From the IMG/VR virus record IMGVR_UViG_3300035698_009869, positions 1 to 40,658 of that record: a stretch of DNA of 40,658 bases; one strand, written 5' to 3'. A model generated the notes under the pieces. It worked only from the letters and a program-made list of their open reading frames with translations, searched no databases and was not told the DNA's origin. The position numbers and the translations under genes are program-made. This DNA comes from a virus. Positions 1 through 40,658 of this stretch are shown here, one piece after another (the stretch's first letter is position 1; the number at the start of each line of letters is the position of its first letter).

Positions 1-127
1 ATTATAGTATGCATCATTATTATTCTCTTTCAAGGAAGAAAAAGGATGCCGATGGGTATCAAAAGGACTTTTCCAAAGAGGAAATCCAAGAGGAATTTTC
101 TCTTCCTACATCCGTAACTCTAAACAA
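1..127. repeat. Terminal direct repeat, left copy
   Basis: Bases 1-127 are identical to 40532-40658. The length, 127, equals a common maximum assembler k-mer, so this is most simply the overlap of a circular contig rather than a biological terminal repeat. Joining the ends restores one continuous reading frame, which supports circularity or circular permutation. Confidence 0.95.
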
Positions 128-266
128 ATATGGAGAGGATATACAATTTACATTTAAAAGACGAGATTATAAAGATTTCTGTAACTGGATCGAGAAAGAA
201 TTAATTGGTTTTCTGAAGAATGCAATTACGCTGCATTCATACAAAAGGGAAAGTGATTGGGGCTAA
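1..266 (+). CDS. C-terminal part of the junction-spanning gene (starts at 39589)
   Basis: This is the 3' end of the gene that begins at 39589. Across the join the reading frame continues without a stop and ends at the TAA at 264-266, giving a 402-residue protein. The ATG at 9 is internal and has no convincing ribosome binding site, so an 85-residue protein starting there is probably an artefact of where the circle was cut. The segment is rich in Lys, Glu and Phe and has no recognised domain. The next gene follows after three bases. Confidence 0.85.
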   Translation, partial: YSMHHYYSLSRKKKDADGYQKDFSKEEIQEEFSLPTSVTLNKYGEDIQFTFKRRDYKDFCNWIEKELIGFLKNAITLHSYKRESDWG

Positions 267-269
267 ACA

Positions 270-479
270 ATGACTAACTTTGAAGAGAAATACAACGAAC
301 TTAAAGGGAAATACGAGAAGATAAAAGATGAGTTTGAGCTTCTCAAAACCTATGTTGAGAATTATGGGTTCTGTAAAACTCTATACGAAGAACATGATTT
401 AACTCAATCCAAATACAGTTCTCGTGCTAAGAAGATAGTAAACCTATTGTTTGAGAGGATTAGGAAATTTGAGCTTTAA
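270..479 (+). CDS. Small coiled-coil protein, function unknown
   Basis: A 69-residue charged protein. Residues 1-30 have a Lys/Glu-rich heptad-like pattern that suggests a short coiled coil, and the C-terminus is basic. It starts three bases after the preceding stop, so it is probably translationally coupled to the junction-spanning gene and is the last gene of the plus-strand arm. Its stop overlaps the stop of the convergent fibre gene by four bases, so the two arms meet here with no intergenic space. I do not recognise a family. Confidence 0.7.
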   Translation: MTNFEEKYNELKGKYEKIKDEFELLKTYVENYGFCKTLYEEHDLTQSKYSSRAKKIVNLLFERIRKFEL

Positions 480-1576
480 GAACTGGATTCGTATTCTAAA
501 CCAACCGCATAAATGTAGAGGCTTCTATCGGGGGAAACATATTGATTATGAATCTGTACTCCGAGATAATCACCGGCATTTAGATTAGAGAGGCTTCCAA
601 CCCAATCCCTTTGAAGAGTAGAATCGTTCCCTACGAAGAAAGACCCAGAAGTATCAAAAGCTCCATCCTCGTACGAATCCCCAATACTCATTACTTTAGT
701 TTGAACAGTATAATTTGGACTATTCAAATTCTGATAGGTCACGAAAACCGCTCCCGAAGCATTTGTTGAGCAATCTTCAGGAATAACAATAACCGGCATT
801 TGAGTTTTTGTCCCGGAAAGAACCTTAATCCCACCAACCACCGCACCGGACCCCCAATCAAGGCTCTGAAAATACCTTTCAGAATTCATCTCAAATAAGA
901 TCGTTCTAGAAGTAGCGCTTCCGCAAACCCCCGTGGCGCCCTGCGATCCTTGCAAACCAGTCGAACCCTGGGCACCAAGGAAAGTATCCTCTTGAATGGT
1001 TAATCTACATCTATCCGCTACAAAGTTCCACACATAGGAAGGAATGTGTAAGTTGGCTGTTTGAGAGCCACGGATCCTAATAACATCCCCAGAGGTTAAT
1101 GCTTGATGAATTTTAATTGAAGATGTATTAAATTGATAGTTGCCAGTCATACATTGCGGGAATTCTGCTCCATCAATCTTAACGCCATTTTTCTCGACCC
1201 AGGCCAACATACCCATTTTAGTGTTACCGACTGTTTCAATCGAATAATCTGCAGAGATCCAAAAATTGCCAGTTTGGTTAACAATTACTGCTCCAGATGA
1301 TTGAACAGTGAAGTTTGCACCGGAAGCAAAGGCAGAGTCAATAGGAACTGTTAAGGTCGCAATACCAGACGCCACTCCAGAATCAGAGTTATTATATCCA
1401 GAGAACTTAATGCCTTCTGAACCAACCCCAGTAGAGCCAGCGATTCCGGTTGCACCAGAAAGACCAGTAGAGCCAGCGATTCCGGTTGCACCAGAAAGAC
1501 CAGTGTAACCTTGGATTCCTGTCGCCCCAGTCGATCCTGCTCCGCCTTGAATTGATAAACTTCGACTTGTACTCAT
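476..1576 (-). CDS. Collagen-like fibre protein with C1q-like domain
   Basis: 366 residues. After a short head, Gly-X-Y triplets rich in GATG and GSTG run from about residue 12 to 52. A beta-rich segment of about 140 residues follows that resembles the C1q/TNF-like jelly roll, with alternating hydrophobic strands ending in a W-N-F-V motif. A second short collagen stretch (about residues 201-219) precedes a second beta-rich domain. This is the usual build of trimeric phage fibre tips: collagen stalk, then receptor-binding head. AAGGA lies six bases before the ATG. It is the last minus-strand gene, a usual place for host-recognition proteins. The role in receptor binding is inferred. Confidence 0.8.
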   Translation of the reverse strand: MSTSRSLSIQGGAGSTGATGIQGYTGLSGATGIAGSTGLSGATGIAGSTGVGSEGIKFSGYNNSDSGVASGIATLTVPIDSAFASGANFTVQSSGAVIVNQTGNFWISADYSIETVGNTKMGMLAWVEKNGVKIDGAEFPQCMTGNYQFNTSSIKIHQALTSGDVIRIRGSQTANLHIPSYVWNFVADRCRLTIQEDTFLGAQGSTGLQGSQGATGVCGSATSRTILFEMNSERYFQSLDWGSGAVVGGIKVLSGTKTQMPVIVIPEDCSTNASGAVFVTYQNLNSPNYTVQTKVMSIGDSYEDGAFDTSGSFFVGNDSTLQRDWVGSLSNLNAGDYLGVQIHNQYVSPDRSLYIYAVGLEYESSS

Positions 1577-1606
1577 ATCGGTTCCTTAAAAAATTTTCAT
1601 TGTTCT

Positions 1607-1749
1607 CTAATCAATATCAGTAATCTCGCGGAACTGTAACTCAAAAGAGATCCATTGAGTTCCAACGGCATTCTTAGTCGCTCTCATTAAATGCTTTGAG
1701 TATTGTTTGAAGATATAACTTTTGCCTTAATTTGCTGAAAATAACTCAT
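1607..1749 (-). pseudogene. Small gene needing a -1 frameshift (47 residues if joined)
   Basis: An ATG at 1749 has a good ribosome site (AAGGA, 8 bases away) and lies about 45 bases downstream of a late-promoter motif. The frame stops after 20 codons. In the -1 frame a coherent peptide continues to a TAG at 1607. Changing frame at the A-run in GGCAAAAG joins them into 47 residues, with a C-terminal part containing RATKNAVGTQWISFELQFRE. An internal ATG at 1687 could also give a 26-residue product. It may be a decayed gene, an indel error or a real frameshift. Function unknown; position suggests a fibre accessory protein. Confidence 0.4.
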
Positions 1750-1792
1750 ACTATGTTTCCTTTGTCTAAAAGTTGGTATAAGACATGGCTAA

Positions 1793-1808
1793 AGTTATAG
1801 AATACTCT
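1793..1808 (-). promoter_or_regulatory. Late-promoter motif, copy 1
   Basis: Reads AGAGTATTCTATAACT on the minus strand and matches the shared core A[AG]TA[AT]TCTAT. It stands just after the stop of the long fibre gene and about 45 bases before the small frameshifted gene and the collagen-like fibre gene. Confidence 0.6.
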
Positions 1809-1815
1809 AACGCAC

Positions 1816-4800
1816 CTAGACTATCAACCAGAATGTTCCTGTGTTTTGTATCTTCAAAGAATCCCATTGGGATAAAACCTGAGTATTGCTATCATTTATC
1901 AACTCAAACCCATTTGTTTTAACGGTTGTTGAATTATCAGGATCTATATTTGAGATCGTAAAAATCTTCCCTGTAGTATAATCCGAAACACTCAAAAGAT
2001 TTATTTGGATCGCTCCAGAGCACATTACCGTATCATTTGTAGGACCAACATCATAATCATTTGTAACCTTAACAATGTTCAGGGCTAAACCTGTAAAGGT
2101 AACTGCCGTCTCTTCTAAAGCAAATTTCTTATCAGTACTACCACTATTGGTCCAATAAGGTTTCGAGTCAGTTGTTTTGACCCACATAGTATCTGTAGCG
2201 GCTGGATGGGAAGCAACTTTTGAGAGTTGCATGCCAATCGGGTCCAAAAGGCCATCAATTGTCATCTTACCGACTACATGACAATCCCCAGAAACACGAA
2301 CATCCCCACCAAAAGTAGAAGTGTTCGTGTCTCCGTCATAAGTGAGTTGACTCGAAGTTGTTAACACTCCATTAGAATCAGTTATTAAGATCCTCTTGGC
2401 AGTTAGGTCTTCAGGATTATCGAATGCATCTCCCAGAGAGAACGAACATACACCATTTTCTAAGCAAGTAAAACAGTACTGAGAATTGCTTCCGGAAGCG
2501 TCTGGTTTAGTTTTTGTGAACTCTCCGGCAACGTCTGACAGCCAATATGTGTCTCCAGCAGTGATATTGGTTGCTTCTGAAGTAACGGCAGTCCATTCTA
2601 AAGCTGTCCCGGAAACCACTCCTGAGAAGGTAATCGTTATATTTGAGCCACTCACTTCCGTGACTATACCATCTGCTGTAGCGATATCTGCTGTTGCTGC
2701 CGCTTGTTTCCAATTCCCTGAATTATCCACATATGCTGCTTGGAGCAAAGTTAACCCATGACCTGGTTGAGTAAAGACCCTAGAGTTCAGATTCTGACCT
2801 ATTATCTTCCCTTTAACATCTAAATTGTGATACATGGTCCAAGTTGCTTCATAAACAGTATCTTGAACCCGATCCTCATCAAAGACTTTGGATTCGATAT
2901 CACGGAAACCAGTGGAAACGTCTGATGTTGTAGTCGTGATATCGAATCCATCTATAAGGTAACCCTCTGACGAAGGGTACCCGAGACCAAGTGAACCATT
3001 GTCCGCTTGGATTATTAATTCGCATGCCGGTAAATCAGTATCTCTCAAAACCTCATCTTGAAGATCAATGGCTGGGCTATGAATAAACCATCCACCCCTT
3101 TCAGCAACCCCTTTTAATCGATAACGGCCTTTTCCGAAGGTATCTCTCCGATAAGCATGTTCTTGTCCTGTTCTGTACTCCCAATCCTCGGTTAAAGCTG
3201 AACCAAATGCTGAAATGCTGGCAGATAATGGAGCTGACTCCCAATTCCTTATCTGGTTCTCAGAATCGATATTAAAACGGCCATAATTTAGATTATCAAG
3301 ATCCCTCGGGGGAATCGCAATTCCCATAAACTGAGGACCAGCAAAGGTTTCATATCTTCTTGAAGGTTCCCAACCGTATCCTTCTATAGGAAGTAATCCA
3401 TTTAAGTTAGGTGAAGTAGGATCAGGAATAACACTATAATTTCCATTCCCACACGGATTAGTAACTGGTTTCTTTCCAATGATATCTCGGATAGCAAGTC
3501 TTTGACCAACCGAAGCAGAGTCTGGAAGGATCTTCATCTCAGGACCTAAGCATCCAATGCTTGGGGTTTCTAACCCAATTCCACCGTCTGGAGTATCCGC
3601 TCCACCTGGGGGAAGGGCAATACCGCCTTCTCCAGGAATAACGAAATCACCGCCGCCGCCTAATCCGGTTGGAATGGGAACGTCATCGGTGGGGGGCAAA
3701 TATGGTGTGTAAGGGGGATCAGAAGGTTCTTCAGGTACTCTTACTTCCCATCTCCAAAGACCTTCAACAGACCCATTTAACCAATGAGGATGATTAGAGT
3801 TTGGATCGTATCTGTGATGAACTAATCTCCATAATCCCCTATCTCCGGGCTCTTCCCAATCAGGTTTCATAAAGTCTTGAGGAGCATCTCTAGTCTGATC
3901 CATATAATAATAACCGCCGGTCCATATATGGTCTGAGTTAATTGGTTGCCCATCTAAATTGATCCCACAATTATGCTTATCGCCTCCTGGATGACCTGCA
4001 TGCTCGTATCCTGATCTGACCCAGGATCCGAAAGCTCCTGTAAAGTCATTGGCTTTAATAGAACCTGATTGACCTTCTCCAACAGCTGTTTTTAAACCGA
4101 AAGCACCAATACCGTCTCCAGATTTAGCATAGTCTAAAGTACAAGTGGCCCCACCTTCTTTAGCGAAGTTGACCTTTTTAGGATTAATATCTGGATCATG
4201 AAACTCTGAGGTAGGATCAACACCACCAGGCATACGAGAAATCTTCTGAATTACTAAAGATCCTTGTAAACCTGCTGATCTTTCCGAGTCTCTGTTATTT
4301 CCTTCTATATCCGCGAAAGTAGTACTGTGTTTGGCTGGGCCTTCTTCTCGATGATGAATTATAAGAGAATTAGCTGATTTATCAAAACCTGGGATCTTTG
4401 CACCAACAATTGGGAAGAATATAGGAACCTGTTCTGTTTCCTTAGTTGCTGCTACTATAATACCTGGAGTTCCAGGAAGGAGATCATCTTGGCCGGTAAA
4501 GATCATTTTCTTCATTCGGGTGTCTAATGAGAACTCTTCATTACCAGGACTTAGTATCCTTGGATCTGCTTGATGTGTTACATCATCGCTAAAGTATCTG
4601 GTTTCATCATTATTAGGATCATTAGGGTCTCTGGATTCTCCTTTAACGACCAAATCAAATATTGGAAGTAAGGCCCGGTCATCAGCTCCGGCAGTCTTTG
4701 TTACGGTTACTTGAGGTGCTGGAGCTGGAGCTGTCCCGCCTCCTCCTGGAGTGATTGGGGGAATCTCAACAGAAACTCCGGTACCTTCTTCCATAACGAC

Positions 4801-5172
4801 TGGGAAGATTTGTCCACCATAATATCCTTGAGGTCTCTCTTTATAGTCTCGGAAGGCGGCATCTTTAGCAATTGGACCAACATCCGGGCCGATAACGGGT
4901 ATATTGAACCAATAAAAGGCACCATTAACATCCCCATACCGTTTGAAGATATCCTTGTTTTGGAGGGTGGTTTGCGGATCTAAATTAGAATACATGGACT
5001 TTTCATTCCTGGTTGCCATATATGTCGTATTGATCATACACGGATGCCAGGGATGGGTTATCTTTCCATTATTAATATCGAAAGCAGCAAGCAAGGGGGA
5101 ATCTGCGGTATCCATAGCATGCTCTCTACCAACTATAAAACCCCAATTATGTTTACTGTGTGATTCTAACAT
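1816..5172 (-). CDS. Large tail fibre / tail spike-like protein
   Basis: I place the start at the ATG at 5172, one base after the hub gene's TAA, with GGGAG upstream; the ATG at 5220 would overlap the hub gene by 47 bases. The product is 1118 residues. The N-terminal half has two Gly/Pro-rich linkers (near residues 150-170 and 500-545) between aromatic-rich globular parts with many Trp, Tyr, His and Asp. The last 300 residues show short beta repeats with VSGDCHVVGKMTIDG-type shaft sequence and a W-V-K-T-T motif common in phage fibre C-termini. Position after the hub fits a central or side fibre. No enzymatic motif is certain; glycan-degrading activity is possible but unproven. Confidence 0.75.
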   Translation of the reverse strand: MLESHSKHNWGFIVGREHAMDTADSPLLAAFDINNGKITHPWHPCMINTTYMATRNEKSMYSNLDPQTTLQNKDIFKRYGDVNGAFYWFNIPVIGPDVGPIAKDAAFRDYKERPQGYYGGQIFPVVMEEGTGVSVEIPPITPGGGGTAPAPAPQVTVTKTAGADDRALLPIFDLVVKGESRDPNDPNNDETRYFSDDVTHQADPRILSPGNEEFSLDTRMKKMIFTGQDDLLPGTPGIIVAATKETEQVPIFFPIVGAKIPGFDKSANSLIIHHREEGPAKHSTTFADIEGNNRDSERSAGLQGSLVIQKISRMPGGVDPTSEFHDPDINPKKVNFAKEGGATCTLDYAKSGDGIGAFGLKTAVGEGQSGSIKANDFTGAFGSWVRSGYEHAGHPGGDKHNCGINLDGQPINSDHIWTGGYYYMDQTRDAPQDFMKPDWEEPGDRGLWRLVHHRYDPNSNHPHWLNGSVEGLWRWEVRVPEEPSDPPYTPYLPPTDDVPIPTGLGGGGDFVIPGEGGIALPPGGADTPDGGIGLETPSIGCLGPEMKILPDSASVGQRLAIRDIIGKKPVTNPCGNGNYSVIPDPTSPNLNGLLPIEGYGWEPSRRYETFAGPQFMGIAIPPRDLDNLNYGRFNIDSENQIRNWESAPLSASISAFGSALTEDWEYRTGQEHAYRRDTFGKGRYRLKGVAERGGWFIHSPAIDLQDEVLRDTDLPACELIIQADNGSLGLGYPSSEGYLIDGFDITTTTSDVSTGFRDIESKVFDEDRVQDTVYEATWTMYHNLDVKGKIIGQNLNSRVFTQPGHGLTLLQAAYVDNSGNWKQAAATADIATADGIVTEVSGSNITITFSGVVSGTALEWTAVTSEATNITAGDTYWLSDVAGEFTKTKPDASGSNSQYCFTCLENGVCSFSLGDAFDNPEDLTAKRILITDSNGVLTTSSQLTYDGDTNTSTFGGDVRVSGDCHVVGKMTIDGLLDPIGMQLSKVASHPAATDTMWVKTTDSKPYWTNSGSTDKKFALEETAVTFTGLALNIVKVTNDYDVGPTNDTVMCSGAIQINLLSVSDYTTGKIFTISNIDPDNSTTVKTNGFELINDSNTQVLSQWDSLKIQNTGTFWLIV

Positions 5173-5173
5173 A

Positions 5174-7711
5174 TTATTTCTTTCTCCCGGTTTCTTCTGA
5201 GCCCCATTTCGATCCAGCATAATCTCTAGGCAGTCTGTATATGATGTTTCTTAGGGTTTGTGGGATCAACTCACTTAACTGTTTAATTGCTCGTTTATCC
5301 CGTGCATTAAATGTCATTGAAGTTCCACCCTTTTTTCTAATCATATATTTGACAGACCTTATAAGTGGATCTATTTTCGGAAGGTTATAAATCCCAGAAT
5401 AAGTCTGAGATCCGACTAAGTCATTTCTCATCATCGAAAATGCAAGGTTTGCCGATTTAGAAAGTATTGTACTAACCTCTAATTCATTAAGGGCAGTCAC
5501 TGGATATTTGAGATCAACCATTGGGAAGTGTCCGGCCTTTGATGAATCGACCACGCTCATGTCCCGATTAAATTGATACCTTGCTTCCACCAGATCACTG
5601 TAAAGCATTTCGACCGGAACCAGCCCCTTATACCCAGGTTCGTATTCTTCAACCCCAATCTCGGCCGATGAGAGATAATACTTCTGATCCCGTTGCATGT
5701 TGTTCAGTAATTCAATCGTTAATGGTATCCCAATAGTAAAGTCCTCGGCAATCCTACTCGTTAATGCTGTTAACCCAGTCGTTAGAGCACATTCATACGG
5801 GATACAATGAAGTCCGCTTAGGTTTTCAACCTGTCCGGGGTAAATCTTTCTGGCAGCACCAAATCCAGTAGCTTCCGTCGATATTTCAGTAATTTGAAGA
5901 ATACCAAGCGACTGATTAACAACATTAACCTGATACGGTGCCGGTAAATTAATATTAAAGTCAAAGTTAGCCTTTCCGTCCACCTGCTCCATATCCCAAC
6001 CTTCTAAATGGGATATCTCCCGCATACCCAATTCGGTTGAGTTATAGAAAATGCGGCAATAATCCATATAAACGTCAGAAGGTTGTAATTGACCTAAGGA
6101 AGGATCTAATTTAGAAGCCATAACGGTTTCAAAACTTTTAATCTCTTTAAGGTCGTTTGGATTAATTCTCCAGGTCTTTCTCCAATGTTTTCTAATAGAC
6201 TGTGCCCTAGCGTTTGCCTTAGCCGGAGTTAATTGAATACCCCTATTATCCTGAAAGTACGTTTCGTTATCCTTATACTTTCCATCGGCCACTTCAAACA
6301 TATATTTCTTAACGGCCTCTTCTAAAAGGTTACAGAGATATAACCTTCTAACGGCTTCCCCAGAAGTAAGGTTGGAGTTTGTAGCGAATAAGGACTCCAT
6401 TAATCTTCCTAGAGTTCCAAAACCCCAATTATCCAGGGCGGCGCTGATTGGATGATACTCCCCGGCTCTTACGATGTATGTGTCCCCTTGGGCAACACCA
6501 CCGAGCTTACCAGTTTTACGCCAGGTTTCATCATGAGGACAAAGTATAACATTCTCTAACGTCCTAGTAAGGCCATAATCATTCGTAGTTTCCGGAGTGG
6601 TGCTGGTTGGGTCATCCCATTCAGACTTAAACATAAACATGCATTCGAACTTCCTCTTGCATGTAGAGACTATGGTGTTTGGTCTTATATTAGCATTATC
6701 CCTGGACTCAATGAAGTTACCAAGGATTCTATTAGAGTAAGTCTGAATTACAGCCGGCACACTGAAGACTGGATTCCTGGTTGCTTCATCCTGGTTTCTA
6801 AAGTGGAAGTCTCCATTACCATCAGTGTAGATCTCAAACCTACCCAGGTCGCACATTTCTGAAATAATAAGGTCAATTCTCTTTTGCTCGTAGATCTTAT
6901 TAAGAAGTGGGAAATTATTGTCTAATTGACCTACGCTGGCGTCTAAAATGATCTTTGGATCCCACGAATCATTCGACACTGAACTACCTTCCGAAGAAGG
7001 AGCCCCAATATGCGGACTTTCATACTTGTCCATTAAAAATTCGGATCGCCAATAGTTTATATCAACGCCATTCTTTATATTGCTGGCATAGGAATCGGTC
7101 CATCGATTTAAGAGGTGAAATGCTAACTGAAACGGGGACCAGGGCTCCCCAGTAACCGTATTAATAGTCTCTTCAAGGTAACGGTTCTCATTAAATTGGC
7201 TTCCGATGTTCCTTAAAAAAGAAGCTGACCCACCAAATCCATATTGTTGGTATTCCCCGGACTCTCCGCCAATAGGGACTCTAATGACGTTATTAATCTG
7301 TCTCAACATATTAATTTGGGCTGAGAACATGGTTTTACCCAGTAACCATCTACCATCTGCGATCTTAAACTTAATATAGAATTCCTGATAGGGTTCGTAT
7401 TGAAGAACCAGGACCGGAATATTAATATCCGTATATCCAGTGTCTAAAGCCTTTCCGACCTGCTCAACTCGGGTCCCTTTAATAGTAAGTTTATGGAATA
7501 AACCCCAATTGAATCCTAATGGGTCCATTTCCCCTAGAGGCTGTCCTTCCCCTAAGTCTACAGAACCGGTAAGTGCCGCTGCTAATACAGCATTGTTTCT
7601 ATGCACCAAAATCGATCCAATAAATGGAGCAGTTCCTGCTTGAAGTTCCCAGAAAAAGTCCTGGGCCATGATTGGCACGTCATCGACATAAAGGTTCGTC
7701 TGAGCTCTCAT
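5174..7711 (-). CDS. Tail hub-like / baseplate protein
   Basis: 845 residues. Around residues 285-310 the sequence has the pattern of a baseplate-hub module: a helix (IISEMCDLGRFEIYTD) followed by a G-N-G-D-F-H-F turn, as in late-control-D-like or gp27-like hubs and Gp37-like siphovirus proteins. The N-terminal 150 residues are beta-rich. The C-terminus is basic and carries a degenerate R-K-K end. The gene follows a likely distal-tail protein and precedes the long fibre, the usual tip order. The ATG is three bases after the previous stop, so coupled translation is likely. The hub role is an inference from motif and order. Confidence 0.6.
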   Translation of the reverse strand: MRAQTNLYVDDVPIMAQDFFWELQAGTAPFIGSILVHRNNAVLAAALTGSVDLGEGQPLGEMDPLGFNWGLFHKLTIKGTRVEQVGKALDTGYTDINIPVLVLQYEPYQEFYIKFKIADGRWLLGKTMFSAQINMLRQINNVIRVPIGGESGEYQQYGFGGSASFLRNIGSQFNENRYLEETINTVTGEPWSPFQLAFHLLNRWTDSYASNIKNGVDINYWRSEFLMDKYESPHIGAPSSEGSSVSNDSWDPKIILDASVGQLDNNFPLLNKIYEQKRIDLIISEMCDLGRFEIYTDGNGDFHFRNQDEATRNPVFSVPAVIQTYSNRILGNFIESRDNANIRPNTIVSTCKRKFECMFMFKSEWDDPTSTTPETTNDYGLTRTLENVILCPHDETWRKTGKLGGVAQGDTYIVRAGEYHPISAALDNWGFGTLGRLMESLFATNSNLTSGEAVRRLYLCNLLEEAVKKYMFEVADGKYKDNETYFQDNRGIQLTPAKANARAQSIRKHWRKTWRINPNDLKEIKSFETVMASKLDPSLGQLQPSDVYMDYCRIFYNSTELGMREISHLEGWDMEQVDGKANFDFNINLPAPYQVNVVNQSLGILQITEISTEATGFGAARKIYPGQVENLSGLHCIPYECALTTGLTALTSRIAEDFTIGIPLTIELLNNMQRDQKYYLSSAEIGVEEYEPGYKGLVPVEMLYSDLVEARYQFNRDMSVVDSSKAGHFPMVDLKYPVTALNELEVSTILSKSANLAFSMMRNDLVGSQTYSGIYNLPKIDPLIRSVKYMIRKKGGTSMTFNARDKRAIKQLSELIPQTLRNIIYRLPRDYAGSKWGSEETGRKK

Positions 7712-7714
7712 TGG

Positions 7715-9103
7715 TTACCCCATTATAGTATAATTTCGGATTACTTCTAAGACATATGTTTTCTTTGCTTTATTACCTTCAACCCCAGCGGTTGTGACAC
7801 CTAGTCTTTCCCGATATGATTCCCGATCGAGATAATAAATGCCCGGGTCCAACCTTTCGGGCGAGATACAACGTTGCCCAATCCTCTCTAAAGTTGCCTT
7901 TGTCTGTAAAGTCTTAAGCAAACCAACAGAAGATTTAGTGACGCCGCCGGCTGTAAAGTCAGTAGTGTTTTGATCTACAATGCTCATCATGTTCTCGGAC
8001 TCAATGCTAATATAAGGATACCCATCCGTAATAATATCAACGGACAGTGAAACATTAAGTTTGTTCTGAGTGGTGTCAATGCTATAGTTGTCTTTCTTAA
8101 TAAAAACCGACCCGGCAGCAACGGTCTTATTAAGGTGGTCTACTAAGAAGGGTCTTATATGAGTCTCGTACTGATGCTGCAGTTTAGTATAATTGTAAGA
8201 TACGTCTAAGAAGACCGTATACTTGACGTCTGCCGACAGATAAGTCTTAATATCGTATGAATCCACAGTCTGGATCTCTGGATACTCAATTGGAGCAAGA
8301 CCACCCGCTGTTGCCGTTCCCGTAGTAATAACCCCACCGGCCCCGTCTGGAGTCGGGATCATTGAATCGGGAGCACCAACTTTAAAGAATGTCCCCTTTT
8401 CTGGATTAGCCGTATATTCTGTAATAACACAATTTACACCAGTCCGTAATGAATCATAAACGTCCCCAACCTTATCGGGAATACTTTGATAAACTAATTC
8501 AACTGATCCCTGGGCCCTATCTTTAGAGTAGTCAATCTCGGTAACATTGAGAGAGGTTTTCTTCCAGGTTTCTATATCCTCTGTTGGCTCAAACGCCGCT
8601 AATAGCTGAAATGCATATGCTTCAATATCATTCATGGCATGATCATAAGCGTCTGTCCCATTACCGGAAGTATATTCGGCTGATACATTCAAAGACGGGA
8701 ACCCATTTATATTTCTCTGAATATTAATGGTACCATCCCGCCTATACGCGAACCCTGAGGTTCCACCGGAAGTTACTAAAGGAGCAGACTTCCAAACAAT
8801 AATTGTTATTGGGACTGAGATTAGATTACCGACATCAAAGTCGAATCCAGTTTTCTCAAATTGGAAGCGGCTTCTCTGAAGATAAACCTGGTTTGGGGAG
8901 AATTCAAAAGTCTTTACCGAACCACCAATATCAAACTCTATTTCAATAGTATCGACATCGTAAATCAATGTTAGTAATTGCATTGCTTCATAGTCGTCCT
9001 TTGTGAGGAGGGCATCGCACTTAATCGTAACGTCTTTGACCCCGTCGTTGATAGATGGTTTTTTATGCAGCTTAAAAGAGTTGTTTCCGTATCTTAGTCT
9101 CAT
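7715..9103 (-). CDS. Probable distal tail / tail-tip structural protein
   Basis: 462 residues from the ATG at 9103, which shares bases with the previous gene's stop (TAATG overlap), a sign of coupled translation; an upstream in-frame ATG at 9139 lies inside the previous gene and lacks a good site. The protein is beta-rich: the first 120 residues hold alternating strands, the centre a Thr/Gly-rich loop, and the C-terminal region more beta strands. No family is recognised with certainty. It lies between the glycine-zipper genes and the hub, where many tailed phages encode the distal tail protein, so that is the working assignment. Confidence 0.45.
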   Translation of the reverse strand: MRLRYGNNSFKLHKKPSINDGVKDVTIKCDALLTKDDYEAMQLLTLIYDVDTIEIEFDIGGSVKTFEFSPNQVYLQRSRFQFEKTGFDFDVGNLISVPITIIVWKSAPLVTSGGTSGFAYRRDGTINIQRNINGFPSLNVSAEYTSGNGTDAYDHAMNDIEAYAFQLLAAFEPTEDIETWKKTSLNVTEIDYSKDRAQGSVELVYQSIPDKVGDVYDSLRTGVNCVITEYTANPEKGTFFKVGAPDSMIPTPDGAGGVITTGTATAGGLAPIEYPEIQTVDSYDIKTYLSADVKYTVFLDVSYNYTKLQHQYETHIRPFLVDHLNKTVAAGSVFIKKDNYSIDTTQNKLNVSLSVDIITDGYPYISIESENMMSIVDQNTTDFTAGGVTKSSVGLLKTLQTKATLERIGQRCISPERLDPGIYYLDRESYRERLGVTTAGVEGNKAKKTYVLEVIRNYTIMG

Positions 9104-9810
9104 TATGGTAACCTTCTGCTGTCGGTTCTTTGAAACCAATCATAAGTGTTGTTATCTGGTACCTCGGCATCATCTGCCATTTCATTGACCCTAATGACTG
9201 TGTTAACCTGTGCTCTTACTTGCAACGCAATCAACTTAGCCGCATTTCCTAATTGTCGGTCATCTACTGTTGTCCCAGTCCGATGATACGTCTCAACATA
9301 TTGTTCGAGTCTTTTTTGAATAGCCTTTTCAGTGTTAATATCATCATCGTAAGCAGCATCAATTAAGGCACCTGCAATTGCACCAACTGCGGTACCAATT
9401 CCAGCCCCAATAATAGCACCAATACCTCCAAATCCAGCCCCTATTCCAGCACCAACCTTAGCCCCGGCTGCCATACCGACTCCAACGGTTACTGCAGTGA
9501 GCGCTGCTTTCTGATAATTGACCATTCTCTCTGTTGGGGCGGATGCGGCATTACTAGCACCAAAAACGGCTCTTGCTAGGCCCATTCCTGCTGCATCTTC
9601 GGCAGGAGCCAATGATCCTGCTATGGTTGGCATTAATTTTTCAACCATAAAACTCATTTCTCCCAATCGGGATGCCTCCTCGCACTTCATTGCCAAAGCA
9701 GCAAAGTTAGACTGAAGATCCTTCTGAATGGTGTCACTTGTAAAGTAATCCATCTCCTGGTAAGGATTATTTGGATCGGAGCGGTCGACTTCTTTTACCT
9801 TTTTAGCCAT
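9103..9810 (-). CDS. Glycine-zipper virion protein, paralogue A
   Basis: 235 residues. Residues 104-152 form a striking glycine zipper (GAGIGAGFGGIGAIIGAGIG within it), a long hydrophobic Gly/Ala segment able to insert in a membrane. It is followed by an acidic turn (YDDD) and a helical C-terminal domain of about 60 residues. The N-terminal 100 residues are amphipathic and begin with MAKK. The overall plan, including helices on both sides of the zipper, matches the next two genes, so the three look like tandem paralogues. SD GGGAG is seven bases from the start. Lying where tape-measure genes normally are, it may form a channel or be ejected; this is inferred. Confidence 0.65.
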   Translation of the reverse strand: MAKKVKEVDRSDPNNPYQEMDYFTSDTIQKDLQSNFAALAMKCEEASRLGEMSFMVEKLMPTIAGSLAPAEDAAGMGLARAVFGASNAASAPTERMVNYQKAALTAVTVGVGMAAGAKVGAGIGAGFGGIGAIIGAGIGTAVGAIAGALIDAAYDDDINTEKAIQKRLEQYVETYHRTGTTVDDRQLGNAAKLIALQVRAQVNTVIRVNEMADDAEVPDNNTYDWFQRTDSRRLP

Positions 9811-10521
9811 TTAATCTCCCTCATTTCCGGTTTCTATTTCAACTTCTCCTCTATTTTCTTGAAGGCGGGCATTTCCATGCCTTTGTCTGATCTGATACCT
9901 GGTTGCGTTATCTGGCCTGACATACTCTACATCCACATCGTCTATAAAATCGTTAGTATCAATTTCAACCCCAGCCTGTTTGACAGCCATCCCCGCAGAC
10001 AGTCTTACAACTGTTCTAAGATCCTCTTCGGACATTGTGCCGCCCCGTTCCCAGGTTCGGGACACGAATTGGTCCATACTTTGGGAGATCTTAGACTCGA
10101 TCTTAATATCCTTATCTGCCCTAGCAGAAACAACCGCCTGGTAAATCTGGTTCGCCGCTGCTGCAACTGAAGCACTGATGATTGCGCTATAAGGACCAAA
10201 CTTACTGCCCAATTTGAAAGCAGCATAAGCTCCACCTGTTTCAAGCGCAACTCCTGCGGCAGCTTTATGAAGTTCTAAAGCTCTTTCAGCAGGATTAGTC
10301 CCAGATGTCCACCCAATACCCAGCGCATTAGGACCTGCACCCATTACGGACGAAGATCCGCCCCTCATAAGACCGGTGATTCCTGACTCGATAATACTTG
10401 CCCGAGACGCCAACGAAATCTGGTTGACCAAACTGGTAGACTGCTCAAGCTTCTGATTCAGATCCGACTTTATATCGGCCTCGGATCTAAAAGTCGGGAA
10501 TGTCTGGTCCTTCTTTGCCAT
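9811..10521 (-). CDS. Glycine-zipper virion protein, paralogue B
   Basis: 236 residues, abutting paralogue A and overlapping the end of paralogue C by one base (TAATG). It also begins MAKK. Residues 87-132 form a Gly/Ala/Ser-rich hydrophobic segment, less glycine-regular than in A. The part after it (D-I-K-I-E-S-K-I-S-Q-S-M-D-Q-F-V) aligns by eye with A and C, where the same spacing of charged and hydrophobic residues occurs. No signal peptide or enzymatic motif is visible. The likely role is as a virion component that reaches the host membrane, as with podovirus ejection proteins, but no direct homology is claimed. Confidence 0.6.
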   Translation of the reverse strand: MAKKDQTFPTFRSEADIKSDLNQKLEQSTSLVNQISLASRASIIESGITGLMRGGSSSVMGAGPNALGIGWTSGTNPAERALELHKAAAGVALETGGAYAAFKLGSKFGPYSAIISASVAAAANQIYQAVVSARADKDIKIESKISQSMDQFVSRTWERGGTMSEEDLRTVVRLSAGMAVKQAGVEIDTNDFIDDVDVEYVRPDNATRYQIRQRHGNARLQENRGEVEIETGNEGD

Positions 10522-11633
10522 TAATCAAGACCCCCATAAACTTCTTGATAAAGTTCTTCGTAACTTTTGGACCCTAGGTCTTCCTCCTCAATATGTTCGT
10601 TAATCCTTACTCTTTGGGACCATTCAAACCTAGCATATCGTGCTGTGGCCCTAATAAGTGCTTTAAGATCTTCCCGTGCCGATTGACCCGCACCTTCAGT
10701 GATTGAAAATCCCTCATGATGCATGGTTTTTAGAATCTTAGTAACTTCTCTCTCAGTGGTCTGCTCGATTGTAATTTCTTCTTCCTTAATATATCGGATA
10801 ATATTACTGGATAACTCACCGACAGCTTCCCCAACCGCAGATCCGATCATCATTCCGATCGGACCGCCGGCCATTGTCCCAATAACTGCACCCGCAACGG
10901 ATCCACCCGCAACCGCACCGGCTCCCATAAAGGCGGCTTCTCTGCCCGCCGGGGTTGAACCAGATGGGGCATGTCCGGCAGCATTATACAAGGAGGGAAC
11001 CGCCATATTTCCTGCTTTAGTCAGCGAACGCCCAAGAGTCCCGATTCCCGTTACCGCGAATCCAGTTTGCTTAGCCTTAACTTCTCTAAGAGCTTCGAGT
11101 TTTTCTTTAAAGAAGTAATCTAACTTCTTATAAGTTTCCCGTTTATCGACCATCGCGCCCATTTCGACTTCATATAACGCTTCGGCTTTCGCGTCAAATT
11201 CTGCCTTGGATACTGGATGAACTTGCCCCTTATAAGTTTTTCTTTCTTCCTTCTTAGAAGGAACTTTTGAAGAGTTAGTGGACTTCCAGCCACCTTTTTT
11301 ATGTTCTACTTTTCTCTCTCTCTTTCTCGGAGGTTTCTTATCAAAACCGCCTTTGGTCTCCCCCCTGGGTGGGGTCCACGCCGCTTGCCGTTTAGCACTC
11401 CGACCTTCTTGGGATTTCTCCCAACCTCTTCGGACACCAGGAACTCTCTCCTCCCTTTTCCTTTCTCTCGCTACCTGTGCCCGACCCTTGCCGCCTCTTG
11501 CTATCTCTACCTGGCGTCTTCTTAAAGCTGCTGTATCAAGCGAACCAGGAGCATTCCTCTCTCCCCTCGCCCTGAGAAGCTCTAATCTCCTCTTATCAAG
11601 ATCAACTTTTTTCCTCTTTCTTTTATTAGCCAT
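10521..11633 (-). CDS. Glycine-zipper virion protein, paralogue C, with very basic N-terminus
   Basis: 370 residues from the second of two adjacent ATGs (11633), which is better spaced from AAGGA; the first gives one more Met. Residues 1 to about 140 are extremely rich in Lys and Arg with almost no hydrophobic residues, as in nucleic-acid-binding tails. A helical region (150-190) leads to a glycine zipper at 234-280 and a charged helical C-terminus related to paralogues A and B. The basic region suggests contact with DNA, perhaps while the genome passes through the tail or membrane; this is inference. The DNA of the basic part is purine-rich and opens a long antisense frame that I do not believe is coding. 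Confidence 0.6.
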   Translation of the reverse strand: MANKRKRKKVDLDKRRLELLRARGERNAPGSLDTAALRRRQVEIARGGKGRAQVARERKREERVPGVRRGWEKSQEGRSAKRQAAWTPPRGETKGGFDKKPPRKRERKVEHKKGGWKSTNSSKVPSKKEERKTYKGQVHPVSKAEFDAKAEALYEVEMGAMVDKRETYKKLDYFFKEKLEALREVKAKQTGFAVTGIGTLGRSLTKAGNMAVPSLYNAAGHAPSGSTPAGREAAFMGAGAVAGGSVAGAVIGTMAGGPIGMMIGSAVGEAVGELSSNIIRYIKEEEITIEQTTEREVTKILKTMHHEGFSITEGAGQSAREDLKALIRATARYARFEWSQRVRINEHIEEEDLGSKSYEELYQEVYGGLD

Positions 11634-11885
11634 CATTCCTTCTTTGAATAGAATCCCTAATGAACTCTACCTCATCGGATGCCAATTCTTCCTGGACTAA
11701 ATCATATAACCTCATTCTCGGTTGAGCTCTCTCCTTTCCCTCTTCTAAAGCCGGGGCTAATCCTGGAACTGCCTCCACATTCCCTAACCTTTGACGCCAG
11801 AGGTTGGGACCCGAAGATCACTATCTCTCCAGTCTTTTGCCTGCTGCTTCTTATCCCATTTCTTCTTTTGTCGTTTGCTAGCCAT
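11626..11885 (-). pseudogene. Frameshifted gene in the tape-measure position (86 residues if joined)
   Basis: The ATG at 11885 overlaps the upstream stop as TAATG. The frame encodes 33 residues, starting MASKRQKKKWDKK, then stops. The -1 frame, open from codon 23 of that reading, continues to 11626 and overlaps the start of paralogue C. Its product (L-G-N-V-E-A-V-P-G-L, later R-A-Q and D-L-V-Q-E-E-L-A) clearly matches the C-terminus of the upstream 318-residue protein (A-N-A-E-A-V-P-G-L, R-A-Q-G, D-I-V-Q-E-E-L-A). So the second half was selected as protein. A -1 shift within codons 23-33 would give 86 residues. No classical slippery heptamer is aligned; an indel or decay is possible. Confidence 0.5.
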
Positions 11886-12841
11886 TATTCTTCTTCTAAG
11901 TTATCGTAGTCCAATAAAGCCAATTCCTCCTGGACTATGTCCCTCACATCCATTGGTCCCTGTGCCCTCCGTTTTGATTCCTTTATGGTATCCTGGAGAC
12001 CCGGAACCGCCTCAGCGTTAGCGAATGATGTGGCGAGCCCAATACTGACATTACCCGCTTCTTTAGTATACCCTGCTTCTAATTCGCTCTCTTCGGAAAC
12101 TAGCTTAGCAACCGTGGTTCCAATCTCGGCGACCGCGTTGGCAACTATCTGAGCTGTATAAAGAGCCTTACCCGACATTCCTCCTTTTCCACGCATTTTA
12201 CTAATTCCATGCATTGCACCAGGAACGGCCGCTGCACCAAGCCCCAAAGTAGCCTGCCATTTTAAGGCACGTTTTTGCCAGGGTGGCATTAATTCGGTCG
12301 CTACACTGGCCGCCACCTTGCTGCCAAATTGTGCGAACTTTGTAAGGGCCGAATTGATTTGAGAGGCAAATGCAACCCCCTCTTGTCCTTCTTTAATATT
12401 CTTTGATGATGCAGTTTCGGTTTTAGTAACATCCCCCAGAATCTTAGTCATCTCATTAACGACGTCGTCAGTGACACCCATCAAATTGGCGATATCCCCA
12501 GTAATCTTCGCCTCAATTGTTTCTACCCTCTTCTCAGTGCTAGTAACGAAACCTAATACCCTATCTTGAAGAGACTCGGGAAAAATATCTGCCTTCTCCA
12601 AATCGGTAATGGTTCCTTTATTGACGTAATTTGAAAGATTTTTTTCAACATCACCCATCGGACCTTCAACTTCATTATATGCGTCGTCCTCAATCTGAAC
12701 GACCGAAGCTTGTGCTAGGAGTAAGGTTTCTCGCATGACATCAATGAGCTGCTCATGCATTGCCTTGATTCTCTTATTAAAAGAATCCTCTGCTGACCTT
12801 CTGAGATCGGCCAGGGATATGTTTTTAGCAGGATCTGCCAT
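11885..12841 (-). CDS. Helical virion protein in the tape-measure position
   Basis: 318 residues, mostly predicted helix. Residues 1-140 are charged with coiled-coil character; about 165-185 and 205-260 are Ala/Gly-rich and more hydrophobic; the last 60 residues contain A-E-A-V-P-G-L and V-Q-E-E-L-A, repeated in the small frameshifted gene just downstream. It directly follows the likely tail chaperone, where the tape-measure protein is expected, but is too short for an ordinary siphovirus tape measure. It may be one part of a split tape measure or an ejection protein. AAGGA precedes the start by five bases. Confidence 0.55.
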   Translation of the reverse strand: MADPAKNISLADLRRSAEDSFNKRIKAMHEQLIDVMRETLLLAQASVVQIEDDAYNEVEGPMGDVEKNLSNYVNKGTITDLEKADIFPESLQDRVLGFVTSTEKRVETIEAKITGDIANLMGVTDDVVNEMTKILGDVTKTETASSKNIKEGQEGVAFASQINSALTKFAQFGSKVAASVATELMPPWQKRALKWQATLGLGAAAVPGAMHGISKMRGKGGMSGKALYTAQIVANAVAEIGTTVAKLVSEESELEAGYTKEAGNVSIGLATSFANAEAVPGLQDTIKESKRRAQGPMDVRDIVQEELALLDYDNLEEE

Positions 12842-13234
12842 TTATTCCTTTGCTTCTTCTGGTTTTGGGGTACCTGTTACTTCTTGAAGAGTCTCTGATC
12901 TCTTGATCTGCTCGGCGAACAGCCCATTATCATATGGTCTAAGAAGTTCGCCCCCATAATGGGGGTTTCCGCAGGCAATGGCAAGACTAGCCCGGTCTTC
13001 AGTTTGTTTTTGTATCAATGCTTCTATAACAATTTGTCTGATGCCGTCCCGCATTGCTGTCCAATCGTTGAAAGAGAAAGGCGGTTTAAGATATGCGAAT
13101 AACCAAACATCCATATACGCCTTTTTCTCTTCTTCGGTAAAGGAGCTGACACAATCTTTTAAAGCTTGCTCCGCTTTTTCATCCGCTTCGCACATAGCAC
13201 GAAGTTTCGGATCTTTAATATCCTTTATTTCCAT
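12842..13234 (-). CDS. Possible tail assembly chaperone (by position)
   Basis: 130 residues from the ATG at 13234, which has GGAGGA about 13 bases upstream; an in-frame GTG at 13255 lies within the previous gene. It is an alpha-helical acidic protein with a central Trp/Tyr-rich stretch (Y-M-D-V-W-L-F-A-Y-L-K-P-P-F). It lies between the tail tube and the first tape-measure-position gene, exactly where lambda-like phages encode G/GT assembly chaperones. I see no frameshift extension into the next gene, which starts right after its stop. No sequence family recognised. Confidence 0.4.
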   Translation of the reverse strand: MEIKDIKDPKLRAMCEADEKAEQALKDCVSSFTEEEKKAYMDVWLFAYLKPPFSFNDWTAMRDGIRQIVIEALIQKQTEDRASLAIACGNPHYGGELLRPYDNGLFAEQIKRSETLQEVTGTPKPEEAKE

Positions 13235-13238
13235 CTTT

Positions 13239-13709
13239 TTATGTTGCTCCTCCACTAAATTCGATCATCGGACCCTGAGATCCCTGATATAAACACTCAA
13301 ATACAACTGGAATTAAGACAATCTCGGAGAGATTAAAGTTGATCCTACCATCCGGGAGAGGCACACATAATGCAGCATTAAATGAAAAGCCACCGTTCCT
13401 TAGAGGCTGATAACTTAATGTTGCTGCTGTCTCAGAGCCTAATGATTCGCCTGCGTCCACACCAACGGCAGCTTCGTTTCCGAAAAACAGTCTCAGATTA
13501 GCAAGGGTCCCGGTCTTTAATGTCGCGCTTATAAAAACTCTTTGACCAATAAAATACATGTCATGGACATAATCGCCCGTCTCTTCATACTGGACCAGTA
13601 ATTTCCCATATTCATTGTGGATCTCAACCCCACCATGAGTTTTTCCAAGCTCTTTCCCGGCAAACGTTAGTATACCAGGATTAGGAAAACTTTGAGTCAA
13701 AGTTGCCAT
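13239..13709 (-). CDS. Probable major tail tube protein
   Basis: 156 residues, beta-rich, with the tail-tube pattern: an N-terminal Phe/Pro loop, then G-G-V-E-I-H strand, a Tyr/Glu loop, and a Y-F-I-G-Q-R-V-F-I-S-A-T-L-K strand pair resembling the 'G..v.V...L' core of siphovirus tube proteins. Size is right for a compact tube subunit. A strong AAGGAG lies upstream of the ATG. Order (structural proteins, tube, possible chaperone, tape-measure position, tip) supports the call. The neighbouring 321-residue protein is an alternative tube candidate. Confidence 0.5.
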   Translation of the reverse strand: MATLTQSFPNPGILTFAGKELGKTHGGVEIHNEYGKLLVQYEETGDYVHDMYFIGQRVFISATLKTGTLANLRLFFGNEAAVGVDAGESLGSETAATLSYQPLRNGGFSFNAALCVPLPDGRINFNLSEIVLIPVVFECLYQGSQGPMIEFSGGAT

Positions 13710-13722
13710 ATAGTGTCACTCC

Positions 13723-15078
13723 TTACGTTATATTCAATGTTGGAGAAACCCAAGTAACTGACCCACCGGTGGTTGTTGACGGCAGATATTTCTGTTGGGT
13801 TCTCCAAAGGGTTTGCTGAAGATTACTAACATCGGCATCTGTAGCAGTAGTTGCTAAAGTTCCACCATCTTCAATCTTCCAAGATGTACTGGCATTAACT
13901 TTATGCTTCCCGGGAGTACCAACATACCAAAGGTTATTGAATTGGGTCATTGGGGCGAATAAAGTCTCATCAAGATAGAAATTAGCAGCCGAAGCGATCA
14001 CAACCGTTTTAGTATTAGTCCCAACACCGATTTGCAATGTTCTGGTTCCGTGCGTCCACTTGATATCAAAATAATTGCTTCCGGATGCTTCCGTGAAATT
14101 GACTGGATAAAGGTTTTCGTCCAGGTCTAATTCTAATTCACTCCAGGTTGTTCCATCATTACTATACCGAATACTTCCGTAATATGGCTGATAAGTCGTT
14201 AATGTGTTAGTAATAGCTTGTTTGAATTCCCAAGACGCTAAGGCGTCAAATTTCATGCTATAAGAAGTAGTCACGTTCGGATTTAATCTGTAAACATACG
14301 TCGAATCAAGAGAAACGGAGGTAATCAACCCACTTGCTAAAGTCCAATTGGTGATACTAGTCGGTGTTGCGGCGGTCCCGGCAAAACTATCAAATCCAGG
14401 ATTAGAAAGGATTCCGGGTAGTTCTCCTGCTTGGCTTGTTAAAGTTAAACTCAGCCCAAGACCCCCAGATACCGATAAACTATCATATCCAGCAGCAGGT
14501 AAGGTAAGTTTAATTCTCTCTTGACCTTGGGTAGTTTGGTTAGTATAGGCATCAGAGGTGCATTCTGCGGTTACAACACCATCATCAGCATTAGACGTGC
14601 AGAAGCAGTTCTCAATATCATATCCGCCATGATCAACGGTCAGTCTTTTAATAGATCCGCCATTAACATTGTTCCCAACAGCTGCTGAGAAGGCTCCGAA
14701 CGTAATTTCTCTCGATCTTACTAATAGACTGTTATCGTCCATGTATTTCCAGAGACTATCAGCAGGATCTACAAAGATATTCCCAAGAATTGAAGAATTA
14801 GGGGCGGTTGCTGCAATATCTGCAGATCCTGCTAAGTCTTGAAGACCTCCTCTATTAGATGCGCTAATGCTACCTGTAAAGGCTAATAAAGACGATCTAG
14901 CAGCTATTAAATTGGTAGCAACTGTGCTCCAATAATCTCCACCATTGGCATCATTTATATTAGTTTGACTGGCCAGAAAATTACCAGTAATCTTATTAGC
15001 GTAATTTCTCGCTTCTGCATACGGCTTGACAATTAAATTGAAGTTTGAAGTGGCATCTGCCCAAGAAACGGTGGTCAT
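13723..15078 (-). CDS. Beta-rich virion protein with carbohydrate-binding-like domain
   Basis: 451 residues, rich in Thr, Ser, Asn and Gly. An N-terminal helical part (1-75) is followed by beta sheets. Near residue 225 an N-P-G-F-D-S-F...I-T-N-W-T pattern resembles the opening of galactose-binding-like or CBM-type jelly rolls, which continue for about 150 residues with regular Trp and Tyr. The C-terminal 60 residues are polar. AAGGAGAA precedes the start. It lies within the tail operon, between a 321-residue structural protein and the tube gene; an adhesin or decoration of the neck or tube is possible. The exact role is unknown. Confidence 0.5.
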   Translation of the reverse strand: MTTVSWADATSNFNLIVKPYAEARNYANKITGNFLASQTNINDANGGDYWSTVATNLIAARSSLLAFTGSISASNRGGLQDLAGSADIAATAPNSSILGNIFVDPADSLWKYMDDNSLLVRSREITFGAFSAAVGNNVNGGSIKRLTVDHGGYDIENCFCTSNADDGVVTAECTSDAYTNQTTQGQERIKLTLPAAGYDSLSVSGGLGLSLTLTSQAGELPGILSNPGFDSFAGTAATPTSITNWTLASGLITSVSLDSTYVYRLNPNVTTSYSMKFDALASWEFKQAITNTLTTYQPYYGSIRYSNDGTTWSELELDLDENLYPVNFTEASGSNYFDIKWTHGTRTLQIGVGTNTKTVVIASAANFYLDETLFAPMTQFNNLWYVGTPGKHKVNASTSWKIEDGGTLATTATDADVSNLQQTLWRTQQKYLPSTTTGGSVTWVSPTLNIT

Positions 15079-15095
15079 AATATATTCTCCTTAAA

Positions 15096-16061
15096 TTACG
15101 AAATGTTTGCTACGTCGATGAAAAGTTTAACTCTAAGACGCTTGCCAAACACTGTCTGGCCTCCAGCAGTCGGTAAAGTGTAAATGCTATTTCCAGAGTC
15201 GATTATACTCTGAACAGTGATACCATCGTCCCTGGTCAGGTACTGGAATTGGTATCTGACCTCGGCCTCTAATTCTAAAATACCACATGAGGCCGAAGTT
15301 AGATTAGATGAACGTCTTCCCAAAACCCCGGACTGACCTAATTGGGATTGTGTCTGAGCAATTAATTCTATTTCAACCTCACACTCTCTAAACTCTTGGT
15401 TATGGAGATCAGTCTTCTCTCTAACATCTCTAATGACAGCCGCCGCAGGTTTTAAGAGATTCAAGAACTGATTAGTCGGATAAGCAGTCACTAAGACCTT
15501 TCTGAACACTTCATTTCCTCCAGTCCAGGTCATATTCTGAAGCTTATTCCGCAATGCGATCAGAATAGATCTATAAGAAGTAGTCTGTAAGTCACTCTGA
15601 GTTCCTTGGTCCCAGTTAATGACCGCTCCAGTGTCATACAAAGGGTAACAGATCCATTCTACTGGAAGAAATGCTCTACTATCAGCAGCATTAGGCATCT
15701 CTCCTGACCATCTTCCCATCGCAGAAGGACATTCAAAAGAAACTCCATTGGAATCCTCAGGAGTGAACTTAAGACTGTGCATCTCACAAGGGGATCCGAT
15801 ATTACCGTTGCCTAAGACCAACTGTTGCCCTACTTGACCACCTATAAAGGCAGCAACCATAGCATTTTGATCGAAATCGTATAGATTTGCTTTGACGTAT
15901 GCTTTGACTCCGGATCTCCAACAGAAAGTCGGGCCGGTCTCATCAAAGGTTGCCTCATTGAACATCTCATCTATCTCGACGGTCACCTCAGATGTTCTCC
16001 CCATCTCTAATTGATAATACTCCAATTTTCCTTTATTGAATAACGTCTTCTTAATTGTCAT
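15096..16061 (-). CDS. Tail or neck structural protein, first gene of tail operon
   Basis: 321 residues, mixed beta/alpha. It opens with a basic strand, then E-V-T-V-E-I-D-E, a Cys/Trp-containing F-C-W-R motif, and a conserved-looking aromatic core. Residues 215-245 are charged, typical of a hinge, and the C-terminus returns to beta strands. The gene begins about 35 bases after a late-promoter motif and has AAGGAG upstream of its ATG, so it leads the tail transcription unit. I do not recognise the family; tail terminator, tail tube or neck protein are all possible. Confidence 0.45.
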   Translation of the reverse strand: MTIKKTLFNKGKLEYYQLEMGRTSEVTVEIDEMFNEATFDETGPTFCWRSGVKAYVKANLYDFDQNAMVAAFIGGQVGQQLVLGNGNIGSPCEMHSLKFTPEDSNGVSFECPSAMGRWSGEMPNAADSRAFLPVEWICYPLYDTGAVINWDQGTQSDLQTTSYRSILIALRNKLQNMTWTGGNEVFRKVLVTAYPTNQFLNLLKPAAAVIRDVREKTDLHNQEFRECEVEIELIAQTQSQLGQSGVLGRRSSNLTSASCGILELEAEVRYQFQYLTRDDGITVQSIIDSGNSIYTLPTAGGQTVFGKRLRVKLFIDVANIS

Positions 16062-16090
16062 CTGTTCTCCTTGTCTGATTATAGCCGGCC

Positions 16091-16108
16091 GAATTATAGA
16101 ATATTAAC
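16091..16108 (-). promoter_or_regulatory. Late-promoter motif, copy 2 (tail operon)
   Basis: Minus strand reads TTAATATTCTATAATTC, containing the shared core AATATTCTAT and a TATAAT hexamer. It lies between a terminator-like hairpin (16115-16171) and the first tail gene (ATG at 16061). Confidence 0.65.
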
Positions 16109-16114
16109 AGAAAA

Positions 16115-16171
16115 GGAGGACAGTGGCTGAGGAACCCAAAATGGCTAAAGGGTTTGAAACCACTGACCTCC
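16115..16171 (-). terminator. Hairpin with T-rich tail ending the capsid unit
   Basis: On the minus strand GGAGGTCAGTGG (16171-16160) pairs with CCACTGTCCTCC (16126-16115) with one mismatch; a nested AACCC/GGGTT stem lies in the loop. TTTTCTGTT follows directly. This is a plausible rho-independent terminator between the capsid-side genes and the tail promoter. A second small palindrome, TCTCAGACTGAGA (16173-16185), lies one base upstream. Confidence 0.65.
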
Positions 16172-16192
16172 CTCTCAGACTGAGATGATCTA

Positions 16193-16894
16193 TTAAATTT
16201 CTTCTAAACCGTCTAAAGAAGGTATTGTTTCATCAATCTCTTCCTCTTCTCCTTCTTCAAAGACTAAATCAGGGTTAGCGGTTCCTAATGCTTCTTCTAA
16301 CTCAGACTGAGCTTCTAATTCTTCTAATTCATCCAATTCATCTATATCATCATCGGCATTTAGGTCTTCAAAAGGAATTATGTTACCTTTACCATCTTCA
16401 AACCGTAATGGCCAAATCTTTCTCGCATAATGTCCAGCTCTCTGCCAAGGAACCGCATCCTCTCCTTTAGTCCATTTCTGAACCCTGACAAATGCTCCAA
16501 GTGTGGTGCCTTGTGGTCCCATTTGATCGAAAGGATTGAAGACCTGTTTCATTGATCCGGTTTCTTCCGAAGAAACTGCGTCGATATAGGTTTTATCCAG
16601 GTATTTTCTGATCCTTTCAGCCTGATTATCAGTGAACCTAACATAAGTCGCAGTTGGGGTCCCTGGATCATTAGGATGGTTCTTAGAAGTCTTGCTGACA
16701 GGGATTAACAGGAACATCTTCCTTGGATCCTTCTGGACCGGTTGGAGGATTCTGTTGGCATTAATGGTTATGTCATTTACAGGACAGTTTTTAGTGAGTT
16801 TAATCCGGTAAATGTGAGTGTCCAGAGGACTGCCTTTTTTCTTCTTCTCAACAACTTTCTTTTTTGCTACTTTCTTCTTCTTAGCTGCGGCCAT
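16193..16894 (-). CDS. Head/neck-region protein with Lys-rich start and acidic end
   Basis: 233 residues from the ATG at 16894 (AGGAGAAC upstream; an ATG at 16915 has no site). The first 22 residues are almost all Ala, Lys and Val (MAAAKKKKVAKKK). A folded middle of about 130 residues contains a Pro/Trp-rich part (V-P-W-Q-R-A-G-H). The last 55 residues are strongly acidic with D-D-D and E-E-E-E runs. It stands between the major capsid gene and the tail operon, where head-completion proteins occur. The oppositely charged ends could bind DNA and a protein partner; this is inference. Family unknown. Confidence 0.5.
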   Translation of the reverse strand: MAAAKKKKVAKKKVVEKKKKGSPLDTHIYRIKLTKNCPVNDITINANRILQPVQKDPRKMFLLIPVSKTSKNHPNDPGTPTATYVRFTDNQAERIRKYLDKTYIDAVSSEETGSMKQVFNPFDQMGPQGTTLGAFVRVQKWTKGEDAVPWQRAGHYARKIWPLRFEDGKGNIIPFEDLNADDDIDELDELEELEAQSELEEALGTANPDLVFEEGEEEEIDETIPSLDGLEEI

Positions 16895-16946
16895 GATTGT
16901 TCTCCTGTATTCCAAAGTTTAAGATAGTTTTTAAGTCAATCTTGGA

Positions 16947-17034
16947 AGCAGACCGTTTCAATCAGAACAGTCTGCTGCGGATAACGATCCGCGGGGGAGA
17001 GAGGTAAAAAGGATAAGAGAAACCCCTCTCCCCC
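16947..17034 (-). ncRNA. Three abutting hairpins in the 3' untranslated region of the capsid gene
   Basis: In transcript order three stem-loops follow each other without a free base: 17034-16993 (13-bp stem with one mismatch, GGGGGAGAGGGGT against ACCTCTCTCCCCC), 16992-16977 (GCGGAT/ATCCGC, 4-base loop) and 16976-16947 (AGCAGAC/GTCTGCT). They begin 17 bases after the capsid stop codon. There is no long T-run after them, so they look more like an mRNA 3'-end stabiliser or processing signal than a simple terminator. The inverted repeats are visible directly; function is inferred. Confidence 0.5.
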
Positions 17035-17051
17035 ATCGACTAAGACGTATC

Positions 17052-18053
17052 TTAGTTGTTGATTTTAATCCCAACAAATGGGAGATAAGCTCCAATACCG
17101 TATTGACGGTAGATGGTCTTTCCTCCGGCATAGTGGAGACGGCCGAAGCTATCACCAGATGGATTATAAGAAAGAACCTCTGGTTGATCATACTCGACTA
17201 ATACGAGCAGTTTTTGCTGAGGCAGGTTCTTAACGATAATATACCAGTCATTCCCACTTAAGAGATGGTTCTCATGCAGCGTAATGGTAGCACCGTAAGC
17301 TTTTTGGAAAGCTAAGATAGTATTACCAGTTGATTGAGTTCCAGCTCCACCTTGCGCGACCATTTCAACATTAAAGGCTTCCGTCATAGCTTGAAGTAAG
17401 CTAGTTGGGAACATAATGGTATAATGGCGACCCGCATGGCGAGGAAGCAAACGAAGATTGACCTTACGGTGACGATACGTGCTCATTCTCTGAATGGCTC
17501 CGAAGAAGTCATTCCGAATCTGAGCAGCAGTCGGTCCAGATCCATTATAGATGTTACCATTAGCAACACCAAAACGAGTACTGGCATTAAAGGTCGAAAG
17601 GTTATCATAGGCGGTATTGTCAAAGTCGTCCGGCATAAGAACCGGGGCGACCGTGGCGCCAGTGATAAGAGAAGTCATTTGGAAGTAGACATGGTCGGAC
17701 GCTGTTTTAGCAGCTTCCATAGCTTTTGCCTCATAAAGAGACTGGGCTCCCATCGATCCAAGATACTTCAGTTCTTCCCAAGCGATAGGAATGTCAACGC
17801 CATAATTCTTGACGTTAATATCCATATACTGAGCATCAACATCGGATTCCATAACACGTTCGAGAGGCTTTTTAAAGCCCATCATGTTAGGAATCTCTGA
17901 GAACGGTACTCTCGTTACTTGCCCTTGGAAGGGATAACGGAAGCACAGGTCATCGATGATGGCTGCGTTTTCTTCTTGATATGTGGTGAAAGCTTGATCA
18001 ATCACCGCACCTGCTTTGGACAGGTCTAATAGTGCAGAAAAGTCTGACGACAT
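17052..18053 (-). CDS. Major capsid protein (Mu gpT-like, HK97 fold likely)
   Basis: 333 residues. It has the features of Mu gpT-like head subunits: a helical N-terminus, a central G-V-D-I-P-I-A-W-E-E-L strand-helix region with the long spine helix (about residues 90-130), a P-loop-like Asn/Gly region, and a C-terminal end with Y-R-Q-Y-G-I-G-A-Y-L-P-F. Position supports this: portal, protease/scaffold and decoration protein lie directly upstream, and a Mu gp29-like portal fits a Mu-type head. AAGGA lies nine bases from the start. The gene is followed by three strong hairpins, which may protect an abundant mRNA. Confidence 0.8.
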   Translation of the reverse strand: MSSDFSALLDLSKAGAVIDQAFTTYQEENAAIIDDLCFRYPFQGQVTRVPFSEIPNMMGFKKPLERVMESDVDAQYMDINVKNYGVDIPIAWEELKYLGSMGAQSLYEAKAMEAAKTASDHVYFQMTSLITGATVAPVLMPDDFDNTAYDNLSTFNASTRFGVANGNIYNGSGPTAAQIRNDFFGAIQRMSTYRHRKVNLRLLPRHAGRHYTIMFPTSLLQAMTEAFNVEMVAQGGAGTQSTGNTILAFQKAYGATITLHENHLLSGNDWYIIVKNLPQQKLLVLVEYDQPEVLSYNPSGDSFGRLHYAGGKTIYRQYGIGAYLPFVGIKINN

Positions 18054-18084
18054 GATTAATATTCCTTATAAATGGGTGCTGGTC

Positions 18085-18540
18085 TTAGCTTAAGACTCCG
18101 TTAAAAGCACCTGATAAAAGAACGGTGTAATCTGCGTCGGTTCCTTCTACGGGACGCGCTATTACCTTACCAATAACGACGCCAGATCCTGGGTCGGTGG
18201 TGGTCATATCTGCTGGGTTGTCGGTCTCACAATAGACATTGTCTAAGAGGTCTGGTGTGGTTCCGGCAAGGTCGATTCCTTTGTAAAGAAAATCTCCGCA
18301 TGCCATCTGAACTTGTTTCGCACCGGCGGCTCCTGCTTCATTGGCGACTTGCTTCATTGCAACGCCACTGAAAGTTTCGTCTCCGGCACCTCGGGGTAGT
18401 ACGTTGCCCGCAGCGTTTATACTGACGAGCGATAGTTTCCAAATCGTATCTGCAGCGATAATACCTTGATAAACGGCGGTTTTAACGTCGTAATCGGGCA
18501 CGTATCCGTATGGGACATAATCTGCGGTTAATGCAGCCAT
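18085..18540 (-). CDS. Probable capsid decoration (head stabilising) protein
   Basis: 151 residues, Ala/Gly/Thr-rich and beta-rich, with a D-Y-T-V-L-L-S-G-A-F-N-G end typical of small head-decoration proteins (DUF2190 or gpD-like). Decoration proteins commonly lie between scaffold and capsid genes, as here. GAGGAGGACTAAC before the ATG is one of the strongest ribosome sites in the window, fitting a high-copy product. A related build (Ala-rich start, Y-E-G/Y-Q-G strand, product V-I-A-R-type strand) recurs in the 240-residue protein at 30275. The assignment rests on composition and position. Confidence 0.6.
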   Translation of the reverse strand: MAALTADYVPYGYVPDYDVKTAVYQGIIAADTIWKLSLVSINAAGNVLPRGAGDETFSGVAMKQVANEAGAAGAKQVQMACGDFLYKGIDLAGTTPDLLDNVYCETDNPADMTTTDPGSGVVIGKVIARPVEGTDADYTVLLSGAFNGVLS

Positions 18541-18541
18541 G

Positions 18542-19585
18542 TTAGTCCTCCTCTACTAAATTACTTCTCTTTAACTGTTCATGATTCTTCATATAAAGAT
18601 GCATGAAGTTTTCCTTAGACCCAAACTGAGCCATAAGCTTTTTGCTATCTGCGGTCCAACATTTATCTGCTTTTGTCGCAGCATCGTGACCATAGTCTTT
18701 AGAATACAGATGCTGAGTAGCATCCCTCATCTCTGTTCCAGTCTTGCTTAGCATCTCTTGCTCGTCCGCTCTTACAAACGCATCCTTTGTAGGATAGGGA
18801 GTAATGTGCTGGTAAAGACTGTCCGTATATCTTTCCGCAGCGTCAATACCATGATTCTTAGCATAGAAGTGATAGTCCTTCTTTAAATCAGATAAGACGT
18901 TCGGGAAATCTTTATTTGCTTTCTTATATTTGATAATCTGAGCTTCAATCTTAGTAGAGATCTCTTTCTCAAATTCTACTTCTTCTTTAAGAACCTTTGC
19001 ATACGCCTCGGCCTTTTCTTTGGCTGCGGCTTCTACATCTAATTCCACTGGAGCATCCTGTCCTTCAGTGACTTCAAGTAGGGCCGACTCAGTCGGAGCT
19101 ATTATGACAGGATGAGCCTCTTTCTCATAAGTCTTTAATGCGTCTACTGGAGGTCCGGCTTGAGGATTGTCAACTACTCCGCCCATATCACAGGCCATTT
19201 CCTCAGCATCAACACTATCATGCACTTCTTTGTCGGTTCTGACTAACTTCTCTACAATGGCTTTTAAAGAAGAGATTTGTTCTGTTAAAGAAGCAATACT
19301 GGTAGCGTCGGCGGCCATCTTTTGAGCTGTCTCTTCTTCTTTCTCTTCCTTACTCATTTCTTTAACCTCTTCATCAGCAACGTCTTCTTTCTCTGCCATT
19401 TCAACGGATTCACCTTCTACGGCTACTTCATCCTCTTCGGCAGTATATTCTTGATCTGTCTTAACTTCCTCATCAGAGGATACAGTTGGTTCTTCAGTTT
19501 CAATTACTTCTTCTTGGACGGGTTCCTCAGAAACTACTTCCTCAGTTACTTCGGCACTCTCTTCTATATTTTCATTGTCTGTCAT
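18542..19585 (-). CDS. Nested in-frame scaffold protein (internal start)
   Basis: Within the protease/scaffold gene, the ATG at 19585 (codon 243) has GGAG six bases upstream. Translation from it gives 347 residues: an acidic Glu/Val-rich stretch, a coiled-coil region, and a helical Lys-rich C-terminus, all typical of scaffold proteins. This matches the lambda C/Nu3 arrangement, in which protease and scaffold share an end. The ribosome site is visible; expression is inferred. Confidence 0.55.
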   Translation of the reverse strand: MTDNENIEESAEVTEEVVSEEPVQEEVIETEEPTVSSDEEVKTDQEYTAEEDEVAVEGESVEMAEKEDVADEEVKEMSKEEKEEETAQKMAADATSIASLTEQISSLKAIVEKLVRTDKEVHDSVDAEEMACDMGGVVDNPQAGPPVDALKTYEKEAHPVIIAPTESALLEVTEGQDAPVELDVEAAAKEKAEAYAKVLKEEVEFEKEISTKIEAQIIKYKKANKDFPNVLSDLKKDYHFYAKNHGIDAAERYTDSLYQHITPYPTKDAFVRADEQEMLSKTGTEMRDATQHLYSKDYGHDAATKADKCWTADSKKLMAQFGSKENFMHLYMKNHEQLKRSNLVEED

Positions 19586-20311
19586 TTTCTTCTCCGTTGA
19601 TGGCCATTTAGAATAAATGTGGATTGAATCCCGAGACGCGCCGTCTCGCTTAACCTGATAAGTTGAGAGTTCCTCTTTTACCTGATCTGGTTGGGGACCA
19701 TTTAGATCTGGATATGAGAAGTATGGCTCATCCGCGTTTAAGAAAGCCATGTGTTCAACATACCATTTACCAGTCCGGGCATTGATATTAATCTTCATTG
19801 ATCTGTCAGCTAACTTGTTATCGGCTATTAACTGATAAACTTCAGGGCCAACATACGCATCAAATGTTAATGTGAGATCATTCTTTGGATCCCCGCTAAG
19901 AAGGTAATCAGCATTGACAAGTTTAGGATTTCTTAGAAAACCGATCCTGGTTCCTTCATGGGTCTGGAAGCAAGGAGCGTACTTTCGGATCCGCTCAGCC
20001 GCCATTGAAGAGTCGTAAAGATCCATCATGATCTCTTTAGTCAGACTAAAGTCGCCTCTTTCAGGATCAGGAGGATGTATGGAAGTGCATTCCATGGTCT
20101 TTAAAATGTAGCATCCCGATAATGGATCGAAAGCAGTCTCATACTCTTTAAAAGGACCTCTGGCATATTCTTGAGGGACGAGATTCTCCTCAGAGTTAAT
20201 CCTGGCTAACATTGCCGGTCTAGACCAATTCCCTTCTCGGTTCATAATGCTGACCAACCTACGCTGCATCTTTTTCCCATTACGGATTTGATTAATCTGC
20301 TCTGAGTTCAT
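18542..20311 (-). CDS. Prohead protease / scaffold fusion
   Basis: 589 residues. The N-terminal 230 residues form a compact domain ending with W-Y-V-E-H-M-A-F-L-N-A-D-E-P-Y-F-S, like the 'H.al....P' ends of phage maturation proteases. The catalytic residues are not certain: His at this motif and candidate Ser residues near 100-115 and 170-180. The remaining 350 residues are acidic and helical (long Glu/Val runs at 243-340, coiled coil near 350-370), as in scaffold proteins. The gene begins with a TAATG overlap with the portal gene and precedes decoration and capsid genes. The call is by domain character and synteny. Confidence 0.6.
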   Translation of the reverse strand: MNSEQINQIRNGKKMQRRLVSIMNREGNWSRPAMLARINSEENLVPQEYARGPFKEYETAFDPLSGCYILKTMECTSIHPPDPERGDFSLTKEIMMDLYDSSMAAERIRKYAPCFQTHEGTRIGFLRNPKLVNADYLLSGDPKNDLTLTFDAYVGPEVYQLIADNKLADRSMKININARTGKWYVEHMAFLNADEPYFSYPDLNGPQPDQVKEELSTYQVKRDGASRDSIHIYSKWPSTEKKMTDNENIEESAEVTEEVVSEEPVQEEVIETEEPTVSSDEEVKTDQEYTAEEDEVAVEGESVEMAEKEDVADEEVKEMSKEEKEEETAQKMAADATSIASLTEQISSLKAIVEKLVRTDKEVHDSVDAEEMACDMGGVVDNPQAGPPVDALKTYEKEAHPVIIAPTESALLEVTEGQDAPVELDVEAAAKEKAEAYAKVLKEEVEFEKEISTKIEAQIIKYKKANKDFPNVLSDLKKDYHFYAKNHGIDAAERYTDSLYQHITPYPTKDAFVRADEQEMLSKTGTEMRDATQHLYSKDYGHDAATKADKCWTADSKKLMAQFGSKENFMHLYMKNHEQLKRSNLVEED

Positions 20312-21915
20312 TATTGTTCCTTTGAAGGGGCTTCAGTGTCCTGAGCTTTAGAAGCTTCTTTATCAGTCTGATCCGATTCAGTGTCTAAGACCTTTGTATC
20401 AATTCCTGTTAGATCCGTCTCATTTCCTTGGATCTTATCAATTTCGCTCACACTCTTGACGGTATCCTTCATCCCTGCACCTCGGACTGGTGAGAAGAAT
20501 AATTCGTCGATATTGTCTTTAGTGATCTCTGGTTTAGTATATCCAATCCTCTCATAAACTTCCTTCTGATAAAGGGCGCCGCCCATATCCTCGGTTATCA
20601 GTTTTGCCGCCGCAATCTCTTCATCCAGTTCTCTATCAAGAAAACGATTAGTCTTATAATGGATAGGACATCTAGGAGTCCACAATCCCATCTCTTCCCA
20701 ATTGACCTTATTAAGTTCCCACAGTTTTTGAAACATTTGTTTGTTAATGACATCATCAAGACTGGTTCTGAGACTTATAACATTACGGTCGCCGGCTCTT
20801 AATTGAGTGGATGCTTGGGCTCTGTTACCGCCTGAGCCTGACTGTTGGTGGATGTCCATACCAACAATACCCATCCATAACTTAGATCGGATCCTTTTCA
20901 ATTCAGACTGTAAGATCTCAAACATACCTGGTTCTGGCCATATGAAGTCTACATCATCAGCACTATCAATCACCACTGTGTAGTTTGTTCTCTGGAGATG
21001 AGCTAACACGTCATATAACTCATTCTTTCTTTGTTCTGGAGTAGTACTGTTCGGTTCGGCATCTTGCCCGAATCCTAATGAAGAGTCGATCTTGCCGACT
21101 TTGATGCCGGTTCCGTAGAGATCGAAAGAGTTGTCGTAAATGTCTGTTAATTGAGATCCTCTATACACTTCTGGCCATATCTTGGCTACTAATCCTTCTC
21201 CGTAGGCATTTGACCGGAAGGTTTTGTTGAATTCCCAGATGATGTACTTGTTGGGGTCTTTGGCTTCCCAGTTGAGAGTGACCGGGTCCTGAAAAATCCA
21301 ATAATAGATTCTATTATTAGATGAATCGTCTTTCTTATCATCTTTCTTGATGTGTTCAATTAACATCCCTCTCTTATCCCGGTCTTGTAAAGAACTGATT
21401 AACCACCATGATCTTTCCTGATCATCATCTATTAAGGCATGGTCATGGCGTACTTCTGATACGATCCTTGCTGCATGAGTCCCTCTGAAGATAGCATAAC
21501 ATAACAATTGCTTAGCTTCGTGCCAGGCATCGATATTATCCAGGAATGCTTCAAAGTAAGGAATTAGCTCATCATACTTTCTATTCTTAGTCGTAAAGGT
21601 CTGTCCATTACCTGCTACCGTCATTCTCAGATAGTCCATTGCTGAGGAAGCATCTGTAAACAGTTCAATACGATCATATATCTCATTATCAAACTTTAGA
21701 GCCGTGTCTGGGTCTCTGACGACTGATCCCCACCGATAATCAACGGACATCTGAATCAGCTTCTGTCCACCTGGTATTCTCACACCTGACCACTTAGCAG
21801 CTCGATCGATCATACCTTTTGGGGGCATACTAGTGATAGCATTCTCTGGAGGAGTCTCTTTTGGTGGTTTGACTTCTTCCACCGTAACGCTCTTTGAAAC
21901 TTTCTTAGAAGGCAT
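20311..21915 (-). CDS. Portal protein (Mu gp29 / DUF935-like)
   Basis: 534 residues. A disordered N-terminus precedes a helical wing. The centre carries Y-I-I-W-E-F-N-K-T-F-R-S-N-A-Y-G-E-G-L followed by Y-D-N-S-F-D-L-Y-G-T-G-I-K-V-G-K, the 'N-x-Y-G-x-G-L ... F-x-x-x-G-x-x-x-V-G-K' pattern of Mu gp29-like portals. A long helix and the clip/crown region follow; the last 60 residues are acidic and Thr-rich, possibly unstructured inside the head. It directly follows the large terminase gene and starts about 45 bases after a late-promoter motif. AAGGA lies upstream of the ATG. Confidence 0.8.
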   Translation of the reverse strand: MPSKKVSKSVTVEEVKPPKETPPENAITSMPPKGMIDRAAKWSGVRIPGGQKLIQMSVDYRWGSVVRDPDTALKFDNEIYDRIELFTDASSAMDYLRMTVAGNGQTFTTKNRKYDELIPYFEAFLDNIDAWHEAKQLLCYAIFRGTHAARIVSEVRHDHALIDDDQERSWWLISSLQDRDKRGMLIEHIKKDDKKDDSSNNRIYYWIFQDPVTLNWEAKDPNKYIIWEFNKTFRSNAYGEGLVAKIWPEVYRGSQLTDIYDNSFDLYGTGIKVGKIDSSLGFGQDAEPNSTTPEQRKNELYDVLAHLQRTNYTVVIDSADDVDFIWPEPGMFEILQSELKRIRSKLWMGIVGMDIHQQSGSGGNRAQASTQLRAGDRNVISLRTSLDDVINKQMFQKLWELNKVNWEEMGLWTPRCPIHYKTNRFLDRELDEEIAAAKLITEDMGGALYQKEVYERIGYTKPEITKDNIDELFFSPVRGAGMKDTVKSVSEIDKIQGNETDLTGIDTKVLDTESDQTDKEASKAQDTEAPSKEQ

Positions 21916-21961
21916 TATGACCGTTCCTTAAGTTGAATATTGTTCTCTTATTAAGATCGGA

Positions 21962-21978
21962 CCAATAGATTATTACTG
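21962..21978 (-). promoter_or_regulatory. Late-promoter motif, copy 3 (portal/capsid operon)
   Basis: Minus strand reads CAGTAATAATCTATTGG, with core AATAATCTAT... matching A[AG]TA[AT]TCTAT. It lies between the terminase stop (21987) and the portal start (21915). No hairpin precedes it, so terminase transcripts may also read through. Confidence 0.6.
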
Positions 21979-21986
21979 TTGTTTCT

Positions 21987-23435
21987 TTATTTCCAGAAGG
22001 GATTGTTATCACGCTTACTGAACTTCTTATGATGATCGATCCGAGTCTGGATTCCTTCTTCCATCTTCACTGCCTTGTCCCTTTGATGAACAGTCGGAAG
22101 GTCATATGCGATCTTCTTCTTAGCTCGGCGAGCGGCCCACGCACCTAATGCTAGAGCGAAAACTGTATCGTCATGAAAGCCCGATGCGGCTTCTCTCTTA
22201 ACCTTTCCTGATGGATACCGTTTCTCAACAAAGTTCTTTAATTCCTGTAATAACGTTCTATCCTTAGGAATCGCTATCCTGTTATGATCAAACATGGACT
22301 GAAGGTTCTGGAGGAGGTCTTCTCTTGAAGATTGTGTGAAGTTAAATCCATACACTACTAATCCTGCTTGTTTAAGCATTGAGAGGAACGGACCTCCGAC
22401 TCCAGTACTGTCTACTATGATAGCCGCATTCTTGTATTCAACTGATATCTCTTTGATGTAACTTACAATCTTAGTATACTCGTAATGCTCTAGAACATAC
22501 ATCTCTAAACATGGATAAGTCTTATCACTCAGTTCCATATCCAGGATAGGTTTCCTTGGAAATACTGATACCGCAGTAGCATCAACACTAGAGCCGACGT
22601 CTACCCCTAAGATGTATTCAGATCTTTTCCCGAGCAGTTTTTGAAAGCCGATCTGATTATACTTCTCATACAATTCGGTTGCTGCCCTTAACTTTCTAAA
22701 GACTAAACCACCATCGTCCGTCCACCTACCCTCATATTCTCTCTGGAATACGTCTTTTGGTAACTCTTTCCTCTTCTCCTCTCTTTCCTTTTTAGCCTTA
22801 GCAGGAAGATAAGGATTGTCGTCTTGACTGAAATAGAATGAATAGTAATCAGGATTGTAGTCGATTGACTCTGGATCACCTCTCTCATACAGTTCTCTAA
22901 ACCAATACGATGCTAACTTCGGAGTGCCGATTATCAGGGCTTCTCCTTGCTTATCCATCAAAGCAGGACCGATATCTTCTTGCCAAATCAATGCATTCTT
23001 TATTTGACCCGCTTCATCTATAACAACATATGTCAGTCCACGTCCAACGCTCAGTCCCTGGATATGACCGGTTACGAACTCTACACGTGCTTCCGTCGGA
23101 TAATATTCAATGGTCTTAGTTGAGATGTTTACTTTCACAACGGATTCGGGTAACCTCCAGGCTCTTACATCCTTATAAACCTGGTCCCAAATCTCTCCGG
23201 TTAGTTTTGTAGTGGCAGCCAAGACCCATATGAAGTGATTACGGACCTCAGTGATACCATTATTATCAAACTGATGTCTTGCCGGGTCGGTTAGTCGTTG
23301 GAGTATTGTTTGAGCTGCTAGCGTACTCTTACCAGTTCTTCTAGCACATGTTCCTATTTTGTATCTTGCTTCAGATTGCAGGACCTGGAGCTGTTTAGGA
23401 TGTGGCTTGAACTGTTGTAAGATGTTAGTCTTCAT
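21987..23435 (-). CDS. terL: Large terminase subunit (DNA-packaging ATPase/nuclease)
   Basis: 482 residues, usual length for the family. Walker A: G-T-C-A-R-R-T-G-K-S-T (residues 28-38). Walker B: Y-V-V-I-D-E (D140, E141). Coupling motif I-I-G-T-P (168-172). Nuclease domain acidic residues: D279 in G-V-D-V-G-S, D342 in V-D-S-T-G, and D422/D423 in G-F-H-D-D-T. All key residues are present, so the enzyme should be active. It drives DNA into the prohead through the portal encoded next and cuts the concatemer. It directly follows an 82-residue coiled-coil gene; the likely small subunit is about 1.6 kb upstream. Confidence 0.95.
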   Translation of the reverse strand: MKTNILQQFKPHPKQLQVLQSEARYKIGTCARRTGKSTLAAQTILQRLTDPARHQFDNNGITEVRNHFIWVLAATTKLTGEIWDQVYKDVRAWRLPESVVKVNISTKTIEYYPTEARVEFVTGHIQGLSVGRGLTYVVIDEAGQIKNALIWQEDIGPALMDKQGEALIIGTPKLASYWFRELYERGDPESIDYNPDYYSFYFSQDDNPYLPAKAKKEREEKRKELPKDVFQREYEGRWTDDGGLVFRKLRAATELYEKYNQIGFQKLLGKRSEYILGVDVGSSVDATAVSVFPRKPILDMELSDKTYPCLEMYVLEHYEYTKIVSYIKEISVEYKNAAIIVDSTGVGGPFLSMLKQAGLVVYGFNFTQSSREDLLQNLQSMFDHNRIAIPKDRTLLQELKNFVEKRYPSGKVKREAASGFHDDTVFALALGAWAARRAKKKIAYDLPTVHQRDKAVKMEEGIQTRIDHHKKFSKRDNNPFWK

Positions 23436-23684
23436 TTAGAATCCCTTCTCTAACTTCTCTACTCTCTCATTCAAATCATTTAATAGAGCAAACGTCTTCT
23501 GTAACTCTGCCATTATAATTTCATGGAGTTTCTTCTGGGATTCAATGATACCCTTTTTAAATGCCATCAGTTTCAGACTCTCAGACTCATACTTGATTGG
23601 AGATGGTTTGTCTCTAGAACCGTTCGGGTTCTCATATAAGACTTTCGGTTCGGATCCATAGATCGGCGGTTTGCTGTTATCCAT
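23436..23684 (-). CDS. Small coiled-coil protein next to terminase
   Basis: 82 residues. The first 35 are Pro/Ser-rich and probably unstructured; the rest is a helical coiled coil with a regular Leu/Ile pattern (ending L-N-E-R-V-E-K-L-E-K). AAAGGA precedes the ATG, and the stop is immediately followed by the terminase ATG, so the two are probably co-translated. It may be a terminase partner, but it lacks a helix-turn-helix and I would not call it the small subunit on this evidence. Function unknown. Confidence 0.6.
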   Translation of the reverse strand: MDNSKPPIYGSEPKVLYENPNGSRDKPSPIKYESESLKLMAFKKGIIESQKKLHEIIMAELQKTFALLNDLNERVEKLEKGF

Positions 23685-23912
23685 TTGTGTTATCCTTTAT
23701 TGTCTTACTTCCCGGGGTTTGGACACTGAGAATATTGATAAAGTTTCCGATTTCATTCTTTATATCTTTCTAAACTGTTCTGGATAAAGGTTTTAACCCG
23801 TCCGATCACCCAGTTGGCCAGAATCTAAACTTTGTATTATCCTATAGGGGAAATGTCATGTCTGATTAATACCGACTAGGGACCGTTTAATCGCGTGAGG
23901 TGATCGGACGGA
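23685..23912. other. Non-coding block upstream of the terminase genes
   Basis: A 228-base gap framed at one end by a perfect 13-bp inverted repeat (CCGTCCGATCACC at 23798-23810, GGTGATCGGACGG at 23899-23911), enclosing 88 bases with a CCTATAGG palindrome and ATACCGACTA (23869-23878), which recurs at 34176-34185. It could be a packaging (cos/pac) site, an operator or a structured leader. No convincing gene is inside. Confidence 0.45.
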
Positions 23913-24374
23913 TTAGTTTTGCCTCATTGAAAGACCATCATTAGCATCAGATGCCGAGTCGGCAGGTCTCATTCTAACATGATCCTCGAACTGATTTGAG
24001 AACCTACCGTAGTACCCTCTTCTATAAGTGGTCCTGGATTGAGACGGAGCCGAGACATCTACCTTAGCTCTATAGTTCCTCAGGTCGGCCTTTATGTCTT
24101 CTTCTCGCGCAACATGGTTAGGAGCGTTAGCAATCCCTCCCCACTTCTCTAATACATGCAGAACAATGTTCGGCATCATGAATATATCGGATCCGGAAGC
24201 ATACGTCATCCCTGCGTATCTTTCAAAGTACTCTATAGCAGCATCACAGCCAAGAAGGAGCTTAGTAGCATTGATGACTGTTCCGGTACCCTCAGGATCT
24301 ATCTGAATAGCCAGGTAGTTGTTGGCTGTGGTCGATATCATGTAAGTTCTTAGATTCTCTCCGTAAACCGTCAT
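23913..24374 (-). CDS. Unknown protein, possible head-completion or packaging factor
   Basis: 153 residues. An N-terminal helical/beta region includes A-A-I-E-Y-F-E-R-Y-A-G-M-T-Y and L-E-K-W-G-G-I-A-N-A-P-N-H; the C-terminal 45 residues are Arg/Ser/Tyr-rich and probably flexible. GGGAGA lies upstream of the start, and a 14-codon open frame overlaps it as TAATG. It precedes the terminase block and its inverted repeat. I recognise no family; the connector-like size and composition are only suggestive. Confidence 0.5.
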   Translation of the reverse strand: MTVYGENLRTYMISTTANNYLAIQIDPEGTGTVINATKLLLGCDAAIEYFERYAGMTYASGSDIFMMPNIVLHVLEKWGGIANAPNHVAREEDIKADLRNYRAKVDVSAPSQSRTTYRRGYYGRFSNQFEDHVRMRPADSASDANDGLSMRQN

Positions 24375-24452
24375 TATCTGTCTCCCTGGTGATAGGTTCC
24401 CTTTTTAGACCTTGTCATCTCTCACATACTGCTCAGACCTCGCAAGGCGTTG

Positions 24453-24725
24453 TTATCCACTAATATGAGTCTTTTTTGCCATTCTTTCCTTAACTGCTTC
24501 TCTAATAATCTTATGTCTATTCGTTAATAAGAAGGGAAGATCTATATCCTCCATCAATTCAATTAATACTAATGCCATTCTAGACTCATATTGATTTAAC
24601 TGTCTACTTCTATCCCTGAGCATAAAAGGATGATCTAGTATGTCCATTAATTCATCCTTTGCTGTATTAGTTGGGGAGATACTTCTTCCCGACTCTCTAA
24701 TATAAATGTCCCTTAACTTATCCAT
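24453..24725 (-). CDS. Small protein of the LLT-motif group, copy 1
   Basis: 90 residues, helical and charged, starting MDK. Near the end it has F-L-L-T-N-R-H-K-I-I-R-E-A-V-K-E-R, which by eye matches the end of the next gene upstream (V-L-L-T-D-S-K-P-L-R-G-I-A-L-K) and a segment of the 112-residue protein at 26996 (I-L-L-T-D-K-D-K-D-L-R-E-I-A-K-L). The genes thus look like diverged paralogues. Function unknown. Confidence 0.6.
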   Translation of the reverse strand: MDKLRDIYIRESGRSISPTNTAKDELMDILDHPFMLRDRSRQLNQYESRMALVLIELMEDIDLPFLLTNRHKIIREAVKERMAKKTHISG

Positions 24726-24754
24726 CGTTTTTCTCCTGCTTCTATCTTATCCAT
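24713..24754 (-). pseudogene. Remnant of a duplicated gene start
   Basis: A 13-codon frame (MDKIEAGEKRWIS) begins with the same leader and first codons as the gene starting at 25024. A 27-base stretch is identical at 24740-24766 and 25010-25036, exactly 270 bases apart. It overlaps the start of the next gene. This looks like a scar of tandem duplication rather than a functional gene. Confidence 0.45.
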
Positions 24755-24757
24755 TGT

Positions 24758-25024
24758 TTATCCTTTTATTATCTTTAATGCTATTCCTCTTAGAGGTTTA
24801 CTGTCTGTTAATAACACAGCAAAGTCTGATTTATCTGCTATCTTGGCTAACTCTTCTATTTGAAGGATCTCAAAAGGTTTTGGCTTCCTATTATAACTTC
24901 CTGGTTTATCTGATAGTATCTGCTTAATAAACTCTATTGGTCTTAATCCAGAAGCTATCCTGGCTGATATAATCCTTTTGGCCTTTACCCTCATTCTTCT
25001 ATTAAGGGATTCTATCTTATCCAT
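24758..25024 (-). CDS. Small protein of the LLT-motif group, copy 2
   Basis: 88 residues, basic N-terminal half (R-R-M-R-V-K-A-K-R), then a helical part and the C-terminal L-L-T-D-S-K-P-L-R-G-I-A-L-K motif shared with its neighbours. AAAGGATAAACA precedes the ATG. Its leader and first five codons are duplicated at its own 3' end. No known domain; could be a small regulatory or structural protein. Confidence 0.6.
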   Translation of the reverse strand: MDKIESLNRRMRVKAKRIISARIASGLRPIEFIKQILSDKPGSYNRKPKPFEILQIEELAKIADKSDFAVLLTDSKPLRGIALKIIKG

Positions 25025-25040
25025 TGTTTATCCTTTACCT

Positions 25041-25514
25041 TTACTTCTTCTTCTTCCTTCTCTTCTTAAGGTTCTTTAACCTAATCAATTCTTTCTTAGC
25101 TGCTCTTTCTCTTTCTCTCTCTATATTGGCTTCAATATCCTTGCTTCCCTTATACCTTACAACTGGCAGTACTAGATTATCGCCTTCAGATGTAATATCC
25201 AGGCTATCAGTGAACCTCCACTTAAACTTCAATCTACCAATGGATTGTATTGCTTGGAAGTTACCATTCTTGGCTTGGGCCCACATCATCTTAATAAGGC
25301 TTGCTTCATCCTTACCGAGGATCTTATTATAATATACTGCGAATTCTTCATCAAAAGCAGCGTCTTCAGGATTAACCCACTTATAAACTATTGTAGGATG
25401 TAATCCTGCTAATCTAGAGCATGCTGCTATAGTATTCTCTTTAAGGTTTGCTAGGATTATCTGTTTGACTTCATTCTGAAGCTTAAACTTAGGGTATTTG
25501 ATTGGTTTATCCAT
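25041..25514 (-). CDS. Probable small terminase subunit
   Basis: 157 residues. Residues about 22-50 form a helix-turn-helix (N-T-I-A-A-C-S-R-L-A-G-L-H-P-T-I-V-Y-K-W), followed by acidic helices and Q-A-I-Q-S-I-G-R-L-K-F-K-W-R-F-T-D, resembling the oligomerisation region of HTH-type small terminases; then D-I-T-S-E-G-D and a very basic C-terminal tail. Such proteins bind the packaging site and load the large subunit. The gene is 1.6 kb upstream of terL, not adjacent. A general HTH regulator is the alternative. Confidence 0.6.
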   Translation of the reverse strand: MDKPIKYPKFKLQNEVKQIILANLKENTIAACSRLAGLHPTIVYKWVNPEDAAFDEEFAVYYNKILGKDEASLIKMMWAQAKNGNFQAIQSIGRLKFKWRFTDSLDITSEGDNLVLPVVRYKGSKDIEANIERERERAAKKELIRLKNLKKRRKKKK

Positions 25515-25626
25515 TTATTCTTTCCTTTGCTGCTTCTCTAATAGCTGCTAATATTATGTTCTGGACATATTTTGGTAACTTCTTCCAAGCCTCTATGCTT
25601 ATTAAGACTACAGATGTATCCTTCAT
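25507..25626 (-). CDS. 39-residue small protein
   Basis: ATG at 25626 overlaps the previous gene's stop (ATGA), and its own stop overlaps the next gene's start, a tight coupling that supports a real gene. The peptide is helical and amphipathic (Y-V-Q-N-I-I-L-A-A-I-R-E-A-A-K-E-R), similar in pattern to the C-terminus of the 90-residue LLT-group protein. Function unknown. Confidence 0.55.
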   Translation of the reverse strand: MKDTSVVLISIEAWKKLPKYVQNIILAAIREAAKERING

Positions 25627-25916
25627 TTAACATCGTTATCCTTCTTCTTTCTTAACTTCATATATTTCAAATGGAGTTCTTTGAATTCCTCTGTGGCCTT
25701 GATACTATCTCTTCTTCCCTGGTCTAGCTTCTTATTAAGGTCATCCTTATCGGTTCTTAGAATGGTATTAAGAATCTCTGCCTCCCTTAAGCGGGCTTGA
25801 AGGGTTTTGTACTCCTCTTTTTCTATTTTAGAGAGTTTGTTTTTCTTCTTATTAAACAAGATTTGGAGGAATCTTAGTATGATCATTACTATAATTGCTG
25901 CAAATTCTTCTTCCAT
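25623..25916 (-). CDS. Membrane-anchored coiled-coil protein (lysis candidate)
   Basis: 97 residues. Residues 4-20 form one hydrophobic helix (F-A-A-I-I-V-M-I-I-L-R-F-L-Q-I-L-F), followed by a Lys-rich turn and a 70-residue charged coiled coil. This plan matches inner-membrane spanins and some holin-associated proteins. Start overlaps the stop of a 29-residue membrane peptide (TAATG). With no endolysin seen nearby, a lysis role is only a possibility. Confidence 0.6.
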   Translation of the reverse strand: MEEEFAAIIVMIILRFLQILFNKKKNKLSKIEKEEYKTLQARLREAEILNTILRTDKDDLNKKLDQGRRDSIKATEEFKELHLKYMKLRKKKDNDVK

Positions 25917-26005
25917 TACTTGTCCTTCTTTTTAAAGATCCCCACTATTTCGTCGGAAAACATAATCAAACCCAGCGCGCTAATGAAAAGTAAACTTTCA
26001 AGCAT
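25916..26005 (-). CDS. 29-residue membrane peptide
   Basis: MLESLLFISALGLIMF is one hydrophobic helix, followed by an acidic and then a Lys-rich tail (F-K-K-K-D-K). The stop overlaps the next gene's ATG as TAATG; the start is three bases after the previous stop with GAAGGA upstream. Small holin-like or spanin-partner peptide is possible. The tight coupling on both sides argues for a real gene. Confidence 0.6.
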   Translation of the reverse strand: MLESLLFISALGLIMFSDEIVGIFKKKDK

Positions 26006-26008
26006 GGT

Positions 26009-26278
26009 CTATTCCTTCTCGTTATCAAAATCTGTATAGAGACTGTCCCAATTGTATCCATTCTTCGTATCCCAGTCTAAACTTATCTTCCTAATCTCTT
26101 CTGTATCTTCCTTAGTATTCAAATTTAATTCGTCTAATAGCTCTTCTAAACGTCTATCGGCTTCCGCTGACTCGTAAAGATGGTTCAAAAGACTTACTAG
26201 GATGGAAAAATCAGAGGGATTATCCAATTCCCCTACCAATTCTAATATCTTTGCTATTAAGAGCCTATTTTGTATCAT
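26009..26278 (-). CDS. Small acidic helical protein
   Basis: 89 residues, Leu- and Asp/Glu-rich. It is predicted helical (I-L-E-L-V-G-E-L, L-E-E-L-L-D-E-L) with an acidic, Trp-containing C-terminus. It overlaps the end of the glycosyltransferase-like gene by 14 bases. No family recognised. Confidence 0.55.
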   Translation of the reverse strand: MIQNRLLIAKILELVGELDNPSDFSILVSLLNHLYESAEADRRLEELLDELNLNTKEDTEEIRKISLDWDTKNGYNWDSLYTDFDNEKE

Positions 26279-26996
26279 ATAGTCTATCCTTTAGATGTTC
26301 ATCTAAATCTATTAAATGAGAACATCCTTGTACTTCTCTAAATTTATTAAACTGGCCTATTGCGGTTGATTCAATTCTTATAACTGATTCTTCAACCTCT
26401 TTAATATCTTTATTAATAACTTCTCCCATTCTTCTCTCGATTGTATTTGGCTGATAATACTCGCAAACATTGGAATAAAAGTGTCTATTATCATTCTCAA
26501 AGGGCCCTCTTCCAATCATATAAACTTCTTTTGGCTTTAGGGCACATATAATTCCAAGCATAACAATAACTGAAGAACCACCGATAATAAAACTATCATT
26601 GATTGAAGCGGATATCTCTTTAGAGGAAGCATTAACGATCTTCTTAAACTTCCAAGCCTTAGAGAATGATTCGATATACTCAGGCGGAATAACAGTTGGT
26701 ACTTCTCTATATTGGGAAAGCACCTCTTTCTCATTCGGAAACCTGGAACTAAAGTCGGTGTAAAGGCTTACAAAATTCCCTCTTAAGGACCAAATATCCG
26801 GAACAAAAGGCTTATCACACATATCGTCAATTAACTTACTTCCAATGTAAAATTGATTACAAACAATTATCTTATAATCTTCTCTATTCCTAAAAATATC
26901 CGTATGTTTTAGAAGATTAGGTCCATTAGCGCAGATAACCACTTTCTCGTTAGAGTATTCATTTTCTTTAATGAATTGATTATATGTTTGCATCAT
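26265..26996 (-). CDS. GT42-like (sialyltransferase-like) glycosyltransferase
   Basis: 243 residues. V-V-I-C-A-N-G-P-N-L (19-28) and V-C-N-Q-F-Y (45-50) match the nucleotide-binding N-G-P-S-L and C-N-Q-F-Y motifs of Campylobacter Cst-type sialyltransferases (family GT42). G-G-S-S-V-I-V...A-L-K-P-K-E-V-Y-M-I-G (139-162) matches their second conserved block, and H172 in N-R-H-F-Y-S-N is a candidate for the catalytic His. DUF115/MptE-like proteins share this fold and are the alternative. It could modify host surface glycans or virion fibres. It lies in an operon with fibre genes and overlaps its neighbours. Confidence 0.6.
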   Translation of the reverse strand: MMQTYNQFIKENEYSNEKVVICANGPNLLKHTDIFRNREDYKIIVCNQFYIGSKLIDDMCDKPFVPDIWSLRGNFVSLYTDFSSRFPNEKEVLSQYREVPTVIPPEYIESFSKAWKFKKIVNASSKEISASINDSFIIGGSSVIVMLGIICALKPKEVYMIGRGPFENDNRHFYSNVCEYYQPNTIERRMGEVINKDIKEVEESVIRIESTAIGQFNKFREVQGCSHLIDLDEHLKDRLYDTK

Positions 26997-27334
26997 TAAA
27001 ACATCTCCTCGATTCGCTCTTTTGTTATAACTTCTTCTTCAAACAGATCATTTAGATTCTTAGTTTGATGTATTAGCTTTGCTATCTCTCTAAGATCTTT
27101 ATCTTTATCTGTTAAAAGGATCTCTGATTCAAAAACAACTGCTACCTTTGCCTTATCTTTAAAGAGTTTGATTAACTCTGGCTTCTTAATTCTAAAATAT
27201 CCTAACTCTGCTGGAAGAACCATATAATCAAAGTACCAAAACGCCACCACATATAAAGTCTTCTCCTTCTCGAACATATAATATTCCGAGAGTTCGAAGT
27301 GTGCTTGCATTAAATTCGTTCTGGCTATCTTCAT
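26996..27334 (-). CDS. 112-residue protein of the LLT-motif group
   Basis: The first 60 residues are rich in Tyr and Phe (Y-V-V-A-F-W-Y-F-D-Y). A later part has E-I-L-L-T-D-K-D-K-D-L-R-E-I-A-K-L-I, similar to segments of the small proteins at 24453 and 24758. Start and stop both overlap neighbours as TAATG. A signal peptide is not seen. Function unknown. Confidence 0.55.
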   Translation of the reverse strand: MKIARTNLMQAHFELSEYYMFEKEKTLYVVAFWYFDYMVLPAELGYFRIKKPELIKLFKDKAKVAVVFESEILLTDKDKDLREIAKLIHQTKNLNDLFEEEVITKERIEEMF

Positions 27335-28644
27335 TAGTCCTCTAGGCTATTAATTCTTACTTCTGTGTATACCATTACTGCATCGGCACTGTTTTCATTC
27401 ATTATACTGACATAAACTTGGGTGTCCACCTCTGGTTTAAAGAGGCAATTATTTGCATCAAGTCCGCAATGATTGGCACTTGTATAGAGAGTACAAACAT
27501 TAAGGGATCGACCACCTATCTTAGCTGATGTATCATTCCGATAATATCCGAAGTAACAAAAAGATGCCGTTCCTGGGGAATCTCCCCTTATCCAGGATGA
27601 TGCCTGTATCTTATATCGGACCCCACCTTTTAAAGTGATTAGGTTTGAGCCCTGGGTTAAATTTCCGGCCTCAGAGCCTGTTAAAACTAATTTATCTCCA
27701 TCGGATATTCCGGTTTGTGTTCCTGTTGTAACTGTATAATACCAGTATCCTTTTCTATTTCCTCTATCGGAGATTGTTTTAATAATCGCTCCAAACTGAT
27801 CTTTATAAATTCTTGTCGTCGCCGGGGTCCCATCAGTTAACCTTAAAGAGACTGCCGTATTAACTGTGGGAGAAAAGTTTGCTCCTCCATTAGGTTTTGA
27901 TGAATACCTGGAGGTGTTACCTGTTCCTTTGATAAAGAGTCCGAGATCAATTGAGGCATCAGTATCATCTCTATACCATCGTAATGAGCTACCATCGTTT
28001 GTTCCGGTTAAATCCACCCCAGCCACAGCCTCCATCAGATACGAGTTCCCACCTTTTAAAATAATCCCATTGGATAAAACGGTTAAATTTCCTTTTGTAC
28101 TCTCAATATCAACTTTACCATTGGCAATGGGGGATCCTGTTTGATCCGCAGACATTGTGAAGTATCCCCAATAATATCCTGGGATATCGTCAGGAATGCT
28201 GTAAATTAATAAGCTTGTATCATGGTTTACCGTTGAATTGAAAAGTCTTGCAGAAGTTTCGACCTCAAGTGCCCTAATAGAAATATTAGTGTCCACTTCT
28301 GGAGAAAAACAGCACCAAACATAAGGTTGGGAACATTGTGTTGAAGTTGCCGTTGTGGGAAGATATTTTCCTATCTTTCCAATATAAGCGCCGGTTGTGT
28401 TATTATAGACCTGCATGTAAGCATAATCTGCTGTATCGCTAAAAGATCCAATGAAAGCTGCAAATCTAATCATATATGTGTAACCACCCGGAAGGGTGAC
28501 GTAATTGTCTGTGGTTGTTCCTGTGTTGTAATCTAAATTAGTATCTGTACCAGTTGCGGTTATATTCCAGATATCATTAGTGGTAAGAGGGTTATTATCA
28601 TCCCCTCCAGCAAAGAATCCATATAACTGTTTTCTATATCCCAT
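27334..28644 (-). CDS. Fibre protein with three C1q-like repeats
   Basis: 436 residues made of three related beta domains of about 130 residues, each beginning with a L-P-G-G/L-K-G-G-x-x-Y strand and containing an A-Y-x-x-x-Y/R-W-Y motif and a F-S/K-P-E/T-V-D/N-T strand. Domain starts lie near residues 50, 195 and 340. The build is like C1q/TNF jelly-roll domains of surface-exposed phage proteins. GAGGAGATCTAA lies before the ATG. Probably an adhesin or fibre head. Confidence 0.65.
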   Translation of the reverse strand: MGYRKQLYGFFAGGDDNNPLTTNDIWNITATGTDTNLDYNTGTTTDNYVTLPGGYTYMIRFAAFIGSFSDTADYAYMQVYNNTTGAYIGKIGKYLPTTATSTQCSQPYVWCCFSPEVDTNISIRALEVETSARLFNSTVNHDTSLLIYSIPDDIPGYYWGYFTMSADQTGSPIANGKVDIESTKGNLTVLSNGIILKGGNSYLMEAVAGVDLTGTNDGSSLRWYRDDTDASIDLGLFIKGTGNTSRYSSKPNGGANFSPTVNTAVSLRLTDGTPATTRIYKDQFGAIIKTISDRGNRKGYWYYTVTTGTQTGISDGDKLVLTGSEAGNLTQGSNLITLKGGVRYKIQASSWIRGDSPGTASFCYFGYYRNDTSAKIGGRSLNVCTLYTSANHCGLDANNCLFKPEVDTQVYVSIMNENSADAVMVYTEVRINSLED

Positions 28645-28965
28645 TTAGATCTCCTCTTTAGGAACAATTACGTGATGATCAAATCTTGGAGAGTAAATTT
28701 CCACGTCTGCTAAAGTCTTCAACTCTCTACAAACATCTCCTGATTTAGCATCTTTCCATAACTTCTCAACGACTGCTCCATTATCCTCTACTGCTTTATC
28801 AATCTCTACAGTTCCCCAATTCTTAAGAACCTCTACTAACAATTCTAAGGCTGTAATCCTATTGGCTTCTCTACCTGCAGTTACAGACATAGAGGTAGGT
28901 TTGATATCCATATTAATACTGGTTATAGCAGTATTTTTATCATATTTTGCTGAGTATAGTCCCAT
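28645..28965 (-). CDS. Small unknown protein in the fibre operon
   Basis: 106 residues from the ATG at 28965, which has AAGGAG upstream; the ATG at 28992 overlaps the previous gene. Mixed alpha/beta, with A-N-R-I-T-A-L-E-L-L-V-E-V-L-K-N-W as the central helix and a His/Arg-rich end. It stands between two fibre genes and could be a chaperone or fibre base. Unrecognised. Confidence 0.55.
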   Translation of the reverse strand: MGLYSAKYDKNTAITSINMDIKPTSMSVTAGREANRITALELLVEVLKNWGTVEIDKAVEDNGAVVEKLWKDAKSGDVCRELKTLADVEIYSPRFDHHVIVPKEEI

Positions 28966-28976
28966 TTTGATTCTCC

Positions 28977-29702
28977 TTAGAATAGTCCCCAAACGGAACC
29001 GTCGAAGTGGTAAAAGTTTGAAGCATAAGGACTTAGGGTCATATTAACTGCTCCATCAATATTATGACTACCAGAAACTGTTAAAGCGGTCCCAGTGTCC
29101 CTATTCTTAATCATTATTAAGCGGTTCGTGCCTGGAGAAGATGGAAGATTGATTTGATCATTAACAATTGTGCTATAGAAAACGGTTCCTTTATCAATTG
29201 TATACCCAGAAGCGGTTGCGTCTGTATGGTCTGGATAGATCTCAAATACCTTTAATTCAGATTCCCCAGTATCAAGGTTGACGGTGACCCCAGATGTTGC
29301 TGGAAAGAGTGCTAGACCCGTTTCTCCCCAATAGGCTGTTCCGCCTGCTCCTACGCCGGTCGCTCCGATGGCACCTACAGCACCAGCAATTCCGATAATT
29401 CCGGTTTCTCCAACTGCTCCGGCAGATCCTGCAACACCTTGCAAACCGGTCACTCCTTCTCCAGTTTCTCCGATAATTCCGGTTTCTCCAACTGCTCCGG
29501 CAGATCCTGCAACACCTTGTAAACCTGTTTCTCCGGCTCCTGTTATGCCTGTTTCTCCGGTCGATCCAGCAACACCTTGCAAACCGGTCACTCCAAGGCC
29601 CTGGATACCGGTTTCTCCGTCTATTCCAGAAAGGCCGGTTGCCCCAATTAATCCTGTTGCTCCTCCTCCAGACCCGCCTCCTCCAACTGCAAAAACTTTC
29701 AT
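28977..29702 (-). CDS. Collagen-like fibre protein
   Basis: 241 residues from the ATG at 29702 (AAAGGAG upstream; an upstream ATG has none). A Gly-rich start is followed by about 120 residues of Gly-X-Y triplets (G-A-T-G, G-E-T-G, G-V-A-G), then a beta-rich C-terminal head of about 95 residues with H-N-I-D-G-A-V and Y-H-F-D-G-S-V-W. A 51-base DNA repeat at 29391-29441 and 29469-29519 lies within the collagen part, so stalk length may vary by recombination. It is likely a thin virion fibre. Confidence 0.75.
29391..29519 (-). repeat. 51-base repeat within the collagen stalk
   Basis: Two identical 51-base copies start at 29391 and 29469 (78-base spacing = 26 codons). They encode the [10 protein letters not shown] type collagen triplets. 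Confidence 0.8.
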
Positions 29703-29712
29703 ATTGACTCCT

Positions 29713-30144
29713 TTATCCGTTGAATTTGACGTTATTTTGGCCGAATGAGAATTGTATTCCGCCCCCACTTGCTGTTACTGCAGTTGCTTGCGATCTAATT
29801 GCAATACAATGATTCTGAGGTTCATTATCAAACCGATACATGAATAACGCTGGTGTCGATGAATCAGATTTATAAAGATCCTGATAAAGAAGTGGGGGTG
29901 TCCCAGCAGCATTATCCAAAGTTGCTTTAGATTCTGCTAATATAACCACATCGGTCTTATCAACTAATGATGCTCCAGAAGTAGTTGCTGACGGATTCTT
30001 ACAGGAATAGGCATCTGCTCCTACAAAAACGGTCAGTATCTCATTATTTCCATGTAATTTAAAAACAGCAGGATCTGCAGTAGAGGCAGGAAGAACTATT
30101 CTTCCGACTTTCGCTGTGTAGTCTTTTGATTCGTATACTGGCAT
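29713..30144 (-). CDS. Small virion-type protein, leader of the fibre operon
   Basis: 143 residues, beta-rich and polar with many Thr, Ser, Ala and Asp. It begins M-P-V-Y-E-S-K-D-Y. The gene has AAGGAG upstream and lies about 45 bases after a late-promoter motif that directly follows a strong terminator. It looks like a decoration or fibre-base protein, but I recognise no family. Confidence 0.5.
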
Positions 30145-30191
30145 TGTTTATCTCCTTAATGTGCGCACATGATATATCATTAGTTGGGAAA

Positions 30192-30209
30192 GAATTATAG
30201 AATATTATA
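30192..30209 (-). promoter_or_regulatory. Late-promoter motif, copy 4 (fibre operon)
   Basis: Minus strand reads TATAATATTCTATAATTC, with core AATATTCTAT. Placed between a perfect terminator hairpin (30215-30258) and the gene that starts at 30144. Confidence 0.65.
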
Positions 30210-30214
30210 CCGCT

Positions 30215-30258
30215 ATTGAAAAAGCCATGATGGGGATTTTCATCATGGCTTTTTCAAT
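30215..30258 (-). terminator. Rho-independent terminator (bidirectional)
   Basis: An 18-bp perfect stem (ATTGAAAAAGCCATGATG and its complement) with an 8-base loop; the A-run on one side and T-run on the other give a terminator in both directions. It ends the 240-residue virion-protein gene unit. Confidence 0.9.
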
Positions 30259-30274
30259 TGTTCATATCAGTTTC

Positions 30275-30997
30275 TTATGTTAAGGCTGCTGTATAAGTGG
30301 TTACGCCATCTGCGGTTCCAGCAAGGAAAAGGGCTCCACCAGAAACGAAGAACATTGCTTGCCCTGAGACTGTTAAAGTGGGTACTGCGGCTCCAACTGT
30401 GGTGATAGCAAAAGTTGCGGCATTAAGATGTCCGGCTACAGTAACGTCATCTGCTGCTGTAGATGTGCTTAATGTGGTTCCTGTGCGATCCCAATAGGAA
30501 AGTGCATCAGTATCAAAGTTTGAAAGGCTTGGATCAAAGACCATTGCGCAAGTGGTTGCGGCTATACTTGACTGATTTTGAAGTATCCATCCAATTTGTG
30601 GGCAGTTATTAACTTGAGTTGTGGTGCAATCTTCAATATTATCGGTGGCTCCAAGATAAACTGGATCACCTTCTGTTGCTTGGGCTGCACCGGTAATTGA
30701 AACGCCATCAAGAATAACTTTAGATCTCAAAGTCATTACTGTTAAAGCGGCATTTTCTCCGGCTGAGTTATCTTTTGCCTGTAAGGCGATCCCATAAACT
30801 CGAGCGTCAGCTGCTTGAGAAGCATTAGGAATTGCATACCCGTATGCGTCTGCAACCACAATGGACCCTTCATAGATGGTTGCGGCTGAAGCGACAGAAG
30901 GGTAGTATTTGTCTGCTGAGCCTGGGACTCCACTGTCGAATCGGGCGCTTCCGCAAGGGTACATTGTATAAGTTGTGTTTGCTGCTAGAGCGGCCAT
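30275..30997 (-). CDS. Virion decoration-like protein, single-gene transcription unit
   Basis: 240 residues, Ala/Thr-rich beta protein. The first 150 residues resemble capsid decoration proteins (Y-E-G-S-I-V-V-A-D, G-D-P-V-Y-L-G); the last 80 form strands with L-T-V-S-G-Q-A-M-F-F-V-S, as in fibre-base or head-fibre proteins. AGGAGA lies upstream. A late-promoter motif (31080-31096) precedes it and a strong terminator follows, so it is transcribed alone, as expected of an abundant virion protein. Confidence 0.55.
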   Translation of the reverse strand: MAALAANTTYTMYPCGSARFDSGVPGSADKYYPSVASAATIYEGSIVVADAYGYAIPNASQAADARVYGIALQAKDNSAGENAALTVMTLRSKVILDGVSITGAAQATEGDPVYLGATDNIEDCTTTQVNNCPQIGWILQNQSSIAATTCAMVFDPSLSNFDTDALSYWDRTGTTLSTSTAADDVTVAGHLNAATFAITTVGAAVPTLTVSGQAMFFVSGGALFLAGTADGVTTYTAALT

Positions 30998-31079
30998 TAG
31001 TCTGTTCTCCTGTTTTAGGAGGTCTCATCCTCTTAAATGGAGGGTAGACCCAATGTATTAAACTACTAAAAAGGGAAGA

Positions 31080-31096
31080 CCAATAGAATATTACAG
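31080..31096 (-). promoter_or_regulatory. Late-promoter motif, copy 5
   Basis: Minus strand reads CTGTAATATTCTATTGG; the core AATATTCTAT is the same as in copies 2 and 4. It lies about 80 bases before the ATG at 30997. Confidence 0.65.
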
Positions 31097-31176
31097 TTAC
31101 TAACAAGCGCTCTCAAATTTGTAGGATTCAATGGGTTTGGCAGGATATTAATGAATACCTCATCATTTATTATACT

Positions 31177-32571
31177 CTACTTCAACTTCCGAAATAACTC
31201 AGATAAAGTCTTTTGATCATAATCTGGAGCCATTTTAGCAAACTCAGCATAATCATTTCTTCTTGCCGCTTTTCTCATCTTGGTTGCGCTAACTCCATCT
31301 CTAGGAACTATTTGAAGACTAATATTAAGATCTTTAAACTCACCCATTCGATCATCTCCACAAAGAAGTTTTGGATTTTTATAACCCTTCTCGAAAAGGT
31401 AGTTTAGTGCTTGATATACAGTCTTTATCTCTTTATCTTCACATATATTGAGATTTGGGTTGATCTTCTTGATTAAGTCCAGTTTCTCATTATAATGGAG
31501 AGGATTTTTTTCGTAGTCATGGGTCTGGCTTGTGAACAAGATATGATTATCCGAGTCCTCTAGGGTTTTGAATAGCTTTGCATGTGCCCTTTGGGGAGGA
31601 TTGAATCTTCCAAAACAGAACAGGACGTCATATAACTTAAACTTGCTATTATTAAGATTGTGAGTCGAGAAAGAGAACCTGTCTACTAATTTGGCTGGCT
31701 TATTCTGGTATGAGCAAACAAATCCTTCAGAAAAGCTAGCATCTAAAGGTAACTTCTGATCTTCTAAACCATCCATCATCTCATACTTGGTTTCTTGAAC
31801 TTTCTTATAAAGAGCAAAGGCATTTATGATATATTGACGGGATTTAGAGAATGATTTGACTTTTTTTGGTTCCTTCTCTCTAATAAACTTCATGAAATCA
31901 TTAACTGAAGCATCGTACTCTAATTTACGAACCTTTGAATTGAAATACTTTAGAGCTAATCGATTTATGTTATTGATATCAGATGATTTAAGTCTCTTAG
32001 AAAGGGATTCTAGGATGTTAATCTCTTGAGAAGGACAGGATTTGGCAAAGGTTTCAGATTGGATTCTCGGATCAAACGAATAGATCTTCTTAGATTCGAA
32101 CTTTGGAACCTTCTGATAAACTATTTCCCCTTCTTCAATCTTAGAATGAAAAACTACTCCGACGTTACTTTCTTCTATCCTAGCATATGTTTCTGATTCC
32201 GGTTTACTAGAGTATTGGACCATGTTTGGAGAAAAGGAAACTTCTGTGGAATCCTTATACAAATCATCCTTAGCATATAGGAAATCCCCCATCCATACAT
32301 CTTCTAGATCTTCTGGCAGGTTCTCCCAAAGGGTTTTCAATTTAGATCTCACAATAGGATTCCGGATCTCTTCAAAGTCGGATTCTTTGGAGTATATCCT
32401 GGGTTCTTTGTTGAAATAGCTTTTTGTGCTGACAAATCCCGGTCCAATAATACAAGCAGGAGCGCCATCCACCTTATGGCTGACTTCTAAAGGATTCATT
32501 AAAAGGTCCTTTAGAGTCTGTCTATCCGTGAAAACTAACTCTTCGATATGCATTAAGTGAGCATTTGCCAT
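31177..32571 (-). CDS. Ligase-like nucleotidyltransferase fused to NMN-adenylyltransferase-like domain
   Basis: 464 residues, two domains. N-terminal (1 to about 300): covalent nucleotidyltransferase plan with K33-V-D-G, F-N-K-E-P-R-I-Y (53-60), G-D-F-L-Y (95-99), S-E-G-F-V (281-285) and a Lys at 294, resembling the DUF6267 proteins of T4-like phages and RNA-ligase motifs I, IV and V. C-terminal (318-464): F-G-R-F-N-P-P-Q-R-A-H (320-330) and S-A-T-K-M-R (428-433), as in NMN adenylyltransferases, but the usual H/T-x-G-H reads Q-R-A-H. It could repair RNA or DNA and act in NAD metabolism; substrates are unknown. Confidence 0.75.
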   Translation of the reverse strand: MANAHLMHIEELVFTDRQTLKDLLMNPLEVSHKVDGAPACIIGPGFVSTKSYFNKEPRIYSKESDFEEIRNPIVRSKLKTLWENLPEDLEDVWMGDFLYAKDDLYKDSTEVSFSPNMVQYSSKPESETYARIEESNVGVVFHSKIEEGEIVYQKVPKFESKKIYSFDPRIQSETFAKSCPSQEINILESLSKRLKSSDINNINRLALKYFNSKVRKLEYDASVNDFMKFIREKEPKKVKSFSKSRQYIINAFALYKKVQETKYEMMDGLEDQKLPLDASFSEGFVCSYQNKPAKLVDRFSFSTHNLNNSKFKLYDVLFCFGRFNPPQRAHAKLFKTLEDSDNHILFTSQTHDYEKNPLHYNEKLDLIKKINPNLNICEDKEIKTVYQALNYLFEKGYKNPKLLCGDDRMGEFKDLNISLQIVPRDGVSATKMRKAARRNDYAEFAKMAPDYDQKTLSELFRKLK

Positions 32572-32610
32572 TATCTGTTTCCTAAATGATTGTTATGGAT
32601 GATTACAACT

Positions 32611-33639
32611 TTACTCATTGACCGGCGGGAATCCAGTATACTTTAACCGTAACATATCATAATATTTTCCGGCTTCTATCTCTGACTTAAAAGATTTCTG
32701 GATATAGATCCCTTTTTCCTTACATCTAAAGTGAATTTTCCAAGAGGAACCCCTTTTGTTCCAGGTCACACCCCGCAGAGAAGAGGAACATGGCTTCCCA
32801 TGATACGATTTATACTTCTTCCCATTGTGTCCATTCAATGAATGAGATAATAATCTCAGGTTCTCTCTTTGGTTGTTAGAGGAATCCTGGTCTATATGAT
32901 CTACAAATATTTGGGATACCAATTCTTCTCCCATCCGTATCATAACCCAATTTGAAATATCCTTAGGAGTTTCTGAGGTTCCTCTTATTGAATAATAAAG
33001 TCTCTTTAATTTCCGATTATAAGAAAGGCAGAAATCATTGTTATTCTCTTTTATAAAATCCCAATCTATCTTTGAGAAGTACGATTTGTAGCTCTTTCTT
33101 CTGGTGGTTCCCTTTCTAATCACGGTTAATCTGATGTAATAACCTTTTTCATCCGTTTCATAATATCTCTTATTGAGAGCTGGATAAGGATCGATTCCTA
33201 ACTCATTTCTTCTAATTGCAACGGATCCAGATCCAATCTTAAATTGATTTGCTATCTCCCAATCTGGTTTAGTTCCGACTAGCTTACAAATCTTATCATG
33301 TTTCTTTTGAGAGATATGTTTCTTATGTCCTTTTATTCCAAGCTTATGTCTTAAATGACAAACATTGAATCGGTTCATCTCAGGAAACCTCTTAATAAGT
33401 TTATCAGATACCTGCTTATCAGATGATTTTCCTAGTAAAGGAATTGCTGCTTTTCTAGCTTCCTGAGTTATTGTTCTGTGGTAATATGCCTTAATTCCTA
33501 ATAAACATCTCAGATTCCGAGCTAAAGTAACTGATATTCCTATTCGATCCCCAGCATTCTTATCTGACTCCATTCCCAAAAAAGGAATAATCAAATCCAG
33601 TTCTTTTGGTGTGTATTGTCGTGGTTTCCTATTTCCCAT
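32611..33639 (-). CDS. HNH homing endonuclease with AP2 domain and N-terminal HTH repeats
   Basis: 342 residues. The N-terminal 150 hold three helix-turn-helix-like modules, each with a Leu-Gly, Ser/Pro-Asp, Ala, R-R or L-R and L-G-I pattern (about 15-50, 65-102 and 117-150). The HNH core is V-D-H-I-D (246-250), N256, N260-L-R and N269. An AP2 DNA-binding domain follows (286-335; S-S-L-R-G-V-T-W, Y-I-Q-K-S-F). All expected residues are present. It is a free-standing mobile gene, as in many phages. Its N-terminal modules are like those in the 38121 gene. A strong AAAGGAGG lies upstream. Confidence 0.85.
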   Translation of the reverse strand: MGNRKPRQYTPKELDLIIPFLGMESDKNAGDRIGISVTLARNLRCLLGIKAYYHRTITQEARKAAIPLLGKSSDKQVSDKLIKRFPEMNRFNVCHLRHKLGIKGHKKHISQKKHDKICKLVGTKPDWEIANQFKIGSGSVAIRRNELGIDPYPALNKRYYETDEKGYYIRLTVIRKGTTRRKSYKSYFSKIDWDFIKENNNDFCLSYNRKLKRLYYSIRGTSETPKDISNWVMIRMGEELVSQIFVDHIDQDSSNNQRENLRLLSHSLNGHNGKKYKSYHGKPCSSSLRGVTWNKRGSSWKIHFRCKEKGIYIQKSFKSEIEAGKYYDMLRLKYTGFPPVNE

Positions 33640-33670
33640 CTTAATAATCCTCCTTTTTTACGAAGAAGAT

Positions 33671-33689
33671 ATTAATAGATTACTACAAT
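33671..33689 (-). promoter_or_regulatory. Late-promoter motif, copy 6
   Basis: Minus strand contains AGTAATCTAT, matching the shared core. It lies about 32 bases before the homing endonuclease start. Confidence 0.55.
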
Positions 33690-33693
33690 ACTT

Positions 33694-34167
33694 TTATTCT
33701 GATAAAAGGGAACGGACTAAGATTAGTGCTCTTTCTAGATTCTGCTTCAATTCTCTGAGACGTTCTCTTGTAGGGATCTTGTGATCTAGACCTACAAAAG
33801 GACTGGTATGAATCCGATTATAAGACCCGGATTCGATTCCGGCTCTAATTTGGTCTTTTAGAGCATTTCTTTCTTCTTCTGGTAAAATACCCGGAATTTT
33901 CTTAATCCTCTTCTTAGATTCTATTTTTGATATTGATTTGCTAGGTTTTTTATCCTGATAGGAAGGATCCTCTGACATTAATTCCCATAAATCCGGATAT
34001 TGCTTCTTAAGTTCCTTTTCTGGTAGGCGTTCCATTATGATGTCTTCTAAGAGAGGAATCCTGGCCTGCTCGGTAATATGACCTGATTTGATTCGTTCCC
34101 AAAAACCATTAGAGAACTCTGGATCCAGTTTGGTTGCTGATCTAAGAAGTCGCTTGTGGTAATCCAT
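33694..34167 (-). CDS. Unknown basic protein, possibly from a leaderless mRNA
   Basis: 157 residues, Lys/Arg/Glu-rich and helical, beginning MDYHKRLLRS. No Shine-Dalgarno is visible before the ATG; instead TATATC lies about 11 bases upstream, so transcription could start close to the first codon. The upstream sequence shares TAGTCGGTAT with the block before the terminase. No family recognised; a DNA-binding or regulatory role would fit its place beside the repeat block but is a guess. Confidence 0.55.
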   Translation of the reverse strand: MDYHKRLLRSATKLDPEFSNGFWERIKSGHITEQARIPLLEDIIMERLPEKELKKQYPDLWELMSEDPSYQDKKPSKSISKIESKKRIKKIPGILPEEERNALKDQIRAGIESGSYNRIHTSPFVGLDHKIPTRERLRELKQNLERALILVRSLLSE

Positions 34168-34723
34168 GCTATGATATACCGACTACGGTCCAGAATCCTC
34201 CCCCGCCCTTTTTCGGGATTCGTTGCCGGACTTCTCCCCCGCCCTTTTTCGGGATTCGTTGCCGGACTTCTCCCCCGCCCTTTTTCGGGATTCGTTGCCG
34301 GACTTCTCCCATGACTTTTGATACCGTACTAGATTCTGCATGCTCACATGTGATTTTCGAGGTGTTCCTGTGATTTTCCGCCTAATCCATGTCTATTGGT
34401 CAGAATCCTGGTTATAAGTCCACATGCTCACATTTGCATGGGGGTAGAGGAATGGGGATCTAGAGAATCTCAGACTAATTTAGGAACTGTTCCGGTTTTT
34501 TGAATGCTCACGTTTAATTCGACTTCAAAACCATACCCCCGAGATAATCCGCGTTTAGAGTAATATATTAATATATTAATCTATATTCTCTCTTTAGTGG
34601 TAGGATAAGTGAGCATGTATGCCCACTCATATTGAAGCATAGTTTAGATCCCGAACAGGACCGAACAGGACCACCCACATTTCAAAATTCCGATTTTCGT
34701 AATATAAGAACGGTTATGATTTC
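34168..34723. other. Repeat-rich non-coding block, candidate origin or control region
   Basis: A 556-base stretch without a credible gene. It contains three GC-rich 36-base tandem repeats (34198-34305), ATGCTCAC at 34340, 34424 and 34504 with its inverse GTGAGCAT at 34609, an AT-only run (34561-34580), and a 10-base tandem duplication CCGAACAGGA (34651-34670). Iteron-like direct repeats beside an AT-rich run are typical of replication origins. Confidence 0.5.
34198..34305. repeat. 36-base tandem repeat, three exact copies
   Basis: Copies at 34198-34233, 34234-34269 and 34270-34305, followed by a partial CTCCC. Each contains CTCCCCCGCCC, TTTTTCGGG and CGTTGCCGG in order. The unit is far more GC-rich than its surroundings. 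Confidence 0.95.
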
Positions 34724-35104
34724 CTAGGAAAGGAGATCGTATTCCTCCTCTCTGCTAAGTTCGAGAACCATATTGGATAGGTTCTTTTTCCAATCTACTT
34801 GAACAGAGGTAAAGGACGACCTAAATGGAGCGCCTTTAGAATGGGTTTTCTTTAGCCGAGAGGCTTCTATTTCCCGAGTAATTTTATTAATAGCAGCTTC
34901 GATCGGTAGACCATCTAAAGGAATGGTACAAATGGGTTTTGCGGTCCTCCAATATTGTTCATCCTCATTTGGAATCAACTTTGTGATTTTCCTTCTCGAT
35001 CTCGCTGCTGTTAAGGCAGATTTCTCCGATACTGAGTTAATAAAGGAAAACCTGGTTTCCTTTGCATGATTTCCCTTTGCTGCAAACATTACTAATTTCG
35101 ACAT
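34724..35104 (-). CDS. Small basic protein, first gene of the minus-strand arm
   Basis: 126 residues from the ATG at 35104 (AAGGA upstream; the longer frame from 35233 has no site and crosses the likely promoter region). It starts MSKLVMFAAKG, has a Ser/Arg-rich part (A-L-T-A-A-R-S-R-R-K) and ends acidic. It is divergent from the primase gene across about 425 bases, a place where early regulators often lie. Function unknown. Confidence 0.55.
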   Translation of the reverse strand: MSKLVMFAAKGNHAKETRFSFINSVSEKSALTAARSRRKITKLIPNEDEQYWRTAKPICTIPLDGLPIEAAINKITREIEASRLKKTHSKGAPFRSSFTSVQVDWKKNLSNMVLELSREEEYDLLS

Positions 35105-35529
35105 TTTGCGTATCCTTAAAAAGTTTAATAAAAGGGATTTAAAATTATTTTTGTGTAAGTCTATGGATAGGATCGAAGTATAATCCATATAGGCAATAAA
35201 GAAGCCGGCAGGTTTAAAAAAACCAGCCATCAAAAATAAGTTTAGTTTGTAGTGTCTTTGGGTTCCTTTCCAGTTAAATGTTTTCTTACAATGCTTTTAC
35301 CGGAAAAATCCCAGGGAAAAACAAATTAGACTTATTTTTGTGCTTTTCTTTTAAAAAGGACTTTTTTCTAATTTAGTCCGTATAATCTAGTATTATTAGA
35401 GATTAGTGGGCACCGCTGCCACAACAAGATATTATCCAGGGAACCGATCAAAAAGTAGGAATGGCCATTTAGCGGTGCCCCATTCTGAAAGATCGGTTCC
35501 CTGGTCCAATTTTTTATGGAGCACCGCTT
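35105..35529. promoter_or_regulatory. Divergent intergenic region between the two arms
   Basis: This holds the start signals of both arms. On the plus strand TATAAT at 35381-35386 is preceded by CCG and would give a leader of about 135 bases. Earlier there is an imperfect hairpin at 35207-35228 and two copies of TTATTTTTGTG (35145 and 35332). The last 120 bases hold the interleaved inverted repeats described separately. No gene is seen. Confidence 0.55.
35408..35529 (+). promoter_or_regulatory. Interleaved inverted repeats in the primase leader (possible RNA switch)
   Basis: Arm A GGGCACCGCT (35408-35417), arm B CCAGGGAACCGATC (35436-35449), A' AGCGGTGCCC (35471-35480), B' GATCGGTTCCCTGG (35491-35504). 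Both pairs are perfect, and because they alternate (A-B-A'-B') they would form a pseudoknot. GCACCGCT occurs again at 35521-35528, between GGAG and the ATG at 35530, so A' can pair either with A or with the ribosome site. Confidence 0.7.
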
Positions 35530-38076
35530 ATGCCAGACTCATATCCCAAACTCTTTGAAGACGACCCTATTGAAGAAACTGATGACGATTCTGAATATCT
35601 CAGATTACAGTCCTTATCCATCAAGGACGTCCTAACCGAAGCAAAGATCTTTTTTAAAGACTACCATAATAAGGAAAAGGCAATCAATCCGGATATGGCA
35701 AAACTCCCAAAATGGATTCAATCCATTTTCCATATAGGGATCTACCCATATAGGGATTTAAGAAGAATCCATAGTTTAATGTGGATTAATGTGATTTACG
35801 CGAGATTAGCGCAAATTGCGGCGGCATATCATATTAAAATAGAGCTACCAGATGGGTCCCTCAAACCATTATCCTATTTTTCCTTTGTAATTGCCGAATC
35901 GGGTAAAGGAAAGGATCGGGCTATGAAAAAACTTATAGAGTGGGCAAAAGTTGAAATATCCAATAAGTTCTTCAAAGAACGGTTCAATTTAATTCAGAAT
36001 GATCAAAGAATAGATCTTTTGGCTTTAAAGAACTTATCCGATGCCGACCAATTAAAAATGCTTGATGTTCTTCCTGAGCTTGTTATCCCAAAATGGTCTG
36101 TTGGATCTTTTTCACTTTCAACAGCGCAGGGGTATAGGGATCATTTAATCAATACTAATCTTCTTGGATTCGGGGGTTTATTCATTGAAGCAACAGAATT
36201 TGGAGAAGCGTATAAGTCAAGGAACTCCGCATCCACCCTCGTTATATTCGAAATGCTACCAGCCTTATATGATGGATCTTTCCAAATAGGAGCACTAGTC
36301 AAGAACAAAGAAAGGAAAGATGCCCTTTCTTTCCTTCCAGAATCTGGCCTATCTGCAAACTGTATTCTCTTTGCTCACACTTCTTCCGCCCCATTAGAAG
36401 AAAATAGACTAGAGTTTCAAAATACCATAAAAGGAACTCTTGGGAGAAGATCTACTTTTTACATCCTTTCCCCAAGGATGATGGATCAATATGAGACCGA
36501 CTTAGAAAAAGAACTATTTGAGGAATCTAAGGAAGCTATAGGAAGAACCGAACGAGAAGTGGCAGAGGTACTCAAACAACAAATCTTCGATCCCTTTGAG
36601 GATTATTTGGTTAAGGTCTTTTTAAAAGAACAACCAGTTAAATTCTTTAAAGAATCCAAGGAAGCATTCGTTTATTGGAACGAACTTAATATGGTTAAAT
36701 CTAAGAAATTTGGAGAAGAATACCCAGGAAATGCTAGTTTCCTAAGACCAGAAATAGAAGGACGTGCTTTTAAAGCCATATCAATTGCGGCGATTAATGC
36801 TTTAATGGAGAATGCCTTATCTCTTAATAAGAATAACCATATATCCAAAAATGCCTATATGGATGCCATGTATTTGACAGAATTATCTGGTTCACATCTT
36901 CAAAAATGGTTTATTTCGCCCCAGGGGGATCAACAACCAATATGGTTACATGTATATGAATGGTTAAAGTACGAAGGGTTTCCAGAAGTATCCAAATCTG
37001 ATATCTTTAGGAAGTTTTTTAATAAACAGTATTTTCCGGCTGCCAGGTTCTCTTTCACCAATTCAAATCAAAAGTCGAACTTCTTCAATACATTATGGGA
37101 AGATCTAACCTTTCATTTAGAGAAACGGGAACAACATGCTCACATTACCAAGGGAAGCAAAAAGAGCAATTACTCTTTTCAAATACTTCCCAAAGATAAA
37201 ACACCAATTAAGGATACTGACAAGGTTAATATATCCATATCAACAACAGAATCTACCCATAAACTTAAGATAGTCAATAAAGGATTTAAGACCCTTAAAA
37301 TTGCCTGGTCCAAAATTCCAGATCTGGTTAGACATAAGAAAGCTACTGCCTATTCCCCTTACTCATATAAAGAAGGAACAAGGCATGGGGATAATTGGAT
37401 AGGTGAAACCGACCTTTTTATCTTGGATATTGATAATGATATCCCGGAATATACTTGGTTAGGAATAGAGCAAGCAGCTCGTTTTATTGAGAAATTGGGT
37501 CTTGGAGCCTGGATAATACCAACTCGAAGCCACATGAAAGGGAAGGATGGGAATGATCCAAGACCCAAATTTAGAATCTTCCTTAGGTTAAAAACCCCAA
37601 TTGTAGCTGCAGAGGTTAAAAACCCAACAAAGGTGATCCAAGCCCTTTTCTTGTACTTCAAAAAAGCAGGGATCACCCAATACGATAAGTCGTGTAAGGA
37701 TGCAGCAAGACATTATTTTCCGTCCCCAAATTTGAAAGGAATTAAATGCGAAGGAACCCCACTTAATTGGGAAAACATTTATGCGGATTATATCCTTAGA
37801 TCAGATGACTTTGTTATGGATTACGATTCTAAAGGCACTACAACTGAAAAAGACCTGTTAAGATGGGTTCGATATTATAAGGATAATCCACCTAGTATCG
37901 GTCACCGAAATAATAGTCTTTTTAAGACTGCATGTAACGCAGCTAGACTTGGTTGGAGTCTTGATAAAATAACCCAGGAACTAAAACCAACCGCCGAATC
38001 AGTGGGAACAGAAGGAATAAACACCACTATCCTTTCTGCATATAAAAAAATTAGTCAATCCGCTTATAGTGAGTAA
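35530..38076 (+). CDS. Helicase-like ATPase / primase fusion (DUF3987-like + AEP + PriCT)
   Basis: 848 residues. Residues 120-134 hold a P-loop-like V-I-A-E-S-G-K-G-K-D-R; G-G-L-F-I-E-A-T-E-F (214-223) is a Walker B candidate; G-T-L-G-R-R-S (303-309) could be an arginine finger. This part resembles DUF3987-type phage/plasmid helicases. The C-terminal part has the archaeo-eukaryotic primase pattern: L-D-I-D-N-D (632-637), R-P-K-F-R (678-682) and D719...R727-H-Y-F-P. A PriCT-like end follows (G-H-R-N-N-S-L-F, 791-798). It is likely the main replication protein. The helicase-before-primase order is less common. GGAG is eight bases from the ATG. Confidence 0.7.
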   Translation: MPDSYPKLFEDDPIEETDDDSEYLRLQSLSIKDVLTEAKIFFKDYHNKEKAINPDMAKLPKWIQSIFHIGIYPYRDLRRIHSLMWINVIYARLAQIAAAYHIKIELPDGSLKPLSYFSFVIAESGKGKDRAMKKLIEWAKVEISNKFFKERFNLIQNDQRIDLLALKNLSDADQLKMLDVLPELVIPKWSVGSFSLSTAQGYRDHLINTNLLGFGGLFIEATEFGEAYKSRNSASTLVIFEMLPALYDGSFQIGALVKNKERKDALSFLPESGLSANCILFAHTSSAPLEENRLEFQNTIKGTLGRRSTFYILSPRMMDQYETDLEKELFEESKEAIGRTEREVAEVLKQQIFDPFEDYLVKVFLKEQPVKFFKESKEAFVYWNELNMVKSKKFGEEYPGNASFLRPEIEGRAFKAISIAAINALMENALSLNKNNHISKNAYMDAMYLTELSGSHLQKWFISPQGDQQPIWLHVYEWLKYEGFPEVSKSDIFRKFFNKQYFPAARFSFTNSNQKSNFFNTLWEDLTFHLEKREQHAHITKGSKKSNYSFQILPKDKTPIKDTDKVNISISTTESTHKLKIVNKGFKTLKIAWSKIPDLVRHKKATAYSPYSYKEGTRHGDNWIGETDLFILDIDNDIPEYTWLGIEQAARFIEKLGLGAWIIPTRSHMKGKDGNDPRPKFRIFLRLKTPIVAAEVKNPTKVIQALFLYFKKAGITQYDKSCKDAARHYFPSPNLKGIKCEGTPLNWENIYADYILRSDDFVMDYDSKGTTTEKDLLRWVRYYKDNPPSIGHRNNSLFKTACNAARLGWSLDKITQELKPTAESVGTEGINTTILSAYKKISQSAYSE

Positions 38077-38120
38077 TAATATTCCCAAGATCCTAAAACA
38101 AATTAGAAAGAGGAAAAATA

Positions 38121-38837
38121 ATGCATAACAAAAATAAGGATTGGGAGAAATACGACCACCTATTAGGAAAAAAGATAGATCAGGACCTTGCTGATCTTAT
38201 TGGGAACTGCTCTAAAGGCGCAGTTTTTAAGAGAAGAACTAATAAGGGGATTCCATCCTTCAGAAATATGAAAAGGATTGATTGGGAGAAATACGACCAC
38301 CTATTAGGAAAAACGATAGATCAGGACCTTGCTGATCTTATCCATTGCACGACACATTTCGTTTCTCAGAGAAGAAAGAAATTGGGAATAGAAGCATTCG
38401 GAAAGGGATATGATTGGGAGAAATATGACCACCTATTAGGAAAAACGATAGATCAGGACCTTGCTGATCTTATGGGGATATCCAATATTTCCATTTATAA
38501 TAGGAGAAAGAAATTAGGAATTAAACCCGCTAATCCAAAAATTAAGATTGATTGGGAGAAATACGACCACCTATTAGGAACCATATCGGATCAAGAACTT
38601 TCTAAAATAATTGGAGTTTATACTAGTCCTGTTTATAATCGAAGAAAGAAATTGGGAATAGAAGCATTCGGAAAGGGATATGATTGGGAGAAATACGATC
38701 GTCTATTAGGAAAAATGACAGATAATGAGGTAAGAAAAAAAGTCGGATGTTCTTTAATAACAGTTTCAAAAAGAAGATATAGGAAAGGGATTGCCTCTTT
38801 TAGAGATTATAAAAAAGAAGGAAAAAATAATGACTAA
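38121..38837 (+). CDS. Five-repeat helix-turn-helix protein
   Basis: 238 residues made of five modules of 44-47 residues, starting with Trp at 8, 55, 99, 145 and 189. Each begins W-E-K-Y-D-H-L-L-G, continues D-Q-D-L-A-D-L (1-3) or variants, then a variable helix and R-R-K-K-L-G-I. The framework is nearly identical, even in DNA; the variable part is the predicted recognition helix. The modules resemble the N-terminal repeats of the homing endonuclease at 32611, but no nuclease domain is present. It is probably a sequence-specific DNA-binding protein. AGAGGA precedes the start. Confidence 0.75.
   Translation: MHNKNKDWEKYDHLLGKKIDQDLADLIGNCSKGAVFKRRTNKGIPSFRNMKRIDWEKYDHLLGKTIDQDLADLIHCTTHFVSQRRKKLGIEAFGKGYDWEKYDHLLGKTIDQDLADLMGISNISIYNRRKKLGIKPANPKIKIDWEKYDHLLGTISDQELSKIIGVYTSPVYNRRKKLGIEAFGKGYDWEKYDRLLGKMTDNEVRKKVGCSLITVSKRRYRKGIASFRDYKKEGKNND
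38139..38729 (+). repeat. Nucleotide repeats encoding the HTH modules
   Basis: GATTGGGAGAAATA and the following bases recur at 38139, 38280, 38412, 38550 and 38682. Units 1-3 are almost identical for about 60 bases; units 2 and 4 share the linker encoding E-A-F-G-K-G-Y. Confidence 0.9.
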
Positions 38838-39294
38838 TCAACGAATCAAAGTCTATACGAAAATGAATATAAGGACCGTTCATATCCCTACGCTCTATCC
38901 AGAAAAACCCGATAAATCTGATGCCTTTGGGAAAATTTACCTTCAGAAAACAAATGGGGGAAAATGCTCTACAAAAACCGCTAATCCCAAATGGGTAACT
39001 TCAAAATTAGATGTTGGAGAAGTCGTTTTCTTTGGATTCCTTTCTAGTATATTTTATCAAGGGAAAAGAAATTATAACGGTTGTTTATTAGAAGTAATTG
39101 ATTCTACCAAAACCCAACCATATACTTTTCCGGATGGGACGAAATTCTCATTAATTGGATACGAATTGATAACACATACTAACGATATGAATTTCAACTA
39201 TGCTCAAGCATGCCAGGATTTTCCAATCATGAGACTACATGGAGCAAACAATTGTGCCAGGTTAGTTTACGAGTGTTTAAAGAGAGGATTATAA
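38830..39294 (+). CDS. Unknown protein of the replication arm
   Basis: 154 residues from the ATG at 38830, which has AAGGA upstream and overlaps the previous gene's end. Beta-rich N-terminal two thirds (V-G-E-V-V-F-F-G-F-L, L-L-E-V-I-D-S), then a helical end with two Cys. Single-stranded-DNA binding would suit the neighbourhood and composition, but no motif proves it. Confidence 0.55.
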   Translation: MTNQRIKVYTKMNIRTVHIPTLYPEKPDKSDAFGKIYLQKTNGGKCSTKTANPKWVTSKLDVGEVVFFGFLSSIFYQGKRNYNGCLLEVIDSTKTQPYTFPDGTKFSLIGYELITHTNDMNFNYAQACQDFPIMRLHGANNCARLVYECLKRGL

Positions 39295-39296
39295 AA

Positions 39297-39497
39297 ATGG
39301 ATCACATTCAAAAAAGGAACGATGCCGTGGCTTTGATAGGAAACGCTTTTAAGAATCTTAAACCGAGAAGCCAATTAAAGATTAAGAGTTTAATATTGAG
39401 TTTACAAAACCCTCAATCAGGATCCTATTATAAAGATCCGGTTAGAATGGCTAATAGGATTACTAAAGGTGGATACGATAGGATTCTAGGAAAATAA
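39297..39497 (+). CDS. Small basic protein of the replication arm
   Basis: 66 residues from the ATG at 39297 (GAGAGG upstream), rich in Lys, Arg and Asn; the longer frame from 39210 overlaps the previous gene and lacks a site. It is helical with a basic central part (K-P-R-S-Q-L-K-I-K-S-L-I-L-S-L). Unrecognised. Confidence 0.55.
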   Translation: MDHIQKRNDAVALIGNAFKNLKPRSQLKIKSLILSLQNPQSGSYYKDPVRMANRITKGGYDRILGK

Positions 39498-39541
39498 TAT
39501 CATATAGGATTCAGTAGTTGAGCCCTATATTAATATTATAA

Positions 39542-39560
39542 GGGCACCGGTGGGGTGCTC
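39542..39560 (+). promoter_or_regulatory. Hairpin in the leader of the junction-spanning gene
   Basis: GGGCACC (39542-39548) pairs with GGTGCTC (39554-39560) with one G-T pair. Its first eight bases, GGGCACCG, are also in arm A of the primase leader. It lies about 28 bases before the ATG at 39589, which has TAGGAG upstream. Confidence 0.5.
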
Positions 39561-39588
39561 GGTCCAGAGGTGCTTTAGGAGATTGAGC

Positions 39589-40658
39589 ATGATTAAGGTA
39601 TCCATTCCCCATTTAATCAAATACAGATCTGGAGTCTCTTTTTTAAAGGAATTTCCCTGTACCATAAAATTTACAAATGAATATGATCTTAAAGAGAATG
39701 GCTGGATTAAAAAAATAGCAGTCGAGAAAGACGGGGATTTTTACATTGACCTATCCCAATATCATTGGGAGGCATTACAAGCGGGGTGGTCTAAATTCAA
39801 AGGGGAAAAAGAAGTATCGGATATAGATTTTATCCGATATATGCAGAAAAGTGTCGTAGCAGAATGGAATAATCACCCGAAACAATTATTTGGGAGAATG
39901 AATTTCGAAAACTCTACAATGCAAACAAGAGGTTTAATAATTCGATTACTCTTCAGATACTTCGATAGGAGCTACCCACAGAATTTTACAACGTGGAGAA
40001 ACAAAAACCGGAAGCTGCTGATTGATATAGCACCACCACGTATCTTGGATAAGTTCTTGGATAAGTTCTTGGGGACAGAGGACAACTCTAAGAGGATTCC
40101 TAAAACCCTGTATCGAACCGTTTTTAAGAAGCTAAAAACTATTAATAAGGAGATATCAGTATTAAAGTATGTTGAGAACGATACAGGATTACATGCCGAG
40201 TTTGTTTCTAAAATTCCTAAAGATCTTATAGCATCTTTTTTAACAAGCGATAATTTTGAATCTAGGTCGGCTGCGAAAGCAAGAATAGCCGGAAAGAAAA
40301 AACCAGACTTAAAAAAGGTGTTTAAGGAATCGTTGAAGGACTCGCTGTTAATAGCATTTAAGGATGAGGATAATACTTCCTATTACCCAATTCAAATCGC
40401 TGCAGTAACAATAGGCAATATGAATCTTGGTATTTCAGAGCTAACGTTTAGACACCAAACCCAATCCCTTAAACAAAATCAAAAAGACTGCTTTTTTATC
40501 TCAATGAAAATCATACTTGAAGAGAAATCCAATTATAGTATGCATCATTATTATTCTCTTTCAAGGAAGAAAAAGGATGCCGATGGGTATCAAAAGGACT
40601 TTTCCAAAGAGGAAATCCAAGAGGAATTTTCTCTTCCTACATCCGTAACTCTAAACAA
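39589..40658 (+). CDS. Junction-spanning unknown protein (N-terminal part; continues at 1-266)
   Basis: The frame opens at the ATG at 39589 with GGAG eight bases upstream and runs to the window end without a stop. Across the join it ends at 266, giving 402 residues. The N-terminal third is aromatic-rich (Y-H-W-E-A-L-Q-A-G-W); the middle is basic and helical with a K-K-K-P-D-L-K-K stretch; a later beta part includes I-Q-I-A-A-V-T-I-G. No domain is recognised. It is the last large gene of the plus-strand arm and may take part in replication, recombination or host takeover. Confidence 0.7.
   Translation, partial: MIKVSIPHLIKYRSGVSFLKEFPCTIKFTNEYDLKENGWIKKIAVEKDGDFYIDLSQYHWEALQAGWSKFKGEKEVSDIDFIRYMQKSVVAEWNNHPKQLFGRMNFENSTMQTRGLIIRLLFRYFDRSYPQNFTTWRNKNRKLLIDIAPPRILDKFLDKFLGTEDNSKRIPKTLYRTVFKKLKTINKEISVLKYVENDTGLHAEFVSKIPKDLIASFLTSDNFESRSAAKARIAGKKKPDLKKVFKESLKDSLLIAFKDEDNTSYYPIQIAAVTIGNMNLGISELTFRHQTQSLKQNQKDCFFISMKIILEEKSNYSMHHYYSLSRKKKDADGYQKDFSKEEIQEEFSLPTSVTLN
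40532..40658. repeat. Terminal direct repeat, right copy
   Basis: Identical to 1-127; see that entry. Removing one copy gives a circle of 40,531 bp. Confidence 0.95.

Follow-up and report, generated by a model that had tools for sequence, protein, structure and literature searches.

A tandem helix-turn-helix array protein encoded next to the primase/helicase gene of an orphan phage genome

Few natural DNA-binding proteins consist of many near-identical units whose variation is concentrated at the positions reading the DNA, and TAL effectors (TALEs) and zinc-finger arrays are usually given as examples. Phage homing endonucleases of the GIY-YIG and HNH types contain tandem helix-turn-helix (HTH) modules of about 44 amino acids, as in VPBG_00263 of Vibrio phage helene 12B3, which is annotated as a homing endonuclease. 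In the ICP1 system, DNA-binding repeats of the endonuclease type recombine, and the nuclease-free protein CapR represses capsid expression of ICP1 (PMC10448857). According to its annotation, the D5 protein of phage T5 binds DNA and is needed for replication and for late transcription, and its gene adjoins the helicase gene D6 and is located near pri. Single HTH domains with the core SDxELAxxLGVS...V..R..LGIP are present in FapR, in the RpoN box of sigma-54, in the Fis-type HTH of NtrC-family regulators, and in AsnC/Lrp proteins.

The window analyzed here is the whole IMG/VR virus record IMGVR_UViG_3300035698_009869 with a length of 40,658 nt. As both ends share a 127-bp direct repeat, the phage genome of about 40.5 kb is complete. 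Searches of IMG/VR with the array protein, the primase, the terminase, and the protein encoded downstream of the array did not retrieve any relatives of this phage, which is thus an orphan genome; its terminase has about 25% identity to the terminase of Thermus phage P23-45. The gene at 38121..38837 (plus strand) encodes a 238-aa protein that was recognized as a five-module HTH array from its open reading frame, translation, tandem repeat, and AlphaFold2 model.

According to tblastn and profile searches, this protein shares the module LGTxxDxxLAxxLGVSxxxVxxRRKxLGI with the homing endonucleases. In contrast to these enzymes, it has no nuclease domain, with no match to one in the 238 residues, and the DNA of its modules is unusually similar, whereas endonuclease modules are mutually diverged. 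Profiles of the NUMOD type do not match the array protein at E-values up to 1. The likeness to T5 D5 consists in a phage multi-HTH DNA-binding protein whose gene neighbors those for a helicase and a primase. Of the 46 array windows, 45 are matched by the D5-like family phrog_323 (best E = 3e-23), but its match to the array protein itself reaches only E = 0.0094. However, the module profile gives D5 a score of 2 bits, and D5 has neither the module signature nor its periodicity, and its repeats are not near-copies of each other. CapR and the T5orf172 endonucleases likewise have endonuclease-type DNA-binding repeats that are sometimes nuclease-free and recombine with each other (PMC10448857). The repeats of CapR are Cys zinc fingers, whereas the array modules are HTH units without the CxxC...CxC motif of CapR and DUF723-type repeats, and the cysteines of the array protein are isolated. 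The likeness to TALEs is an analogy, namely nearly identical units in tandem that vary mainly at the positions reading the DNA; TALE repeats comprise 33-35 residues with two helices and a two-residue code, whereas the array modules comprise 44 residues with three helices and several variable positions. FapR, RpoN, NtrC-family, and AsnC/Lrp proteins share the register of the module but have one HTH per chain and usually form oligomers with other domains. The kinds of protein to which the array belongs, multi-HTH proteins and endonuclease-type DNA-binding repeats, are already known, and the array family is a variant of these.

Module layout and repeat DNA

Codon alignment places the modules on the plus strand at 38139..38276, 38280..38408, 38412..38546, 38550..38678, and 38682..38834, with the variable segments G-N-C-S-K-G-A, H-C-T-T-H-F, G-I-S-N-I-S, G-V-Y-T-S-P, and G-C-S-L-I-T, respectively. 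Module 1 has one extra codon, and the last interval includes a basic C-terminal tail that is modelled with low confidence. An initial annotation of this DNA had placed five modules at 38121-38837 and quoted a variable string for each of them; its coordinates are right and all five strings are present. The modules are about 44 residues long with a repeat spacing of 141, 132, 138, and 132 nt, and Tandem Repeats Finder, as an independent method, also reports the array, with a period of 132, 4.3 copies, and a score of 452. The signature residues G11, D15, V/I29, R33, and I38 are retained in all five modules.

The same annotation described the framework as almost identical even in DNA, which a block-by-block pairwise comparison supports for some blocks only. 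Block A (DWEKYDHLLG) has 95% DNA identity over all module pairs, and its changes are mostly synonymous. In block B (KTIDQDLADL), modules 1-3 have 97-100% identity to each other, but identity falls to 50-53% against modules 4 and 5, in which the block is represented by TISDQELSKI and KMTDNEVRKK, respectively. The tail RRKKLGIEAF has an identity of about 90-97% between modules 2 and 4 (29 of 30 nt) and of 50-77% in the other pairs. The variable segment is flanked by R-R-K-K-L-G-I, as had been stated, in modules 2-4, while this motif is replaced by R-R-T-N-K-G-I in module 1 and by R-R-Y-R-K-G-I in module 5.

The recognition segment has 48% identity over all pairs, with pS of 0.66 and pN of 0.48 that are both near saturation. 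Between modules 2 and 3, 59 of 60 positions are identical in blocks A and B, versus 10 of 27 in the recognition segment (Fisher p = 3e-10); in this latter comparison, pairs with module 1 were left out for the recognition segment owing to a register offset of one codon. A copied framework tract at 38361..38458 (plus strand), with its partner at 38631-38728 (direct repeat D2, 88% identity), spans the end of one recognition segment and the module boundary and extends up to the next recognition segment. A simple duplication of whole modules followed by selection on point mutations does not fit, because pS of the recognition segments is saturated and block A is nearly unchanged. The repeat DNA rather looks like a mosaic, in which older and different recognition segments are embedded in framework tracts that have spread by gene conversion or unequal crossover. 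A homogenized framework with divergent recognition segments is found in four unrelated loci, namely in this phage, in the contig L049 (see below), and in the loci L040 and L014.

Fold and position of the variable residues

An AlphaFold model from the single sequence reached a pLDDT of 34, and the AlphaFold2 model based on an alignment of 46 five-module windows was used instead (pLDDT 80.2, pTM 0.40). It has three helices with an HTH in each module, comprising residues 8-14, 20-27, and 32-42 in module 1, 55-61, 67-74, and 78-88 in module 2, 99-105, 111-118, and 122-132 in module 3, 145-151, 157-164, and 168-177 in module 4, and 189-195, 201-208, and 212-222 in module 5. The pTM of 0.40 means that the mutual placement of the five modules is not confidently predicted. 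A fold search of the PDB with the whole model did not yield a significant match, the best HTH match being FapR with E of about 0.8. The module profile, in turn, matches FapR with E = 0.004 over 34 ungapped residues and the RpoN box of sigma-54 with E = 0.006-0.014, and these matches as well as those to AsnC/Lrp and other HTH proteins have one common register. The HTH_AsnC-type model is matched by 33 of the 46 array windows (best E = 7e-13).

On the basis of the model and of the HTH register from the FapR, RpoN, and AsnC matches, the recognition helix (helix 3) corresponds to KGAVFKRRTNK (38214..38246), THFVSQRRKKL (38352..38384), NISIYNRRKKL (38484..38516), TSPVYNRRKK (38622..38651), and LITVSKRRYRK (38754..38786) in modules 1-5, all on the plus strand. 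The hypervariable columns 26, 27, 28, 30, and 31 are all located within this helix, mainly in its N-terminal half, and comprise K32, G33, A34, F36, and K37 in module 1, T78, H79, F80, S82, and Q83 in module 2, N122, I123, S124, Y126, and N127 in module 3, T168, S169, P170, Y172, and N173 in module 4, and L212, I213, T214, S216, and K217 in module 5. The earlier reading of the modules as HTH units thus agrees with the structure prediction, which assigns the variable segment of each to helix 3. Neither of the two outcomes named beforehand as refuting this reading, a predicted structure that lacks an HTH or variable positions beyond the DNA-contact helix, was obtained. The columns of the recognition segment (24-28, 30, and 31) have a mean of 3.57 distinct residues per column versus 1.94 elsewhere (permutation p = 4e-4). 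As columns 12-14 and the linker (39-42) vary too, variation is focused on the recognition helix, as had been proposed, but not confined to it.

In the FapR-DNA complex, Gln41 makes the only base-specific contact in the major groove, and Arg56 makes a contact in the minor groove (PMC3536700). In the profile alignment, these residues correspond to module columns 27 and 42, respectively. Among 373 modules, column 27 has the lowest information content (0.38 bits), followed by columns 31 and 26. The FapR-DNA complex together with this pattern of variation suggests that the modules bind DNA through helix 3.

Distribution of the module

Searches of IMG/VR and of bacterial DNA with a degenerate codon pattern for the module, with fixed gaps, gave 17 IMG/VR loci and 47 bacterial loci. 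With tblastn, array genes are found in 142 plasmid records, 133 of which are labelled Pseudomonas and many of which are conjugative. Plasmids such as pWW0 (L073), pDTG1 (L074), and L075 often have several array-matching places each, and in the latter two array genes adjoin a gene for a MobF relaxase. Arrays with other numbers of modules were sought and found: the stand-alone arrays of phages, Pseudomonas plasmids, Planctomycetota, Verrucomicrobiota, and Paraburkholderia range from 2 to 17 modules. According to ORF analysis, they have 2-10 modules, and 17 modules are found in one MAG contig (L049), in which positions 973-4141 hold this array followed by a second one of at least six modules. In this contig, the framework is nearly invariant and the recognition columns are hypervariable. 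The distribution in Pseudomonas is patchy, as about seven of 79 sampled genomes carry arrays. The module profile also has a single match of about 485 aa in every Pseudomonas; this is not RpoN, as the one that was read is an NtrC-family regulator with a Fis-type HTH.

In phages, the module is also located behind a GIY-YIG domain (L001, E = 2.9e-10; L015, E = 1.7e-5, with NUMOD3 as a separate segment) and occurs together with HNH domains in a second gene of the phage described here (32611-33639) and, as judged by eye, in the locus L018. A search of 50,697 phage records yielded no carriers other than GIY-YIG proteins of Vibrio and Pseudoalteromonas phages and a single stand-alone array, encoded by an uncultured phage of 485 kb.

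No family with an assigned function in Pfam, NCBIfam, or PHROGs describes the module; Pfam gives generic HTH models only, and the PHROGs family with the best match is one of unassigned function. A literature search that included peptide strings yielded no paper on the module within its coverage, outside of which most subscription papers lie, and a paper on a TALE screen (PMC5472282) makes no mention of helix-turn-helix, phage or Pseudomonas. The module family is thus apparently widespread and undescribed. Since stand-alone members are labelled as hypothetical proteins wherever annotation was seen, naming the module would help to annotate phages, Pseudomonas plasmids, and planctomycete genomes.

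Genomic context and proposed function

The array gene is located directly downstream of a gene (35530..38076, plus strand) for an 848-aa primase/helicase-like replication protein (PHROGs DNA primase, E = 1.3e-23; DNA helicase, E = 6.1e-9). Its reading frame is intact and preceded by the ribosome-binding site AGAGG at about 38108. Because the array stop codon overlaps with the ATG of the following gene (ATGACTAA), which encodes a 154-aa protein (38830..39294, plus strand), both genes are probably translationally coupled. This 154-aa protein matches no Pfam or PHROGs family, no nuclease family, and no relative in IMG/VR. In a search against its own genome, the array protein matches the gene at 32611..33639 (minus strand) with E = 6.7e-4. 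This gene encodes a homing-endonuclease-like protein with an HNH_3 nuclease domain (E = 2.1e-6; PHROGs HNH, E = 4.6e-18), an AP2-like C-terminus, and an N-terminus with three weak array-type modules (15.2, 12.6, and 25.0 bits with the module HMM). In other phages, stand-alone arrays are encoded next to the genes for DnaB and the terminase small subunit (L011) or between those for the terminase large subunit and the portal protein (L021).

Most likely, the array protein regulates the replication or transcription of the phage through sequence-specific DNA binding and without a nuclease. This role is suggested by the replication-gene context and by the parallels to T5 D5 and CapR. The protein would consist of five independently folded three-helix HTH modules with short basic linkers between them. 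Each module has its own set of residues in the N-terminal half of the recognition helix and probably reads its own few base pairs, so that all five together would recognize an extended composite DNA site. In phage GIY-YIG and HNH endonucleases, the same module is the non-catalytic and presumably target-recognizing part. Encoded in the replication operon, the array would act without cutting and regulate the phage's own replication or transcription, as may be compared with T5 D5; alternatively, it could be a repressor of another element in the manner of nuclease-free CapR. Exchange of framework DNA between modules by recombination would allow the recognition segments to be reshuffled. We regard this explanation as a whole, with a stand-alone non-catalytic modular protein, a composite site, and a regulatory role, as reasonably probable.

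GIY-YIG and HNH endonucleases have the same modules outside their catalytic domains, and a gene of this kind is present in this phage, which would also be compatible with a decaying and functionless remnant of a homing endonuclease that has lost its GIY-YIG or HNH domain, and stand-alone arrays of other phages adjoin terminase genes, which is a usual location of endonuclease genes (PMC10448857). Such a remnant is unlikely, however, as all five modules are intact and have kept their signature in an open frame with its own ribosome-binding site and an overlap with the next gene. In addition, the changes in block A are mostly synonymous, and arrays of 2-17 modules are widespread in bacteria and plasmids with module order and recognition residues kept across species in two groups. 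The overlap with the next gene and the HNH gene with the same module type could, on the other hand, point to a split homing or interference system, in which the array is the targeting subunit acting in trans for a nuclease, either the HNH protein or the coupled 154-aa protein. This seems quite improbable because the 154-aa protein resembles no nuclease and the HNH protein carries modules of its own. Moreover, no split pair was recognized at other array loci whose neighbors were scanned.

The repeats could also be neutral products of slippage or unequal crossover, with the focus of variation on the recognition helix reflecting no more than the constraint that the structure puts on the framework. 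The copying of framework tracts is evident, and the recognition segments show saturation at silent sites as well, which is in agreement with a neutral origin. Positive selection is not demonstrable from dN/dS of the five modules of this phage, and L049 was used for this question. In the 127 module pairs whose framework pS is low (0.20), the recognition columns have a pN of 0.50. It is higher than framework pS in 125 of these pairs, which is an effect size and not a statistical test since the pairs are non-independent. The Val29 codon in L049 is GTC in nearly all modules despite hypervariable flanking codons, although GTC accounts for 22 of 63 Val codons. Furthermore, module order and recognition residues are conserved across species in two bacterial groups. 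In 10-module arrays of planctomycetes and 8-9-module arrays of Paraburkholderia, identity in columns 26, 27, 28, 30, and 31 is 0.09-0.10 between sister modules within an array but 0.41-0.44 between matching modules across species, a pattern that is expected of specificity positions. Other exposed variable columns have 0.13 within versus 0.36 across and 0.28 versus 0.41, respectively, and the smaller Akkermansiaceae set has no clear effect (0.08 versus 0.13). These data argue against neutrality, which we consider an unlikely explanation. With regard to the recent duplication with selection on specificity that the initial annotation had proposed, the L049 pairs and the cross-species conservation support selection, whereas the saturated synonymous sites in the recognition segments of this phage, next to a nearly unchanged block A, speak against a simple duplication of whole modules with subsequent selection on point mutations.

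Beyond the regulatory role proposed for this protein, the arrays might, as a tentative reading, form a natural modular DNA-recognition system of HTH units that is the HTH counterpart of TALE and zinc-finger arrays. The same tentative reading would include that each module recognizes a short DNA word set mainly by columns 26, 27, 28, 30, and 31, that modules are freely combined by recombination, and that phages, plasmids, and bacteria use these units with or without a nuclease. If true, the arrays and their nuclease fusions would provide combinable DNA-reading units from a new source and would show how targets of phage endonucleases and regulators are changed by module shuffling.

Several further features of the phage genome were observed. 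A non-coding divergent region near the minimum of the cumulative GC skew contains a perfect tandem repeat of 36 bp x 3.1 (34198-34310) with CATGCTCACAT-like repeats nearby, and this region is possibly an origin or control region. The 36-bp repeats and the CATGCTCACAT repeats are possible candidate targets of the array protein, with nothing linking them to it. In the leader of the primase gene (35408-35530, plus strand), GGGCACCGCT (35408) pairs with AGCGGTGCCC (35471) and CCAGGGAACCGATC (35436) pairs with GATCGGTTCCCTGG (35491), and both stems interleave into a pseudoknot. The RNA fold of this leader has a z-score of -4.2, and the leader has no match in Rfam. A second AGCACCGCT (35520) overlaps the start region of the primase gene, which suggests an RNA switch acting on translation. 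Elements of the form GGGCACC/GGTGGGGTGC/GAGGTGC at 39538-39590 (plus strand), located upstream of the next gene, are similar to the primase leader, and both leaders may be co-regulated because of this similarity. The minus strand encodes collagen-like proteins with G-X-Y repeats at 476-1576 and 28977-29768, which are probably fibre proteins. It also encodes a 464-aa protein (31177-32571) that, by eye, has an apparent nucleotidyltransferase motif (GRFNPP..H ... SATKMR) and possibly a ligase-like N-terminus (HKVDGAP).
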